Shown one piece after another: positions 1 to 64,000 of a DNA stretch of 64,000 bases. The translations under genes were made by a program, and so were the position numbers. How positions within the stretch are numbered: position 1 is the stretch's first letter; every line of letters begins with the position of its first letter. The stretch comes from an uncultured Bacilli bacterium. Lineage in GTDB: Bacteria > Bacillota_I > Bacilli_A > RF39 > UBA660. The stretch is taken from the NCBI GenBank assembly GCA_944332475.1, contig CALVKA010000005.1:1-64000 (forward strand), given 5' to 3'. A model generated the notes under the pieces. The model was given only the letters and a program-made list of their open reading frames with translations, had not been told where the DNA came from and made no database searches.

Positions 1-288
1 ACTATGTTACCAATGCACGTTTTGAAAGGTAAGAAAATGCCTGGACAAATGGGTAATGTAGCAAGAACTGTTCAAAATCTAGAAATTATTTCAGTAGATA
101 CTGAAAATAGCGTAATCTTAGTAAAAGGAAATGTTCCAGGTCCAAAGCAATCATTAGTTATGATTCGTACTGCAGTTAAAAAACCAAATGTTAAAAAAGA
201 GAAAGCTGACTTAGTTTCATACGAAGAACCAAAAGTAGAAGCTGAATCTAAAGAAACAGAAGCACCTGCAGAAAAGACAGCAGAATAA
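1..288 (+). CDS. rplC: 50S ribosomal protein L3, 3' part
   Basis: This is the C-terminal part of L3; the gene begins before the window and is read in frame from base 1. It shows the family's [10 protein letters not shown] stretch, the QNLEII segment and VPGPKQSLV. After the usual end near VMIRTAVKK there is an extra tail of about 30 residues rich in Glu, Lys and Ala, a low-complexity extension. L3 binds 23S rRNA near the peptidyl transferase centre. It is first in the visible part of the S10 operon, followed by rplD after 68 bases that hold only the rplD ribosome binding site. Confidence 0.95.
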
Positions 289-356
289 AATCATCACAGG
301 AACAAATAAAATGAAAAAGAAAAACAAAAGAAATGTGATGAAAGGAGGAATCGTAG

Positions 357-983
357 ATGAAAAAAGTAGAACTTTTAAATCTTAAAGGTGAAAAAGTAAA
401 GGACATTAACTTAAACGAAAATATATTTGGAATCGAACCAAATAAAAACGTTTTATATGATGCAGTTATCCTATCAAGAGCATCATTAAGACAAGGGACA
501 CATAGTACTAAGAACAGAAGTGAAGTAAGTGGTGGCGGAAGAAAGCCATGGAGACAAAAAGGAACTGGACATGCTCGTCAAGGTTCTATCAGAGCTGTAC
601 AATGGGTAGGTGGAGGAAGATATGGAACTCCAGTACCAAGAGATTACAGCAAGAAACAAAATCGTAAAGAAAGAAGACTTGCTATCAAGTCAGCTTTAGC
701 AGATAAGGCAAATGAAAAAGCTATCATGGTGATTGAAAACTTAACATTACAAACACCAAAGACAAAAGAGATGAAAGCTTTATTAGAAACATTAAAAATT
801 GCTGATAAGAAAGTATTACTAGTAGTAAAAGAATTCGATGATAATATGATTTTAGCATCAAGAAACTTACAGAATGTAGTATTGATATTAGCAGATGAAA
901 TCAATGTGTTAGATGTTGTAAGTACAGATGTATTAGTATTTACACAAGATGCATTAAATGCTGTAGAGGAGGTGCTTAAATAA
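357..983 (+). CDS. rplD: 50S ribosomal protein L4
   Basis: L4, 208 aa, of normal length. The extended loop is recognisable from the [19 protein letters not shown] segment (about residues 70-90), which lines the exit tunnel on 23S rRNA. AAAGGAGG lies just before the ATG. The stop codon overlaps the rplW start by one base (TAATG), so the two are probably translationally coupled. In other bacteria L4 can regulate the S10 operon, but the leader would lie outside this window. Confidence 0.97.
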
Positions 984-1267
984 TGAAAGACACAAAATAT
1001 TTAGAAATCATCAAGGCACCAGTTATTACTGAAAAATCAGAAAATGCAAGAACAAACGGAAAATATACATTCAAAGTTGATCCAAGAGCTAACAAAATTG
1101 AAATTAAAAATGCAATTGAAAAAATCTTTAACGTTAAGGTTACATCAATTAGAACAATTAATGTAAAACCTAAGAAGAGAAGAGTTGGTCGTTATACAGG
1201 ATTAACGAATCGTACAAAGAAAGCAATTGTTACTTTAGCTGAAGGACAAACAATTGATCTTGGTTAG
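983..1267 (+). CDS. rplW: 50S ribosomal protein L23
   Basis: L23, 94 aa, matching the family in length. The N-terminal [12 protein letters not shown] is the family signature, and [18 protein letters not shown] forms the rRNA-binding hairpin. L23 sits at the tunnel exit and docks trigger factor, SRP and SecY. It overlaps the rplD stop by one base. Confidence 0.97.
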
Positions 1268-1283
1268 AAGGAGGAAATAAATT

Positions 1284-2114
1284 ATGGCAATTAAAACATA
1301 TAAACCTACTACACCAGGTCGTAGAAAAATGAGTACTTTAGTAAACGAAGAAATCACTACAAGTACTCCAGAAAAATCTCTATTAACTACTATTAAAAAG
1401 AATAGTGGTCGTAACAATCAAGGTAAGATAACAGTTCGTCATCAAGGTGGCGGAGTAAAAAGAAAATATCGTATCATTGATTTCAAAAGAAATAAATTAG
1501 AGGTACCTGGAACAGTAGCAAGTATCGAATATGATCCAAATAGAACAGCAAACATCGCATTAATCAATTATGCTGATGGAGAAAAAAGATATATCATTGC
1601 TCCTAAAGGATTAGAAGTTGGAATGACAATTCAAGCTGGAGCAAATGCTGATATTAAAGTTGGTAACGCATTACCAATTATGAACATTCCAGTAGGTACA
1701 ATGATTCATAATATTGAATTACGCCCTGGAAAAGGTGGAGAATTAGCACGTAGTGCTGGAAGTTCTGCACAAATCCTTGGACGTGAAGGAAAATATGTAA
1801 TGATTCGTTTATCATCTGGTGAACAAAGAAAAGTTTTGGGAACATGTATGGCAACAATTGGTGAGGTTGGAAATGAAGACGCATCACTTGTTAGAATAGG
1901 TAAAGCAGGACGTAAACGTCATATGGGTATTAGACCAACAGTTCGTGGTTCTGTTATGAACCCTAACGACCATCCACATGGTGGTGGTGAAGGACGTGCT
2001 CCAGTAGGACGTAAAGCACCAATGACTCCATGGGGTAAACCTGCACTTGGATTAAAGACACGTAAGAAAAAACAATCAGATAAATTCATCGTACGTCGTC
2101 GTAATAGTAAATAG
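1284..2114 (+). CDS. rplB: 50S ribosomal protein L2
   Basis: L2, 276 aa. The N-terminal half has [15 protein letters not shown]. The C-terminal half has the conserved [17 protein letters not shown] loop containing the His needed for peptidyl transferase function in other bacteria. Its basic tail ends RRRNSK. An AAGGAGG site precedes the ATG. Position after rplW and before rpsS is standard for the S10 operon. Confidence 0.98.
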
Positions 2115-2131
2115 GAAAGGATGATTAAATA

Positions 2132-2398
2132 ATGGCAAGAAGTTTAAAAAAAGGACCTTATGTATTCGATAGATTGCTAAAAAAGGTTCAAGAATTAAAT
2201 AAGTCTGGAAAAAAAGAAGTCATTAAAACATGGTCACGCCGTTCCACAATTTTTCCTGATTTTATAGGACATACATTTGCCGTTCACAATGGTAAAGAGT
2301 TTATACCAGTATATGTTACTGAAGATATGGTAGGACATAAATTAGGTGAATTTGCATTAACTCGTAAATTCGGTGGACATGGTTCAGACAAGAAATAA
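2132..2398 (+). CDS. rpsS: 30S ribosomal protein S19
   Basis: S19, 88 aa, begins [12 protein letters not shown], the family signature, and includes [21 protein letters not shown]. It binds 16S rRNA in the head of the small subunit with S13. It lies 17 bases after rplB and 25 bases before rplV. Confidence 0.97.
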
Positions 2399-2423
2399 TT
2401 AAAAATGACTAGGAGGGAAAGAA

Positions 2424-2759
2424 ATGGAAGCAAGAGCAATTGCTAAAGGACTTAGAGTATCACCAATCAGAGCTCGTCTAACAATCGATATGATTCGTGG
2501 TAAAAGTGTACAAGAAGCAGCTAACATTTTGGTAAACACAACAAATAAGTCAGCAAGACTTATTAAAAAAGTTTTAGATTCTGCTATTGCAAACGCTGTT
2601 AACAACAATGGAGCAGATGCTGCTACACTTTATGTAAAAGAAGCAAGAGTAGATGCTGGTCCTGTTATGAAACGTCACTTTTTTGATTCACGTTCTCACA
2701 TAGGACATAGAGATCATAGAACTAGTCACATTGTAATCGTAGTGGCTACAAAAAACTAA
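2424..2759 (+). CDS. rplV: 50S ribosomal protein L22
   Basis: L22, 111 aa. The N-terminal domain has LRVSPIRARLTIDMIRGK and the end has the RTSHIVIVV beta hairpin strand that lines the exit tunnel. AGGAGG is 8 bases upstream of the ATG. Normal S10 operon neighbours. Confidence 0.97.
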   Translation: MEARAIAKGLRVSPIRARLTIDMIRGKSVQEAANILVNTTNKSARLIKKVLDSAIANAVNNNGADAATLYVKEARVDAGPVMKRHFFDSRSHIGHRDHRTSHIVIVVATKN

Positions 2760-2774
2760 TAAGGAGGTTAAAAC

Positions 2775-3425
2775 ATGGGACAAAAAGTTAATCCTAATGG
2801 ATTGAGACTTGGCATCAACAAAGACTGGGAAGCAAAGTGGTATGCAAAGAAAAATGACTTTTCTAAATTTTTATCAAAAGATATTGAAATCCGTAAATAT
2901 TTAGAAAAGAACTTAAAAAATGCTGGTATTGCAAAAGTTGAAATCGAAAGAAATCCAAAAAGATGTGAAGTTGTAATCCACACTTCTAAACCAGGTGTTA
3001 TGATTGGCCGTGGTGGAGAAGAAATCGAAAAATTAAAGAAACAATTATCAAAGATTGCTGATGAAAACGTTCAAATCTCAATCGTTGATATTAAAAAAGC
3101 AGATATGAACGCTCAATTAGTTGCTGATTCAATTGCAAATCAAATTAGTAACAGAGCATCATTCCGTATGGCTCAAAAACGTGCTATCAGAAATGCAATG
3201 AAAGCAGGAGCTAAAGGAATTAAAACATCAGTATCTGGACGTTTAGGTGGTGCTGATATGGCACGTAGCGAAGGATACACAGAAGGAACTATTCCTCTAC
3301 ACACATTAAGAGCAGATGTTGATTATGCAACAGCAGAAGCAGATACAACATTTGGTAAAATCGGTGTAAAGGTTTGGATCTACAAAGGAGAAATCCTAAA
3401 CAAGAAATCTAAGGGAGGTAATTAA
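2775..3425 (+). CDS. rpsC: 30S ribosomal protein S3
   Basis: S3, 216 aa. It begins [13 protein letters not shown]. The KH type II domain shows [16 protein letters not shown] (about residues 74-90), and the C-terminal domain has [14 protein letters not shown]3 helps form the mRNA entry tunnel. It ends one base before the rplP ATG, suggesting coupled translation. Confidence 0.97.
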
Positions 3426-3426
3426 T

Positions 3427-3858
3427 ATGTTAATACCGTCAAGAACGAAATATCGTCGTGTTCATAGATTACCTTACGAAGGAAAATCACGTGGAAATAG
3501 AACATTAAGTTTTGGAGAATATGGTCTTCAAGCAAAAGAAGGAGCTTGGATTACAGCTAACCAAATCGAAGCTGCTCGTATCGCAATGACTCGTTACATG
3601 AAACGTGGTGGTAAAGTATGGATCAATGTATTCCCACACATGCCACTTACTAGAAAACCAATTGGTACAAGACAAGGTAAAGGTAAAGGTAACGTTGAAG
3701 GATGGGTTGCTGTTGTAAAAGAAGGAAAGATTTTATTTGAAATCGCTGGAGTTAGTGAAGAAGTTGCTCGTGAAGCATTACGTTTAGCATCTCACAAACT
3801 ACCAATAGCAACAAAATTTGTAATGAAAGAAAATGGTGGTGAAAATAATGAAGGTTAA
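3427..3858 (+). CDS. rplP: 50S ribosomal protein L16
   Basis: L16, 143 aa. It begins [14 protein letters not shown] and has [20 protein letters not shown], the loop near the A-site tRNA elbow. The tail NGGENNEG overlaps the start of rpmC by 11 bases. The ribosome binding site is the GGGAGG at the end of rpsC. Confidence 0.97.
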
Positions 3859-4042
3859 TGAGATTAGAGAAATGACAACTGAAGAAATCAATACAAAGTT
3901 ATTTGAAGCAAAACAAGAACTATTTAACTTACGTTTCCAACAAGCTACAGGAAACCTTGAAAAACCTTCTAGAATTAGAGATTTAAGACACACCGTTGCA
4001 AGAATGAAAACTGTTCTAAAAGAACGTGAGAGTAACGAATAG
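3848..4042 (+). CDS. rpmC: 50S ribosomal protein L29
   Basis: L29, 64 aa from the ATG at 3848, giving [14 protein letters not shown], the usual L29 start. An upstream in-frame start at 3833 would add five residues not found in the family. All-helical, with the [20 protein letters not shown] signature. It overlaps the end of rplP by 11 bases, so it is probably translated by reinitiation. Confidence 0.95.
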
Positions 4043-4053
4043 GAGGTTATATA

Positions 4054-4314
4054 ATGGAAAAGAAAATTAAAAGAGAATTAGTTGGAAAAGTAGTTAGCGC
4101 AACTAATGATAAAACAATAAGCGTTTTAGTTGAAACTTATAAAGACCATCCGTTATATCACAAAAGAGTTAAAAGCTCTAAAAAATATAGTGTACATGAT
4201 GAAAAAAATATTGCAAAAGTTGGAGACACAGTACGCATTGCTGAAACAAGACCTATGTCAAAAACTAAACATTTCTATTTAAAAGAAGTAGTAAAAGAAG
4301 CAGTTATTATTTAA
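4054..4314 (+). CDS. rpsQ: 30S ribosomal protein S17
   Basis: S17, 86 aa, OB fold. It has [31 protein letters not shown] and [18 protein letters not shown], which is the family signature. A GAGG site lies 10 bases upstream. It is a primary 16S rRNA binder. Confidence 0.97.
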
Positions 4315-4348
4315 CGCTTAGATGATTGGAAAGAAGGAGGAATAATCT

Positions 4349-4717
4349 ATGTTACAACAAGAAAGTCGTTTAAAAGTTGCTGATAACACTGGCGCACGTG
4401 AATTATTAGTAATTCGTGTTCTAGGTGGAAGCAAAGTTAAAACAGGTAACATTGGTGATGTAGTAGTTGGAACAGTAAAAAATGCAATTCCTAACTCACC
4501 ATTACCAAAAGGAAAAGTTGTAAAAGCAGTTATCGTTCGTAGTCGTCAAGGCGTTCGTCGTGAAGATGGATCATACATTAAGTTCGATGACAATGCTTGT
4601 GTTATCATTCGTGATGACAAGAGTCCAGTAGGTACTCGTATTTTTGGACCAGTCGCAAGAGAACTTCGTGATAAAGATTACATGAAAATTGTTTCTTTAG
4701 CAAAAGAAGTACTATAA
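4349..4717 (+). CDS. rplN: 50S ribosomal protein L14
   Basis: L14, 122 aa, the exact usual length. It begins [20 protein letters not shown] and includes [20 protein letters not shown] at the C terminus. It forms an intersubunit bridge with 16S rRNA. AAGGAGG upstream; 34 bases separate it from rpsQ. Confidence 0.98.
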
Positions 4718-4732
4718 TGAGGAGGATAAATT

Positions 4733-5044
4733 ATGAACTTTAAAGTAGGAGATAAAGTTGTAGTTATCGCTGGTTCTGATAAAGGTAAAGAAGGAAAAAT
4801 TATTAAAACATTAAGAAGCGAAAATAAAGTTGTAGTAGAAGGTGTTAACGTAGTTAAAAAACATCAAAAACCTACAGCAAATGAATCTGGTGGAATTATC
4901 GAAATTGAAAAGCCAATTCATGCATCAAATGTTATGATTGTTGATCCTAAGACAAAAAAAGGAACTAGAATCGGACATACAACTGATACAAAAACAGGTA
5001 AAAAAATTAGAATCACAAAAAAATCAAACGAGAAGCTTGATTAA
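4733..5044 (+). CDS. rplX: 50S ribosomal protein L24
   Basis: L24, 103 aa, with a KOW motif at the N terminus ([19 protein letters not shown]) and the [20 protein letters not shown] signature. It initiates large-subunit assembly. It follows rplN by 15 bases. Confidence 0.97.
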
Positions 5045-5061
5045 TTGGAAGGAGGGTAACT

Positions 5062-5601
5062 ATGAACCGCCTAAAAGAGAAATACTTAAATGAAGTTGTT
5101 CCAAGTTTAAAAGAAAAATATAATTACAAATCAATTATGGAAGTTCCAAAGTTAGAAAAGATTGTTATTAACATCGGTGTTGGTGATGCTACATCTAACT
5201 CAAAATTAATCGATGCAGCAGTAAATGATCTTGCAAAGATTTCTGGACAAAAACCAGTAATTACAAGAGCAAAGAAATCAATTGCAGGATTTAAAGTAAG
5301 AGAAGGACATGCAATTGGATGTAAAGTTACATTACGTGGAGAAAACATGTATAACTTTATGGATAAACTAATTGCAATTGCTCTACCTGCAGTAAGAGAT
5401 TTTCGTGGAGTTAGTCCAAAATCTTTCGATGGTAGAGGAAACTATACTATGGGAATCAAAGAACAATTAATCTTTTCAGAAATTGATTATGATGATGTTG
5501 TAAAAGTACGTGGTATGGATATCGTATTTGTAACAACAGCAAAAACAAATGAAGAATCATTCGATTTATTAAATGGACTTGGAATTCCTTTTAGAAAGTA
5601 A
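5062..5601 (+). CDS. rplE: 50S ribosomal protein L5
   Basis: L5, 179 aa. It has [34 protein letters not shown] and [20 protein letters not shown], all standard. It binds 5S rRNA and contacts the P-site tRNA. AAGGAGGG upstream. Confidence 0.98.
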
Positions 5602-5618
5602 AAAATGGGAGGAATATT

Positions 5619-5804
5619 ATGGCAAAGAAAAGTATGATAGTAAAAGCTAATAGACCACAAAAATTTAAAGTACGTGAATATACTAGATGTGCTCGTTGTG
5701 GTAGACCTCACGCAGTTATGAGTAAATTCGGAATCTGCCGTATTTGCTTCCGTGAATTAGCTTATAAAGGACAAATACCAGGACTTAAGAAATCAAGTTG
5801 GTAA
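5619..5804 (+). CDS. rpsN: 30S ribosomal protein S14, zinc-binding (type Z)
   Basis: S14, 61 aa, the short form with two CxxC pairs, [20 protein letters not shown], which bind one zinc. This is the C+ type used by Bacillus and relatives when zinc is sufficient. No zinc-free paralogue is visible here. It lies between rplE and rpsH as in the spc operon. Confidence 0.97.
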
Positions 5805-5824
5805 TTGGAAAGGAGGAATTTATT

Positions 5825-6223
5825 ATGGCAGTAGTAACAGATACAATTGCAGACATGCTAACTCGTATTCGTAATGCAAACCAAATGCGTTATGAAGAAG
5901 TAGAAGTACCTGCATCAAAAATAAAAGAAGAAATCGCAAGAATCTTAAAAGATGAAGGATTTATCAAAGATTATAAAGTAGTAAAAGAAGACGCTCAAGG
6001 AAAAATTCTTTTAACTTTAAAATATAACAAAAAAGAAAGAGTTATCACTGGGCTAAAGAGAATTTCTAAACCAGGACTTCGTGTATATGTTAACAGCAAC
6101 GAAATTCCTAGAGTATTAAATGGATTAGGAATCGCTATCCTTTCTACATCTAAAGGAATTATGACAGATAAAGAAGCACGTAAAGAAAATATAGGTGGGG
6201 AAGTTCTAGCTTATATTTGGTAA
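5825..6223 (+). CDS. rpsH: 30S ribosomal protein S8
   Basis: S8, 132 aa from ATG 5825 ([20 protein letters not shown]). An in-frame GTG at 5798 would add nine residues and overlap rpsN; the AAAGGAGG at about 5810 favours 5825. The C-terminal [20 protein letters not shown] is the family signature. It is a 16S rRNA central-domain assembly protein. Confidence 0.97.
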
Positions 6224-6249
6224 TAAAGAAAATATAAGGAGGTGTCAAG

Positions 6250-6780
6250 ATGAGCCGTATAGGAAATCGTACAATTATCGTTCCAGAAGGAGTTACAGTA
6301 ACTGAAGAAAATAATACAGTAACAGTAACTGGACCAAAAGGAACTTTATCTCAAGTAATGTTAAAAGATATTACTATGAAGCAAGTTGATAATAAAATTA
6401 CTTTAGAACGTAAAAACGAAAATGCAAAAGCTATGCACGGTACAATGAACGCTTTAATCCACAACATGATCGAAGGAGTTACAAAAGGTTTTGAAAAAGG
6501 ATTAGAAATCGTTGGTGTTGGATATCGTTTCAATGTTCAAGGTAAAAAATTAGTAATCAACGCTGGATACTCTCATCCTGTAGAGATGGAAGTACCAGAA
6601 GGATTAACAGTAGAAGCTAACGGAAATACTGAAATTACAATCAAAGGAATTGACAAAGTATTAGTTGGAGAATTTGCTGCTAACGTAAGAAAAGTAAGAC
6701 AGCCTGAACCATATAAAGGTAAAGGTATTCGTTATAAGGATGAACATGTTCGTCGTAAAGAAGGTAAAAAAGCTGCTTAA
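6250..6780 (+). CDS. rplF: 50S ribosomal protein L6
   Basis: L6, 176 aa, two tandem L6 folds. It has MSRIGNRTIIVPEGV, GVGYRFNVQGKKLVINAGYS and PEPYKGKGIRYKDEHVRRKEGK. It sits near the GTPase-associated centre. AAGGAGG upstream. Confidence 0.98.
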   Translation: MSRIGNRTIIVPEGVTVTEENNTVTVTGPKGTLSQVMLKDITMKQVDNKITLERKNENAKAMHGTMNALIHNMIEGVTKGFEKGLEIVGVGYRFNVQGKKLVINAGYSHPVEMEVPEGLTVEANGNTEITIKGIDKVLVGEFAANVRKVRQPEPYKGKGIRYKDEHVRRKEGKKAA

Positions 6781-6805
6781 TAAGTAGGAAAGGAGAAATC
6801 AAATT

Positions 6806-7168
6806 ATGATAAAGAAAGAATCTCGTAATAGTATGCGTGAAGTTCGTCATGAAAGAATTCGTAAAAATATAATGGGAACAAGCGCAATACCTAGATTATG
6901 TGTATTCCGTTCTAATACAGGAATCTATGCACAAATTATCGATGATGAAACTAGAACTACTCTTGTATCTGCTTCCTCATTAGACAAGGATTTAAAAATT
7001 AAAAATGGAAGTAATGTTGAAGCAGCTAAAGTTGTTGGTAAATCAATTGCCGAAAAAGCAACAAAAGCAAAAATTACAAAAGTGGTATTTGATAGAGGAG
7101 GATACCTTTATCATGGACGTGTAAAAGCTTTAGCAGAAGCTGCACGTGAAAATGGATTAGAATTCTAA
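6806..7168 (+). CDS. rplR: 50S ribosomal protein L18
   Basis: L18, 120 aa. It has [24 protein letters not shown] split over a basic N terminus, and the C-terminal [28 protein letters not shown] signature. It binds 5S rRNA. Spacing to rpsE is 12 bases. Confidence 0.97.
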
Positions 7169-7180
7169 TAGGAGGGTATT

Positions 7181-7690
7181 ATGCAAAGAAAGTCTCAAGA
7201 ACCTAGAGAAAAGTTGCTAGAAGAATTAGTAATCGACGTTAAAAGCGTAGTAAAAGTTACTAAAGGTGGACGTCGTAGAAGATATTCAGCAACTGTTGTT
7301 GTAGGTGACCGTAAAGGTAAAGTTGGATTAGGTATTGGTAAAGCAAACGAAGTACCTGATGCAATTAAGAAAGCAATTCAAGATGCTAATAAAAAATTAA
7401 TCACAATACCTCTAATCGATGGAAGAACAGTAGCTCATGAGATGATCGGAACAAGTGGTGCTGCTAGAGTAATTATTAAACCTGCTCCAGCTGGTACTGG
7501 TATCATCGCTGGTGGAGCTGTTCGTGCAATCTTAGAATTAGCAGGAATTCGTGATGTTGTCTCTAAATCACTAGGAGCAAGAACTAAAATTAATACTGCA
7601 ACTGCTGCATTAAATGCATTAAAATCAATGAAAACAGTTGAACAAGTAGCAGCACTTCGCGGTAAAACAGTAGAGGAGATATTAGGATAA
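7181..7690 (+). CDS. rpsE: 30S ribosomal protein S5
   Basis: S5, 169 aa. It has [30 protein letters not shown] and [23 protein letters not shown]5 takes part in decoding accuracy and mRNA unwinding. Its TAA overlaps the rplO ATG by one base (TAATG), which leaves no room for the rpmD (L30) gene that normally lies here. Confidence 0.97.
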
Positions 7691-8133
7691 TGAAATTACA
7701 TGAATTAGAAAAAAATATCGGTGCTACTCATGCAAAAAAACGTGTAGGACGCGGTCCAGGTAGTGGTCTTGGTAAAACATGTGGACGCGGACAAAAAGGA
7801 CAAAAAGCACGTAGTGGTGGTAGTATCAATCCAGTATTTGAAGGTGGACAATTACCATTATATAGAAGACTTCCAAAAAGAGGATTCACAAATGCAAAAT
7901 TTAAAGTTAGCTATGCTACAGTTAACTTAAGTGATTTAAATGTATTTGAAGATGGTACAGTAGTAACACCTGCATTATTAAAAGAAAAAGGACTTGTAAA
8001 AAAACAATTAGATGGAATTAAAGTTTTAGGAAATGGAACATTAGAACATAAAATAACTATTCAAGCAAATAAATTTTCAACAAGTGCATTAGAAAAGATC
8101 AAAGAATCAGGAAGTAAAGCTGAGGTGATCTAG
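7690..8133 (+). CDS. rplO: 50S ribosomal protein L15
   Basis: L15, 147 aa. It starts [22 protein letters not shown] and has the glycine-rich [20 protein letters not shown] and [17 protein letters not shown] segments. It follows rpsE directly, with no L30 gene between them. secY begins one base after its stop. Confidence 0.97.
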
Positions 8134-8134
8134 T

Positions 8135-9409
8135 ATGTTCAAAACTATGAAGCAATTATTTACCTCAACGAATAAAGATCTACGTCATCGTATATACTTT
8201 ACTCTTGGGGCACTAATGATCTTCATATTAGGTATTTCAATTCGAGTTCCAGGAACACAAGATTTAACCAGTAATTTAGGATTTTTAGAATTAATTAACA
8301 CTTTAGGTGGTGGAGCACTACAAAACTTCTCAATATTTGCATTAGGTGTTATGCCATATATCACGGCATCAATCATCATGCAATTATTACAGATGGATAT
8401 TATTCCATATCTTGCAGAACTAAGAAAGCAAGGAGCAACAGGAAGACAAAAGTTAAATCAAATTACTAGATATCTAGGTATTATCTTTGCTTTTATTGAA
8501 GGATATGCTTTTGCATTTGCTTTCATAGGTAGAAGCGGAGATATAGTACAATATCTATATATCGCAACAGTGCTAACCGCCGGTACAGCATTCCTATTAT
8601 GGTTAGGTGATCAAATATCACAAAAAGGATTAGGAAATGGTACAAGCTTAATTATTATGGCAGGTATTATTGCAACTCTTCCACAGATGTTTATTGATGC
8701 CTTTACTGGTTTAGTAGAATTCGATGGAACTGCACAAGTAATTACATTAGGAATTGTTAAATTTATTCTTTTCGTAATTGTTTACTTTGCGATTGTCATT
8801 GGAATGATTTTTGTTCAAGAATCAGAAAGAAGAATACCAATCCAATATGCCAATAAATCAACAAGTGCATATGGAGCTTCAGCTCAAAGTTTTATGCCAA
8901 TAAAAATCAACACTGCCGGAGTAATTCCAGTTATCTTTGCTTCAAGTTTATTAGCAATACCTGGTATCTTGGCACAAGTAATAAAAAACGAAACATTTAC
9001 TTTAGTTGTAGAAAAGTATTTAACCTATACTACTCCAGTTGGATTCTTAATTTATGTAGTACTTATATTCTTCTTCGCTTACTTCTATACATTTATACAA
9101 GTTAAGCCAGATGAATTTGCTAAGAATCTAAAAGAAAATGGAGGGTATATTCCTGGAATCAGACCTGGAGAAGATACAAAAAAACATGTAAGTAAAATCT
9201 TATCAAGGCTTACTATTTTAGGAGCAACATTCCTAGTAGTAATTGCCGGCTTACCAATTCTATTTTCTGAACTAACCAGCTTACCTACCAGTGTATCCAT
9301 CGGTGGTACCGGATTATTAATCGTCGTAGGTGTAGCACTAGAAACTTATAAACAATTGGAAGGAAGTATTTTGACCAGAAGTTATAAGAGAGGATATAGT
9401 AGAAGGTAA
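8135..9409 (+). CDS. secY: Preprotein translocase channel subunit SecY
   Basis: SecY, 424 aa, ten transmembrane helices. Recognised by GVMPYITASIIMQLLQM in TM2, GNGTSLIIMAGI, ESERRIPIQYANK in the cytoplasmic loop and the C-terminal ALETYKQLEGSILTRSYKRGYSRR. It forms the membrane channel for Sec-dependent export with SecE/SecG and SecA, which are not in this window. It is between rplO and adk, as in Bacillus. Confidence 0.98.
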   Translation: MFKTMKQLFTSTNKDLRHRIYFTLGALMIFILGISIRVPGTQDLTSNLGFLELINTLGGGALQNFSIFALGVMPYITASIIMQLLQMDIIPYLAELRKQGATGRQKLNQITRYLGIIFAFIEGYAFAFAFIGRSGDIVQYLYIATVLTAGTAFLLWLGDQISQKGLGNGTSLIIMAGIIATLPQMFIDAFTGLVEFDGTAQVITLGIVKFILFVIVYFAIVIGMIFVQESERRIPIQYANKSTSAYGASAQSFMPIKINTAGVIPVIFASSLLAIPGILAQVIKNETFTLVVEKYLTYTTPVGFLIYVVLIFFFAYFYTFIQVKPDEFAKNLKENGGYIPGIRPGEDTKKHVSKILSRLTILGATFLVVIAGLPILFSELTSLPTSVSIGGTGLLIVVGVALETYKQLEGSILTRSYKRGYSRR

Positions 9410-9412
9410 AAT

Positions 9413-10096
9413 ATGAAAAATATTATGTTTATAGCCCCACCTGCAGCTGGAAAAGGAACACAAGCAGAACTTGTAGTTGCCAAGTATCATATTCCTCATA
9501 TCTCAACGGGTGATATCTTAAGAGAAATCGCTAAAGAAGATAGTGAAGTAGGAAATTATGTTGCAGAAACGCTAGCAAGTGGGAAATTAGTAAAAGATGA
9601 AATTACATATCAACTAATTGAAAATAGATTAAAGGAAAAAGATTGTAAAAATGGATACATTATCGATGGATTTCCTAGAAGTCTAGAGCAAGCAGTTGAA
9701 TATGATAAAATTCTAAACAAATTAGGATACGAAGTTGGAAATGTAATTTCAATTGTAATCGATGAAAAGACATTAGAAAAAAGAATTACTGGTAGACGTG
9801 TATGTGAAGACTGTCATGCAGTCTATAACATTAATGAAAAATCCAGTGCTCCCCAAGTAGAATCTGTGTGTGATATTTGTGGGGGAAAGTTGTATCAAAG
9901 AAATGATGACAACTTAGAAGCCTTTCAAACAAGGTATAAAATGTATCAAGAAAAAACCGAACCAATTATTGAACACTATAGAAAACAAGGTGTTTTACAG
10001 GAAGTAAACGGAAATGATACAGTAGAAAATGTCTTTCGTGAGATAGAAAAAATTATCAGCATTTCTACCTCATCGAAATCTGATGGAGATGAATAA
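9413..10096 (+). CDS. adk: Adenylate kinase with zinc lid and altered P-loop
   Basis: Adenylate kinase, 227 aa, interconverts ATP + AMP and 2 ADP. It has TGDILREIAKE, DGFPRSLEQA and the LID domain with a zinc site, CEDCHAVYN followed by CDICGG (four Cys), as in Gram-positive enzymes. The P-loop is unusual: residues 8-16 read APPAAGKGT, whereas the family normally has GxPGAGKGT, so both early glycines are alanines. GKGT itself is intact, so activity is likely. The C terminus carries a short Ser-rich tail. It starts 3 bases after secY. Confidence 0.95.
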   Translation: MKNIMFIAPPAAGKGTQAELVVAKYHIPHISTGDILREIAKEDSEVGNYVAETLASGKLVKDEITYQLIENRLKEKDCKNGYIIDGFPRSLEQAVEYDKILNKLGYEVGNVISIVIDEKTLEKRITGRRVCEDCHAVYNINEKSSAPQVESVCDICGGKLYQRNDDNLEAFQTRYKMYQEKTEPIIEHYRKQGVLQEVNGNDTVENVFREIEKIISISTSSKSDGDE

Positions 10097-10098
10097 TA

Positions 10099-10845
10099 AT
10101 GATAACAATGAAAAGTAAAAGAGAAATTGAATTATTAAAAATTGCTGGTAATATAGTATATCAAACTCATCAGTATCTAAAACCATTTATAAAAGAAGGA
10201 ATTACTACAAAAGAATTAGATAAGCTAGCAGAAGACTTCATTAGAAGTAAAGATGCTACTCCTTCTTTTAAGGGATACGAAGGGTTCCCATCTACACTAT
10301 GTACAAGTATCAATTCAGAAGTTGTTCATGGATTTCCAAGTGATAGAAAACTTAAGAATGGTGACATTATTTCTATCGATATTGGAGCCTGTTATAAAGG
10401 ATACCATGGAGATTCTGCTTGGACTTACACAGTAGGAGAAGTAGATGAAAAAACAAAACAGTTACTAAAAGACACTGAAGAAGCACTATTTGTAGGTTTA
10501 AAACAAGTAAAACCTGGTAATAGAATAGGAGATATTGGTTATGCGATTGAACAATACGCCCATAAACATAACCTAGGTGTTGTAAAAGAATTATGTGGTC
10601 ATGGTGTAGGGACTTCTGTTCATGAAGATCCAGAAGTACCAAACTATGGTATTCCAAATACCGGACCAAGACTAAAAGAAGGAATGGTAATAGCTGTAGA
10701 GCCAATGTTAACAATGGGAAGCCCAGAAATTTTTGTACATGACAATAATTGGACCATTGATACACAAGATGGCAGTCTATCCGCTCATTTCGAACATACA
10801 GTAGCAGTAACAAAAGATGGATATCAAATCTTAACAGGAGAGTGA
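10099..10845 (+). CDS. map: Methionine aminopeptidase, type I
   Basis: MetAP type I, 248 aa, removes the initiator Met from new proteins. Metal ligands are visible: Asp in [14 protein letters not shown] (two Asp), His in [12 protein letters not shown], Glu in VAVEPML and Glu in FEHTVAVT. No N-terminal SH3 or zinc extension. It overlaps the weak GTG upstream of infA, but the infA ATG lies 5 bases past its stop. Confidence 0.97.
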
Positions 10846-10850
10846 TAAAG

Positions 10851-11066
10851 ATGGCCAAAGAAGATACAATTGAAATGGAAGGGAAAGTTCTTGAAATTAT
10901 CCCAGGTGGGAAATTCAAAGTTCAACTAGAAAATGGACACATTGTGGAAGCTCACGTTTCTGGTAAAATACGAATGAACTATATTCGTATCTTAGCAGGA
11001 GATACCGTAATGATAGAACTTTCGCCTTATGACTTAACACGTGGGCGTATAACCTATCGTAAATAA
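10851..11066 (+). CDS. infA: Translation initiation factor IF-1
   Basis: IF-1, 71 aa from ATG 10851 ([16 protein letters not shown]). A GTG at 10842 is in frame but lies inside the ribosome binding site (AGGAGAGTG). OB fold with the standard [17 protein letters not shown] and [15 protein letters not shown]. It occupies the A site during initiation. Neighbours map and rpmJ are as in Bacillus. Confidence 0.97.
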
Positions 11067-11079
11067 TAGGAGGGATAGT

Positions 11080-11193
11080 ATGAAAGTAAAAGCAAGTGTA
11101 AAACCAATTTGCCCAAAATGCAAAGTTGTAAAACGTAAAGGTACAGTAAGAATTATTTGTGAAAATCCAAAACACAAACAAAGACAAGGATAA
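11080..11193 (+). CDS. rpmJ: 50S ribosomal protein L36
   Basis: L36, 37 aa: starts [20 protein letters not shown] and ends NPKHKQRQG. The zinc ligands are Cys11, Cys14, Cys27 and His32, so this is the zinc-binding form. AGGAGGG precedes the ATG. It lies between infA and rpsM. Confidence 0.97.
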
Positions 11194-11213
11194 TTTTTTA
11201 GGAGGTGTAATTA

Positions 11214-11582
11214 ATGGCACGTATTAAAGGTGTAGATATTCCAAACGACAAGCACATTTGTATTTCATTAACTTATATTTATGGTATTGGACAAAGTTTA
11301 GCAAAACAAATTTTAAAAGCAGCAAATATTGATCCAACAACAAAGACAAAAGATTTATCTCAAGAAGATTTAGTTAAAATTCGTGATGAAATTAATAAAC
11401 ATTTAACAGAAGGTGATCTTCGTCGTGAAGTAAGTATGAACATCAAAACTAAAATGGAAATCAATTCTTATCAAGGAAGTCGCCATAAAAAAGGATTACC
11501 TGTAAGAGGACAAAGAACAAATCGCAATGCACGTACTCGTAAAGGTAAAGGAAAAGTAGTAGCTAACAAGAAAAAAGCTTAG
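11214..11582 (+). CDS. rpsM: 30S ribosomal protein S13
   Basis: S13, 122 aa. It has [25 protein letters not shown] and a C-terminal basic tail with [14 protein letters not shown], the family signature that contacts the P-site tRNA. AGGAGG upstream. Confidence 0.97.
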
Positions 11583-11621
11583 TTAGAACTGAATAGAGAA
11601 ATGTTAAAGGAGGTAAACTAG

Positions 11622-12005
11622 ATGGCTTACAAAACAAGAAAAAGAAAAGTAAAAAAGAATGTTCCTGAAGGTATTGCACATATTCATTCAACATTCAACA
11701 ATACAATTACTACAATCACAGATAAGGACGGTAACGTAATTAGCTGGGCATCATCTGGAGCTATCGGATTCAAAGGTAGTAAAAAATCAACTCCATTTGC
11801 TGCAGGTATGGCTGCAGAAGCTGCTGGTAAATCTGCATATGACATGGGAATGCGTAAAGTAGAAGTACGTGTTAAAGGTTTAGGACCAGGTAGAGAAACA
11901 GCAATTCGTTCACTTCAAACTGCAGGTCTAGAAGTAACTACAATTGTTGACGTTACACCAATACCACACAATGGATGTCGTCCACCAAAACGTCCACGTG
12001 TATAA
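11622..12005 (+). CDS. rpsK: 30S ribosomal protein S11
   Basis: S11, 127 aa. It has [17 protein letters not shown], the conserved [14 protein letters not shown] and the C-terminal [18 protein letters not shown]. It lies on the platform near the Shine-Dalgarno helix. A 39-base gap with AAGGAGG separates it from rpsM. Confidence 0.98.
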
Positions 12006-12030
12006 TTAATGAATAAGGGAGGTTAGTTTC

Positions 12031-12981
12031 ATGTTACAATTTGAAAAACCAATTTATAAAATAACAGATTCTGTAGAAAGCAATTTCTATGGTAGATTTG
12101 AACTAGAACCATTAGAAAGAGGATTTGGAACTACAATTGGTAATGCCTTAAGAAGAGTAATGTTATCATCTCTTCCAGGAAGTGCTATTAGTAGTATTAA
12201 AATCGATGGTGTTCTTCATGAATTCCAAACAATTGAAGGAGTTTATGAAGATGTAACAACAATTATCTTAAATTTGAAAGGTGTTGTATTTAAAAACCAC
12301 TCAAATGAAGAGAAAATTGTTCGTATTAACACAACAAAAGAAGGAGAAATCACTGCTGGAGATATTGAACACGATGCTGATATCGAAGTAATTAACAAAG
12401 ATAAAGTAATCGCTACTTTAGCAAAGGGAGCTTCTCTAAACATGGAGATGACTGTATCAAACGGTCGTGGATATGTAAGAAGTGAAGACAACAAGAAAAT
12501 TCATGACATTAAAAAAGCAGGAGTTATAGCTATTGACTCATTATATTCTCCTATTGAAAGAGTATCATATGAAGTTGCGAACGCTCGCGTTGGACAAGAT
12601 GAAAGTTATGATAAATTAATTTTAGACGTATGGACAAATGGTTCTATGAAACCAGAAGAAGCAATCGCTTTAGCATCAAGAATTTTAATTGAACATTTCC
12701 AAATCTTAACGGATTTATCATCAATCGCAGATGTAAGTGGAATGATGATTGAAAAGACAGAAGATCCAAAAGTAAAAGCACTAGAAACTTCTATTGAAGA
12801 TTTAGACTTCTCTGTAAGAGCATATAATTGCTTAAAAAGAGCTGGTATTCATACTTTACAAGATCTTGTTAATAAGAGTGAATCAGACATGATGAAAATA
12901 CGTAATCTAGGTAAAAAATCACTAAAAGAAGTTTTAGATAAAATTAGAGATATGGGTCTAGTATTACGTGATGACGACTAA
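12031..12981 (+). CDS. rpoA: RNA polymerase alpha subunit
   Basis: RpoA, 316 aa. The N-terminal dimerisation domain has [21 protein letters not shown]. After a linker, the C-terminal domain has [20 protein letters not shown] and [14 protein letters not shown], the helix-hairpin-helix that binds UP elements and activators. Length is normal for Bacilli. Between rpsK and rplQ as usual. Confidence 0.98.
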
Positions 12982-13001
12982 AATATAAGGAGGAAATAAC
13001 T

Positions 13002-13394
13002 ATGAGAAAATTAGGTGTAGATAACAAACATAGAAGAAGTATGCTAGCTACTATGACAAAACAAGTAATCGTAAACGAAAGTATTACTACTACAGAAACT
13101 AGAGCAAAAGAAGTTCGTAAGTTTGTTGACAAAATGATTACTTATGGTAAAAAAGGTGATTTAGTTTCTCGTCGTAAAGCTTTAGCATTCTTACATAATG
13201 ATAAAAAAGTTGTGGATAAAGTTTTCCATGATTTAGCAAAACGTTATGAAAATCGTAATGGTGGATATACTCAAATTTTAAAATTATCTGAACGTCGCGG
13301 AGATAATTCTCTAATGGTAATTTTAAAATTAGTAGATGAAGCTAAACCAGAAGAAGAAAAACCTGCTAAAAAAGCAGAAAAAGAAGATAAATAA
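13002..13394 (+). CDS. rplQ: 50S ribosomal protein L17
   Basis: L17, 130 aa. It begins [15 protein letters not shown] and has [27 protein letters not shown]. The C terminus is a Lys/Glu-rich tail ([15 protein letters not shown]). It is the last gene of the ribosomal run; two terminators follow. Confidence 0.97.
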
Positions 13395-13416
13395 GGCACG
13401 AAATGTGTCTTTTTTT
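13394..13416 (+). terminator. Rho-independent terminator after rplQ
   Basis: AGGCAC-GAAAT-GTGTCT hairpin (one G-T pair) followed by seven T. It directly overlaps the last base of the rplQ stop codon. Confidence 0.8.
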
Positions 13417-13420
13417 ATGC

Positions 13421-13447
13421 AAAGGGAGTGTCAATCTCCTTTTTTTT
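13421..13447 (+). terminator. Second, weaker terminator after rplQ
   Basis: AAAGGGAG, a 7-base loop, then CTCC and a run of nine or more T. The stem has a one-base bulge. With the preceding hairpin it forms a tandem terminator at the end of the ribosomal operon. Confidence 0.6.
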
Positions 13448-13505
13448 AATGGAAAAGTGTTATATAATAGAACTAGAAGTATTGTATTAGGAAAAGAGGT
13501 ACTGT

Positions 13506-14261
13506 ATGAAGGCATTAATTACAGGAGCATCATCAGGTATTGGTCTAGATATGGCAAGATATCTAGCAACAAAAAAATACGAACTAATCTTAGTCGCAAG
13601 AGATAGAGAAAAGCTAGAGAGTATCCAAGAAGCCCTACCAACAAAAGTAACAATCATTGTGGCTGATTTATCGAATGAACAAAAAGTAAAAGAATTGTAT
13701 ATATTAACGAAAAAAGAAAATGTTGACATTTTAATCAACAATGCAGGATTTGGAATGTATGGAGATTTTACTACTACAGATTTACAACAAGAATTAGATA
13801 TGATTGATACGAATATTAAGGCAGTTCATATTTTAACAAAAGCATTTTTAAAAGATATGGAAAAAAGGAATTCAGGTTATATATTAAATGTATCTTCATC
13901 TGCAGCTTTCCAACCAGGTCCATTGATGAGTACTTACTATGCCACAAAATCCTATGTATACCAACTATCAGAAGCTTTATGGTATGAACAAAAGAAGAAA
14001 AAGACAAATGTTCAAATTTCTGTATTATGTCCAGGACCAGTAGATACAAACTTTAATACGAGAGCAGGTGTGAAATTCTCTGTAAAACCATTAAAAAGTA
14101 CCTATGTTGCTAAATACGCAATTGATCAAATGATGGAAAAAAAGAAAATGCTAATTATACCAGGTTTTAAAATGAAGTGTGCTAAATTTTTTGGTAGATT
14201 TGTATCAGACAAGTTTTTATTACGTTGCGCATATAGAATACAAAAGAAAAAGGCCAGATAA
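13506..14261 (+). CDS. SDR family oxidoreductase
   Basis: Classical short-chain dehydrogenase/reductase, 251 aa. The cofactor motif is TGASSGIG (residues 6-13), followed by NNAGFGMYG, then catalytic Ser in NVSSSAAF and YYATKSY with the Tyr-x-x-x-Lys pair. CPGPVDTNF is also typical. The C-terminal tail is Lys-rich. These features fit the DltE/YqjQ-like group of broad-specificity NAD(P)-dependent enzymes; the substrate cannot be read. A TATAAT at 13463 suggests its own promoter. Confidence 0.9.
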   Translation: MKALITGASSGIGLDMARYLATKKYELILVARDREKLESIQEALPTKVTIIVADLSNEQKVKELYILTKKENVDILINNAGFGMYGDFTTTDLQQELDMIDTNIKAVHILTKAFLKDMEKRNSGYILNVSSSAAFQPGPLMSTYYATKSYVYQLSEALWYEQKKKKTNVQISVLCPGPVDTNFNTRAGVKFSVKPLKSTYVAKYAIDQMMEKKKMLIIPGFKMKCAKFFGRFVSDKFLLRCAYRIQKKKAR

Positions 14262-14272
14262 CTGGTTTTTTT
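14253..14272 (+). terminator. Terminator after the SDR gene
   Basis: Short hairpin GCCAG-ATAA-CTGG followed by seven T, overlapping the SDR stop codon. Confidence 0.65.
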
Positions 14273-14315
14273 AAACTCATTATTATATAATAAACATAAA
14301 AGTGGGAGGTTCGAT

Positions 14316-15113
14316 ATGAAAGAATTATTAAGTGTTACAAATTTAAGCTATCTAAACTTATTTGATAATATCTCCTTCCAAATAGATTCAGGAAAATTTA
14401 TCATGATATCAGGGCCAAATAATTGTGGGAAAACAACATTAATTAGAATATTAAGCGGACAAATTCCAGTGACAAAATCGATAAAACTATTGGGAATGTT
14501 TTTAGAAGAATATCCACAGAATCTGTGGAAAGAAATTACAGGCATGATTATTCCTCAAGACAACCCAACATTTTTCTTTTCGACGATAGAAGAAGAACTG
14601 AATTATAGTATCCATTTATTTAAAAAGACAGAGGAAGAAAAAAAAGAAACTTACAAAGAAATTATTAGAAAGTATAAACTGACAAAATTTCAAAAGAAAA
14701 ATCCAAACGAAGTATCCGAATTTATTAAAATAAAATTGTTATTAGCAGAAAAAATGTTAGCATCTCCACAAATTCTATTTTTAGATGATATTTGTGGAGA
14801 GCTAGAAGAAAAAGAAAAAAAAGAAATGATTAACTTATTAAGAACACTACAACTAGAAACTAATATTTCTATTGTTATGACGACATCGGATTTAAATGTT
14901 GCTTTAGAAAGTGATTATTTGTATATCGTAGATGAAAAACAAATTTTATTAGAAGGGGAACCATTATCTATTATAGAAAAGGATAATGTATTAAATAAAA
15001 TAGGCCTAGAGTTACCATTTATGATAGATTTATCAGTTAAATTAAGAGATTATAACGTAGTAGATAAAGTAGAATTAGATATGGACAGGATGGTGGACAC
15101 AATATGGAAATAA
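14316..15113 (+). CDS. EcfA-like ABC ATPase, Walker A intact, signature lost
   Basis: ABC ATPase domain, 265 aa, at the genomic place of ecfA1 (rplQ ... truA). Walker A is intact (GPNNCGKTT, about residues 31-39), and the Q-loop PQDNPTFFFSTIEEELNY resembles EcfA proteins. The LSGGQ signature is replaced by VSEFI; Walker B reads ILFLDD, so the catalytic Glu is Asp; the H-loop His is Ser (MTTSDLN); the D-loop GLD is GEL. It overlaps the next ATPase gene by 10 bases. No EcfT transmembrane gene follows. Probably a nucleotide-binding partner of the next protein, not a self-sufficient ATPase. Confidence 0.85.
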   Translation: MKELLSVTNLSYLNLFDNISFQIDSGKFIMISGPNNCGKTTLIRILSGQIPVTKSIKLLGMFLEEYPQNLWKEITGMIIPQDNPTFFFSTIEEELNYSIHLFKKTEEEKKETYKEIIRKYKLTKFQKKNPNEVSEFIKIKLLLAEKMLASPQILFLDDICGELEEKEKKEMINLLRTLQLETNISIVMTTSDLNVALESDYLYIVDEKQILLEGEPLSIIEKDNVLNKIGLELPFMIDLSVKLRDYNVVDKVELDMDRMVDTIWK

Positions 15114-15895
15114 TATTTGAAAATATCAAGAGTAATGATTGGGAATTTTCTACCACGTTAACAGGAGAAGATATTATAGGTGTTACAGGTCCAGAGTATG
15201 AAGAATTATTAGAAGTTTTAAGATTAGAAAAAATTCCAGAAGGAAAAATTATCATAGATCAAACAGAACTAATCCCTGAAAATCATTTAGAATATTACAA
15301 AAAAATAAGTAAAGTAGAAAATAAGTTTCATAAAATTAACTATTTAAATACAATAAAAGAACATATGGATTATATGATACAATACTACCATTTACAAATA
15401 AAAAACATTGAAAAAAAAGAAAAAGATTCATTAAAAATTGTAGGACTAGATAGTAGTCTTTTGGATAGAAATATTACCAGTTTATCTAATTCAGAAAGAA
15501 AAAAAGTACAAATTGCTATTAGCTTATTATCGAATCCAGATATGATAATATTATCTGATCCATTTCGTGGACTAGATATGAAAAGTACAAAAAAACTTAT
15601 GATGGTATTTAACAAATTAAAAGACCAATTTCAAAAAATCATTGTAGTTGGAACGAATAATCCGGATATTCTTTATCAATATACAACAAAAGTTTTATTT
15701 GTTAAAAATAAAAGAATCTTTTTAGAAGCAAAAACAGAAGAAGGATATGAAAGAGTAGACTATTTAAAGAGAAATGGTTTTTGTTTACCTGATAGAGTAC
15801 TTTTTACTTATAAAGCAATCAAACGAAAAAAAGTAAAGATTGATTATCATAAGGATATTAGAGATATCATCAAAGATGTTTATAAGCATGTATAA
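15104..15895 (+). CDS. EcfA-like ABC ATPase, Walker A lost, signature kept
   Basis: ABC ATPase fold, 263 aa, at the place of ecfA2. The Walker A region reads GVTGPEYEELLEVL with no GKS/T, so it should not bind ATP by itself. The signature LSNSERKKVQIAISLL and the D-loop RGLD are kept. Walker B reads MIILSDP in place of LDEP, and the H-loop has Asn (GTNNPD). Its losses are the mirror image of the upstream paralogue, so the pair could form one composite ATP site. It lies 18 bases before truA. Confidence 0.82.
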   Translation: MEIIFENIKSNDWEFSTTLTGEDIIGVTGPEYEELLEVLRLEKIPEGKIIIDQTELIPENHLEYYKKISKVENKFHKINYLNTIKEHMDYMIQYYHLQIKNIEKKEKDSLKIVGLDSSLLDRNITSLSNSERKKVQIAISLLSNPDMIILSDPFRGLDMKSTKKLMMVFNKLKDQFQKIIVVGTNNPDILYQYTTKVLFVKNKRIFLEAKTEEGYERVDYLKRNGFCLPDRVLFTYKAIKRKKVKIDYHKDIRDIIKDVYKHV

Positions 15896-15913
15896 TTAAA
15901 ATAAGGAGGTACT

Positions 15914-16666
15914 ATGCGTTATTTAATAACAGTATCATACGATGGAACAAACTATAAAGGATATCAAACACAGCCAGGTTTATTAACCATTCAAGAACAG
16001 ATTGAAAATGCTTTAACAAAAATCAACAATGGCAAAAAAACCTCTTTTACCTCATCAGGTAGAACAGATAGAGGAGTTCATGCCAAAATGCAATGTGGAC
16101 ATGCTGACATTGATGTAAATATTACAGAGTATAAGTTAAAAAGAGCCATGAACAGCAATTTGCCAGATGATATTCATGTGATAAAAACAGAAAAAGTAAA
16201 TAGTGATTTTCATGCTCGATATAATGTAATAGAAAAGACATATGAATACTATATAAATATAGGAGAGTATAATCCCATAGAAAGAAATTATGTATTTCAA
16301 TACAACTATCCATTAAATGTAGAAAAAATGCAAGAAGCAATAAAATATTTAATAGGAGAACATGATTTCAGATCTTTTGTAACAGAAAATAGAGAGAAAG
16401 AAAACTGTATTAGAACAATTTCCACAGCTACAGTGGAAAAAACAAATCAAGATATTATTAAATTTACATTTACTGGAAATGGTTTTTTAAGATATCAGAT
16501 AAGAAATATGGTTGGTATATTGATTAGGATAGGAGAAGAAAAAGAATCACCAGAATTTGTAAAAATATTTTTAGAAAGAAAAGATAGATCCAAAGGAGGA
16601 AAAACAGCTCCAGCAGAGGGACTCTATCTAACAAACATTAAATATAAGGATAAAGAAACAGTCTAA
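15914..16666 (+). CDS. truA: tRNA pseudouridine(38-40) synthase TruA
   Basis: TruA, 250 aa, makes pseudouridine at positions 38-40 of the tRNA anticodon arm. The catalytic Asp is in SSGRTDRGVHAKMQ. YDGTNYKGYQTQP, the N-terminal signature, and GNGFLRYQIRNMVG near the end are present. It ends the ABC-ABC-truA unit and is followed by a terminator. Position between an ecf-like locus and rplM matches Bacillus. Confidence 0.96.
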   Translation: MRYLITVSYDGTNYKGYQTQPGLLTIQEQIENALTKINNGKKTSFTSSGRTDRGVHAKMQCGHADIDVNITEYKLKRAMNSNLPDDIHVIKTEKVNSDFHARYNVIEKTYEYYINIGEYNPIERNYVFQYNYPLNVEKMQEAIKYLIGEHDFRSFVTENREKENCIRTISTATVEKTNQDIIKFTFTGNGFLRYQIRNMVGILIRIGEEKESPEFVKIFLERKDRSKGGKTAPAEGLYLTNIKYKDKETV

Positions 16667-16685
16667 TAATAGACTGATTTTTTTT
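16659..16685 (+). terminator. Terminator after truA
   Basis: CAGTCTA-ATAA-TAGACTG perfect 7-bp hairpin, then A and a run of T. It overlaps the truA stop. Confidence 0.85.
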
Positions 16686-16699
16686 GGCATTAAATGAAA

Positions 16700-16728
16700 T
16701 TGACAAAATGTTAAAAACATGATATAAT
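16700..16728 (+). promoter_or_regulatory. Sigma-A type promoter for the 16755 gene
   Basis: TTGACA at 16700-16705, a 17-base spacer and TATAAT at 16723-16728: a consensus match in both boxes. It drives the two uncharacterised genes that follow. Confidence 0.85.
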
Positions 16729-16754
16729 ATGTCAGCAATGAAGGGGGAATTGGT

Positions 16755-17756
16755 ATGGATAGAGTAACTGGCGCTATCCAAGAAAAATTAAGAAGATTAA
16801 AATATAATTACCAACTATTATTTCACCCAGAAAAAATTGAAATACCAGAAGGATTATCAAAAAAGGATAGAGAAAAAAGGGTAAGACAGATTTATTTAGA
16901 TAAAGCAAAATTACATCAACGCTTAGGGGCAAAACAATTTCAGAAATTTATTAGGAAATTTGACTCATACAAATATAAATTTATAAAAAAAGTAATTGGA
17001 GAAGAAAGAGTACTAAAATATTCAGACGCAAGTATTGAAAAATGGGGAGACCAACAATTAAAAAAAGTCAAATCCCCAGAAGAACAGCAAAAGATAATGG
17101 AAGAAATGAAACGAGCAAAGATACAAGTAAGAAACCAGTTAAAAGAAGAAAGAAGTTCTAATTATTGGTTAGGAGTAGATAGAAGAATAGTAGAGTTTCC
17201 TAAGTATCTGATAAGCAACAAACGTATTCATCAAGCGTGTTTAGTAAGGAATGGAATAATTCTAGGTGGTTGTATGATTGGCTCTTTCTTTGGCTTACCA
17301 TTAGTACCTTTAGTGGTTCTTGGTGGTTATCAAATTATTGCAGGTTTTAAAAACTTACAGTGCATCAACAACCAAGAATATGGTTTGGCAAGGTATAAAG
17401 CTATGGAAAAAGCAATTGTAAAAAGAAACATGCGTCAGATGAAAAAGGAACATGATGAAAACCAAGATTTAATTAAAGATATCAGGAGAGCTAGAGAAGC
17501 TGGAAAAAGTCTAGATAACCTTGATGACATATTAAACTGTCTAACAACAATAGAATCAGTAAAACAATTTAGGAAATTGCTAGTTCAAGGAATACAACCT
17601 GGTATGGTCGTAAATTTGCAATCTCAGAACTTAGAAGCAAGTCAGCTTAAGATGGAACATTCACTACCAAGAGAAACAGATAAAACGTTAGAAGAACTAA
17701 TTGCACCACCACTAAATCAGACAGAGGAAAAACCTGCAGTAGCAGTAAAAAAATAG
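16755..17756 (+). CDS. Unknown membrane-associated protein, 333 aa
   Basis: I do not recognise the family. The N-terminal 160 residues are highly charged and helical (Lys/Glu/Arg-rich). A glycine-rich hydrophobic hairpin follows at about residues 169-200 (GIILGGCMIGSFFGLPLV, then VVLGGYQIIAG), and a second charged helical half ends with a Pro/Glu tail. A consensus promoter lies upstream and GGGGG upstream of the ATG. It is 12 bases from the next gene and co-transcribed with it. The strong promoter and its place between truA and rplM suggest steady expression; function unknown. Confidence 0.75.
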   Translation: MDRVTGAIQEKLRRLKYNYQLLFHPEKIEIPEGLSKKDREKRVRQIYLDKAKLHQRLGAKQFQKFIRKFDSYKYKFIKKVIGEERVLKYSDASIEKWGDQQLKKVKSPEEQQKIMEEMKRAKIQVRNQLKEERSSNYWLGVDRRIVEFPKYLISNKRIHQACLVRNGIILGGCMIGSFFGLPLVPLVVLGGYQIIAGFKNLQCINNQEYGLARYKAMEKAIVKRNMRQMKKEHDENQDLIKDIRRAREAGKSLDNLDDILNCLTTIESVKQFRKLLVQGIQPGMVVNLQSQNLEASQLKMEHSLPRETDKTLEELIAPPLNQTEEKPAVAVKK

Positions 17757-17768
17757 GAGGAATGAAAA

Positions 17769-18206
17769 ATGAATTTTTTAGATTCATCAACTATATCACT
17801 TACCAACTTAGAACCAACAACATCAACGCTAACAAATAATTCATTAATGGGCTCAACAACAGTAGGAGCAACGACAACAACAGGAGTTGCTGGGACATTG
17901 AGTAAAGATGAGAATGGAGAGTTGTATGTTGATAAGAAAAAAGCAGTAGCAACAAGCGCATCCTTCTTAGGAAGCACAAGTACAATAACATTGTCAGGAT
18001 GTACGGGATTACCTGAAGCATATGATGAAGAAGCACAAGAACAAAAATGGACAGCTGCCCAAACAGAAGAAGTATATTATTTAAAAGATCAGGAAGAATT
18101 GTTTGGTTCTCTACCAGAAGAAGAACAACTAAAGAAATTAGCAAGGACTAATCAAAGAATAGAAGAATTAGAAGCAGAACAAGCAACTGTTGGAAGACAT
18201 CGATAA
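17769..18206 (+). CDS. Unknown Thr/Ser-rich protein, 145 aa
   Basis: No family recognised. The first 70 residues are rich in Thr, Ser and Gly with little charge (repeated TTT, TST, GST), and the last 60 are acidic and helical, with Glu-rich heptad-like patterns. There is no signal peptide or transmembrane segment. Ribosome binding site AGGAGG. It forms an operon with the upstream 333-aa gene and is followed by a strong terminator. Low-complexity and helical parts suggest a structural or adaptor role, but this is a guess. Confidence 0.65.
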   Translation: MNFLDSSTISLTNLEPTTSTLTNNSLMGSTTVGATTTTGVAGTLSKDENGELYVDKKKAVATSASFLGSTSTITLSGCTGLPEAYDEEAQEQKWTAAQTEEVYYLKDQEELFGSLPEEEQLKKLARTNQRIEELEAEQATVGRHR

Positions 18207-18212
18207 TTAATG

Positions 18213-18243
18213 AAAAAAAGTATTGATTTTCAATACTTTTTTT
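18213..18243 (+). terminator. Terminator before rplM
   Basis: AAAAAAGTATTGA-TTT-TCAATACTTTTTTT, a nearly perfect long hairpin with terminal T run. It shares bases with the -35 box of the rplM promoter. Confidence 0.85.
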
Positions 18244-18251
18244 AGTATAAT
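18223..18251 (+). promoter_or_regulatory. Promoter for rplM-rpsI, inside the terminator
   Basis: TTGATT at 18223-18228, a 17-base spacer and TATAAT at 18246-18251. The -35 box is part of the upstream terminator hairpin, so the two elements are fused. Confidence 0.65.
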
Positions 18252-18257
18252 TATAAC

Positions 18258-18316
18258 TGGTACATTCGAAATATCCCCACGTTAATTAGGTCCTGGGAAA
18301 ACCTAATTGAAGGTAA
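18258..18316 (+). ncRNA. Probable L13 leader RNA
   Basis: The untranslated leader of rplM holds a stem TTAATTAGGT (18282-18291) / ACCTAATTGA (18301-18310) with a 9-base loop, preceded by a CCCC-containing stretch. Its position matches the known L13 leader of low-GC Gram-positives, an autoregulatory ribosomal protein binding element. The assignment rests on position and hairpin; I could not run a covariance model. Confidence 0.55.
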
Positions 18317-18329
18317 AGGAGAGAAAAAA

Positions 18330-18761
18330 ATGAAAAGCTATATGCAAAAGAAAGAAACAGTAGAACGTAAATGGTACGTTATTGACGCTGAAGGTAAATC
18401 TTTAGGTCGTGTTGCAACTTTAGCAGCAACATACTTACGTGGAAAACACAAACCAACTTATACACCACATATTGATTGTGGAGACTACATCATTATTGTT
18501 AATGCACAAAAAGTAAATTTAACAGGAAACAAATTAAATGATAAGATGTATTATAATCATTCACAATATCAAGGTGGATTAAGAGAAAGAAATGCAAAGG
18601 TTATGATTGAAAAATATCCAGAAGAAATGGTTGAAAGAGCCGTTAAAGGTATGCTACCACATAACAGATTAGGTAGACAAATGTATAAAAAACTATTTGT
18701 ATATGCAGGAAGCGAGCACAAACATGAGGCACAAAAGCCTGAAGTGCTTGAAGTGAAATAG
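18330..18761 (+). CDS. rplM: 50S ribosomal protein L13
   Basis: L13, 143 aa. It has [32 protein letters not shown] and the C-terminal [20 protein letters not shown] signature. It is an early 23S assembly protein. AAGGAGA upstream; it precedes rpsI by 13 bases. Confidence 0.98.
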
Positions 18762-18774
18762 GAGGGTTTAAGTT

Positions 18775-19200
18775 ATGGCAAAAGAAAAAACAAATAAATA
18801 CTATGGAACTGGTCATAGAAAGACTAGTGTTGCTAAAGTTACTTTAACTCCAGGAACTGGAAAAATTACAGTTAACGGAAGAGATGTACATGAATATTTT
18901 CCTTCTGAGCTTTGCGTAATGGACTTAAGTCAACCATTAGAAATGACAAATACAAAAGATATGTTTGATGTAGATGCAAAAGTAAGTGGTGGTGGATATA
19001 CTGGTCAAACAGGAGCAATCCGTCATGGTATTACAAAAGCATTATTAGAATATGATTCAACAACTCCAGCTGACTCTGAAAATAGTTTCAGAAAGACTTT
19101 AAAAGCTGCTGGATTCATTACAAGAGATCCACGTAAGAAAGAACGTAAGAAACCAGGATTGAAAAAAGCACGTCGTGCTCCACAATTCTCAAAACGTTAA
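18775..19200 (+). CDS. rpsI: 30S ribosomal protein S9
   Basis: S9, 141 aa. It has [16 protein letters not shown] near the start, [16 protein letters not shown] and the basic tail ending RAPQFSKR, which reaches the P-site tRNA anticodon. Follows rplM as in nearly all bacteria. Confidence 0.98.
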
Positions 19201-19217
19201 TTTATTACTGTTTTCAA

Positions 19218-19241
19218 AAGCATCGAAAGATGCTTTTTTTT
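19218..19241 (+). terminator. Terminator after rpsI
   Basis: AAGCATC-GAAA-GATGCTT, a GAAA tetraloop hairpin, followed by six or more T. Confidence 0.9.
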
Positions 19242-19286
19242 GTGTCCAAATAAAAAAACAAACATATAATAGGAAGGGAGGAGAAT

Positions 19287-19628
19287 ATGTTAAATTTAGA
19301 GTATTTGCAACAACTATTAGTAATAGCCATTGCTTTAAGTGCAATTACTTGTGCACTGATACAAAAAACAAAAGGATTTTTTAAAACTAGTAAATATCTA
19401 TGTTTATATTCTTTTATCATAAATATTACAATAGGAATTATATTTTGCTATACTTTTACGAATATTACATTACCTAGCAGTCTGTGGATTGGTTTCTTTT
19501 CTTTTATTGGAGCAGATACAATATATAAAGTTTTGGAAGGTAAACTAGCATCCCACACTGACTTATTAACGAAAGACAGTATAACAATACCAAAAGAAAA
19601 TATTATTAATCAGGAGGATGAAAACTAA
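19287..19628 (+). CDS. Holin-like small membrane protein
   Basis: 113 aa with three or so hydrophobic segments: about residues 7-26, 37-57 and 66-82, then a charged hydrophilic C-terminal tail ending in EDEN. This layout, and the one-base overlap (TAATG) with a downstream M23 peptidase gene, is that of phage holin/endolysin pairs. Sequence recognition of a specific holin family is weak. GGGAGGAG upstream. TATAAT at 19265 may be its promoter. Confidence 0.6.
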   Translation: MLNLEYLQQLLVIAIALSAITCALIQKTKGFFKTSKYLCLYSFIINITIGIIFCYTFTNITLPSSLWIGFFSFIGADTIYKVLEGKLASHTDLLTKDSITIPKENIINQEDEN

Positions 19629-20290
19629 TGGAAAAACCAATTTATCCTTTAAAAAACCTAAGAATTACTCAGGGCTATCAAGAAGGAACGCATCGAAATA
19701 GTTATGCAATAGACAATGCAGGATTAAATAATGAAATAGAAGATGTATACGCTCCATTTTCTGGTACTATCAAAAAAATTTATGAAGAAGATGCAAATGA
19801 AGTATGGTTAGAAAGTAATAATCCAGTGGAGTATCCGGATGGAACTATTGACTATATGACAGTGTTATTTGCTCATGATAATGATATTAGTGATTTATAT
19901 GTTGGAAAAAAAGTGGCTCAGGGAGAAATCTTTTATCAAGAAGGAACCAAAGGTAATGCAATAGGAAATCATTGCCATATAGAATGTGGAAAAGGAAAAT
20001 TCATAGAACCAGGATGGATAAAAAATGAAAATGGATACTATGTAATCATAAATGGTAAAAAACCAGAAGAATGCTTCTGGTTAAAGAAAGATACGAATAT
20101 AATTGATGATTATGGATATACTTTTCAAACATTAGAAGATAATTCAGTAGAAATATTAGAACCAGAAAAAGAAGAAAATATAACTGAGCAAGAAAGCACT
20201 TCAGATGAACCACTTTTAATTTATAGCTGCACAAAGACAGGATTATATGGTATTTATCTAAAAGAAAATGAACAAGTATTTCTAAAATAA
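19628..20290 (+). CDS. M23-family peptidase (endolysin-like)
   Basis: 220 aa, LytM/M23 zinc metallopeptidase fold. The ligand set is visible: His22 with Asp29 (HRNSYAID), then a later His pair HCHIECG, and FAHDND. M23 enzymes cut peptide crossbridges in peptidoglycan. There is no signal peptide, which fits an endolysin released by the upstream holin-like protein. The C-terminal 60 residues are acidic, then TKTGLYGIYLKENEQVFLK may be a small binding domain. Start codon overlaps the upstream stop by one base. A free-standing lysis cassette with no other phage genes nearby. Confidence 0.75.
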   Translation: MEKPIYPLKNLRITQGYQEGTHRNSYAIDNAGLNNEIEDVYAPFSGTIKKIYEEDANEVWLESNNPVEYPDGTIDYMTVLFAHDNDISDLYVGKKVAQGEIFYQEGTKGNAIGNHCHIECGKGKFIEPGWIKNENGYYVIINGKKPEECFWLKKDTNIIDDYGYTFQTLEDNSVEILEPEKEENITEQESTSDEPLLIYSCTKTGLYGIYLKENEQVFLK

Positions 20291-20320
20291 AAACTATTTC
20301 AAATTTGAAATAGTTTTTTT
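20291..20320. terminator. Bidirectional terminator between M23 gene and ZIP gene
   Basis: AAACTATTTCAAA/TTTGAAATAGTTT perfect palindrome flanked by A and T runs; serves both converging genes. Confidence 0.85.
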
Positions 20321-21131
20321 ATCCTAAAGCAACATCCAAAATCATCATAATAGAAAAACCAATTAAAGTAAAAAGAGCCATTAAATCCTTCTTTTGATTT
20401 GTCTGACTTTCGGGTATTAACTCTTCTACAACAACATAAATCATAGCTCCAGCCGCAAAAGCAAGTAAAAATGGCAACAACACCTGAATTTTTAAAACCA
20501 ACAAAGCTCCAACGACTGCAGCAATAGGTTCAACAGCCCCACTTAATTGCCCAAAAAAGAATGCCTTCTTTCGAGAAAAACCTTCCCTTCGAAGTGGTAA
20601 ACTAACCGCACTCCCTTCGGGAAAATTTTGTAATCCAATACCTAATGCCAATGTACATGCTGCCAATAATCCAGCACCTTCTATATGATAAGCTAAGGAA
20701 CCAAAAGCGACACCTATAACCAAGCCTTCTGGAATATTATGAAGCGTAATAGAAAATACAAGCATGAGAGAACGTTTTAATTTATGTGAACGTACATCAT
20801 CTGCTTTATTTGCTCTTTTTTGGTACCAATCATAAACTTTATCCCCAAAAAATAAAAGTAAGCCTCCACCAAAAAAGCCTAAAAATACCACTAACCAAGA
20901 AATCATATGCATACTCTCTGCCATTTCAATAGCAGGACTTAATAATGACCAAAAGGAAGCCGCAATCATAACGCCAGCAGAAAATCCTAACAACGCATCC
21001 ATAATACCTTTTCTTACTTCTTTAAAAAAGAAAACAATACTAGCTCCTAATATAGTTACAAACCATGTAAATAATGTTGCTAGTAAGGCTAACCATACAG
21101 GTGATAGACCTAATATATATTCTAACATCAT
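20319..21131 (-). CDS. ZIP-family divalent metal transporter (ZupT-like)
   Basis: 270 aa, eight predicted transmembrane helices. TM4 and TM5 carry HNIPEGLVIGVAFG and GLQNFPEGSAVSLPLRREG, the metal-binding HNxPEG/NxPEG motifs of the ZIP family. TM1 region is HLA-poor and the loop between TM3 and TM4 is Lys/Arg-rich. It probably imports Zn2+ or another divalent metal. It is a single gene on the minus strand, converging on the lysis pair. Confidence 0.9.
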   Translation of the reverse strand: MMLEYILGLSPVWLALLATLFTWFVTILGASIVFFFKEVRKGIMDALLGFSAGVMIAASFWSLLSPAIEMAESMHMISWLVVFLGFFGGGLLLFFGDKVYDWYQKRANKADDVRSHKLKRSLMLVFSITLHNIPEGLVIGVAFGSLAYHIEGAGLLAACTLALGIGLQNFPEGSAVSLPLRREGFSRKKAFFFGQLSGAVEPIAAVVGALLVLKIQVLLPFLLAFAAGAMIYVVVEELIPESQTNQKKDLMALFTLIGFSIMMILDVALG

Positions 21132-21223
21132 ATCTCACCAATATAATGTATTCAAAAACTAAATATAGAACTAGGCAAATAACTAAAATATAAGAAATTA
21201 GCATATAATTAGTAGGTGATTTT

Positions 21224-21907
21224 ATGTTAAAAACGAAATACAAGACCCTTTTACTAATTGTTTTTTGTTTATTAGTCCTATCATTACAAGTAATATCTGC
21301 AAAATCACTACCCCTACAAGATACCATTATTATGATAGATCCTGGTCATGGTGGAAGAGATAGTGGTACCTACTATGGAGAAATATTAGAAAAAGATATT
21401 AATTTAGAAATTGCCAAAGTACTAGAAGAAGAACTAATAAAAAAGGGAGCAATTGTATATATGACACGAAAAAGAGATATTGATTTATCATCCATTTATG
21501 ATCCAGCCAAAAAGCGTGGCGATTTATATCGGAGACTATTAATGATTAAAGAAAAAAAGAGTGACTTATATATCTCAATTCATATTAATTGGTATGATAA
21601 TCCTTCCCTAAAAGGTGCAGAAGTACTATACAATTCTATTAATGAAAATAATAAGTTATTAGCTCAATCAATTATGCAACAATTTAAACGTAACTTAAAT
21701 AGTACAAGAACAGTAAAAACAACAGACCTTTATATGTATAGAAACACAACAACACCAGGAGTATTAGTAGAATGTGGATATTTATCGAATCCAACAGAAC
21801 GAAACCAGTTACAGACAAAAAAGTACCAACAGCAGCTATCTTCTTCTATTACGGAAGGAATAATCAACTATTTAAAAAAAAGAAATAAAATTAAATATGT
21901 GATATAA
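21224..21907 (+). CDS. N-acetylmuramoyl-L-alanine amidase, CwlD-like
   Basis: Amidase_3 family, 227 aa. An N-terminal signal or anchor (about residues 8-25) is followed by the catalytic domain. Zinc ligands are His in IDPGHGGRDSG, Glu in LEKDINLE, and His in SIHINWYD; the catalytic Glu is in LVECGYLSNPTE. It cleaves the MurNAc-L-Ala bond. Size and plain layout resemble CwlD, which makes muramic lactam in spore cortex, though a vegetative role is equally possible. GTAGGTGAT precedes the ATG. Confidence 0.9.
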   Translation: MLKTKYKTLLLIVFCLLVLSLQVISAKSLPLQDTIIMIDPGHGGRDSGTYYGEILEKDINLEIAKVLEEELIKKGAIVYMTRKRDIDLSSIYDPAKKRGDLYRRLLMIKEKKSDLYISIHINWYDNPSLKGAEVLYNSINENNKLLAQSIMQQFKRNLNSTRTVKTTDLYMYRNTTTPGVLVECGYLSNPTERNQLQTKKYQQQLSSSITEGIINYLKKRNKIKYVI

Positions 21908-21928
21908 TAAGCATCAAGGAGGGACAAT

Positions 21929-22816
21929 ATGGAGAAAAGTACAATAAACTTACATATGCATACAAATTGTTCATTAGATGGTTCAGAAAGTCCAGCCTTT
22001 CTATTAGATGAATGCGAACAAAAAGGCATTACAACCGTATCAATTACAGACCATGATACATGTGCTGCTTATCATCAGTTAGAGACAACAAAATATACTG
22101 GAAAATTGATTACAGGAATAGAAGCAGACGCCATGGTAGGAAAAGAAACCTATGATATTTTGTGTTATGGATTTGACCTAGATGAAGTTGCTTCCTGGGC
22201 TAAAAATCAATATGGAACTGTAGAACTTCGTCAACAAAAAATATTTACAAGATTATTAGAAGAATGCGAAAAAATAGGCATTAAAGTTCCTAATGCTAAT
22301 ACTTATAATGCCAATACAGAATATGCCCATGCAGCACTATATCGACTGTTAAGTGAAACAGAACAAGGAACCTCCTTTCTGCAACAATATAATATCAACA
22401 GCGTAGGGGACCTATATAGAGCAGGAACCATGAAAGAGGACTTTCCTCTATATGTAGATATGCACTTGGTTTGGCCAGATATAAAAGAAGTAAAAGAGAT
22501 AATTCACAGAAACGGTGGAAAAATATTTGTTGCTCACCCATATCGATATGGAGAAAGCAAAGTGGACACAGTATTAAACAATTGTTTACCGTATGTAGAT
22601 GGTATTGAAATATGTAATGATCCAGAAAATGAAGACCAAGTATCTTATTTATATCAATATGCTAAAGAGCATAATTTACTAATGTCTGCAGGTAGTGATT
22701 ATCACGGTCAATCACATAAAAAACATAATACCATATATACAGAAGGCTTAACTCCAGAAATGGAAGAAGAAATTACTTCTTGGACTAAAAATTATAAAAG
22801 TTTGATAAAAAAGTAA
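21929..22816 (+). CDS. PHP-domain phosphoesterase
   Basis: 295 aa, PHP domain. Metal-binding motifs: LHMHTNCSLDGS (residues 8-19), SITDHDT, the middle HGALY-like region AHAALYRLL, then VAHPYRYG and GSDYHGQSHK. This set fits the YciV/TrpH group, which includes 3',5'-nucleoside bisphosphate phosphatases and RNase AM. Substrate cannot be decided. AAGGAGGG upstream, 21 bases after the amidase gene, so probably co-transcribed. Confidence 0.88.
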   Translation: MEKSTINLHMHTNCSLDGSESPAFLLDECEQKGITTVSITDHDTCAAYHQLETTKYTGKLITGIEADAMVGKETYDILCYGFDLDEVASWAKNQYGTVELRQQKIFTRLLEECEKIGIKVPNANTYNANTEYAHAALYRLLSETEQGTSFLQQYNINSVGDLYRAGTMKEDFPLYVDMHLVWPDIKEVKEIIHRNGGKIFVAHPYRYGESKVDTVLNNCLPYVDGIEICNDPENEDQVSYLYQYAKEHNLLMSAGSDYHGQSHKKHNTIYTEGLTPEMEEEITSWTKNYKSLIKK

Positions 22817-22846
22817 GAGATTTATTTTTAAAGAATAAATCTTTTT
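22817..22846 (+). terminator. Terminator after the PHP gene
   Basis: GATTTATT-TTTAAAG-AATAAATC hairpin followed by five T. The rest of the gap up to 23090 is AT-rich and contains only the essC promoter. Confidence 0.75.
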
Positions 22847-23022
22847 ATTTAGAAATTTTTATCACTAAATAATAAAAAAGAAAACAAAATTATGGTAACG
22901 ATTATTAAAGGTTAAGGAAAAATCTAGTTTGTGAAACTGAAATTTTAGAGAAAGACAATCAAAACAAATGAAGTTTACTTAATTCTTTTTATTCTTTATA
23001 TATTAGAATGTTGAAATATATG

Positions 23023-23051
23023 TTGTAAAAAAAGAAAAAAAAAGATATAAT
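23023..23051 (+). promoter_or_regulatory. Promoter for the essC locus
   Basis: TTGTAA at 23023-23028, a 17-base A-rich spacer, and TATAAT at 23046-23051, about 40 bases before the essC GTG. Confidence 0.55.
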
Positions 23052-23090
23052 TAACCTAGAGTAGAAAGATATAATAAGGTTGGTGATAAA

Positions 23091-26000
23091 GTGATTGTTA
23101 GATTAATTAAGAAATCAAAAATCTATAATTTTACTTTGCCAACAAAAGTGTCAGGTAACTATTGGATTACCGATAACGATTATCTTGGAAACGTAAGAAA
23201 TTTAATTAATGTAGAAGAATATAATGGTCAATGGAAAATCAAAAGCGATTTTGAGACCAAAATTATGTCCGGGGACAAAGAGATTGATTCTGCGATTTTA
23301 AAAGACTACAGTCTATTTTTCTTAAAAATAAATACGGATAATGAATATGTAATTTTATATTGCTCTCCTACTATGGATCAAAACATTAAATGGTTACATG
23401 TAAAAAAAGAAGGAGAAATAGTAATTGGAAACGATTCAAAAGCACATATTAATTACAATTATCCACTAGTATCAAAACAACATGCTAGATTAATTTATAA
23501 TCAGGGAAGATGGGTAATACAAGATTTAAATAGTAAATATGGAACATATGCTAACAATGTTGCAATAGGAACAAAACCATTACAGTATGGTGATATTGTT
23601 TTTATCATGGGCTTAAAAATTATAGTAATGAAAGATTCAATCCTAGTAAATAACATTGGTAATTTTCTAAAATTTGATATGAATACATTTGATATTCAAT
23701 ATCCTGTTGTACAACATCAAACAGAAATGGATAATCCAGATGAAGAAGGAATAGAGTTTTATAAAGAAGACGATTACTTTTTCAGAGCACCAAGATTTAA
23801 AACAATGATTGAACCAGTGAATATAAAAATTGATCCACCACCAGCAAAACCGCAAGAAGATAAGACTCCTATAATTTATACGGTTGGACCAATGATGACA
23901 ATGGCCATGATGTCTGTTGCAATGGGATACTCTGCTTTATCTGGAGTAATAGATGGTAGTAGAGATTTATCCAGTGCACTACCAACATTAATTATGTCTT
24001 TTGCCATGTTAATGACCATGTTACTATGGCCAATTTTACAAAAGAGATATCAAAGAAAGCAACGTAAAAAACAAGAAAAACTACGACAAGATCGTTATAC
24101 AGAATATATTCAAGAAAAAAGAAAATTAATCGATACTGAAATGAAGGTACAACGACAGATTTTGATAGATAACTATGTTCCACTATCAGTCACCAAAGAT
24201 ATTATTTATAGTAAGAAGCGAAACTTGTGGGAAAGAGAAATAGAACAGGCAGATTTCTTAGATTTGCGTCTTGGTATGGGAAATGCAGAATTAAGAGGTA
24301 ATGTTAGTTTTCCAGAAGAACATTTTTCTTTAGAAGACGATAATCTATTACAAGAAGTTTATAAATTAGGAGCAGAATCACACACATTAGAGAATGTACC
24401 TATATCTTTATCGTTTGTAGAAAATAGGATAACTGCCATTATTGGTATGGCAACAATTAAGCAACAATTTATTGAAGGGTTATTACTGCAGATGATGGCC
24501 TATCATAGTTATGAAGACTTAAAAATTATCCTTCTAACAAACGAAAAAAATGAATCAACATGGAGCTATTTAAAAGTGTTACCACATTGCTGGAGTAATG
24601 ATAAAACAACGAGATACTTTGCTTCTAACATTGATGAAGCTAAAGAAATTTCCCTAGTGTTAGAACAAGAAATTCAAGCTAGAAAATATAAAGATAATAA
24701 TGGAAATCGTGAATTAAATACTCTAGATTATACAAAATACCAGCCATATTATGTAATTATTACAGATGATTATAAAATGGTTCGTGATATTGAACTAGTA
24801 AAAGACGTCTGTGAATTAGAAGTAAATATAGGTTTTAGTTTAGTTGTTATTAGTCCAAGACTAGTAAACATTCCAAATGAATGTAAAACATTTATTAGTA
24901 TTGGAGATAAAAAATCAGGTGTATTCCAAAATGAATTAGTATCAAATAAGCAAAAAGAGTTTATTGCTGATTTTGATCAAACACTAAATATATATGAATG
25001 CTGTAAAATTTTAGCTAATATTCCAATTGATATTTCAAAAGAAAATCAAAGTTTACCAGCAAGTTTAAGTTTCTTAGAAATGTATAATGTTGGTATGATT
25101 GAACAATTAAATATTCTAAATCGCTGGAAAAGTAACGATCCTACCAAATCTTTAGCAGCCCCAGTCGGTGTAGATAAGCATCAAGAATTATTCAAATTAG
25201 ACTTACATGAAAAATTCTATGGACCACATGGATTAATTGCCGGCATGACAGGTAGTGGTAAATCAGAATTTATTATTACCTATATTTTATCCATGGCTCT
25301 AAACTATCATCCATATGAAGTTTCTTTCGTATTAATCGACTACAAAGGTGGAGGATTAACAGGAGCCTTCGAAAATAAAGAAACTGGTATCAAACTGCCA
25401 CATTTAGCAGGAACTATTACTAACCTAGATACAATTGAAATGAATCGTTCTTTAGCATCCATTCAAAGTGAGTTAAGAAAACGACAAAGAATCTTTAATG
25501 CTGCTAGAGATAATTTAAATGAAAGTACAATCGATATCTATAAATATCAGTCACTATACAGAAAGGGTCTAGTAAAGGAACCAGTATCTCATCTATTTAT
25601 TATCAGTGATGAGTTTGCAGAATTAAAAGATCAAAGGCCAGAATTTATGGATCAATTGATTTCAACAGCACGTATTGGTCGTTCACTAGGAGTCCATTTA
25701 ATTCTAGCAACGCAAAAACCAGCTGGTGTTGTTAATGATCAAATTTGGTCAAACTCAAAATTCAGAGTATGTTTGAGAGTACAAGATAAATCGGATAGTA
25801 TGGATATGATAAAATGTCCCGATGCTGCATCATTAAAAAATCCAGGACGTTTCTATTTACAAGTAGGTTACAACGAACTATTTACACTAGGACAAGCTGC
25901 CTGGGCAGGTGCACAATATTATCCAACAGAAAAAAGAAAGAAAAAAGTAGATCAGTCTGTTAATTTCTTGGATAATGTAGGAAATTATATTAAAACTTTT

Positions 26001-27647
26001 GATACAAAACAAAATGAAGTAATTGTGGAATCTCAAGGAGAAGAAATAACTAATATTGTAAATTACATCGTAAAAACAGCTAGAGAACAAAAAATTAGTA
26101 TTCCACAACTATGGTTACCAAAAATACCAAATATGATTTATATTGAAAATCTAAAAGAAAAATATAAAGTACAATCACAAAAGAATGATATCAATCCAAT
26201 CATCGGAGAATATGATGATCCAGATAACCAAAAACAAAACGTTTTAACATTACCAATTTCCAGAGAAGGAAACACTATCGTTTTCGGTAGTGCCGGAAGC
26301 GGTAAAGAACTAATGTTAACAAGTATTGTATATTCTACAATTATTTCGCATGACTCTAAAGAAGTAAATTTCTATATTATGGATTTTGGTGCAGAAACAC
26401 TAACGATGTTTAGAAATGCCCCACATGTTGGAGATGTAATTTTATCGACAGAAAAAGAAAAAGTAGATAATTTATTCAAACTATTAAAAGGAACAATAGA
26501 AGAACGAAAGAAAATTTTTGTAGATTACAATGGTTCCTATGACTTCTATATTAATCACGGAGGAAAACAAATTCCGATGATTATCGTTATGATTAATAAT
26601 GTAGAAGGATTCCTTGATACATATAACGAACATGAAGAAATATTAGGACAAATGACAAGAGATTGTTTAAAATATGGAGTAGTCTTCATATTAAGTACAA
26701 GTGGTCCTAACACAGTTCGTTATCGTTTAAGGCAAAACTTTAAACAAAATGTAGTATTACAGTTTAACGATTCATCAGACTATGGTAGCGTCATTCCAGG
26801 GGTAAGAAAAAAAGAGCCATCTAAAATTTATGGTCGTGGCTTAATTAGCTTAGATGGTATCTTTGAATTTCAAACTGCTTATGCATACAAAGAGGAAAAA
26901 TTAACAGAGTATATAAAAATTGTCTGTGATAAATTACAAACCATCTGTGATTATAAAGCAAAAGCTGTACCAACACTACCAGAAGTTGTAACAGTTAATT
27001 TATTACAGAAAAACTATACAAGTTTGGGAAATGTTCCAGTAGGAATCAACAAAGAAACACTAGAAATCACGAGTGTAGATTTACTTGCTAACGGTATCTT
27101 TGTAACAACAGGAGAAGACGTATCAGCAAGCATGAACTTTTTACACAGCTGGTTAAGATTAATGCAAACGAATGAACAAACAAAATGTACTGTTATTGAC
27201 GGCATAAGCTTAATTAATAAGAATGATATAGGACAAGCAACATATGAGACAGGAGAAAATATACTCTCCGCCTTGGAAGGATTATATGCAAATACTGGCT
27301 CAACTAACGTTTGTATGATTATAGGTATAAGTAGTATTTTAAACAAATTAGATATTACAATGAAAACAAAAGTGACACAACTATTGGATCAAGTCAAAAC
27401 ATCTTCCAGCGTTAGATTCATCATTGTAGATAGTATAGATAATATCAAAACATTGAATTATGAGGCCTGGTTCAAGAATAATGTAAGCTTATCTGAAGGA
27501 ATTTGGCTTGGTAATGGTATTGCTAACCAATTTACATTAAAAGTTACAACAAGCAGTAGAGTTTTACGTGCAGAAGTTGAACAAAACTTTGGATACGTTA
27601 TTAAGAAAGGAAAAGCAAACCTATCCAAGTGGATAACAGAGGATTAA
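23091..27647 (+). CDS. essC: Type VII secretion ATPase EssC (FtsK/SpoIIIE family)
   Basis: 1518 aa, GTG start with TTGGTGAT upstream. N-terminal FHA-like domains fill residues 1-190; the second shows IGNDSKAH, SKQHARL and NSKYGTY. Two transmembrane helices lie at about 262-284 and 297-316, then a basic linker. ATPase domain 1 has GMTGSGKS (718-725) and FVLIDYKGGGLTGAF. Domain 2 has GSAGSGKE (1066-1073, the final Ser/Thr replaced by Glu) and FYIMDFGAETL. A third domain near 1320-1510 has a degenerate P-loop (TTGEDVSAS). This order is that of EssC/YukBA, the motor of the type VIIb system. EssA, EssB and EsaA genes are absent beside it. Confidence 0.93.
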   Translation: MIVRLIKKSKIYNFTLPTKVSGNYWITDNDYLGNVRNLINVEEYNGQWKIKSDFETKIMSGDKEIDSAILKDYSLFFLKINTDNEYVILYCSPTMDQNIKWLHVKKEGEIVIGNDSKAHINYNYPLVSKQHARLIYNQGRWVIQDLNSKYGTYANNVAIGTKPLQYGDIVFIMGLKIIVMKDSILVNNIGNFLKFDMNTFDIQYPVVQHQTEMDNPDEEGIEFYKEDDYFFRAPRFKTMIEPVNIKIDPPPAKPQEDKTPIIYTVGPMMTMAMMSVAMGYSALSGVIDGSRDLSSALPTLIMSFAMLMTMLLWPILQKRYQRKQRKKQEKLRQDRYTEYIQEKRKLIDTEMKVQRQILIDNYVPLSVTKDIIYSKKRNLWEREIEQADFLDLRLGMGNAELRGNVSFPEEHFSLEDDNLLQEVYKLGAESHTLENVPISLSFVENRITAIIGMATIKQQFIEGLLLQMMAYHSYEDLKIILLTNEKNESTWSYLKVLPHCWSNDKTTRYFASNIDEAKEISLVLEQEIQARKYKDNNGNRELNTLDYTKYQPYYVIITDDYKMVRDIELVKDVCELEVNIGFSLVVISPRLVNIPNECKTFISIGDKKSGVFQNELVSNKQKEFIADFDQTLNIYECCKILANIPIDISKENQSLPASLSFLEMYNVGMIEQLNILNRWKSNDPTKSLAAPVGVDKHQELFKLDLHEKFYGPHGLIAGMTGSGKSEFIITYILSMALNYHPYEVSFVLIDYKGGGLTGAFENKETGIKLPHLAGTITNLDTIEMNRSLASIQSELRKRQRIFNAARDNLNESTIDIYKYQSLYRKGLVKEPVSHLFIISDEFAELKDQRPEFMDQLISTARIGRSLGVHLILATQKPAGVVNDQIWSNSKFRVCLRVQDKSDSMDMIKCPDAASLKNPGRFYLQVGYNELFTLGQAAWAGAQYYPTEKRKKKVDQSVNFLDNVGNYIKTFDTKQNEVIVESQGEEITNIVNYIVKTAREQKISIPQLWLPKIPNMIYIENLKEKYKVQSQKNDINPIIGEYDDPDNQKQNVLTLPISREGNTIVFGSAGSGKELMLTSIVYSTIISHDSKEVNFYIMDFGAETLTMFRNAPHVGDVILSTEKEKVDNLFKLLKGTIEERKKIFVDYNGSYDFYINHGGKQIPMIIVMINNVEGFLDTYNEHEEILGQMTRDCLKYGVVFILSTSGPNTVRYRLRQNFKQNVVLQFNDSSDYGSVIPGVRKKEPSKIYGRGLISLDGIFEFQTAYAYKEEKLTEYIKIVCDKLQTICDYKAKAVPTLPEVVTVNLLQKNYTSLGNVPVGINKETLEITSVDLLANGIFVTTGEDVSASMNFLHSWLRLMQTNEQTKCTVIDGISLINKNDIGQATYETGENILSALEGLYANTGSTNVCMIIGISSILNKLDITMKTKVTQLLDQVKTSSSVRFIIVDSIDNIKTLNYEAWFKNNVSLSEGIWLGNGIANQFTLKVTTSSRVLRAEVEQNFGYVIKKGKANLSKWITED

Positions 27648-27657
27648 GGAGGCATAT

Positions 27658-27915
27658 ATGAATAAAAATAAGATTTTAATAGAATTATCTATTCCCTTAA
27701 TAGAGAAAAATTATGATTTATATATACCTATTAACAAAAAAGTTGGAACTGTTAAAAGATTAATAGAAGAAGGATTACTAGAATTAACAGATAATGATTA
27801 CGTAATAAATGAGAATAGTAATTTCTATAGCATGGAAACGGGAGATGTTTACGATGTAAACAAAACTGTCAGAGAAACAGATTTAAAAAACGGTTCTAGA
27901 ATTATATTAATATAG
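27658..27915 (+). CDS. esaB: EsaB/YukD-like ubiquitin-fold protein
   Basis: 85 aa, a beta-grasp pattern: strand KILIELSIPL, strand NYDLYIPINKK, helix VGTVKRLIEEGLLEL, and a final strand NGSRIILI. This length and layout match EsaB/YukD, the small ubiquitin-like component of type VIIb secretion loci. It lies 10 bases after essC with AGGAGG-like site, clearly in the same operon. In Staphylococcus, EsaB affects secretion by an unclear mechanism. Confidence 0.78.
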   Translation: MNKNKILIELSIPLIEKNYDLYIPINKKVGTVKRLIEEGLLELTDNDYVINENSNFYSMETGDVYDVNKTVRETDLKNGSRIILI

Positions 27916-27927
27916 GAGGTATATCAT

Positions 27928-28125
27928 ATGGATTATAATAATTATGCCAATGCTATTAATAAAATATTTGAATGTATTGCCAAAATGAAGGTAGAATGGC
28001 CAAATCCTACAAATGTTGGAAATATAGAACAAATAGAAGAATATCGTAATATGGTAGTAGACAAATCAAAACAGATTCAAATAGAATTAAGTAAACAACC
28101 AACAATGGAGGAATTAGGTGAATGA
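27928..28125 (+). CDS. Small helical protein, type VII locus, 65 aa
   Basis: Not recognised. 65 aa, mostly helical, acidic, with one Trp in KVEWPNPTNVG between two helices. This outline (helix, Trp-containing turn, helix) recalls WXG100 proteins, but it lacks the WxG motif and is 35 residues too short. AGGAGG upstream, 12 bases after esaB. Overlaps the next gene by four bases (ATGA). It may be a substrate, a substrate chaperone, or an adaptor. Confidence 0.6.
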   Translation: MDYNNYANAINKIFECIAKMKVEWPNPTNVGNIEQIEEYRNMVVDKSKQIQIELSKQPTMEELGE

Positions 28126-28337
28126 TAGGAAATTTAACATATGATCAAGTAGAATCCATTGCCAAAGAATTAGAAGAATCTATTGCAACAATAACTGCCA
28201 TAACCAAAAATTTAAATGTAGAAGAAATGCAAGATTTCCTATCTACAGTAGAAGGATATTCTAAATATTTAAAAACAACAGTAGAAATGAGTAAAGATGC
28301 AGACAAAGCATTAGAAGAATTAAAAAGTAAAAAATAA
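28122..28337 (+). CDS. Small helical protein, type VII locus, 71 aa
   Basis: Not recognised. 71 aa, a predicted helical hairpin: about residues 7-30 and 34-68, with an NLNVEE turn. The four-base overlap with the upstream small gene implies coupled translation and possibly a complex of the two. It ends the essC operon; a terminator follows. Confidence 0.6.
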   Translation: MIGNLTYDQVESIAKELEESIATITAITKNLNVEEMQDFLSTVEGYSKYLKTTVEMSKDADKALEELKSKK

Positions 28338-28363
28338 AGAGCTTTCAATGAGAAAGCTCTTTT
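28336..28363. terminator. Bidirectional terminator after the essC operon
   Basis: AAAGAGCTTTC-AATGA-GAAAGCTCTTT perfect 11-bp stem. It serves the essC operon and the opposing SpoIID-like gene. Confidence 0.9.
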
Positions 28364-29415
28364 ACATATTCACAAAGGTTAATCTTAGGAAAATAATAAG
28401 CTAAAATATTAGCATAACTACATCCATTTTCAGCTAATTGACAAGCTCCCCATAGACTAAGGCCTAGAAAGTCACCCCATCCCTTTGTAATAATAGAAAC
28501 ACTATGATTATTTAAAATAATAGACAAGTATTGAGATTTCAAATGCAATAAATTCATAAATTTTTTTCCATCGATATCATGCCCTGCGATAGAAAGTTTT
28601 AAAACCTTCCCATAAGGAGATATTTCTTGAATTTGAAAAGTGCTATCTTTCGTAATAGTAAAATGGAAAACTTTACTTAACAGATCATAAGAAAAAGAAA
28701 TGGTATCAACATAGAAAGGAGCAGACGCATCCCATAAACTAGGAACTGAAGAAAGATAAGGGTATCTAACATCCTCTAATGTTTGACCAAAGTTTGAAAT
28801 ATGAATAAATGGTAAAATAAAGTCATCCTGATAAGTAGCAAATACTCCATTTGTTTGTCTAATTGCTTCTTGCAAAGTGGCAACAATCATATCATAATCA
28901 GGAGCAAAAGCAATTTTATAATAATCTATAGGTTTATAAATAAAGAAATCATTAACGGCAGAAATAGCCTGATAAGCTTTCATTTGTTTATAAGCATAAG
29001 TGCGGTATAGAATGGTCATAGCTTTTAATACTTCAATGGGTAAATTAGGAACCATATTCGTTGCAAGAGCTCCTAGTAAAAATTCTTGTAAAGAAATTTC
29101 AATCACAGAGTGATCCTCTAATTCAAGAGTAACCATATATTCCAAATCATCAAAAGGATTGGTATTTATTTTTTGTTTGATTTCCTCTTCCTTAGATATT
29201 TCAAATGCTTTTACAATAATCCCATCAATAACTAAATAAACTTTTTTACCATCAAATTGAATCCCATTATTCTTAATAAAATTATTAGTACGACGCTTCA
29301 ATTCCGAATCATCTGATTGATTAGTTAATTCTTTTGAAAATTCGTAATTCATAGTCAAATATAAATATAAGATATTTTCTATCCCATTATTTTTAATTTC
29401 ATATCTATAAAACAT
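28345..29415 (-). CDS. SpoIID/LytB-like protein with altered active site
   Basis: 356 aa. The SpoIID domain is clear: EISLQEFLLGALATNM (about 106-121), KAMTILYRTYAYK, and the C-terminal GWGDFLGLSLWGACQLAENG and YYFPKINL. SpoIID is a lytic transglycosylase whose catalytic Glu lies in the AAEMP motif. Here that position is Asn120 (LATNM), and the GHGVGMSQ motif reads GDFLGLSL, so the His is Asp315. No clear signal peptide. It is probably a catalytically dead or re-purposed member. Alone on the minus strand between essC and a phospholipase-like gene. Confidence 0.8.
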   Translation of the reverse strand: MFYRYEIKNNGIENILYLYLTMNYEFSKELTNQSDDSELKRRTNNFIKNNGIQFDGKKVYLVIDGIIVKAFEISKEEEIKQKINTNPFDDLEYMVTLELEDHSVIEISLQEFLLGALATNMVPNLPIEVLKAMTILYRTYAYKQMKAYQAISAVNDFFIYKPIDYYKIAFAPDYDMIVATLQEAIRQTNGVFATYQDDFILPFIHISNFGQTLEDVRYPYLSSVPSLWDASAPFYVDTISFSYDLLSKVFHFTITKDSTFQIQEISPYGKVLKLSIAGHDIDGKKFMNLLHLKSQYLSIILNNHSVSIITKGWGDFLGLSLWGACQLAENGCSYANILAYYFPKINLCEYVKELSH

Positions 29416-29474
29416 ATCTACTCACCTAAAATTAGTATGAGACGAAAAAAAACAATCTATACAAAAAGTATATA

Positions 29475-29512
29475 AAAAGAACTAAAATTCAAAATATTTT
29501 AGTTCTTTTTTT
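29475..29512. terminator. Terminator between SpoIID-like and phospholipase-like genes
   Basis: AAAAAGAACTAAAAT / ATTTTAGTTCTTTTT, a 15-bp palindrome with A and T flanks. It covers the stop codon of the minus-strand 29482 gene. Confidence 0.8.
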
Positions 29513-30453
29513 TCATTACAATCCAGTCCAGTAATATAACTTAAATTAGTATATACTTTAGTCAAATCTATTTCTTTTCCATTTAAATAAGCAAAAGTGT
29601 CCTCAATAATCTTTTTTGATAACTTAAGTGACTTTTTATATAAATCATAAAAGGATTCTCTACTCGTTATCGAATAGGTCGTAGGATTTCTCCAAATATG
29701 ATGATCAAAGTTCAAAAAATCAAAAGGCACATTTAAAGGATAATGATAACTGATTGCTTCAAAGCGAAAACATTGCTTGGTAGTAAAGGTATCAGCCAAT
29801 TTATAAAAAAACTTTTTAATACCATATGAATCCTGTCGAAAAAAACGTAGAGCAAATCGCATATCATTAAGTGACTCATAATATTTTTTACTCATATTAG
29901 AAATAGAAAAAACTTGTTGAAACGTATAATCAATAGCGCCATTTAATTCATTAGAAAATTTCGTTAAATCAAAACAAAATTGGCTCATAGGAAACTGATA
30001 AGGATTATGTTTTTCTCTTTTTAAAATCAAATAATTATCTAAGTAAGTTTCCATAAATAAATGTAGATTATTATATTGATAAGTATTAGGATTATGCTTA
30101 TCAAATTTACCAGTTTTATAAAAAACATAAGGATGAACAGTAGAATCCAAAACATAATGACTAATAAAACCACATAAGAAAGAACAAGTATCAATGTCTT
30201 TTTCTAAATGATTCTTCTTAATATATTCAATTAAAGTAATAAAAAACTGCCTAGTGTTAGTAGTATGAAAAACACGTTGAAATTGACGAAGATGATGGCT
30301 ATTTTTCAAAGAAAATAATCGATAAAAAATAAAAGAATCTGTACTTTGGCCAAACATTCTAAGCCTAGGGACAGAAAGTGCATTTTTAATAGATGCAGGC
30401 AGAGTATCATAAACATCACGTGCAAAATAAGCATGAGTAACACTAGCTGGCAT
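29482..30453 (-). CDS. Zinc-dependent phospholipase C-like protein
   Basis: 323 aa, zinc-dependent PLC / S1-P1 fold. It starts MPASVTHAYFARDVY, whose His is a typical first ligand, followed by GQSTDSFIFY and CGFISHYVLDSTVHPYVFY with His-x3-Asp and a later His: the family core. No signal peptide is apparent, so it is probably cytoplasmic, as in many Firmicute homologues of unknown role. AAGGAGG precedes the start on the minus strand. Confidence 0.8.
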   Translation of the reverse strand: MPASVTHAYFARDVYDTLPASIKNALSVPRLRMFGQSTDSFIFYRLFSLKNSHHLRQFQRVFHTTNTRQFFITLIEYIKKNHLEKDIDTCSFLCGFISHYVLDSTVHPYVFYKTGKFDKHNPNTYQYNNLHLFMETYLDNYLILKREKHNPYQFPMSQFCFDLTKFSNELNGAIDYTFQQVFSISNMSKKYYESLNDMRFALRFFRQDSYGIKKFFYKLADTFTTKQCFRFEAISYHYPLNVPFDFLNFDHHIWRNPTTYSITSRESFYDLYKKSLKLSKKIIEDTFAYLNGKEIDLTKVYTNLSYITGLDCNEKKELKYFEF

Positions 30454-30559
30454 ACAAATCCTCCTTACAGCATAATTAATCTTATTATAGCATATAAATT
30501 CACAAAAATTTCATACTTTTCAATAGAGAATATGGTATAATCAATAATAGGTGAGATTT

Positions 30560-31510
30560 ATGATAGAAAAGCAGTTTAAAAATCTGGATGAACAAATAGA
30601 AATATTTAAACACAAAGGATTAATAGTACAAGATGAAAAGTATGCTAAGCAAGTGTTACTAAGAGAAAATTACTTTTTTCTAAATGGGTACCGACATCTA
30701 TTCTATAAGTCAGAGACAGAAAAAGTGTTCATCAAGGGAGCAACGTTTGAAGAATTATATAGCTTGTTCATATTTGATCGTTCTTTCCGCAATGTTATTT
30801 TTAAATACCTATTAGTTATTGAAAATAACTTAAAATCAATTACCTCATATCAATTATCAAAAAAATATGGGTATCGTGAAAAAGATTATTTAAGAGCAAA
30901 AAACTTCACTCATGATCCTGCAAGACAACGCCAGGTAAATGACTTGTTGAAAAAAATGAAACGCCAAATAAGAGTGAATGGTAGTCAACACTCTGCTACA
31001 CTACATTATGTATCTAATTACGGCTATATTCCTTTATGGATTTTAGTAAAAGTGTTGTCATTCGGAATCGTCAGTGAAATGTTTTCTATCCTAAAGCCAG
31101 AGGACCAAATTGAAATAGGAAATATCTATAATGTAAAAGTAGATGATCTTTTGGTATACTTACCAATACTTGCCAATTATAGAAATTTATGTGCTCATGA
31201 AGATATTCTTTATGAAAATAGAACTCAAAAACAAATTGACGACACCATATATCATCAATTATTAGATATACCAAAAGAAAACGGAGAATATATATATGGT
31301 AAGTGTGATTTGTTTGCCCTATTAATCATAATGCGTCAAATGCTATTAACAGAAGACTTTAAAAATATGATTATAGAATTAGACAATGTAGTTCAAACGT
31401 TAAATTATAATTTGACATCTATTAAAATAGAAAAAGTATTACATAGAATGGGATTCCCAGAAAATTGGAAGGATTTAGCAGGAATTGAAAGGAGTGTAGA
31501 TAACGAGTGA
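30560..31510 (+). CDS. Abi_2 (AbiD/AbiF-like) HEPN protein
   Basis: 316 aa from ATG 30560; an upstream GTG at 30551 is part of the AGGTGA ribosome binding site. Features of Abi_2 proteins: KHKGLIVQDEKYAKQVLLREN, YFFLNGYRHLFY, FDRSFRNVIFKYLLVIENNLKS, and the HEPN RNase motif R-x4-H in NYRNLCAHEDILY with NRT after it. Such proteins cause abortive infection in lactococci by cutting RNA. It overlaps the htrA start by four bases, so it shares an operon with a protease, which is not a usual defence partner. Confidence 0.85.
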   Translation: MIEKQFKNLDEQIEIFKHKGLIVQDEKYAKQVLLRENYFFLNGYRHLFYKSETEKVFIKGATFEELYSLFIFDRSFRNVIFKYLLVIENNLKSITSYQLSKKYGYREKDYLRAKNFTHDPARQRQVNDLLKKMKRQIRVNGSQHSATLHYVSNYGYIPLWILVKVLSFGIVSEMFSILKPEDQIEIGNIYNVKVDDLLVYLPILANYRNLCAHEDILYENRTQKQIDDTIYHQLLDIPKENGEYIYGKCDLFALLIIMRQMLLTEDFKNMIIELDNVVQTLNYNLTSIKIEKVLHRMGFPENWKDLAGIERSVDNE

Positions 31511-32619
31511 AAAAGAAAGAAAACTTAAAAAACATATTCTTAGTAGTATTTTCTGTTGTTATGGGTGGAGTTATTATGTTCGCCTTATTAAAATGGACAC
31601 CATTAATCAATGATGTATTAGGTAACAGTGGTGGAAATGTCGTAACAAGAAATGACACGCAAGTATATGAAAAAAATTCCTTAGCAGCAGCTGTAGACAA
31701 AATATATAATGCAGTAGCCATGGTCTCTGCTTATCAAAATGATACCTTAATCTCAACTGGCTCTGCTTTTGTCTATAAGACAGACAATAATTATGGATAT
31801 TTACTAACTAACTATCATGTTGTAGAAGGAGCAGATAGCATCACATTAACAATGTCCGATGATACAGAAGCAGAAGCAACTGTTCTTGGTGGTGACGAAT
31901 ATCTAGATTTAGCAGTACTTAGAGTAGATAAAAGTAATGTATCAATGGTTGCTAATATAGGAAATAGTGAAGATATGAATTTGGGAGATACCGTATTTAC
32001 TGTTGGTACTCCAATGGGAGAAGAATATAGGGGTACAGTAACATCTGGTATCTTATCAGGAAAAGATCGTATGGTTTCTGTTAGTGTATCTAATAGCAAC
32101 AGCAACGATTGGGTAATGAGAGTATTACAATTTGATGCCTCAATTAACCCAGGTAACAGTGGAGGACCTCTACTGAACGCAAATGGTGAAGTAATTGGTA
32201 TTTGTTCATTAAAACTAGTAGATGACGAAATTGAAGGTATGGGATTTGCCATCCCAATTGAATATGCAATGAACCACATTGAATCTCTTGAAAAAGGAGA
32301 AGAAATCGAATGGCCTGTATTAGGAGTTTCAATGGTAAATGCAAATGATACGACAGGACTATACAGAAATGGTATTACAATTGATAGAAACATTACAGAA
32401 GGTGTTGTAGTAGTACAAGCAGAAAGAGGTTCTGGAGCAGCAGAAGCAGGTTTAACAACAGGCGATGTAATTACTGCAATCGATGGAGAAGAAGTAGCAG
32501 ATTCAGCTTATTTAAGATATGAATTGTATCAACATCAAGCCGGAGATACTATTAAAATTACCTATATTAGAGATGGCAAAGAAAATACAGTAGATGTAAC
32601 ATTAGGAGGAAGTAATTAA
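31507..32619 (+). CDS. htrA: HtrA/DegP-like membrane serine protease
   Basis: 370 aa, GTG start overlapping the previous stop (GTGA). One N-terminal transmembrane anchor (residues 9-28), then the S1C protease domain with His104 (TNYHVVEGA), Asp134 (YLDLAVLRV) and Ser218 (NPGNSGGPL), then one PDZ domain at about 275-365 (GAAEAGLTTGDVITAIDG). It acts outside the membrane on misfolded proteins. Layout matches Bacillus HtrA types with a single PDZ. Terminator follows. Confidence 0.95.
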   Translation: MKKKENLKNIFLVVFSVVMGGVIMFALLKWTPLINDVLGNSGGNVVTRNDTQVYEKNSLAAAVDKIYNAVAMVSAYQNDTLISTGSAFVYKTDNNYGYLLTNYHVVEGADSITLTMSDDTEAEATVLGGDEYLDLAVLRVDKSNVSMVANIGNSEDMNLGDTVFTVGTPMGEEYRGTVTSGILSGKDRMVSVSVSNSNSNDWVMRVLQFDASINPGNSGGPLLNANGEVIGICSLKLVDDEIEGMGFAIPIEYAMNHIESLEKGEEIEWPVLGVSMVNANDTTGLYRNGITIDRNITEGVVVVQAERGSGAAEAGLTTGDVITAIDGEEVADSAYLRYELYQHQAGDTIKITYIRDGKENTVDVTLGGSN

Positions 32620-32633
32620 TGCTTCCTTTTTCT
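32607..32633 (+). terminator. Terminator after htrA
   Basis: AGGAAG-TAATTAATG-CTTCCT stem with following T run, overlapping the htrA end. Confidence 0.75.
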
Positions 32634-32704
32634 TTTGTAGAAATGTTTTAAAACAAGACAAAATATGATATAATATATTGGTTTAAAAGAGAGGGAGTGT
32701 TATT

Positions 32705-33646
32705 ATGTTAAAAATATATAAAACTAGCGCAGTAGAAAAGAAAATAAAAAAAGTAAAAAAAATGACTGCTGATTGTTGGATAGATTTAATTGTTCCGACA
32801 ACAGATGAAATTGAAAAAGTTGCCAATAGAACAGGCGTAGAAAAAGAATTGATTATGAAACTGCTTGATACAGAAGAATTACCCAGAGTAGAACAAGAAG
32901 AAAATGCCACACTAATCGTCATTGATATTCCCTATCTAGAAAGTGAAGGAGAACATAAATATAAAACATACCCATTAGGTATTATCATTACAAACAATAA
33001 CTATATCATAACAGTATCCGTAAAGAAAACAATGTTACTAAACGATTTTAAACGAAGTCGAGTAAAAGATTTTAGAACCGCAAAAAAAACAAGGTTTTTA
33101 ATCCAAATCTTATTAAAAAGCGCAACTAGCTACTTAAAAGCCTTAAAAGAAATTAATCATGATATTGAAGAAAAAGAAAAAGTGTTAAAAAAATCAACCG
33201 AAAATAAAGATTTAGTAGAATTATTAGAAATAGAAAAAACACTAGTTTATTTTATGACATCATTAAAAGCCAATGATGCAGTATTAGAAAAATTAGCCAA
33301 GGGAATCATTCTTCCTTTATATGAGGGTGATTTAGACTTATTAGAAGATACAATTATTGAAAACAAACAAGCAATTGAGATGAGTGGAATATATAGAGAC
33401 ATTCTATCTTCTGTAACAGATACCTATGCAACTATCATCTCAAACAATTTAAATATTGCCATGAAATTTTTAGCAGCCGCAACAATTGTATTATCCATTC
33501 CAACCATGATCTCTTCATTCTTAGGAATGAATGTTCCACTAGGAGCAATTGGAAGTATTAGTAATGCCTTTATTATTATTCTGTTAATAGCAGTAATCGT
33601 ATCATGTATCGTCGCAATTTTATTAAAAAAGAAAAACATGTTATAA
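32705..33646 (+). CDS. CorA-family Mg2+/divalent cation channel
   Basis: 313 aa. A soluble N-terminal domain with a long helix (LKALKEINHDIEEKEKVL) ends in two C-terminal transmembrane helices; the GMN signature is present in SFLGMNVPLG at the end of the first. It forms a pentameric Mg2+ channel in the family. No M-box or other riboswitch seen upstream; only GAGGG site and a TATAAT at about 32669. Confidence 0.93.
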   Translation: MLKIYKTSAVEKKIKKVKKMTADCWIDLIVPTTDEIEKVANRTGVEKELIMKLLDTEELPRVEQEENATLIVIDIPYLESEGEHKYKTYPLGIIITNNNYIITVSVKKTMLLNDFKRSRVKDFRTAKKTRFLIQILLKSATSYLKALKEINHDIEEKEKVLKKSTENKDLVELLEIEKTLVYFMTSLKANDAVLEKLAKGIILPLYEGDLDLLEDTIIENKQAIEMSGIYRDILSSVTDTYATIISNNLNIAMKFLAAATIVLSIPTMISSFLGMNVPLGAIGSISNAFIIILLIAVIVSCIVAILLKKKNML

Positions 33647-33748
33647 AAATATAATGTGTTTTTTTGTGTAAAATTGGAAATAATAGTAACAGAAATATTG
33701 ACTTAAAGTAAGGTATAAGTATTAAAATAAAAATAGGAGGAATGTGAT

Positions 33749-34480
33749 ATGATACAAGTAAAAAATGTAACAAAAACATTTAATGAGACCAATAAAGCGG
33801 TAGATAACATTTCTTTTGAAGTAAAGCCAGGAGAAATTGTTGGATTTATTGGGCCAAATGGAAGTGGAAAGACAACTACACTAAAACTTTTGACAGGTAT
33901 TTATCAAAAAGATAGCGGAGATATTAAAGTAGCAGGATATGATATTGATAAAGAACCATTAGAAGCAAAAAAGAATATAGGATATATTTCTGATAGCCCG
34001 GATATGTTTTTAAGATTAAAAGGTATTGAATTTTTAAACTTAATTGCAGACATTTATGAGGTTGGTACAGAAAAAAGAAAAGAAAGAATTAAAAAATTAA
34101 CAAAAGCCTTTGGCCTAGAAGATATATTAGATTCAGAAATGATTAGTTATTCTCATGGAATGCGTCAAAAAATGATGGTAATAGCAGCACTAATACATGA
34201 ACCAGACGTATGGATCTTAGACGAACCATTAATTGGGCTAGATCCAGAATCTGCTCATCAATTAAAAGAAATGATGAAAGAGCATGCTAAAAAAGGGCAT
34301 ACGGTTCTATTCTCTACCCATGTATTAGAAGTAGCAGAAAAACTTTGTGATAGAATAATCATTATCAAAGAAGGAAAAATTATTTATCAAGGAACACTAA
34401 AAGAGCTAAAGAAGCAATACACAAAGAAAGACTTAGAAGAAATTTTCTTAAGGATGGTTCAAGATGAACACGTACATTAA
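33749..34480 (+). CDS. ABC transporter ATP-binding protein
   Basis: 243 aa ABC ATPase: Walker A GPNGSGKTT (31-39), Q-loop region YISDSPDMFLRLKG, signature YSHGMRQKMM, Walker B WILDEPLIGLDP and H-loop FSTHVLE all intact. The YSHGMRQK signature is common in exporter ATPases such as EcsA/YthP types. It overlaps the permease gene by 17 bases, so the two are one transporter. Substrate unknown. Confidence 0.93.
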   Translation: MIQVKNVTKTFNETNKAVDNISFEVKPGEIVGFIGPNGSGKTTTLKLLTGIYQKDSGDIKVAGYDIDKEPLEAKKNIGYISDSPDMFLRLKGIEFLNLIADIYEVGTEKRKERIKKLTKAFGLEDILDSEMISYSHGMRQKMMVIAALIHEPDVWILDEPLIGLDPESAHQLKEMMKEHAKKGHTVLFSTHVLEVAEKLCDRIIIIKEGKIIYQGTLKELKKQYTKKDLEEIFLRMVQDEHVH

Positions 34481-36143
34481 ATTAGTAAAGACCTTCTTAC
34501 TATCAGGAGAGATGCCAAAATCAGAAAAGAAAAAACAAGTAAGATTTTATTTCACACTAGGTTTGATTGCTACTATATTCATTTTTATTCCATGTTTTAT
34601 TCTAATGGCCTTCTTAGTAGGTACAACAACAGCAGGTATTAGAGAAGAAATTGTATTAAACCCTATGTATCAAAGTAATATAGGAAATGGCTTATTATTG
34701 GCAATTCAGTTCATCTGCATATTTTCTATGATATTTGGATTTAATATTATTTTGAATACATTTTACTTTTCCGGAGATATTGAGCATGTACTACCCTTAC
34801 CAATAAAACCTAAAAAGTTAATATCTTCAAAATTTACAGCAGTATTAATTAGTGAAAGTGTAATGGAATTTTTATTCCTTTTAGCAGCCTTTATAGGATT
34901 TATGATTGTAAACGGTTTTAACATAATAACCATTATAATGAGTATCATTGGAGTATTTACTTTACCAATCTTACCCCTAGTGTATTGTGGAATAATTGCT
35001 TTAATTATTATGAGATTTACAAAATTAATTAAAAATAGAAATAATGGTTTAACCATCATCTTATTAGGAATTATTATCCTATTAGGAATCGTAGCAATTG
35101 GTTATTTGAACAATGATAATATTATTAATTTTGTATCTCAACTAGCAACAGGGAAAATAAAATTCTTAGATGTCATGAACTATATATTTCCAAGTACATA
35201 TTTCTTAGTAAACGCAATCGCAACCAATAGTATAGGTTCATTTATAATTTATCTATTAATTACTGCGTTTGCATATATTATATTTATGATGTTAGCAGAT
35301 AAATTATATATTCCAGGAGTAAAAAGAATTAGTAATAATGCCATTCATCGTAAAGAAAGTCTAACAACAGTTCTTTCTGCTACCAAGAAAGGAAATAAGA
35401 AATTATCTTATCTAAAAAAAGAATTAAAGTTATTAATGAGAACACCAGCCTTCTTTAGTAACTGCATTTTAAGTAATTTATTGTGGCCAATCATCATTAT
35501 TTTAATTTATCTAATTCAAGGACAAGATAATATTATTTTAGAATTTATCAATCATTATAAACAAGGAGAACAATTGGGATTAATAGTCATCTTTATATCT
35601 ATTTTTGCAATATCAGCCATTTTAACAACAGCTAATAGTATAGCATCTAGTTCTATATCAAGAGAAGGAAAACATTTTCCATTTATGAAATATATTCCAT
35701 TAGAGTATAAAACACAATTAAATATTAAAGCATTGGCATCCATTATCATCAGTTTCGGATTTAATTTTACTTATTTGTGTATTGTTTGTTATTTTATGAA
35801 TGCCCCATTTATAGATTTCATAATATTTACAATCATCTCATTATTATCATGCTTATTCTTCACATATTTAGGAATATATCTAGATACAATCAACCCAAAA
35901 TTGGTATGGGAAGATGAATTAAATGCCCTTAGAGGAAATGAAAATACATTCTTCTCTATGGCAATTTCTATGATTATTGCAGTTATAATAGGCGTAGGAA
36001 TTTACTATTTTGGCAAAATAGTACTTATTCCAATTACGATATTAAAAGTAATGTTAATCATTCTTTTAGCAATGGGAACCATTTTAATTTATTATAAAGT
36101 AATGAATAAAGGAATTAGAAATATAGAAGATATAGAAATATAA
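34464..36143 (+). CDS. ABC transporter permease, 559 aa
   Basis: Large polytopic membrane protein with about 12 hydrophobic segments, in two similar halves separated by a basic loop near residues 285-325. It resembles YthQ-type permeases found next to EcsA-like ATPases. There are no recognised substrate motifs. The start lies inside the ATPase gene (17-base overlap), with AGGATGGTTC upstream. A terminator follows. Confidence 0.85.
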   Translation: MNTYIKLVKTFLLSGEMPKSEKKKQVRFYFTLGLIATIFIFIPCFILMAFLVGTTTAGIREEIVLNPMYQSNIGNGLLLAIQFICIFSMIFGFNIILNTFYFSGDIEHVLPLPIKPKKLISSKFTAVLISESVMEFLFLLAAFIGFMIVNGFNIITIIMSIIGVFTLPILPLVYCGIIALIIMRFTKLIKNRNNGLTIILLGIIILLGIVAIGYLNNDNIINFVSQLATGKIKFLDVMNYIFPSTYFLVNAIATNSIGSFIIYLLITAFAYIIFMMLADKLYIPGVKRISNNAIHRKESLTTVLSATKKGNKKLSYLKKELKLLMRTPAFFSNCILSNLLWPIIIILIYLIQGQDNIILEFINHYKQGEQLGLIVIFISIFAISAILTTANSIASSSISREGKHFPFMKYIPLEYKTQLNIKALASIIISFGFNFTYLCIVCYFMNAPFIDFIIFTIISLLSCLFFTYLGIYLDTINPKLVWEDELNALRGNENTFFSMAISMIIAVIIGVGIYYFGKIVLIPITILKVMLIILLAMGTILIYYKVMNKGIRNIEDIEI

Positions 36144-36163
36144 AGCTCAAATGAGCTTTTTTT
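36142..36163 (+). terminator. Terminator after the ABC permease
   Basis: AAAGCTC-AAAT-GAGCTTT with T run. Confidence 0.8.
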
Positions 36164-36174
36164 AATAATCTTCT

Positions 36175-36229
36175 ATTGTATACTAACATAAACTTTGCTA
36201 AAATATAGTAGGTATAAATATACTACTAT
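36175..36229 (+). promoter_or_regulatory. Promoter with downstream operator-like palindrome (ccdA-tlpA)
   Basis: TTGTAT at 36175, an 18-base spacer and TAAAAT at 36199 form a possible promoter. Directly after it, 36205-36229 is a 25-base palindrome with arms ATAGTAGGTATA and TATACTACTAT (one-base bulge), ending just before the AGGAGG of the next gene. Its place over the start point suggests a repressor operator; the regulator is not identified. Confidence 0.5.
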
Positions 36230-36244
36230 ATAGGAGGTAAAAAT

Positions 36245-37465
36245 ATGAGCTTTTTAATACAATCAATAACCGTTTTATTAGAAGGTTTAATTTCTTTTTT
36301 TTCACCTTGTGTAATTCCATTGTTGCCACTATATATGGGATATCTAGCAGGTAATGCCAAAGAAAAAACAAAAGATGGAAAAATTATATATAAAAGAAAA
36401 AAGGTGTTCTTATATACTTTACTTTTCGTATTAGGTATATCAACATCATTTTTTATTCTAGGTTTATCATTTACGGCCATAGGTACTTTCTTTAAAAAAT
36501 ACAAGTCAATCATTGCTATTATTGGTGGAGTAATTATTATCATTTTAGGATTATTCCAATTAAAAATAATTAAGTTTAAGTTTTTACAAAAAGAAAGAAA
36601 ATTAAAAATAAATATCAATCCAAACAAAATGAATCCACTAGTTGCTTTCTTAATGGGCTTTTTATTTAGCTTTGCCTGGACTCCATGTGTAGGGCCAGCG
36701 CTATCCTCAGTTCTAATTATGGCAAGCAGTGCAGATAGTATGTTATTGGGAAATATGTTAGTACTAATTTATGCAATTGGATTTATCATTCCTTTTTTAA
36801 TACTTGGACTATTTACAGGAGAAGTATTAAACTTCTTGAAACAGAAACAGAATGTTCTAAATAAAATAGTAAAAATTGGAGGAATTCTATTAATTTTAGT
36901 AGGAAGTTACGTACTAATTACCAATATAGATTTTACTGTTTCTTCCACTAATCAACAAAATTGTGGTATAGACGAAGAGACAGGACTTGCGAGTTGCAAA
37001 GCAGGATCACCTTCTTCTAGTAGCACTAAAAAAAGTTATAGAGTTGAAAAATTCACCCTAAAAGATCAAAACGGTAAAACACACAATTGGAATGACTATA
37101 AGGATAAAGTGATATTATTACATTTTTGGTCTACAGATTGTGTAGCATGTAAAAATGAAATAAAAGAGTTAGAGAAACTATACAAACACTATAACAACAA
37201 TCGTGAAGATGTAATATTACTATCCGTTGTTTCTCCAAAACTAGAGCACAAAAGTACAAATAAAATAAAAAAAATAGTAGCCAATAGAGATATTTCATTT
37301 CCAGTTTTAATGGATGAAACAGGAGAATTTTTCTCAAAATTTGAAATTGTTTCTTACCCAAATACGTTCATTGTAAAAGACTCTGTTATAAAATTGACAA
37401 TTCCTGGAGCGAGTACCTACGATAAATTAACAGAATCTGTGGAAGAAATAAAAAATAAAGATTAA
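36245..37465 (+). CDS. CcdA-TlpA fusion: thiol reductant transport plus thioredoxin domain
   Basis: 406 aa. Residues 1-235 are a CcdA/DsbD-gamma type membrane domain with six helices; its two redox cysteines are Cys22 (SFFSPCVIP) and Cys148 (AWTPCVGP). After a Cys-containing linker (NCGIDEETGLASCK), residues 265-400 are a TlpA-like thioredoxin domain with Cys299-x-x-Cys302 (HFWSTDCVACK). The protein should pass electrons from the cytoplasm to extracellular thiols. The usual separate ccdA and resA/tlpA genes are joined here. The two linker Cys may form an extra redox step. Confidence 0.9.
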   Translation: MSFLIQSITVLLEGLISFFSPCVIPLLPLYMGYLAGNAKEKTKDGKIIYKRKKVFLYTLLFVLGISTSFFILGLSFTAIGTFFKKYKSIIAIIGGVIIIILGLFQLKIIKFKFLQKERKLKININPNKMNPLVAFLMGFLFSFAWTPCVGPALSSVLIMASSADSMLLGNMLVLIYAIGFIIPFLILGLFTGEVLNFLKQKQNVLNKIVKIGGILLILVGSYVLITNIDFTVSSTNQQNCGIDEETGLASCKAGSPSSSSTKKSYRVEKFTLKDQNGKTHNWNDYKDKVILLHFWSTDCVACKNEIKELEKLYKHYNNNREDVILLSVVSPKLEHKSTNKIKKIVANRDISFPVLMDETGEFFSKFEIVSYPNTFIVKDSVIKLTIPGASTYDKLTESVEEIKNKD

Positions 37466-37498
37466 AATATTCACAATATTTGTGGATATTTTCTTTTT
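37465..37498 (+). terminator. Terminator after the CcdA-TlpA gene
   Basis: AATATTCACA and TTGTGGATATT pair (one G-T) followed by TTTTC and T run. Confidence 0.65.
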
Positions 37499-37638
37499 AT
37501 AGAAAATAGGGTATAATAAGAACGAGAAATAAACTAGTAAAACTAAAATCATGTTCATATAGTATAGTATTATGAATATGGTCAAAAATATTGTTAAAAG
37601 AAAAAAATATTGATATGAATAAATAGAGGTGATGTAAG

Positions 37639-38883
37639 ATAAAATTTAAATGGAACAAAAAAATTATAATAATAGCAATATTAGGAATCGGATTTATTTT
37701 GACTGGAAGTATTTTAATTATAACGGCACCTCCAAAGTTAGATACAACAGGGTATCAATTAGTAGAAAACTTAAAGGTAGAAGTATATAGCGAAGCTAAG
37801 ATAAAGGACTTCATCGAATCAATTAATGGAAAGATAATCACAAATGATAAAATTGATACAAAACAATTAGGAGAACAAGAAGTAAGATTCATCTATGAAA
37901 ATGAAAATGGACAAGAACGCATGGGAATTATGGATATCGATGTGGTTGACGTAGAAAAACCATTAATATGGTTGTCAGGTAGTTATAGTACAGAAGTAGG
38001 ACAAGAATTAAATTTATCAGAAGAAGTTCTATGTGCAGATAACTATGATAGTAATCCCAACTGTAGAGTTGAAGGAGAATATGACATCAACACCCCGGGG
38101 ACCTACAATTTAACTTATGTAGCAACAGACAGTAGTAACAATGAAGAAAGAATAAACTTTACTTTAAATGTATATGAACCAGCACCTGTAGAAGAAACGC
38201 CAGAAGAAAACATTACAGAAGAAACAGAACAAGAGCCTGTTGTAACAGCATTTAATGAAGTGGTAGAAGAACATAAAGATGAGAATACAGAAATAGGAAT
38301 TGATGTATCAAAATGGCAAGGAGAAATAGACTTTGAAAAAGTAAAAGCGGCTGGAGCCACCTTTGTCATGATTCGAGTAGGATCTCAACAGGGCGTTGGT
38401 GGAGAATATGTATTAGATCCATATTTTAGGCAAAATATTAATAATGCTATAGAAAACAATTTAAAAGTAGGAGTATATTTCTATTCTTATGCTGATAGTA
38501 AGGAAGAAGCAAATAAACAAGCAACCTGGGTCTTAAAACAAATTCAAGGATATCAATTATCTTTGCCAATAGCTTTTGACTGGGAGTGTTACAATGAATT
38601 TAATCAAATGCAATTAAGTTTATTTGGGTTAAACGAAGTAGCAGAAAGTTTCTTGGACAAAGTAGAAGATGCTGGATACGATGGAATGTTATATGGCAGT
38701 AAAAATTATTTAAATAGTATTTGGAAATACCATGATTATGATGTGTGGTTAGCACATTATACAGAACAGACAGATTATGATTCACATTATATAATGTGGC
38801 AATTATGCCAAGATGGACAAATAGATGGCATTGGTACAGCAGTAGATATTAATGTTCTGTATAAAAATGAAGAAACGGAGTAA
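37639..38883 (+). CDS. GH25 lysozyme-like protein with Ig-like domain; start codon lesion
   Basis: The reading frame encodes a signal anchor (KKIIIIAILGIGFILTG), an Ig-like DUF5011-type domain (EVGQELNLSEEVLCADNYD, YNLTYVATDSSNN), a Glu/Thr linker, and a GH25 muramidase domain with IGIDVSKWQGEIDF and catalytic PIAFDWECYNE. The problem is the start: GAGGTG at 37626 is correctly spaced only from ATA at 37639; no ATG/GTG/TTG gives the full anchor. A TTG at 37699 would cut it in half. Either ATA is used, or the gene has lost its start. The adjoining pseudogene supports decay. Confidence 0.72.
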   Translation: MKFKWNKKIIIIAILGIGFILTGSILIITAPPKLDTTGYQLVENLKVEVYSEAKIKDFIESINGKIITNDKIDTKQLGEQEVRFIYENENGQERMGIMDIDVVDVEKPLIWLSGSYSTEVGQELNLSEEVLCADNYDSNPNCRVEGEYDINTPGTYNLTYVATDSSNNEERINFTLNVYEPAPVEETPEENITEETEQEPVVTAFNEVVEEHKDENTEIGIDVSKWQGEIDFEKVKAAGATFVMIRVGSQQGVGGEYVLDPYFRQNINNAIENNLKVGVYFYSYADSKEEANKQATWVLKQIQGYQLSLPIAFDWECYNEFNQMQLSLFGLNEVAESFLDKVEDAGYDGMLYGSKNYLNSIWKYHDYDVWLAHYTEQTDYDSHYIMWQLCQDGQIDGIGTAVDINVLYKNEETE

Positions 38884-39240
38884 AAAAGGAAATATATATA
38901 ATTAGTAGCGATTGTAAGTATACTTTTCATCACAACGGCTTGCCTAAGTACAGGGCTAAAGCAACTAGAAGAGCGTTGGACAGCACATCCAGAGTCCTAA
39001 TCTGTCATGATTGTAGGGCAAGACACTGAAGAAATTCCATACTACTTAACCTTCGATAAAGATAATAATTCTGCGTTAGAATTAGATGATGAAAATACAG
39101 AAAAAGGAACTTTTACGATAGATGAAGATAACAATATAACACTAACAACGGATAATGGTGTTGTTGCAGACACTAGCGAGTTAAAAAATGAAGACAGCAC
39201 TTATGTAATAGTTATGCTTCTCTATATACCAAAGAAGAAT
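38884..39240 (+). pseudogene. Decayed small lipoprotein gene
   Basis: In the frame following the lysozyme stop, the sequence reads like a lipoprotein signal (LVAIVSILFITTACLS, lipobox Cys at 38941) and a small secreted beta-rich domain ([31 protein letters not shown]). It has no start codon, a TAA inside the signal peptide (38899) and a second TAA at 38998. The frame then runs into the downstream amidase only by chance. I read it as a dead gene between two wall hydrolases. Confidence 0.65.
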
Positions 39241-39242
39241 AA

Positions 39243-39268
39243 AGAGTGGAAAAAATTCCACTTTTTTT
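39243..39268 (+). terminator. Terminator after the lipoprotein pseudogene
   Basis: GAGTGGAA-AAAA-TTCCACTTTTTTT, a 7-bp stem and seven T. It separates the dead gene from the amidase. Confidence 0.8.
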
Positions 39269-39315
39269 GTGACAAAATCCCAAACTTTACATATGGTAAG
39301 GTAGAGGTGAAAAAG

Positions 39316-40290
39316 ATGAATGACAGAAAAATAACGGGAGTTGTAGTAGATAGTGGACATGGCGGTAGTGATCCAGGTGCTGTCAGTGGTAATTTGCAAG
39401 AAAAAGAATTTACGTTAGAAGCCGCCAACTATATGACAAGAAGACTACAAGAGTTAGGAATACCAGTGGTATCTATAAAAACGACGGATGAAGATATTTC
39501 CAGGACAGAAAGACTACGTAGGGCAAATGAAGCATTTAATGGGGATCCTAACGCTATTTTAATATCAAATCATATTAACTCAGGAGGGGGAGAAGGAGCA
39601 GAAATTGTATATGCTCTTCGAAATGATGACACTTTGGCAAGTATGGCATTAGAAAATATTGGAGATGCTGGACAAAAAATGAGAAGAATATATCAAAGAA
39701 GACTACCAGAAGACCCTAGTAAAGATTATTATTACATTATTAGAGAAACATCACCAATGCAATCACTACTAGTAGAATATGGATTTATTGACAATGCTGC
39801 AGATCAAAAGAAATTACAAAATAATTTAACGGACTATGTAGAAGGAGTAGTAAAAGCCATTGCTGATTATGGAGGTTATACTTATATACCACCAGGAATG
39901 AGTAGTGAAAACAACATTTACACAGTAGTAAAAGGAGACACATTATCAAAAATAGCAAAAGAATTTAATACAACTGTAGAGGAAATAAAAAGATTAAACA
40001 ACTTAACATCAGATTTACTTCAAATAGGTCAAGTGCTATTTATTCCAATAACTGCCATTACACCAATTTATGAAACATATACAGTTCAAAAAGGAGATAC
40101 TTTATATGGAATTGCTAAAAAATATGATATAACAGTAGAAGAATTAAAAGGTTTAAATAACATAACAAGCAATAATTTATACATAGGCCAACAATTAAAA
40201 GTACCAAAACTAGAAACAATAGAAGAGGAAGAATATGAAGTTTATACAGTAGTAAAAGGCGATACAATTTTTATGGGGAATAGTGAGTAA
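39316..40290 (+). CDS. LysM amidase, 5' part, interrupted by an integrated element
   Basis: Start at ATG 39316 (AGAGGTGA upstream); the longer open frame upstream belongs to a pseudogene. Residues 1-185 are an Amidase_3 domain with zinc and catalytic motifs [28 protein letters not shown] and LVEYGFIDN. Two LysM repeats follow ([14 protein letters not shown] and [14 protein letters not shown]). A third LysM starts YTVVKG and is cut at GG 40258-40259; ten codons of element sequence (ending GNSE) close the frame. The rest of the gene is at 46936-47200. The truncated 324-residue enzyme could still be active. Confidence 0.92.
40258..40275 (+). other. attL junction
   Basis: Host LysM codons (VVKG) run into the GG core at 40258-40259 and then into the element arm CGATACAATTTTTATG. 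Deduced by matching the host reading frame on the two sides. Confidence 0.85.
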
Positions 40291-40316
40291 TATTATAAAA
40301 ATATTGATGAAATTTA

Positions 40317-40343
40317 AGGCATTTTGAAGAAAAATGTCTTTTT
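40317..40343 (+). terminator. Terminator at the left end of the element
   Basis: AGGCATTTT-GAAGA-AAAATGTCT with one G-T pair and a T run. It would stop transcripts from the truncated amidase before the defence genes. A TATAAT at 40350 may start the element's operon. Confidence 0.6.
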
Positions 40344-40397
40344 ACATGGTATAATATTAAGAGTTATTAAAACTATATCAGGAGGTTAGCTTATAAT

Positions 40398-41315
40398 ATG
40401 AAAAATGAAGAAGTTAAACTTAATAATGATAGTATTTATATTAAGAGAAAGGCATTTTGCAAAAGATGGAATATTATTGAATTAAATGAAGACGATAATC
40501 AGATTAAAATTAGATGCTTATCTGCTATCACAAAACTTTTAAATATAGCAAATAGACCATCTGATTTTGAAATTAGTATTTATAATAAAGACGATTTTTT
40601 AGATGATTATTGTTGTGAAGTATCTATGATATTGGGCATTGAAAACAGGTCGAATACTTTTAACAATTTTGAATTAAAAGATTTATATAAATTTCTTTTA
40701 AAGTTAGATTTAAATAATGAAGATGATTATAATATGTTTCTATGGTATTTAGAAATAACCTTGAACTATGACTTTGGTAGATATATTGATAAAAGCAAAT
40801 TAGTTAATAAAGTCGTAGAAGCACTACAACTTAGTAATGCTAATGTAAAAATTTTAAAGAAAGAAAATGATTATGAATTATATCCAATTCACATTGAATT
40901 TCTTGATGAACCTTTAGTAATTGATAATTTAATATGGTTAGATAAATATAAAATTACTAAAGAACATTTTTCTAGTGCGGTAAAAATGCAAAGAAAAAAA
41001 CAAAATTATAGAAATATTATAGATGAATTAAGATTTAGTTTAGAATCATTCTTTCAACAACTTTTTTCTAATAAAAAGACTTTAGAAAATCAAAAAAATA
41101 ATGTAGGAGAGTTTTTAAAAAATAATAATATATCAACTACTATTTCTAATATGTATATTAAATTATTTGATTTATATACTGTCTATAACAATGATAATGC
41201 TAAACATGGTGATAATATTACTGAACAGGAAATAGATTATTTAATATATTTAACAGGTAGCTTTATCAGATTAATCTTGCAAATTGAAGAATCAAAAAAA
41301 GAAGTAAAGGAGTGA
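40398..41315 (+). CDS. Abi-like protein with possible C-terminal HEPN domain
   Basis: 305 aa, not firmly recognised. The C-terminal half is helical and resembles the HEPN-type end of AbiJ-like proteins: RNIIDELRFSLESFFQQLF, then after a spacer YNNDNAKHGDN and a last helix YLTGSFIRLILQIEE. The NAKHG motif is the feature that suggests this. The N-terminal half has mixed acidic sequence with no motif. First gene of the element's defence run, with AGGAGG and 7 bases before the next gene. An abortive-infection or sensor role is inferred from fold and company only. Confidence 0.6.
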   Translation: MKNEEVKLNNDSIYIKRKAFCKRWNIIELNEDDNQIKIRCLSAITKLLNIANRPSDFEISIYNKDDFLDDYCCEVSMILGIENRSNTFNNFELKDLYKFLLKLDLNNEDDYNMFLWYLEITLNYDFGRYIDKSKLVNKVVEALQLSNANVKILKKENDYELYPIHIEFLDEPLVIDNLIWLDKYKITKEHFSSAVKMQRKKQNYRNIIDELRFSLESFFQQLFSNKKTLENQKNNVGEFLKNNNISTTISNMYIKLFDLYTVYNNDNAKHGDNITEQEIDYLIYLTGSFIRLILQIEESKKEVKE

Positions 41316-41322
41316 TAATATA

Positions 41323-42186
41323 ATGAAAAATGATAACTTATTTCTACCAGTATATATAAATAAAGATAGATTGTTAGATATTAATTCAATATTGTTTGAT
41401 GGATATAGTGATTTTTCTGAAATGACCTTAGAAAATAATACTGATGCCAAAAAAAGCAATAAATCAAATGTTAATGGTAGTGTAGGTATGAAAATATTTA
41501 ATTTGAGTAGTGGCATACAAGATGAACAAATTGATGGCCAATCGAACAAGGAAAAAATAACTTTAAAAAAAGTTCAAACAACAAGTTCCTTGTTAGCTAG
41601 TACATTGAAGATTTTAAAAAACAAAAAACTAATTAAAGAAGAAAAATTTAATATTGGAGATTTTGTGGAAATAACAGGCGTTTTTAAAAATAATTCAATA
41701 TGTGATTTATTAGAACAATTTATAGAAATGATTAGCTTTGCTGAATTAGCAAATAAACTTTCAAACAACAACAATAATAATAAAAATGAAACATCGAAAA
41801 CAAAGGAACAGATTAAGCAAGTTAAACAAATGATAAAAACTAAAGACGATTTAGAAAGAGAATTGGTTTATGAAACACAAAATGAAATTTATGTTATTCA
41901 TTTACTAACAAATAATATTTATAATTCGAGTTTAGATAATATATATAACAATAATCTAACATATTTTTGTCAAGTAAAAAATATTGCCAATGATTACAAT
42001 TTTTTTTCAGATACTCAATTGTGTAAATTTGATAGTGGCTTGCTAGCAGATTTTATTTCACAATTGAAAAGCATAGTAAATGAATGTAATGGTAGTTATC
42101 GATTTGATTTTGAGTTATTAAGTAATTCAAGTAATAAAAAAGTTTATGAATTAGAATTAATTGCAATTTATAGAAAAGCAAGTTAG
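41323..42186 (+). CDS. Unknown protein, DUF6414-like?, paired with the Abi-like gene
   Basis: 287 aa. The start LFLPVYINKDRLLDINSILFDG, an early Gly/Ser/Asn-rich stretch, TSSLLASTLKIL and FNIGDFVEITG recall DUF6414 proteins, which turn up in phage-defence loci, but I hold this loosely. A low-complexity Asn run (about residues 147-152) divides it into halves; the C-terminal half ends in YELELIAIYRKAS, a typical last strand. Seven bases after the HEPN-like gene and 37 before dpnM, so it belongs to the operon. Confidence 0.55.
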   Translation: MKNDNLFLPVYINKDRLLDINSILFDGYSDFSEMTLENNTDAKKSNKSNVNGSVGMKIFNLSSGIQDEQIDGQSNKEKITLKKVQTTSSLLASTLKILKNKKLIKEEKFNIGDFVEITGVFKNNSICDLLEQFIEMISFAELANKLSNNNNNNKNETSKTKEQIKQVKQMIKTKDDLERELVYETQNEIYVIHLLTNNIYNSSLDNIYNNNLTYFCQVKNIANDYNFFSDTQLCKFDSGLLADFISQLKSIVNECNGSYRFDFELLSNSSNKKVYELELIAIYRKAS

Positions 42187-42223
42187 TTTTTATGTAGTAA
42201 TTAATTTATAGTGGAGGAAGAAT

Positions 42224-43075
42224 ATGATTAAAGGAAAGCCATTTGTAAAATGGGCTGGTGGAAAAAGGCAGATAATAGATAAATTAAAACAATATATTCC
42301 AGAGAAATTTAATACTTATTATGAACCATTTGTTGGTGGAGGAGCATTATTATTTGAACTTTCACCTAAAAAAGCAGTTATTAATGATTCAAATAAAGAA
42401 CTTATTAATGTTTATGAATGTATAAAAGACGAAAAAAAATTTGAAGCAATGTGCAGAGAATTAAATCATCATGAAACCGAACATTCTGAAGAATATTATT
42501 ATAAAATTAGAAATTTAGATAGGGATAAAAAGAGATTTAATAGAGTAGCAGATTATAAAAGAGCTGCTCGTACTATTTACTTAAATAAGGCCTGTTTTAA
42601 TGGCTTATATAGAGTTAATAGTAAAAATGAATATAATGTACCGTTTGGTAAGAAAACTAAAGTAAACACTTATGAAGGGCAAAATTTAGGTATTATATGT
42701 GGCTATTTAAATTATAATGATATTAAAATTCTCTCAGTTGATTTTGAAGAGTCAGTAAAGGATGCTAAAAAAGGCGATTTTATTTATTTTGATCCCCCTT
42801 ATGATTCTGATACAACAACCTTTAATAGTTATACTGAAAATGGTTTTGGAAAAGATGAACAAAAAAGACTTGCTAAAGTGTTTAAAGAATTATCTGATAG
42901 AGGTTGCTATGTGATGCTTTCTAATCATAATACAACACTAATAAATGAACTTTATAAGGGTTTTAATATTCATGTAATTGAAGCAAAAAGAAATATAAAT
43001 GCTAATGGAAAGAAAAGAGGAAAAGTAGAAGAAGTTATTATTACAAATTTTGAAAATAAAAAAGGATTTGAATAA
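42224..43075 (+). CDS. dpnM: DpnM-type GATC adenine-N6 methyltransferase (Dam family)
   Basis: 283 aa Dam/D12 class MTase. It has the SAM motif FVKWAGGKRQI (residues 7-17) and YEPFVGGGALLFEL, the catalytic motif IYFDPPYDSD (DPPY), and the D12 signature RVNSKNEYNVPFGK. It methylates adenine in GATC and protects host DNA from the nuclease encoded downstream. The order dpnM-dpnA-dpnB is that of the pneumococcal DpnII system. Confidence 0.93.
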   Translation: MIKGKPFVKWAGGKRQIIDKLKQYIPEKFNTYYEPFVGGGALLFELSPKKAVINDSNKELINVYECIKDEKKFEAMCRELNHHETEHSEEYYYKIRNLDRDKKRFNRVADYKRAARTIYLNKACFNGLYRVNSKNEYNVPFGKKTKVNTYEGQNLGIICGYLNYNDIKILSVDFEESVKDAKKGDFIYFDPPYDSDTTTFNSYTENGFGKDEQKRLAKVFKELSDRGCYVMLSNHNTTLINELYKGFNIHVIEAKRNINANGKKRGKVEEVIITNFENKKGFE

Positions 43076-43111
43076 TAAACATAGTATAATATATATGAGG
43101 AGGTTTTTTGT

Positions 43112-43882
43112 ATGAGTAAAAAATATTATTATGAAAATAAAGATTTTAAACTTATACAAGGCGATTCATTAAAAATACTTAAAGGTATTGAGCCTAAAAG
43201 TATTGATATGATATTTGCAGACCCTCCTTATTTTTTATCTAGTGATGGAATATCGTGTAGTGGTGGTAAAATGGTATCAGTTAATAAAGGTGATTGGGAT
43301 AAATCTATTAGTATAGAAGAAAAACATAAATTTAATAGAAAATGGATTAAATTATGTTATCAGGTATTAAAAGATAATGGTACTATTTGGATCAGTGGAA
43401 CAATGCATAATATTTATTCAATAGGTATGGCATTAGAACAAGAAGGATTTAAGATAATAAATAATATAACTTGGAAAAAATTAAATCCCCCACCAAATAT
43501 TAGTTGCAGATATTTTGTTCATTCAACTGAAACTATTCTTTGGGCAAAAAAAGATATAAAAACTGCAAAACATAAATTTAATTATTCACTTATGAGAGAA
43601 TTAAATGGTGGCAAACAAATGAAAGATGTTTGGGAATCATCACTTACTAAACCTAGTGAGAAAAAATGTGGTAAACATCCTACTCAAAAACCTATAGAAA
43701 TATTAGAGAAAATAATACTAGCTTCTACAGATGAAGGAGATATAATATTAGATCCTTTTAATGGTAGTGGTACTACTGGAATAGTTTCTAGTAAATTAAA
43801 TAGAAAATATATTGGTATAGAAAAAGAAAAGGAATATTTAGATTTAACAATAAAAAGAAAGGAAAGTGAGAATAATGTCTAG
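43112..43882 (+). CDS. dpnA: DpnA-type second DNA adenine methyltransferase
   Basis: 256 aa, beta-group MTase: DPPY motif first (IFADPPYFLSSDGISCSGG), then the SAM motif late (ILDPFNGSGTTGIVS). In DpnII systems, DpnA also methylates single-stranded GATC, protecting DNA that enters as single strands in transformation. HPTQKPIEILEKI is a family signature. AGGAGG upstream, and TATAAT at 43085 may be an extra promoter. Its end overlaps dpnB by eight bases. Confidence 0.92.
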   Translation: MSKKYYYENKDFKLIQGDSLKILKGIEPKSIDMIFADPPYFLSSDGISCSGGKMVSVNKGDWDKSISIEEKHKFNRKWIKLCYQVLKDNGTIWISGTMHNIYSIGMALEQEGFKIINNITWKKLNPPPNISCRYFVHSTETILWAKKDIKTAKHKFNYSLMRELNGGKQMKDVWESSLTKPSEKKCGKHPTQKPIEILEKIILASTDEGDIILDPFNGSGTTGIVSSKLNRKYIGIEKEKEYLDLTIKRKESENNV

Positions 43883-44729
43883 AAATTTTAATGAATGGTT
43901 AAGTAAATTTAAAACAAGTATATCTGATTATACTTATTATGTTGATTTTGAAAAAATATATAAAAATGTTGATAAAGTGAAAGTAGAACTTAATATTTTA
44001 AATTCATTAATAGGAAGTAAAAATATTGAAGAAGAATTTCAAAATATTTTAATTAAATACCCAGAAACTTTAGAATGTATTCCATTATTACTTGCTGTTC
44101 GCTCTAGAGAAATATTTATAAAAGATGAAATAAATGAATATTTATTTAAGTTTGATAAAATGGTCTATTCTATGAAAGATTATATTAGGTTTATGAAAGA
44201 AAGTGGACTATTTGATTTACTTCAAAATCATATTATAAACAATTTATATGATTATGTATTAGGAATAGAGGTTGGGCTTGATTCAAATGGAAGAAAAAAT
44301 CGTGGTGGACATCTAATGGAAAATTTGGTTGAATCGTATATCATAAAAGCTGGTTATAAAAAAGATGTTAATTACTTTAAAGAAATGTATTTGAAGGATA
44401 TAGAGAATAAATGGAATCTTGATTTGAGCGAAATGTCTGGAAATAACACTTCAACTAAAAGATTTGATTTTGTTATTAAAACGGATAAACAAGTATATGT
44501 CATAGAAACTAACTTCTATTCTAGTGGTGGCTCTAAATTGAATGAAACTGCTAGAAGTTATAAGATGTTGGCACAAGAATCCAAAAAAGTTGATGATGTA
44601 ACATTTATATGGTTTACTGATGGTACTGGTTGGAATAGTGCTAGAAAAAATTTAGAAGAGACATTTAATGAATTAGAAACAATGTACAACATCGATGATC
44701 TTGAAAATGGGATTTTAGAAAATTTATAA
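43875..44729 (+). CDS. dpnB: DpnII-family restriction endonuclease
   Basis: 284 aa from ATG 43875; a GTG at 43866 is too close to the ribosome binding site. DpnII/MboI family, cuts unmethylated GATC. It has RKNRGGHLMENLVESYI, VNYFKEMYLKD, and the nuclease core KRFDFVIKTDKQVYVIETNFYS, with D...ExN like a PD-(D/E)xK motif. FIWFTDGTGWNSARKNLEE is typical of the family. It starts 8 bases inside dpnA, so its synthesis is tied to that of the methylase. Confidence 0.92.
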   Translation: MSRNFNEWLSKFKTSISDYTYYVDFEKIYKNVDKVKVELNILNSLIGSKNIEEEFQNILIKYPETLECIPLLLAVRSREIFIKDEINEYLFKFDKMVYSMKDYIRFMKESGLFDLLQNHIINNLYDYVLGIEVGLDSNGRKNRGGHLMENLVESYIIKAGYKKDVNYFKEMYLKDIENKWNLDLSEMSGNNTSTKRFDFVIKTDKQVYVIETNFYSSGGSKLNETARSYKMLAQESKKVDDVTFIWFTDGTGWNSARKNLEETFNELETMYNIDDLENGILENL

Positions 44730-44736
44730 AAAATTT

Positions 44737-44784
44737 AATCATCCTACTATTTTTAATAAAAATTGAAAAAAGGGATGATTTTTT
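44737..44784 (+). terminator. Terminator after dpnB
   Basis: AATCATCC and GGATGATT (8 bp, perfect) with a 28-base A/T loop, followed by T run. It probably ends the restriction operon. Confidence 0.6.
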
Positions 44785-44829
44785 GTTATTTTAAAGTCTT
44801 ATATTACCTATATTTAACCTTTAAATCAA

Positions 44830-44932
44830 CCTACAAAGTAGGATGAATTTTGTAAGTACGAAATAAGAATGGCGCCTACTATTTCTCTTATTTTATAGAG
44901 AAAAATAAGGACTAAGGCGCCTACTTCTTATC
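44830..44932. repeat. Nested inverted repeats with GGCGCC boxes
   Basis: A small hairpin CCTAC-AAA-GTAGG (44830-44842) is followed by a large imperfect hairpin: arms ATAAGAATGGCGCCTAC (44863-44879) and AAGGCGCCTACTTCTTAT (44914-44931). Inside lie two exclusive stems: TTCTCT/AGAGAA, and CTTATTTT/AAAATAAG. GGCGCCTACT also repeats directly. GC-rich boxes stand out in AT-rich DNA. It lies in the gap between dpnB and the recombinase, with no protein gene, from 44730 to 45046. It could be a structured RNA, a protein-binding site, or part of a recombination or mobilisation site. Confidence 0.7.
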
Positions 44933-45003
44933 CTGCTAATTAGTAATTAATTAATTTTTTTGAATTTTAGGATAATATAAAAAATTAACAATAAAAATAT
45001 AAC

Positions 45004-45032
45004 TTGACTCATATATTTTAAAGAGGTATCAT
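45004..45032 (+). promoter_or_regulatory. Promoter for the recombinase leader ORFs
   Basis: TTGACT at 45004-45009, a 17-base spacer and TATCAT at 45027-45032, just ahead of AAGGAG at 45041. Confidence 0.6.
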
Positions 45033-45046
45033 CCATGCAAAAGGAG

Positions 45047-45091
45047 ATGATGCTTATGAAAAATATAATGGAGGAATATGAAGTTAAGTAA
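45047..45091 (+). CDS. 14-aa leader-like ORF upstream of the recombinase
   Basis: MMLMKNIMEEYEVK, preceded by AAGGAG at about 45040. It overlaps the next small ORF by 14 bases. So short that a regulatory (translational coupling) role is more likely than a functional peptide. Confidence 0.4.
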   Translation: MMLMKNIMEEYEVK

Positions 45092-45185
45092 TATTTTTGA
45101 GTATGTAATGTGCATACCAAATAATATTACTAAAATTAAAGTTAATGCCATAGGTTTAAATGGAGGTAATAAACTCTATGGTTAA
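45078..45185 (+). CDS. 35-aa small ORF upstream of the recombinase
   Basis: Encodes MKLSNIFEYVMCIPN and on to GGNKLYG; GGAGGAAT sits right before the ATG. Overlaps the 14-aa ORF upstream and the 59-aa ORF downstream (8 bases). Similar tiny overlapping genes occur before recombinases of Firmicute elements, from memory. Function unknown. Confidence 0.5.
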   Translation: MKLSNIFEYVMCIPNNITKIKVNAIGLNGGNKLYG

Positions 45186-45357
45186 ATACAAAATTAATTT
45201 AAAGTTTAAAGAAAATGGAAAATCTTTAAACGAAACAATAACTGAAGTATTAAAAATTGAATTACAAAAAAAGATTAATAAGACTTGTAATATTTTAAAT
45301 TTAGAGCTACCATTCAATCATACTCATTATTCCCAAAAGGAAAGGAGAAATAATTAA
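45178..45357 (+). CDS. 59-aa small protein preceding the recombinase
   Basis: Start at ATG 45178 (GGAGG at 45162); an in-frame ATG at 45160 is part of the ribosome binding site. Residues 17-40 are NGKSLNETITEVLKIELQKK and on, an amphipathic helix common in small proteins encoded directly before serine recombinases. It overlaps the recombinase start by one base. It may control or accompany the recombinase, for example as a directionality factor; this is inference. Confidence 0.6.
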   Translation: MVKYKINLKFKENGKSLNETITEVLKIELQKKINKTCNILNLELPFNHTHYSQKERRNN

Positions 45358-46922
45358 TGATTGGGAATAGTAGTTTTAAAGTAGGATTATATATAAGATT
45401 ATCAAGAGATGATGGAAATATAGAATCTGATAGTGTTATTAGTCAAAGAAGTTTACTAAAACAATATGTTAAAGAAAATAATTACATAGTAGTAGATGAA
45501 TATGTTGATGATGGATTTTCAGGAACTAATTTTGATAGACCAGCATTCAAAAAAATGATGAAAGATATTGAACTTGGTAAAATCAATATGATTATTACCA
45601 AAGACATGTCTAGATTAGGTAGAGATTATATTGGTACAGGTGAATTAATAGAAAAGTATTTTCCAAATAAAAATGTTAGGTATATTGCTATTAATGATGG
45701 TATAGATACATTTATAGATAATACTAATAATGACATAGCACCTTTTAAAGCTATAATGAATGATATGTATGCAAAAGATATTTCTAAAAAAGTTAAAACA
45801 AGTTTGCATTCTAGAATGAAAGAAGGATTATATGTATCTGGTAGATGTCCTTTTGGTTATATGAAAGATCCAACAAATAAAAATCATTTAGTAGTAAATG
45901 TTGAACAAGCAGATACTGTTAAATTGGTATTTGATTTAGCACTAAAAGGTAATACCTATCACTCTATAGCACAATATCTTACAGAAAGAAAAATTAAAAC
46001 TCCAGCATCTTATTACAATTATGTGTGGAATACGAAGTGTATGAATACAAATTGTATAAGCCAAGAATATGGTGTATGGGTTGATACTACTGTAAAAGCA
46101 ATACTTACTAATCAGATATATGTAGGAGATACAGTTCAAGGTAAAACTAAAAAGATTAATTATAAACTTAAAAAGACGGTTAAAAATAACCCCAATGACT
46201 ATATTATAGTTGAGAATACCCATGAGGCAATTATTGATAGAGATAAATTTAATTATGTACAAACTTTACTACCTAAAAATGTTAAAAGACCCGATAAAAA
46301 AAGATTTTATTTATTAGATGGGCTTTTATATTGTGGAGATTGTAAACACAGAATAACAATTAGATACCAAAATAAAACAGGTAGAAGTTATACCACTTGT
46401 GATTATTACAGAACATATTCTAAATATCATGTTTGCACAACTCATACAAACAATTATGAAAATCTAGAAAGGATTATTTTAGATAATATAAAAGGAGTTT
46501 GCAAAAAGTATTTAGATAGAAATAAGGTAAAAGAATCTATTGGTAATATAAGCCCCATAGATAATACTTTAAAAATAAAAAAGCAAATAGAAAGTTTAGA
46601 ATTTGCAAATAATAAATTAACTGAAACTTTGGATAAAAATTATATGAATATGTTAAAGGGTATTATTGATGAAGAACAATATATAAGAGTTAGTGAAAAT
46701 CTAAAGCATGAAATAGAAAATAATAAATCAAGTATTGATAATCTTAAAAATGAAAATAGTGAATCCAATAAAATAGATAATAAAATGATAGAAAAATATA
46801 TTAATGAATTTTTATCATTAGAAAATCCAACTAGAGAATTGATAATAAGTTTGGTTGAAAAAATTTATATCTATCAGGACAAAACGATAGATATTATATT
46901 TACATTTAAAAATGTTACATAA
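45357..46922 (+). CDS. Large serine recombinase (integrase/excisionase)
   Basis: 521 aa. Resolvase catalytic domain residues 6-150 with nucleophile Ser15 (YIRLSRDDG), VDDGFSGTNFDRPAFKKM and ITKDMSRLGRDYIGTG. The Recombinase domain (about 165-270) has GRCPFGYMKDP and a DNA-binding region. A zinc ribbon with LLYCGDCKHRI, TTCDYYRTY and CTTHT follows, then a coiled coil (400-490). This fits TndX/TnpX-like large serine recombinases. The gene ends 11 bases before the right core GG, so its last codons lie in the att arm. It should insert and remove this element. Confidence 0.95.
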   Translation: MIGNSSFKVGLYIRLSRDDGNIESDSVISQRSLLKQYVKENNYIVVDEYVDDGFSGTNFDRPAFKKMMKDIELGKINMIITKDMSRLGRDYIGTGELIEKYFPNKNVRYIAINDGIDTFIDNTNNDIAPFKAIMNDMYAKDISKKVKTSLHSRMKEGLYVSGRCPFGYMKDPTNKNHLVVNVEQADTVKLVFDLALKGNTYHSIAQYLTERKIKTPASYYNYVWNTKCMNTNCISQEYGVWVDTTVKAILTNQIYVGDTVQGKTKKINYKLKKTVKNNPNDYIIVENTHEAIIDRDKFNYVQTLLPKNVKRPDKKRFYLLDGLLYCGDCKHRITIRYQNKTGRSYTTCDYYRTYSKYHVCTTHTNNYENLERIILDNIKGVCKKYLDRNKVKESIGNISPIDNTLKIKKQIESLEFANNKLTETLDKNYMNMLKGIIDEEQYIRVSENLKHEIENNKSSIDNLKNENSESNKIDNKMIEKYINEFLSLENPTRELIISLVEKIYIYQDKTIDIIFTFKNVT

Positions 46923-46935
46923 AAAATGTATCTGG
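46918..46935 (+). other. attR junction
   Basis: Element arm CATAAAAAATGTATCT (46918-46933) followed by the GG core (46934-46935) and the host LysM sequence AGACAGTCTATGG. Overlaps the recombinase stop codon. Confidence 0.85.
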
Positions 46936-47200
46936 AGACAGTCTATGGTTAATTTCTCAAAAATATGATATATCAGTAGATGACTTAATAGAAATTAACA
47001 ATCTAGAAACAGTAAATTTACAAATCGGAGATAAATTAAAAATCCCGAAAAAAGAATCTAAAAAAACGTACATTGTTCAAAAAGGAGATAGTCTATGGTC
47101 GATTGCCAAAGATAATAACACCAGTGTAGAAGAGTTAAAATTATTAAATAATTTAACATCAAATCTATTATCTATTGGCCAAGAATTAATTCTTCCATAA
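46936..47200 (+). pseudogene. LysM amidase, 3' part, cut off by the element
   Basis: Reads in frame from the right junction: the rest of LysM repeat 3 (DSLWLISQKYDISVDDL) and all of LysM repeat 4 (VQKGDSLWSIAKDN), ending ELILP. It has no start of its own. Joined to 39316-40259 it gives a 402-residue amidase with four LysM repeats. It would be restored by excision of the element. Confidence 0.92.
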
Positions 47201-47230
47201 AAAAATTGCTTCTTAAGAAGCAATCTTTTT
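47201..47230. terminator. Bidirectional terminator after the LysM gene
   Basis: ATTGCTTC-TTAA-GAAGCAAT palindrome with A and T runs on the two sides. Confidence 0.85.
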
Positions 47231-48012
47231 TACTCTAAATTTAGTCTTTTATCTAATACTTTAACAGTAAGAATATAATAAGCTACAGTAAATAATATGG
47301 ATAAGAATAAAGCAAGTAATAAATATCCATTAATAAGTCCAAAATCACTAATAGAAGTACCATTAATGTATTTTTGATAATTAGGATCTAAAAACATCAC
47401 AGGAAGTAAAATGACTACAGAAAGTATTTGAGTAACATTATAAAGTACTAAGCCATAAATAACAGAGTACATAACTTTATTATTATGTTTTTGTCCTAAG
47501 GCAATTGATGCATATATCATAACCTGATTATAGATAACACTAATTAATATAGAAAGTAGTATGAGAATGATAAATAAAGTATCAATTTGCTTAAATAAAT
47601 TCCAAATTAATGATAAAAATTTAGAATCGAACCAAAGACTATAAACTCCGACAAATAAGAATAAAATAGTAAAAACAAAAGATAGAATAATAAATACAGT
47701 AGAGCTAATAGTCTTAGATAAAATTAAACTATTTTTACTAACAGGTAAAGTATGCATTAAATATCCTTCATCTTTAATTAAGTTTTGGTAAAACTTAAGA
47801 ATAGTAAAAATAAATGTTGCAATAGGAATAGCAATCAATACAACAACAAAGATACCACTAATAAAACCACTAGGAACAGAGAATATGTTAAATTGATTAG
47901 CTAGCATATTAATCACTCTAGTAACTAAAGCTAATAACAAACTAACTAGATAAACAGGAATTAATATTTTAGATAAAGACTTAAAATCATATTTTAATAA
48001 TTTACTTAGCAT
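47230..48012 (-). CDS. ABC transporter permease, 260 aa
   Basis: Six hydrophobic segments typical of ABC-2 type permeases. It overlaps the ATPase gene upstream by 7 bases and belongs to the GntR-ATPase-permease operon. Such sets (YtrA-like) export or resist wall-active compounds in Bacillus. No substrate motif seen. Confidence 0.85.
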   Translation of the reverse strand: MLSKLLKYDFKSLSKILIPVYLVSLLLALVTRVINMLANQFNIFSVPSGFISGIFVVVLIAIPIATFIFTILKFYQNLIKDEGYLMHTLPVSKNSLILSKTISSTVFIILSFVFTILFLFVGVYSLWFDSKFLSLIWNLFKQIDTLFIILILLSILISVIYNQVMIYASIALGQKHNNKVMYSVIYGLVLYNVTQILSVVILLPVMFLDPNYQKYINGTSISDFGLINGYLLLALFLSILFTVAYYILTVKVLDKRLNLE

Positions 48013-48701
48013 TTAAATTCCTCCCTAAACAATTTATCAATTGTTGTTTTCTTCTTTTTACGAATCGTATCAGCATCTTCATTTAATACGACTTTACCTT
48101 GATTAATAAAGATAACCTGATCAAGAATTTTTTCAATATCAGAAATTAAATGAGTCGAAATAAGAATAGATGAACCTTCATTAAAGTTCGTAAGAATAGT
48201 TTCTAAGATATAATCGCGACTAGCAGGATCAACCCCACCAATAGGTTCATCTAGAATATATAAATCAGCTTTTCTACTCATAACCATGACAAGTTGTACT
48301 TTCTCTTTGGTACCCTTAGACATATTTTTTAGCTGATCAGTTTCTTTAATTTTTAATTTATGTAATAGTTGTATTGCTTTCTTCTCGTCAAAATCATCAT
48401 AAAAATCTTTAAAAAACTGAATTAGTTCAGATACTTTCATATTCATGTTTAAATATGTTCTCTCTGGTAAAAATGATATAATTTTTTTACTTTCAATACC
48501 GGGTTCACGTCCATTAATCAAAATTTCTCCAGACGTTGGTTGTAATAAATCATTGATAATTTTTATCATTGTAGTTTTTCCACTACCATTAGGACCAAGT
48601 AATCCATAGATTTTACCCTTTTCAATCGTAAGATTAATATTTTTAAGTGCTTCTTTAGGTCCAAAGTTTTTAGATAAATTTTTAAACTCAATAAACTCCA
48701 T
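48006..48701 (-). CDS. ABC transporter ATP-binding protein, 231 aa
   Basis: Walker A GPNGSGKTT (35-43), signature region NMSKGTKEKVQLVMVMS, Walker B LYILDEPIGGVDP, and H-loop STHLISD. The SKGTKEK signature is typical of the YtrB-like exporter group. Five bases after the GntR gene and overlapping the permease gene. Confidence 0.93.
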   Translation of the reverse strand: MEFIEFKNLSKNFGPKEALKNINLTIEKGKIYGLLGPNGSGKTTMIKIINDLLQPTSGEILINGREPGIESKKIISFLPERTYLNMNMKVSELIQFFKDFYDDFDEKKAIQLLHKLKIKETDQLKNMSKGTKEKVQLVMVMSRKADLYILDEPIGGVDPASRDYILETILTNFNEGSSILISTHLISDIEKILDQVIFINQGKVVLNEDADTIRKKKKTTIDKLFREEFKC

Positions 48702-48706
48702 TATGA

Positions 48707-49063
48707 TTATTTCCTCTCTTTCAACAGTTTTACAATATCTTCCGTTTTTAATCCCAAGGTCTCCATATCAGAGACAAAGGTATTGATTTTATCTCTTGCC
48801 AACTCTTGCTTTACTTGATGAATGATATCTTCATCTTCTGTTACAAACTTTCCAGAAGTTCTCTTAGTATAAATTAATTGTTCCGCTTCTAGTTCAGCTA
48901 AAGATCTTTGAATGGTATTGGGATTAACACATATCATCGTAGAAAGTTCTCTAACAGAAGGAAGTTTATCGCCACTTTTGAAGTGCCCCAGAACAATTTC
49001 TAGTTTTAATTTCTCTACCAATTGTTTATAGATAGGTTTATCATCATCAAATTCAAACTCCAT
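48707..49063 (-). CDS. GntR-family regulator (YtrA subfamily)
   Basis: 118 aa: an N-terminal winged helix (KPIYKQLVEKLKLEIV, SGDKLPSVRELSTMICVNPNTIQRSLAEL) and only a short C-terminal dimer helix, which defines the YtrA subfamily. It probably represses its own operon and responds to envelope stress. A palindromic operator lies just upstream. Confidence 0.92.
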   Translation of the reverse strand: MEFEFDDDKPIYKQLVEKLKLEIVLGHFKSGDKLPSVRELSTMICVNPNTIQRSLAELEAEQLIYTKRTSGKFVTEDEDIIHQVKQELARDKINTFVSDMETLGLKTEDIVKLLKERK

Positions 49064-49075
49064 AATTCCTCCTTT

Positions 49076-49093
49076 GTATCAATTGATTAATAC
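49076..49093. promoter_or_regulatory. Operator for the GntR regulator
   Basis: An 18-base palindrome, GTATCAATTGATTAATAC, with 14 of 18 symmetric positions, right after the minus-strand -10 box. The GTAT...ATAC form fits YtrA-type GntR operators. Confidence 0.6.
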
Positions 49094-49094
49094 A

Positions 49095-49123
49095 GTTATA
49101 CAATAATAGAGAAAAAAAGTCAA
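49095..49123 (-). promoter_or_regulatory. Promoter of the GntR-ABC operon
   Basis: On the minus strand TTGACT (49118-49123), a 17-base spacer and TATAAC (49095-49100). Confidence 0.6.
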
Positions 49124-49151
49124 TAAAAAAAGATAATAAAAATATTATCTT

Positions 49152-49700
49152 TTATGCTGCTTTCTTTCTAGCGTACCAAATACCAAATCCAACACCAGCT
49201 ACTACCAATACAATTGCAATAACAACAGCAACATCACTAGCATAATTACTATCTTCTTCGCTATTACTATCAGATTGATAATCGCCATCTACATAATTCA
49301 TAATATCATAACGTTCATCAGTTGAAGTTTCATATTCAGATTCGATCTTACTAATAATTTCATCATCATAAGTATCTGCATAACCACTCCATGATTGATT
49401 TCCAATGATAATATAAGGAACTCCACTAGCATCTTCATCTCTAAGTTCAGCAACTTGTTGCATTAATTCTGCATTGGTTTCATTATACCATACTTCATAA
49501 GAAACAACATCGAACATATCACCATACTCATCTTCGATGCTATTAAAGAATTCTTCTGCCTCAGCACAATGAGGACATCCATCGCCGTGAAAGAAATAAA
49601 CATTGACAGGATCATTACCCTCCTCATCAGCTGCGAAAACAGTACTTGGTATTAATAAAATTCCAATTAACATAACAAATAGAAATTTTAACTTTTTCAT
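49152..49700 (-). CDS. Secreted membrane-anchored thioredoxin-like protein
   Basis: 182 aa. Signal peptide (residues 1-23, ending STVFAADEE), then a thioredoxin fold with a CxxC pair in FFHGDGCPHCAEAEEF (Cys41-Cys44), a Pro-containing VPYIIIG loop at the usual cis-Pro position, an acidic linker and a C-terminal transmembrane helix (VAVVIAIVLVVAGVGFG) with a positive end. It probably acts on disulfides outside the membrane. Together with the CcdA-TlpA fusion, it makes a second extracellular thiol enzyme in this window. Has its own ribosome site AGGAGG. Confidence 0.85.
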   Translation of the reverse strand: MKKLKFLFVMLIGILLIPSTVFAADEEGNDPVNVYFFHGDGCPHCAEAEEFFNSIEDEYGDMFDVVSYEVWYNETNAELMQQVAELRDEDASGVPYIIIGNQSWSGYADTYDDEIISKIESEYETSTDERYDIMNYVDGDYQSDSNSEEDSNYASDVAVVIAIVLVVAGVGFGIWYARKKAA

Positions 49701-49804
49701 CTTTCTTTACCTCCTATATAACTATAGCATAATTTTAATAAATACACCACGAAAAAGAAAAAAACAGAGCAAAAAAAAAGAAATTTCATCAGATTTTCAC
49801 AAAT

Positions 49805-50026
49805 CTAATGCTCTTTTTCCTCCATCTTTCTTATTTTCTCTTCGGCCTCTTCGAGTGGAATATATAATTTACATTTACAAATACCATCCTGAATAAACTC
49901 ATCACAAGGACATAATGTAGTATCATCTACATTAATTCTACAAGGACAATGTCCATTTTTTTTCTCAAGGCCTTCCACAATAGCAGAAACATATTTTTTA
50001 TCTGGATTAATTCTAAAATTCTTCAT
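49805..50026 (-). CDS. Ferredoxin-thioredoxin reductase catalytic-chain-like protein
   Basis: 73 aa. The cysteine layout CPC (27-29), CPC (39-41), CKC (50-52) matches the catalytic subunit of ferredoxin:thioredoxin reductase, where these bind a 4Fe-4S cluster and form the redox disulfide; the gap between the first two pairs (9 residues) is shorter than in plants (16). The N terminus is basic and the tail acidic and helical. It probably passes electrons from ferredoxin to a thioredoxin-like partner. 31 bases separate it from the radical SAM gene, so they may be one transcript. Confidence 0.82.
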   Translation of the reverse strand: MKNFRINPDKKYVSAIVEGLEKKNGHCPCRINVDDTTLCPCDEFIQDGICKCKLYIPLEEAEEKIRKMEEKEH

Positions 50027-50044
50027 AATAACCTCCTATATATA

Positions 50045-50935
50045 TTATATCGCAGAACAATCAAAGTTTGGAATAAAACTTTCACTCTGAGTTTCTCCCT
50101 CTTGAATAAAGGCGTATTTGACACCTAAATCAAGAGCGTAATCAATAACTGTTTGGTATTCTTCATCACTAACCTTTCGATTCAAATTAGGAAAGTTTTC
50201 AAAAGTTTGTAAAGGAGTGTATTGATTCATGATACTAAGAATAATAGTATCATGATACGTATCATATAAATATTTGATTAATTTTTTTGCATCATCAGCA
50301 TGCTCAGGTAAAATAAGAATACGAACAATAACGCCCCGTTTTATTAAATTATCTTGTATTACAAATTGACCGACTTGTTTTACCATCTCTTCAATAGCTA
50401 AACTAGCATAATGAAAGTAATTATTAACATGTGAATACTGACAAGCCAAACCATCATCACAATATTTTAAATCAGCTAAATAAATGTCAACAATACCTTC
50501 CAACATTTGAATAGTAGAAACATTTTCGTAGCTACTAGTATTATATACAATAGGGATAGTTAATGATTTATCTTTAATTTTATGGATAGATTCAACAATT
50601 TGTGGGACATAATGGGTCGGAGTGACAAGATTAATATTATTAGCCCCTTTTTTTTGGAGATCTAAACATAATTCACAAAAACGTTCATTAGTAATTTCTT
50701 TCCCATAACCTCCAGAACTAATTTTGTAATTCTGACAAAAAATACATTTTAAATTACAATAAGAAAAAAAGATAGTACCACTACCAGTATCTCCTGAAAT
50801 AATAGGCTCTTCCCATAAATGAAGACCATAATGTGCCACTTTTATTTTCCTGCCAGCTCCACAAACCCCAACAGTTTGATATCGATTAACATTACAATTT
50901 CTAGGGCACAAATGACAGGATTCCAATTCTTTCAT
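50045..50935 (-). CDS. Radical SAM protein, PflA-like activase
   Basis: 296 aa. A Cys-rich N terminus (CHLCPRNC...CGAG) comes before the radical SAM cluster motif Cys60-x3-Cys64-x2-Cys67 in SYCNLKCIFCQNYKIS. Later stretches THYVPQIVESI, DIYLADLKYCDD and RILILPEHADD are those of the PflA-related, uncharacterised radical SAM group. It makes a 5'-deoxyadenosyl radical; the target is not known. Upstream of the FTR-like gene on the minus strand. Confidence 0.9.
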   Translation of the reverse strand: MKELESCHLCPRNCNVNRYQTVGVCGAGRKIKVAHYGLHLWEEPIISGDTGSGTIFFSYCNLKCIFCQNYKISSGGYGKEITNERFCELCLDLQKKGANNINLVTPTHYVPQIVESIHKIKDKSLTIPIVYNTSSYENVSTIQMLEGIVDIYLADLKYCDDGLACQYSHVNNYFHYASLAIEEMVKQVGQFVIQDNLIKRGVIVRILILPEHADDAKKLIKYLYDTYHDTIILSIMNQYTPLQTFENFPNLNRKVSDEEYQTVIDYALDLGVKYAFIQEGETQSESFIPNFDCSAI

Positions 50936-51062
50936 ATAATCGCCTCATCATCTATCATATCATAAATAAAATAGAATGAATATAGCGCCAATCGAAAAAG
51001 TAGTTTACTCTAGCATATAAAATGAATGAAGATAAAAATAAAAGTTTCATAGAACGTTTTTT

Positions 51063-51086
51063 TCTAACATATACTCTGTTAGGAGG
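51063..51086 (+). promoter_or_regulatory. Hairpin over the ribosome binding site of the Ca2+ ATPase gene
   Basis: CTAACA-TATACTC-TGTTAG lies directly before and next to GGAGG. It could affect access of ribosomes or serve as an operator. Confidence 0.35.
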
Positions 51087-51092
51087 ATTTTT

Positions 51093-53675
51093 ATGTTAAA
51101 TGGACTAACGAACAAAGAAGTAATCGAACAAAGAAAAAAATATGGAAGTAATGAAATAACAAAAGCAAAACAAAAAGGAATGATAAAACTATTTTTAGAA
51201 TCCCTGGGAGATCCCATTATCAAAATTCTATTAATTGCTTTAGGAATAAAGACCATGTTTTTATTTCACGACTTTGATTGGTTTGAAACTTTAGGAATTG
51301 TAATCGCTATATTAATTGCTTCATTAATTTCTACAATATCAGAATATGGTAGCGAAGCAGCCTTTAAAAGATTACAGTTAGAATCATCAAAGTTGAAATG
51401 CAAAGTAAAAAGAAATAATCAAATTCAAGAAATATCAATCGATGAAATCGTAGTAGGAGATCTTGTTTTATTACAGACGGGTGATAAGATACCAGCAGAT
51501 GGAATCATCAAAAGCGGCTCGGTTTTAGTCGATGAATCCAGTATGAATGGGGAGACAAAAGAGAAAGAAAAACGAGTAGGTGATAAATTATTACGAGGTA
51601 CCGTAATTTATGCAGAAGAAGCATACATGGAAGTAACAGAGGTAGGAAATAAGACTCTCTACGGAAAAATGAGCCAAGAGCTTCAAGAAACAGGACAAGA
51701 TAGTCCATTAAAAATCAGATTAAAAGAATTAGCGAAGTTTATTAGTAAAATAGGATATGTAAGTGCAGTTTTAGTAGCCATTTCTTATCTTTTTACAGAA
51801 ATAGTCATAGCCAATTCTTTTAATTTGGAAAAAATTCTCACAACCATAACCGATTTTCCTACCATCATGAATCTTTTGATTTATGCTTTAACATTAAGTG
51901 TAACCATTCTTGTAGTAGCAGTCCCAGAAGGATTACCCATGATGATTACGCTAGTTTTATCTTCCAATATGAGAAGAATGTTAAAAAACAACGTCTTAGT
52001 AAGAAAAATGGTAGGCATTGAAACAGCAGGCAGTCTTAATATTCTATTTACAGATAAGACCGGAACGTTAACAAAAGGAAAATTACAAGTCATAGGATTC
52101 TTAGATGGCAGTCTTACCACTTATCAAACAGAACAAGAAATAGAAAAACACAAATTTCTTCATGAACACGTAAAAAACAACTGCCTTTATAATAATGGAA
52201 GTAAAATAGATGAAAACAATATACCAGTAGGTGGCAATATTACAGATCGTGCCATTTTAGAATTCATTCATTCAGATAAAACAAAGCGGTATCAAAAAAT
52301 AAAGATAACGCCTTTTGATAGTAAAAATAAATATTCTAGCACCATCATTGATATAGGGAAAAGAATAAACTATATCAAAGGAGCTCCAGAAAAATTATTA
52401 CCATTATGCAAAACATATGTAACAAAGTATGGTCAAAAGGAAATCATAACACAAAAAACAAAAATAGAAATGGAAGTAAAAAAACATACCCAAAAAGGAA
52501 TTAGAGCTATACTGTTAGCTTACAACGATAACTACTCTTTAGAAAGACTAGAAAGACTAACATTAATAGGAATTATTTATATCAAAGATGAGGTAAGACA
52601 AGAAGCAAAAGAAGGTATAGAATTAGTACAAAATGCTGGTATTCAAACCGTCATGATAACAGGGGACAATAAAGATACAGCTGTAAGTATCAGTAAAGAA
52701 ATAGGCATATTAAAAGAGAGCGAGGATTTAGTACTAACAAGTGAAGAACTAAAGCAGTTAACAGATGTAGAAGTAAAAGAAATTTTGCCAAAATTGAAAG
52801 TAGTGGCTAGAAGTATGCCACAAGATAAAAGTAGGCTCGTTCGTCTAGCGGAAGAAGAAAATTTAGTTGTAGGAATGACTGGAGATGGAGTAAATGATGC
52901 ACCAGCTCTAAAAAAAGCAGATGTAGGATTTGCTATGGGGAGTGGTACAGAAGTGTCAAAAGAAGCAAGTGACATAGTGATTTTAGATGATAATTTTATG
53001 TCAATAGCCAATGCCATTTTATATGGCAGAACAATCTTTAAAAGTATACGAAAGTTCATCATTTTTCAATTAACAATCAATTTATGTGCTGTTAGTTTAT
53101 CCATTATAGGACCATTTATAGGAATAGAAACACCAGTAACAGTTATCCAAATGTTATGGATTAATATGATTATGGATACCCTAGCAGGAATTGCTTTTTC
53201 TTACGAAGCCCCACTAAAATCCTATATGAAAGAACCACCAAAACAAAAAAACGAAAAAATTATGAATGCATATATGTATAGTGAGATTATCTTTACTGGA
53301 ATATATTCATCATTACTATGTATTTTCTTTTTAAAAAATCCATGGATTACCTCACTATATAGAACAGACCCTTCCAATAGATATATTATGACAGCATTCT
53401 TCGCACTGTTTATTTTTATGGGAATATTCAACTGTTTTAATGCAAGAACACCACGGCTAAATTTATTATCTAATTTAAACAAAAATAAAGTATTTATCCT
53501 CATTATTATCTTTATTATAGTAGTACAACTCTATCTAATCTATTATGGAGGAAACTTATTTAGAGCTTATGGTTTATCCTTACAAGAATTGTTGATAACA
53601 ATTGCTCTAGCAAGTACAGTAGTTCCAATAGATTGGTTAAGAAAATTAATAACAAAACGAAAAAGAATTGTATAA
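51093..53675 (+). CDS. P-type Ca2+-transporting ATPase (P2B type)
   Basis: 860 aa. Standard order: N-terminal cation ATPase domain (GLTNKEVIEQRKKYG), actuator with the motif DESSMNGETKEK (normally TGE; here NGE), M4 with VAVPEGLPMMI, phosphorylation motif LFTDKTGTLTKG with Asp321, nucleotide domain with KGAPEKL, hinge GMTGDGVNDAPALKKADVG, and C-terminal helices. The PEGLP motif and size fit Ca2+ pumps of bacteria. It exports calcium. Single gene, plus strand; the FkbM gene follows after 14 bases. Confidence 0.93.
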   Translation: MLNGLTNKEVIEQRKKYGSNEITKAKQKGMIKLFLESLGDPIIKILLIALGIKTMFLFHDFDWFETLGIVIAILIASLISTISEYGSEAAFKRLQLESSKLKCKVKRNNQIQEISIDEIVVGDLVLLQTGDKIPADGIIKSGSVLVDESSMNGETKEKEKRVGDKLLRGTVIYAEEAYMEVTEVGNKTLYGKMSQELQETGQDSPLKIRLKELAKFISKIGYVSAVLVAISYLFTEIVIANSFNLEKILTTITDFPTIMNLLIYALTLSVTILVVAVPEGLPMMITLVLSSNMRRMLKNNVLVRKMVGIETAGSLNILFTDKTGTLTKGKLQVIGFLDGSLTTYQTEQEIEKHKFLHEHVKNNCLYNNGSKIDENNIPVGGNITDRAILEFIHSDKTKRYQKIKITPFDSKNKYSSTIIDIGKRINYIKGAPEKLLPLCKTYVTKYGQKEIITQKTKIEMEVKKHTQKGIRAILLAYNDNYSLERLERLTLIGIIYIKDEVRQEAKEGIELVQNAGIQTVMITGDNKDTAVSISKEIGILKESEDLVLTSEELKQLTDVEVKEILPKLKVVARSMPQDKSRLVRLAEEENLVVGMTGDGVNDAPALKKADVGFAMGSGTEVSKEASDIVILDDNFMSIANAILYGRTIFKSIRKFIIFQLTINLCAVSLSIIGPFIGIETPVTVIQMLWINMIMDTLAGIAFSYEAPLKSYMKEPPKQKNEKIMNAYMYSEIIFTGIYSSLLCIFFLKNPWITSLYRTDPSNRYIMTAFFALFIFMGIFNCFNARTPRLNLLSNLNKNKVFILIIIFIIVVQLYLIYYGGNLFRAYGLSLQELLITIALASTVVPIDWLRKLITKRKRIV

Positions 53676-53689
53676 AAGGAGAGAAAAAT

Positions 53690-54628
53690 ATGAATCAAAT
53701 TGATCAAAAATTTAAAGAATTAGTAGTAGAAATTTCGAGAAAGAAAAAAGAAGAAGTTTTTAATAAAATAAAGGAAACTTATAATAACCAACATCCTGAC
53801 GTAAAAACAGCCTTAGAGAATTATTTTAAAACTTTTAATTATTGGGGAAAGTTAGAAGAAAGAAAAGGAGAATATGAATCTTTATATCTCAGAGCTTCTT
53901 CTTTAAAAGACCACATAGAAGATTATGTATGGTTATACAATAAATTAGAAGATTATCGCTCTAAAAAGTTGTTATATGCTATATTAAATAATTGGTATAA
54001 TTTTGACACAATAACTACCCAAAAATCTTTAGAAAGAAATTATGAACAATACTGGGATTTAGATATTATTAAGCCAAGTTCTGATGAAGTGATTGTTGAT
54101 ATTGGTGCTTATGTAGGAGATAGCATCTTATCATATATAAAAAATTATGGATTAGGACAATACAAAAAAATATATGCCTATGAAATAACACCAGAAAGTA
54201 TAGAATTATTAAAAAATAATACAAGATATTACCCAAATATTGAAATTAGAAAAAAGGCTGTTTTAGAAACTTCACGAAAAGTATATATGAATATAAATGA
54301 AGAAGGACCATCTGCCAATCAAATTGCAGAAGATGGGGAAGAAATTTTAGAAGGCGTAAAGATTGATGATGATATCATAGAACCAATTAGTATGATAAAA
54401 ATGGATATTGAAGGAGCCGAAGCAAAAGCCATCGTTGGAAGTCAACATCATATCAAAGAAAACAGTCCCAAATTATTGCTGTCAGTATATCATAATTATG
54501 AAGATTTATGGAAAATTCCACGAATGATTGATGAGTTAAATGGAAACTATAAGTTTTACCTACGTTGCTATGGAACAGAACTATTTCCAACAGAAATCAT
54601 TTTGTATGCTATAAAAAAAGAAGTGTGA
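53690..54628 (+). CDS. FkbM-family methyltransferase
   Basis: 312 aa from ATG 53690 (AAAAGGAGAG upstream); the longer in-frame start overlaps the pump gene. Residues 1-125 are helical and charged with no clear family. Residues 126-300 are an FkbM-type SAM methyltransferase with DIGAYVGDSILSY (motif I), YAYEITPESIELLKNN, and the IKMDIEGAEAKAIVG signature. FkbM enzymes O-methylate sugars or natural products; this one may modify surface sugars. Substrate unknown. Confidence 0.85.
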   Translation: MNQIDQKFKELVVEISRKKKEEVFNKIKETYNNQHPDVKTALENYFKTFNYWGKLEERKGEYESLYLRASSLKDHIEDYVWLYNKLEDYRSKKLLYAILNNWYNFDTITTQKSLERNYEQYWDLDIIKPSSDEVIVDIGAYVGDSILSYIKNYGLGQYKKIYAYEITPESIELLKNNTRYYPNIEIRKKAVLETSRKVYMNINEEGPSANQIAEDGEEILEGVKIDDDIIEPISMIKMDIEGAEAKAIVGSQHHIKENSPKLLLSVYHNYEDLWKIPRMIDELNGNYKFYLRCYGTELFPTEIILYAIKKEV

Positions 54629-54650
54629 TATACTTTCTTAAAGGAAAACT

Positions 54651-54764
54651 ATGGCAAAAGAAAAAATATTAATTAATGCTTACGTAGAAGGTTTTAATTG
54701 TAAATATGCTGATGTAACAACCGAATTATCAAAAAATATGGCATTGAAGTTATCTACAAGATGA
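54651..54764 (+). CDS. Possible 37-aa small ORF
   Basis: Starts ATGGCAAAAG with AAAGGAAAAC before it. The peptide reads MAKEKILINAYVEGFN, later CKYADVTTELSKNM. It could be a real small protein or a remnant of a longer gene. It is followed by a terminator. Not recognised. Confidence 0.35.
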   Translation: MAKEKILINAYVEGFNCKYADVTTELSKNMALKLSTR

Positions 54765-54776
54765 ATACTTATAAAA

Positions 54777-54817
54777 TAAAAAGTGACTTTAATGTTCACA
54801 AGTAAAGCCACTTTTTT
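54777..54817. terminator. Terminator between FkbM region and lipoprotein gene
   Basis: AAAAGTGACTTTA and TAAAGCCACTTTT pair with one mismatch, with flanking A and T runs; works for the minus-strand lipoprotein and plus-strand transcript. Confidence 0.7.
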
Positions 54818-55250
54818 CAAATGTTTCTTTTGTATCGCTATATTTTGCATTACTGTTAGCAATACCATTCAAACCATAACTTTCTAAGTCTTTATTACTT
54901 ACCTTTTTTAAATTAATGTCTAAAATTAATTTATAAACATAATCTTCTTTATTTAATGTTCGCGTAACAGTTAACCCTTTTACAGTTTTTTCAGGATATT
55001 GTTTATCTACTTCTTGAATAAACTCATCCCATTTTTCTTGTGCCTGTTTATTAGTAGCACCAGCTGCTACAGTTAATTTTACATTGGAAACTTTACCATC
55101 TTTAAATTTTATATTAACTATCTGATTAACAGCCAAACCACTTTGCTCTTGTAAATAAGAACATCTTAAATGCTCTTTTTCACCGCATCCTGATAGCAAA
55201 CATGTTACACCAAATAAAATAAATAAACTACAAACTATTTTTCTTTTCAT
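54789..55250 (-). CDS. Lipoprotein of unknown function, 153 aa
   Basis: Signal peptide with lipobox LLSGC (Cys21) after a hydrophobic stretch. The mature part is a small beta-rich domain: IVNIKFKDGKVSNVKLTV, WDEFIQEVDKQY, GLTVTRTLNKEDYVYKLILDINLKK. This recalls DUF1307/YehR-like lipoproteins with alternating strands. Located downstream of the ArsR gene on the same strand, 9 bases away, so likely controlled by it. Confidence 0.8.
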   Translation of the reverse strand: MKRKIVCSLFILFGVTCLLSGCGEKEHLRCSYLQEQSGLAVNQIVNIKFKDGKVSNVKLTVAAGATNKQAQEKWDEFIQEVDKQYPEKTVKGLTVTRTLNKEDYVYKLILDINLKKVSNKDLESYGLNGIANSNAKYSDTKETFEKSGFTCEH

Positions 55251-55259
55251 AATATACCT

Positions 55260-55619
55260 CTACTTTTCTAAAATGTGTTCTAGGGATACTTTTAAAATCG
55301 AATCAATATGACCATCATCTAAAGAATAAAATATATTTTTACCTTCACGCCTAATTTTTACTAGCTTTGCATTTCTAAGAATTTTAAGTTGATGTGAAAC
55401 CGCTGAAATTGACATATTAAGTAAATATGCCAAATCACTAACGCAAAATTCTCCAAATTCTAAAATCATCAATAGATTTAATCTGGTATTATCTCCCATG
55501 ATTTTATAAAAAAAAGCTAAAGCATGAATGGTAGCATTAGGACAAATCTTCTTCTTAACTTCATTTACTAATATATCATTATGTATAGTGTCATCATTAA
55601 GTTTTTCCAAAGATATCAC
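55260..55619 (-). CDS. ArsR/SmtB-family metal sensor (CadC/CzrA-like)
   Basis: 119 aa winged helix: helix 3 region FGEFCVSDLAYLLNMS, recognition helix ISAVSHQLKILRNAKLV, wing IRREGKNIFYSL, and last helix DDGHIDSILKVSLEHILE with Asp-x-His and a later His (alpha-5 zinc site). One Cys sits in the EFCVSDL position where CadC has two. An N-terminal NH-rich stretch with Cys27 may add a ligand. It probably represses the Cd/Zn efflux operon at 57187, whose promoter carries two ArsR-type operators, and its own operon with the lipoprotein. Confidence 0.88.
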   Translation of the reverse strand: MISLEKLNDDTIHNDILVNEVKKKICPNATIHALAFFYKIMGDNTRLNLLMILEFGEFCVSDLAYLLNMSISAVSHQLKILRNAKLVKIRREGKNIFYSLDDGHIDSILKVSLEHILEK

Positions 55620-55718
55620 CTCAACTGTATTATAATAAATTAGTAGTTTTAATGCAAATAAAAGAAAAGATTAACATAATTTATAAAAAAAAGTATATAA
55701 TGAAACAAGAGGTGGACT

Positions 55719-57089
55719 ATGAAGAACTTAAGAATTATATTTTTACTATTAATTTTGATTGTTATAATAGCGGGAATAATAGGGATTTGTAAAAAAGAAG
55801 AAATTGTAGAGAAAAAAGCAACTAAAAGTCTAGTCGCAACAGTAACAAATGTAGAAGGAAAAAAAGTAACTGTCCAAGACAGTAACAATGTAATCTATAC
55901 ATTTAAAATCGACAAAAAAGCTCCAAAGATAGGACAATTAGTAAGTATTGAATATAAGGGGAGACTGGATACAAAAAATACGATACAAACAACAAAAGTA
56001 ATAGCCTATAAAACAAAAAAGGTGATAAAAGATGAAGATGGACTACCAGAAAACTTTAAAGATGAAGGAATATTTAGCGATTACTATATTTTAGCTTATA
56101 AAAAGCTACAAGATATGACTTTAGATGAAAAAATAGCTCAAGTACTACTAGTTCGATATCCTGAAGAAAATCAAAAAGAAGTGTTAAAGGAAAATAAATT
56201 TGGTGGTTATATTTTCTTTGCTAAGGATTTTAAAGGAAAAACCAAAGATGAAGTTATCGCAATGATTTCTAATTTACAAAGTGTTGCTAATATTCCTATT
56301 TTAACAGCAGTTGATGAAGAAGGTGGAATTGTTACAAGAGTTAGTAGTAATACAAATTTACGAAGTGAAAAATTTAAGTCTCCAAGAGAGTTATATTTAG
56401 AAGGAGGCTTTGATAGAATAAAAGAGGATACGAAAGAAAAAAGCGATTTATTAGAAAGCTTAGGACTAAATCTAAATCTTGCTCCCGTTGTAGATGTTTC
56501 AACTAATCCTGATGATTATATGTATAGTAGAACATTAGGTGAAAATACGAACTTAACATCAAGATATGCGAAAACGGTTATAGAAGAAAGTAAAAATGGA
56601 AACGTATCTTTCACATTAAAACATTTTCCTGGCTATGGAAATAATGCAGATACCCATGATGGTACAGCAACAGATAAAAGGACTTATGAAGACATTATGA
56701 CAAATGATATTCCGCCGTTTGAAGAAGGAATTAAATCGGGTGCTGAAGCAGTTTTAGTAAGTCATAATGTTGTTAATAGTATTGATGAAAACAACCCAGC
56801 CTCATTATCAAAAAATGTTCATAACCTATTAAGGGATAATTTAAAATTTACAGGTGTAATTATTACTGATGATATAGCAATGGGAGCACTTGGTAATATT
56901 GAAAATAAAACAGTAAAAGCTCTTCTTGCTGGGAATGATTTGATTATTACAACGGACTACCAAGAAAGTATAAATGAAATAAAAAATGCTCTAGAAGAAA
57001 AAACAATTGATGAAAATCTAATTGATAAAAGAGCTTTCCGTATCTTAGCTTGGAAATACTATAAAGGAATGATGTTTCAAAATAAATAA
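55719..57089 (+). CDS. NagZ-like GH3 beta-N-acetylhexosaminidase
   Basis: 456 aa. An N-terminal membrane anchor (residues 3-22) and a small OB-like region (residues 37-100) precede the GH3 domain. Motifs: YIFFAKDFKG, AVDEEGGIVTRV, LNLAPVVDVS, KHFPGYGNNADTHDG (NagZ catalytic loop with the His) and GVIITDDIAMGAL with the nucleophile Asp. It removes N-acetylglucosamine from wall fragments outside the cell. Length and anchor are like Bacillus NagZ proteins that work extracellularly. A terminator follows. Confidence 0.9.
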   Translation: MKNLRIIFLLLILIVIIAGIIGICKKEEIVEKKATKSLVATVTNVEGKKVTVQDSNNVIYTFKIDKKAPKIGQLVSIEYKGRLDTKNTIQTTKVIAYKTKKVIKDEDGLPENFKDEGIFSDYYILAYKKLQDMTLDEKIAQVLLVRYPEENQKEVLKENKFGGYIFFAKDFKGKTKDEVIAMISNLQSVANIPILTAVDEEGGIVTRVSSNTNLRSEKFKSPRELYLEGGFDRIKEDTKEKSDLLESLGLNLNLAPVVDVSTNPDDYMYSRTLGENTNLTSRYAKTVIEESKNGNVSFTLKHFPGYGNNADTHDGTATDKRTYEDIMTNDIPPFEEGIKSGAEAVLVSHNVVNSIDENNPASLSKNVHNLLRDNLKFTGVIITDDIAMGALGNIENKTVKALLAGNDLIITTDYQESINEIKNALEEKTIDENLIDKRAFRILAWKYYKGMMFQNK

Positions 57090-57110
57090 TGCAAATTTTT
57101 GCATTTTTTT
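57088..57110 (+). terminator. Terminator after the NagZ-like gene
   Basis: AATGCAAA-TT-TTTGCATT followed by five T. Overlaps the stop codon. Confidence 0.8.
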
Positions 57111-57114
57111 ATTA

Positions 57115-57144
57115 TTGACATTTGAACAACTATTCAAGTATAAT
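57115..57144 (+). promoter_or_regulatory. Promoter of the Cd/Zn efflux operon
   Basis: TTGACA at 57115-57120, an 18-base spacer, TATAAT at 57139-57144. The spacer contains operator 1. Confidence 0.85.
57122..57137. promoter_or_regulatory. ArsR-type operator 1
   Basis: TTGAACAACTATTCAA, arms TTGAA and TTCAA, in the promoter spacer between the -35 and -10 boxes. A bound repressor would block RNA polymerase directly. Confidence 0.75.
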
Positions 57145-57155
57145 ATTATTAACAG

Positions 57156-57171
57156 TTGAACGCCTATTCAA
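57156..57171. promoter_or_regulatory. ArsR-type operator 2
   Basis: TTGAACGCCTATTCAA, same pattern as operator 1 (TTGAAC-N2-CTATTCAA), 34 bases further on, close to the start point and ribosome site. Confidence 0.75.
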
Positions 57172-57186
57172 ATGAAAGGAGAAAAT

Positions 57187-57405
57187 ATGAAAAAAAGCTT
57201 TAAATTAGAAAACTTAGATTGTGCAGCATGTGCTGCTAAAATGGAAGAAGCAATAAAAAAAGTACCAGGTATAGTAGATGCTAATGTAAACTTTTTAATG
57301 CAAAAAGTAAAAATAGAGTTTGAAAGTGAAAACTATGATACAATTTTAAAAGAGGTTAAAAAAGTTTGTAAAAAAGTAGAACCAGGATGTACTTGGTTAG
57401 ACTAG
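57187..57405 (+). CDS. Free-standing heavy-metal-associated (HMA) domain protein
   Basis: 72 aa from ATG 57187 (AAAGGAG upstream); an earlier in-frame ATG adds five residues including the binding site. HMA ferredoxin-like fold with the metal site Cys-Ala-Ala-Cys in LDCAACAAKMEEAI, plus Cys near the end (VCKKVEPGCTW). In most Cd/Zn ATPases this domain is part of the pump; here it is a separate protein, 10 bases before the pump gene. Confidence 0.88.
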   Translation: MKKSFKLENLDCAACAAKMEEAIKKVPGIVDANVNFLMQKVKIEFESENYDTILKEVKKVCKKVEPGCTWLD

Positions 57406-57415
57406 GAGATAAATT

Positions 57416-59269
57416 ATGACAAAAAAAGAAAAAAAGGAATTAATAAAAATTATTTTAACAGTATTTTTACTTATTACAATTACCATATTGCCAGTAATAG
57501 ATATGATTAAATTAATATTATATATATTTACGTATTTATTAATAGGCTATAACGTAATATTAAAAGCATTAAGAAATATAGTATCAGGACAAGTTTTTGA
57601 TGAAAACTTCCTAATGACTATCGCAACTATAGGAGCTTTTGTAACAGGAGAAAACTTAGAAGCAGTTTTAGTAATGTTACTATATCAAATAGGGGAGTTA
57701 TTTAACTCTTATGCCGTAGGAAAATCAAGAAAACAAGTAAAAGAATTAATGGATATAAGACCAGATTATGCGAATATTGAAAAGAATGGAAAACTAGTAA
57801 AAGTAGATCCAGAAGAATTAAATATTAATGATCTTATCGTAGTAAAACCAGGAGAAAAAATACCTCTAGATGGTATAATTATTAAAGGAGAATCTTCTCT
57901 AGATACAACTGCACTAACAGGAGAAAGTATTCCGAAAAGAGTTAGTCAAAATGATAATGTATTAAGTGGTTGTATTAATAAAACAGGTCTCTTAACAATA
58001 AAAGTAACAAAAAAATTTGAAGAATCAACTGCATCAAAAATACTAGATTTAGTAGAAAATGCAAGTTCAAAAAAAGCTAAGGCAGAAAATTTTATCACCA
58101 AGTTTGCTAAATACTATACACCAATTGTCGTAATATTAGCATTATGTCTAGCTTTTATACCACCTCTATTTATAAAAGATTTAACAATACTAGAGTGCAT
58201 ACATAGAGCTATGACTTTCTTAGTAATATCATGTCCTTGTGCTCTAGTAATTTCAGTACCTCTTGGTTTCTTTGGAGGAATAGGTGGAGCATCACGCCAA
58301 GGTATATTAATTAAGGGAAGTAACTACTTAGAAACTTTAGCAAACACCAAAACAATAGTGTTTGATAAAACAGGAACTCTAACAGAAGGAAAGTTTCAAG
58401 TAATAGAAGTAGAATCCAAAGAAAAAGATAAAATGCTTCGTTATGCAGCCCTTGCTGAATCATTTTCTAAACATCCAATTGCTCTAGCAATAACAGATTA
58501 TGTAAAACTAAAAAATAAAAAAGAAAAACTAACTAATGTAAAAGAAATCGCTGGAAAAGGAATAAGTATTAAAATTGATGGAAAAGATGTTTTAGTTGGA
58601 AATGAAAAATTATTAAAAGAAAATAAGATAGAGTTTGAAAGTGTAAATAAAGTAGGAACAATTATTTATGTTGCTGTTGAAAAAAATTATCTTGGATACC
58701 TTGTCATAGCAGATAAAGTAAAAGAAGGTGTACCAAAGATACTAAAAGACTTAAAAGAAAAAGAACAGATGAAAGAGTTTATTATGTTAACAGGTGATAA
58801 AACCGAAATTGCAAACGAGATAGCTAAAGAAGTAGGAGTAGACAAAGTATATTCTGAACTTTTACCACAGGATAAAGTAGACAAAATAGAAAAAATTTTA
58901 CAAGCACAAAAAGATGGGAAAAAAGTAGCATTTGTTGGTGATGGAATGAACGATGCTCCTGTCTTAACAAGAGCAGATATTGGTATTGCCATGGGAGCTT
59001 TAGGTAGTGATGCTGCAATTGAAGCTGCTGATGTTGTGATTATGAATGATAATATTTCCAAAATATCAACTGCTATTAAAATTTCTAAAAGAACGATAAG
59101 TATTGTAAAACAAAATATTTACTTTGCAATAGGAATTAAACTATTCTTCCTACTTCTTGGTGCACTAGGAGTTGCTAATATGATGGAAGCAGTATTTGCA
59201 GATGTTGGCGTATCAGTAATTGCCATATTAAACTCTATGAGAGCATTAAATACAAAAAGACTAAATTAA
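57416..59269 (+). CDS. Cd2+/Zn2+ P1B-type ATPase (CadA/ZntA-like)
   Basis: 617 aa. Metal-transport motif CPC in VISCPCALVIS, phosphorylation motif VFDKTGTLTEG, actuator TALTGESIPK, the HP motif SKHPIALAI, and hinge FVGDGMNDAPVLTRADIG. No N-terminal HMA domain, which is supplied by the gene before it. It exports Cd2+, Zn2+ or Pb2+. Regulated by the twin operators upstream and probably the ArsR at 55260. A terminator follows. Confidence 0.95.
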   Translation: MTKKEKKELIKIILTVFLLITITILPVIDMIKLILYIFTYLLIGYNVILKALRNIVSGQVFDENFLMTIATIGAFVTGENLEAVLVMLLYQIGELFNSYAVGKSRKQVKELMDIRPDYANIEKNGKLVKVDPEELNINDLIVVKPGEKIPLDGIIIKGESSLDTTALTGESIPKRVSQNDNVLSGCINKTGLLTIKVTKKFEESTASKILDLVENASSKKAKAENFITKFAKYYTPIVVILALCLAFIPPLFIKDLTILECIHRAMTFLVISCPCALVISVPLGFFGGIGGASRQGILIKGSNYLETLANTKTIVFDKTGTLTEGKFQVIEVESKEKDKMLRYAALAESFSKHPIALAITDYVKLKNKKEKLTNVKEIAGKGISIKIDGKDVLVGNEKLLKENKIEFESVNKVGTIIYVAVEKNYLGYLVIADKVKEGVPKILKDLKEKEQMKEFIMLTGDKTEIANEIAKEVGVDKVYSELLPQDKVDKIEKILQAQKDGKKVAFVGDGMNDAPVLTRADIGIAMGALGSDAAIEAADVVIMNDNISKISTAIKISKRTISIVKQNIYFAIGIKLFFLLLGALGVANMMEAVFADVGVSVIAILNSMRALNTKRLN

Positions 59270-59279
59270 GTCTTTTTTT
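59254..59279 (+). terminator. Terminator after the Cd/Zn ATPase gene
   Basis: AAAAAGACT-AAATTA-AGTCTTTTTTT stem with T run, overlapping the stop codon. Confidence 0.8.
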
Positions 59280-59331
59280 CTTGTTAAAAACGATAACTAA
59301 ACGTATAATAAACAATTAAGGACGTGATATT

Positions 59332-60708
59332 ATGGAGAAAAATGTAATATCTGTAATAGATGGAGAAGCGGGAAGTTGTGGAAAAGCAAAAGTTGTAGGA
59401 GAGCTAGCAACAGACCCATCTTTAAATGTTGGAGCATCAATTACAAACTGCATGCCAAATGCAGGACATACTTTTGTAGATGAAAGAGGAAAAAATTATG
59501 TTTTTAGAAATATTCCAGTATCTATCGTAAATCCCAATACAACACTTTTCATTGGCCCAGGATCTGCAATTGATATGGATATATTTATACAAGAATATGA
59601 AAGCGTAAAACATCTATTAAATGGTAGAAAAATATATGTCCATGAATTAGTTCCCTTAATAGAACAAAGACATAAAGACTGGGAAAGAGCAAATATCAAA
59701 AGTGGCTCTACATTTAAAGGGTGTGGTGCGGTAACGACTGAAAAGGTAGTAAGGGACCCCGATTTAAATTTTTTTAAAGGATATAAAGATGCTGTAGTTT
59801 TAAAAAATGATGATTGGCTAGACCTTTTATATCAACACTTAGATAATCCAGATGAATATGTTTTGCTAGAAGGTGCCCAAGGATGCGACCTAAGTTTGAA
59901 TTATAGTGGTAATTATCCTTATGTTACAAGTAGAAATGTTTCAACTGCACAACTATTGGCAGATTCAGGAATTCCTCCAAAAAGATTACTAGAAACAATA
60001 ATGGTAATAAGACCGTTTCCAATTAGGATAAGTAATTTTACTACACAAGGAGACTTTATATATTCAGGAAATTGTGGAAATGGTTCTCCCTTAACTTGGA
60101 CTCAAATCAATTTAGCATCACAAACAGGAACATATCCTTTTCCAGGAGATATTGATGAATATTATGGGAACTACGATATAGATAGAAAATATATAAAAAA
60201 GTTATTAAGAAAATGTCCAGAAATATTTTTAAAACAAATCTTTGGCGAAAATTATCGAAATATTAATATAAACGAAATATCAATGTTAGATGCCTTGGAA
60301 CTAGAAAGACTAGTAAACAAGGCTCGCGGCAATAATCCATATGAAACAAGACTTATTGATGATGTACCAATGTTTTCAAGAGATTATCCTGAAAATGTGG
60401 TATTTGATCAATCAGAACAAACAACGGTTACCAAAATGGAGAGAAGAGTTTTTGATATAGATATAGAAAGATTAAAAAATAATTGTAGAGTAAATAATCC
60501 ATATGTACTATACTTAAATTTTTTTCAACACCTATGTTTTGATATGCGTGGTGAAACAGGTACATATGATATTTCTCACTTTCCTAATCCATATAGAAGA
60601 CATTTAAGCTGGATTGAAGATGAGACAGATACACCTATCGCTGCACTAGGAACTGGTCCAAGAAATAATGAAAGAATAAAAGTAATGGAATTAGTAAAAA
60701 GAAGATAA
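59332..60708 (+). CDS. PurA-like (adenylosuccinate synthetase family) paralogue, altered active site
   Basis: 458 aa. The family core is plain: NAGHTF (43-48, catalytic His region), LLEGAQGCDLSLNYS, YPYVTSRNVSTAQLL and C-terminal GTGPRNNERI. But the N-terminal P-loop, normally GDEGKGK with the catalytic Asp, reads GSCGKAK (14-20), so the Asp is Ser15. The TTGRxRR-type segment that binds aspartate and IMP in PurA is not seen; that region has GSPLTWTQI and LASQTGTYPF. It probably ligates a different amino acid or nucleotide. Phage PurZ enzymes also diverge here, but this protein is not clearly one. A single gene, no other purine genes nearby. Confidence 0.8.
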   Translation: MEKNVISVIDGEAGSCGKAKVVGELATDPSLNVGASITNCMPNAGHTFVDERGKNYVFRNIPVSIVNPNTTLFIGPGSAIDMDIFIQEYESVKHLLNGRKIYVHELVPLIEQRHKDWERANIKSGSTFKGCGAVTTEKVVRDPDLNFFKGYKDAVVLKNDDWLDLLYQHLDNPDEYVLLEGAQGCDLSLNYSGNYPYVTSRNVSTAQLLADSGIPPKRLLETIMVIRPFPIRISNFTTQGDFIYSGNCGNGSPLTWTQINLASQTGTYPFPGDIDEYYGNYDIDRKYIKKLLRKCPEIFLKQIFGENYRNININEISMLDALELERLVNKARGNNPYETRLIDDVPMFSRDYPENVVFDQSEQTTVTKMERRVFDIDIERLKNNCRVNNPYVLYLNFFQHLCFDMRGETGTYDISHFPNPYRRHLSWIEDETDTPIAALGTGPRNNERIKVMELVKRR

Positions 60709-60746
60709 GAATTATTGACAACTTCAATAAAAACTATCTTCTTTTT
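60695..60746. terminator. Convergent terminator after the PurA-like gene
   Basis: AAAAAGAAGATA and TATCTTCTTTTT pair over a 28-base loop; it includes the ends of both converging genes. Confidence 0.7.
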
Positions 60747-61309
60747 AGTATGATATTAGAAATAAATCTAGGATAAATTCTAAATAAATTAATAATAACA
60801 CTTTCCCACCATAAATCATTAATTACATCTTCTCTAGATGAAAAATAATCATGTCTTAATATAAACCTTTGTCTAATACTTAAACATTTTAATAAAGGTA
60901 ACTCTTTATCTGTTAATAACTTTTCATTTTTATGAGAACTTTCACAATAAAACGTCTTACAGGCAAAATTACTAGTAGCACAACCTTTATCCGTAACATA
61001 TTTACATCTTCTACAGCAACCATTTTCAAATTTCTTTTTTCTCTGTTGAATAATACATTTTCCATTTTTAAATTTACAAAAATTCTTATCTTGATAATAA
61101 GTATCTAAACAATTACATAAACAGTCATATATATAAATAATTCTTTTTTTTCGATTTTTAATATTTAAAGCCGTAATAAAAGAGTTAATAGGAAGTAAAG
61201 AAGTAGATTTAAACTGTATAAAACGACATAAAAAAGATCTATAAATAAAAAGTCTTTTTTGAAATCTTTTTAAATCATTAATAGACTTAATATTAATCAA
61301 AACTTCCAT
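60734..61309 (-). CDS. Unknown Cys-rich protein, 191 aa
   Basis: Start at ATG 61309 with AGGTGA upstream; a GTG at 61318 overlaps that site. Not recognised. The middle (about residues 60-125) has twelve or so Cys, including CLCNC, KCIIQQ, CCRRCKY, GCATSNFACKTFYC: likely metal or Fe-S binding. The flanks are basic and contain aromatic residues (YFSSREDVINDLWW). It may bind nucleic acids. It stands alone on the minus strand. Confidence 0.65.
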   Translation of the reverse strand: MEVLINIKSINDLKRFQKRLFIYRSFLCRFIQFKSTSLLPINSFITALNIKNRKKRIIYIYDCLCNCLDTYYQDKNFCKFKNGKCIIQQRKKKFENGCCRRCKYVTDKGCATSNFACKTFYCESSHKNEKLLTDKELPLLKCLSIRQRFILRHDYFSSREDVINDLWWESVIINLFRIYPRFISNIILKRR

Positions 61310-61438
61310 AATTATCACCTAAACTAATTATAAAAAACTAATTATAATCTGTAAATAAAGAAAAAGAAGTAAAGTTTAAGAACCGAAAACAAAAAAGTGT
61401 TGTTTGCTAAAATTAAAGAAATAATTAAAATATAAGCT

Positions 61439-62905
61439 ATGCAAGTTGGAGATTATAAATTAGATGAGAAACAAGAAGAAATTATTAGAAGTGAGAATGA
61501 CTATATATTAGTAACTGCTGGAGCAGGAAGTGGAAAAACCTTAACCATTCTTGGTAAGATAAAATACTTAATTGAAGAAAAGAATATAGATCCAGAAGAA
61601 ATACTTTGTATCTCTTTTACAAATGCCGCAACTAAAAGCCTTGCTGAGAAAATAAAAAAAGACATAGGAAAAGAAATTAAAACTTATACTTTTCATAAAT
61701 TATCTTTAGAGATTATAAAGTCTAAAAGAAAAAACTTTTCAATATGTGATGATTCACTTTTAGAAATGGTAACTACTGAGTTTTTTACACAAGATGTGTG
61801 GAAAAACATAGTGATTAAACAAAAGTTAGAAAACTTTTTCCACAAAACTTGTGACAAAATACCAAAAGAAGGACTAAATCAACTAGAAAAACTGTGTATA
61901 ACATTTATTAAGTTAATGAAAAGTAATAATTATGCATTAGAGAATTTTATAGATTTTCATAAAGAAATAAGAAAAATAAAAAATATAAAACACTATAATA
62001 AAGAAAGGTTTATATTAATTCTAATATTAAATATTTATAGAAAATATGAACAATACTTATTAGAAAATAATGAACTTGATTTTGATGATTTAATAACATA
62101 CGCTACTAAAATAATACAAAATAAAAAAAGAGTAAAAAAAATAAAATATATTATTATAGATGAATACCAAGATACTTCTTTTATAAGATTTAACTTAATT
62201 AAGGAATTAATTAATAAAACAAAAGCAAAACTATTTGTTGTAGGGGATGATTTTCAATCTATTTACAAGTTTAGTGGATGTGATGTTTCCTTATTTTTAA
62301 ATTTTAAAGATTTTTTTCCTAATGCTCAAATCATGAAATTATGTCGTACATATCGTAATAGTCAAGAATTAATAAAAATAGCAGGTAAATTTGTAATGAA
62401 AAATAAAAAACAAATAAAAAAGAATCTTACCTCAGAAAAACATTTAAAATACCCCGTAAAAATAATTACTTATTACAACCTAAAAGAAACCTTTCTTAAC
62501 TTAATAGCAACATTACCAAATAGTTATAAAATATTAGTACTAGGTAGAAATAATAAAGATATAAATATGATATTAAATGATAAAGTAAAAGTAAAAGAAA
62601 ATAAAATAAAGATAGAAAATGATAATAGAGAAATAGAATATATGACCATTCATAAATCAAAAGGACTAGAAAGTGACATTGTTATTATTATTAATTTAGA
62701 AAATAGTATTACTTCACTTCCCTCTCAAATAACAGAAGAAAGACTAACTAGATTGGTCATGAAAAATAAAGAAAAATATCCATTTGCTGAAGAAAGACGG
62801 TTATTTTATGTAGCATTGACTAGAACAAAAAATGAAGTTTACTTATTAGTACCTAAAAAAAATCCTTCTATATTTATAGAAGAATTAAAATATTTATTGA
62901 ACTAA
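61439..62905 (+). CDS. Short UvrD/Rep-like SF1A helicase
   Basis: 488 aa, about 230 shorter than UvrD. SF1A motifs: Q motif region DEKQEEIIRSE, motif I TAGAGSGKTLTI, motif Ia ISFTNAATKSL, motif II IIDEYQDTS, motif III VGDDFQSIYKFSG, motif V TIHKSKGLESD, and motif VI FYVALTRTKN. It lacks the large 2B and C-terminal domains. A DNA helicase for repair is likely. It converges on the PASTA gene, overlapping 12 bases at their ends. ATG is close to TAAAATATAAGCT and has no strong ribosome site. Confidence 0.88.
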   Translation: MQVGDYKLDEKQEEIIRSENDYILVTAGAGSGKTLTILGKIKYLIEEKNIDPEEILCISFTNAATKSLAEKIKKDIGKEIKTYTFHKLSLEIIKSKRKNFSICDDSLLEMVTTEFFTQDVWKNIVIKQKLENFFHKTCDKIPKEGLNQLEKLCITFIKLMKSNNYALENFIDFHKEIRKIKNIKHYNKERFILILILNIYRKYEQYLLENNELDFDDLITYATKIIQNKKRVKKIKYIIIDEYQDTSFIRFNLIKELINKTKAKLFVVGDDFQSIYKFSGCDVSLFLNFKDFFPNAQIMKLCRTYRNSQELIKIAGKFVMKNKKQIKKNLTSEKHLKYPVKIITYYNLKETFLNLIATLPNSYKILVLGRNNKDINMILNDKVKVKENKIKIENDNREIEYMTIHKSKGLESDIVIIINLENSITSLPSQITEERLTRLVMKNKEKYPFAEERRLFYVALTRTKNEVYLLVPKKNPSIFIEELKYLLN

Positions 62906-63697
62906 ATTATCATCAGAAGATTCCTCATTTTCTATATTATCAGAAACACTTTCGTTATCTTCCTCATTCTGATTGGTATCATCTTCTTTTTTTGATACAC
63001 TAACTGTTAAAGTAACACTTTCACTATTATCAATTTCTTTTCCAGGACGAATACTTTGTTTTAAAATAACATTTTCCTCCTTATTAGATTCTTTGTAAAC
63101 AAGTTGATAAGAAATACCAGCATGATTTAAGGTATTAATAGCATCCTCTAACATCATACCACGAACGTCAGGAACTTCAACTCTACTATCCAAAACTCCA
63201 ACTGTTAATGTAATAACTGCATTTTCATGAGCCTTACTACCAGCACGCTTGCTTTGTTTAATAACAACACCAACTTCACTTTCATCTGTAGTTAGTTCTT
63301 CTTTTTGTTGATAACTTAATTTTGCTTCATCTAAAATAGCAGTTGCTTCTTCATAAGAATATCCAACAACACTTGGGACTTCAATATTGTTTTCTTGATA
63401 ATAATGATAAGCAAATACACTAGCTATACCAGCTAAAGCAATAACGATAATTAGTAATATAAAAACTAAAAACTTAGAAAAGAAACTAGATTTTTGCTTT
63501 TCAGATGAACCTTTTTCTTTAACAACCTTTGTTTTATATTTAGTTTTTACTTTTTTCTTTACCGTTTTATCCTTTTTAACATGCTTTTTTTCTTTATCTT
63601 TATTACTATTTTTATCTTCATTTAAAAGGCTTGCGCATTTCTTACAATAAATCGCATCCTCTTCATTTTCCGTATAACATTTTGGACATATTTTCAT
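62894..63697 (-). CDS. Zinc-ribbon membrane protein with two PASTA domains
   Basis: 267 aa. An N-terminal zinc ribbon with CPKC (4-7) and CKKC (18-21) is followed by a Lys-rich region (30-72), one transmembrane helix (74-96) and two PASTA repeats (about 103-170 and 171-240; VPSVVGYSYEEATAIL, VPDVRGMMLEDAINTL). The end is acidic. PASTA domains bind muropeptides and normally sit on Ser/Thr kinases or PBPs; here there is a zinc ribbon in place of a kinase. It may be a wall sensor of another kind. Confidence 0.88.
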   Translation of the reverse strand: MKICPKCYTENEEDAIYCKKCASLLNEDKNSNKDKEKKHVKKDKTVKKKVKTKYKTKVVKEKGSSEKQKSSFFSKFLVFILLIIVIALAGIASVFAYHYYQENNIEVPSVVGYSYEEATAILDEAKLSYQQKEELTTDESEVGVVIKQSKRAGSKAHENAVITLTVGVLDSRVEVPDVRGMMLEDAINTLNHAGISYQLVYKESNKEENVILKQSIRPGKEIDNSESVTLTVSVSKKEDDTNQNEEDNESVSDNIENEESSDDNLVQ

Positions 63698-63803
63698 AAT
63701 ATCACCTCACTATATCAATTATAAAACAATTAAATAAAACATACAAACTTGTTATTAAAGAAGAAAAGTGTTATAATATGCGAAAACAAAAGGAGGGGGA
63801 AAT

Positions 63804-64000
63804 ATGTCTATCTTATCAGAACTTGAAACAAATGAAGTTGATGAAAATTTTATAAGAGAATTACATAAAAAATATACTAAACAAGAAATAATAGATTTTA
63901 TTTCCACCTATTTAGAAGAAATAAAAGAAAGAAATGATTTATCTAGTAAAAAACGACAAGAACTTTATACCAAAATAGCAGTGTTTTTATCTACTGTTGA
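63804..64000 (+). CDS. Unknown protein, 5' part (runs off the window)
   Basis: Starts MSILSELETNEVDEN with AGGAGGGGG upstream and TATAAT at 63770. The visible 65 codons are helical and charged, with TKQEIIDFISTYLEE. Not recognised; the rest lies beyond the window. Confidence 0.7.
   Translation, partial: MSILSELETNEVDENFIRELHKKYTKQEIIDFISTYLEEIKERNDLSSKKRQELYTKIAVFLSTV

Follow-up and report, generated by a model that had tools for sequence, protein, structure and literature searches.

Two adjacent genes of an uncultured Bacilli bacterium (GTDB order RF39, family UBA660), here called A1 and A2, encode homologues of the ECF ATPases EcfA1 and EcfA2 in a genome in which searches detect no EcfT. 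We suggest, with a probability of roughly 55%, that they were the motor of an ECF vitamin importer, since lost, and have turned into a heterodimeric pseudo-ATPase scaffold, the C-terminal domains (CTDs) of which serve a partner outside transport. The window analysed is a stretch of 64,000 nucleotides (contig CALVKA010000005.1); the genome holding it is 1.43 Mb in size and 95% complete. The host order has been described as uncultured, genome-reduced gut bacteria (PMC13155120; PMC7301438).

Genomic setting and identity of the gene pair

The gene order at the locus is rpsM-rpsK-rpoA-rplQ-SDR-A1-A2-truA-...-rplM-rpsI. The ancestral order is ecfA1-ecfA2-ecfT-truA (PMC8046335), and the pair occupies the ecfA1-ecfA2 position next to truA, with ecfT itself gone (Table 1). 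The two genes overlap by 10 nt, stop codon included, and this overlap is kept in 14/14 other congeners checked. An earlier note, made from the letters of the window, had described two adjacent EcfA-like ATPases at this position without an EcfT, and the reading frames, the family matches and the searches for EcfT all agree with that description.

The best family match of A1 is TIGR04520/PRK13635 (7e-35 and 5.8e-35; 121 bits), that of A2 is TIGR04521 (2.7e-25; 89 bits), and neither reaches the equivalog cut-offs of about 315-390. The predicted ABC folds are confident (mean pLDDT 91 for A1 and 88 for A2), and the nearest solved structures found by Foldseek for both models are ECF/CbiO ATPases. 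By homology and fold, A1 and A2 are homologues of EcfA1 and EcfA2.

A short-chain dehydrogenase (SDR) gene lies between rplQ and A1 in many members of the family. It is more constrained than truA (median dN/dS 0.051 versus 0.087), and it can adjoin truA where the A1-A2 pair has been wholly lost (G065, G103, G137). Between truA and rplM there is a 333-aa ORF without a Pfam match; within the genus only some loci have such an ORF, its size ranging from about 310 to 453 aa.

Table 1. Features of the A1-A2 locus (positions in the window; pN/pS values are those of the genus)
Feature	Position	Strand	Remark
SDR gene	13506-14261
A1, EcfA1-derived pseudo-ATPase, 265 aa	14316-15113	+	Walker half of the single retained composite ATP site
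A1 Walker A, residues 33-43 (GPNNCGKTTLI)	14412-14444	+	retained site; pN/pS 0.071
A1 former signature, residues 132-142	14709-14741	+	abandoned site; pN/pS 0.312
A1 Walker B, residues 153-158 (ILFLDD)	14772-14789	+	retained site; pN/pS 0.052
A1 CTD, residues 216-265 (...LPFMIDLSVKLRDYNVVDK...MVDTIWK)	14961-15110	+	most conserved part of A1 family-wide
A2, EcfA2-derived pseudo-ATPase, 263 aa	15104-15895	+	signature half of the retained site
A2 former Walker A, residues 27-38	15182-15217	+	abandoned site; Lys lost
A2 signature, residues 126-134, LSNSE type	15479-15505	+	retained site
A2 CTD, residues 206-263, basic tail YHKDIRDIIKDVYKHV	15719-15892	+	tail pN/pS 0.084
truA	15914-16666	+	begins 19 bp past A2, at the place of ecfT in the ancestral Bacilli order
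333-aa ORF	16755-17756

Motifs and selection within the genus

A1 has kept its Walker A motif (SGPNNCGKTTL), and its signature position reads NEVSEFIK instead of LSGGQ, as the earlier note had pointed out. The losses of the catalytic Glu and of the H-loop His that it had claimed are also seen here, with the refinement that the Glu of A1 has become an Asp (Asp158 in ILFLDD); the H-loop of A1 reads TTSD, with Ser in place of His, and that of A2 reads GTNN. For A2, the former Walker A reads TGPEYEELL and has lost its Lys. The claim of a lost Walker A and a kept signature stands to this extent, but the signature is of a reduced LSxSE form rather than LSGGQ, and in the window genome the Walker B Asp has gone too (IILSDP), although it is still there in most congeners. 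An ABC ATPase with two competent sites has Walker A/B, LSGGQ, the catalytic Glu and the H-loop His in each subunit, a set that A1 and A2 do not share. They have the properties of a pseudo-ATPase: catalytic residues have disappeared, yet purifying selection acts on the fold.

The pair was found in 14 of the 15 congeners, with identities of 74-84% to A1 and 68-78% to A2, and the motif pattern is kept in all 14; the only congener without it is a genome that is 68% complete. Median dN/dS over the whole gene is 0.125 for A1 and 0.138 for A2, compared with 0.087 for truA and 0.088 for adk. Regional values, which are pN/pS ratios of summed counts without saturation correction, reach 0.31-0.43 at the lost motifs, namely the A1 signature, the A2 Walker B (0.347) and both H-loops (0.41-0.43). 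A1 and A2 are under purifying selection within the genus, and this is strongest at the retained site. A pseudogene or an assembly artefact is ruled out by intact frames in 15 species with a dN/dS of about 0.13.

Loss of EcfT

No match to EcfT (CbiQ, PF02361) was obtained in the 95%-complete genome or in any of its 15 congeners, and PF02361 is present in 23/23 genomes sampled from other families within the class. A profile built from EcfT remnants likewise gave no match in the window genome and the nine congeners searched. Among the genus members covered by these empty searches, relocation of EcfT to another place is disfavoured; in particular, the window genome yielded no EcfT of the kind that, paired with ordinary EcfA proteins, would have marked A1 and A2 as decaying copies in the terms of the earlier note. 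The S-component families PF12822 and PF07155 have no match in the window genome. S-components are not missing throughout the family, because an EcfT-less relative, G163, has a PF12822 match (5e-16).

The locus was collected from 112 further genomes, in 109 of which the pair is adjacent, giving with the window genome a set of 110. EcfT is present in 39 of these, absent from 53, and a remnant or partial in 18, a class that includes one case of contig-end truncation with intact ATPases (G344). The remnants are 189-233 aa long (L305, and the gaps between A2 and truA of L085, L125, L129, L130, L132, L146, L159 and L181). They keep membrane helices, and several retain a stretch like (L/I)RFYN..KRTY.E and start with MCINM; the one that was tested has no Pfam match.

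A pair that still drives a transporter, the membrane subunit of which has been replaced or escapes recognition and is encoded at another locus, is improbable. Because remnants are very divergent in some lineages, to the point of lacking a Pfam match in the tested case, a displaced remnant could be missed, and remnants still have a stretch similar to the last coupling helix and last transmembrane helix. Against such a transporter stand the remnant profile, empty in the window genome and nine congeners, the count of 0/16 for PF02361 in the genus, and the lack of an S-component by two families in the window genome. The catalytic Glu and His are also missing, and a real module is inactivated by Glu-to-Gln mutation (PMC10368641).

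On a TruA tree of 123 genomes, which is a single-gene tree with unsure deep branches, the EcfT-bearing state requires 9 changes, at least 5 of them forced by well-supported branches. These changes are read as losses because EcfT is ancestral. EcfT thus appears to have been lost several times, and the remnants would represent lineages caught in transit.

Asymmetric erosion of the two ATP sites

When the genus of the window genome was counted once, 39 EcfT-less representatives were obtained; most of the genomes are metagenome assemblies. Site A, composed of Walker A and B of A1 and the signature of A2, is complete in 38/39 of these representatives, and the opposite site B in 5/39, while the catalytic Glu of A1 is present in 3/39 and its H-loop His in 1/39. 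Among the EcfT-bearing genomes, site A is complete in 38/39, site B in 33/39, and the Glu and His of A1 are found in 30/39 and 24/39. The single ATP site that the earlier note proposed from one genome is therefore retained across EcfT-less lineages, and the random degeneration of motifs in relatives that would have spoken against it did not occur, the losses being systematic. Random decay is ruled out by the asymmetry of 38/39 versus 5/39. A Fisher test of this asymmetry gives p of about 2e-15, a value that overstates the significance because related genomes are counted as independent; the repeated losses are the safer argument.

Over all 53 EcfT-less genomes, the Walker A Lys and Walker B Asp of A1 are kept without exception (53/53), and the LSxSE residues of A2 are Leu in 52, Ser in 49 and Glu in 52. 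At the catalytic position of A1, Asp is found in 39 genomes, Asn in 9 and Glu in 3. The signature of A1 is already lost in some members that still have EcfT (G018, G021, G017, G083), and erosion therefore starts in EcfT-bearing members.

The earlier note had seen in the single site a possible sensor or switch, a claim that finds no support in the form in which it was made. An ATP-dependent switch or energy sensor, the site of which binds and slowly hydrolyses ATP while opening and closing of the dimer signals to a partner, is unlikely, and less likely than a scaffold; such a mechanism would depend on turnover or on regulated exchange, and A1-A2 lack the catalytic residues for it. One site is indeed strongly constrained (pN/pS 0.05-0.07), the A1 Q-loop segment is partly conserved in the genus (0.124), and an Asp is also found at the position of the catalytic Glu in degenerate sites of heterodimeric ABC exporters. 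However, Glu and His of A1 have been lost in nearly all EcfT-less lineages, with Asn as the replacement in 9/53, the H-loops are free to vary, and the pair persists in shortened relatives after the ATP pocket has vanished.

Conservation of the C-terminal domains

As a reference for the CTDs, 18 ECF ATPase pairs were taken from families of the class other than the host family. Because the sets differ in phylogenetic depth, the values are safe to read only as CTD relative to core inside one set: the mean pairwise identity of the A1 CTD is 28% in the other Bacilli versus 47-62% elsewhere in the protein, 50% versus 39-46% in EcfT-bearing members, 50% versus 19-33% in EcfT-less members, and 39% versus 9-22% in the short forms. 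For the A2 CTD, the corresponding values are 23% versus 50-66% in the other Bacilli and 40% versus 23-41% in EcfT-less members; it reaches 51% in EcfT-bearing members and 27% in the more reduced relatives, where other regions of A1 and A2 lie at 9-26%. In the EcfT-less sets, the region of A2 from signature to H-loop and the CTD are conserved to a similar degree, and the inversion is therefore clean for A1 and partial for A2. Judged by sequence identity, the CTDs are the least conserved part of ordinary EcfA proteins, whereas in the host family they rank first or joint first in conservation.

In the reduced relatives, the lengths fall to about 150-280 aa for A1 and about 180-263 aa for A2. Walker A is missing from the A1 proteins of G134, G082, G022, G035 and G131, yet the LWK-like and IYR-like ends stay. 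Profiles of the two CTDs each have matches in 129/146 genomes of the order, that of A1 in ORFs as short as 152 aa. Both CTDs are found in 128/146 genomes and neither in 16/146; two genomes are discordant, and in one of them, G198, the A2 match lies close to the start of a contig. As expected for partners in a heterodimer, A1 and A2 are co-retained or co-lost (144/146 concordant) and their genes overlap (14/14). Covariation between A1 and A2, measured as mutual information, is weak and of little informative value, with 6 CTD-CTD pairs in the top 50 where about 2 are expected.

The A2 CTD is acidic in the other Bacilli sampled and basic on average throughout the family, EcfT-bearing members included. 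Its mean net charge is -4.5 in the other Bacilli, +2.7 in EcfT-bearing members and +3.5 in EcfT-less members.

Slow decay would make the pair a functionless relic of the importer, kept for a time because it lies in a ribosomal-protein operon or is translationally coupled to truA. The group is genome-reduced, a graded series leads from the intact locus via EcfT remnants to EcfT-less, shortened and absent pairs, and the A1 CTD is missing from 17/146 genomes, all of which would fit such a relic. We nevertheless regard it as quite unlikely, since full-length open frames with a dN/dS of about 0.13 are found in 15 species, constraint is concentrated at one ATP site and the CTDs, and identical residues survive in separate EcfT-less lineages. 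In addition, the CTDs stay while the front half is deleted, which leaves an A1 of about 155 aa, and both partners are retained and lost together.

A putative scaffold derived from a transport motor

In the scaffold that we favour, A1 and A2 would form a 1:1 heterodimer, which in the genus would be pinned shut by one bound ATP that is hydrolysed not at all or very slowly. The dimer would present its joined CTDs (the ...LWK end of A1 and the basic ...IYKHV end of A2) to a non-transport partner; an acidic or nucleic-acid partner is possible for the CTD of A2. ATP turnover is unlikely because hardly any EcfT-less lineage has kept the catalytic Glu and H-loop His of A1. When Glu is changed to Gln in a real ECF module, ATP hydrolysis is no longer detectable, and a module with both subunits mutated closes around bound Mg-ATP (PMC10368641). 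The task of the CTDs is probably older than the loss of EcfT, because EcfT-bearing members already have conserved CTDs and a basic A2 tail. The ATP pin may have become dispensable in the shortened relatives: because the CTDs outlast the ATP pocket there, the ATP site looks like an aid, and the CTD heterodimer like the selected function.

Counting against a function, the pair is missing from 16-17 of the 146 genomes and is therefore dispensable in some lineages. The steady decay of the motor could mean that the remaining function is also fading. A wider and more tentative version of the scaffold reading, for which we would not quite claim even odds, is that the EcfA pair of this order gained a second, non-transport task for its CTDs before EcfT was lost, and that several lineages then shed the importer, the motor eroding in a fixed order. 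The outcome might be a new class of soluble EcfA-derived scaffolds, ATP-pinned or finally nucleotide-free.

Comparison with known systems

Degenerate ABC sites and pseudo-ATPases are already known; the new point is the conservation and persistence of the CTDs. No prior description of EcfT-less EcfA pairs, let alone of pairs that erode in the same order in separate lineages while conservation shifts towards the CTDs, was found in the open literature, coverage of which is incomplete. Present-day genomes display a series from the intact importer through a divergent EcfT, loss of EcfT, loss of one ATP site and complete loss of the ATP site to the remaining CTDs, and this series is that of a transport motor turning into a pseudoenzyme. 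The series suggests, for a large group of gut bacteria, a role of ECF ATPases that goes beyond EcfT; the CTDs are the place to look for it. Annotation by similarity would label A1 and A2 as vitamin-transporter ATPases, and the organisms would be wrongly credited with ECF uptake.

The pair resembles EcfA1/EcfA2 (CbiO) of group II ECF transporters in ancestry, gene order, the presence of two adjacent genes with C-terminal helical domains, and fold (Foldseek TM about 0.8 to 8BMS, 6ZG3 and 4MKI). In contrast to these ATPases, A1-A2 have no detected EcfT or S-component, one of the two ATP sites is destroyed, and Glu and His are lost. Their strongly conserved C-terminal ends and basic A2 tail also set them apart from the other Bacilli EcfA proteins sampled.

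TM287/288, TAP and CFTR are heterodimeric ABC proteins with one degenerate site, where Asp typically replaces Glu. They share with A1-A2 two unequal composite sites, but they keep the Glu at the consensus site as well as their transmembrane domains, whereas the surviving site of A1-A2 has neither Glu nor His and there is no membrane domain.

The ECF-GatC association in Mycoplasma suggests that ECF components can have non-transport partners in reduced Bacilli (PMC13047044). It differs from the present case in having an EcfT and in a partner that docks in the manner of an S-component, and it is a prediction with cross-link support (PMC13047044). A further counterpart is the catalytically dead ECF module 2EQ (PDB 8BMS; PMC10368641). 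This module is engineered, contains EcfT and keeps intact Walker and signature motifs at both of its ATP sites, unlike A1-A2. It is nevertheless a Glu-less EcfA pair that binds Mg-ATP and closes without turnover, and as such provides a laboratory model for the scaffold proposed here.
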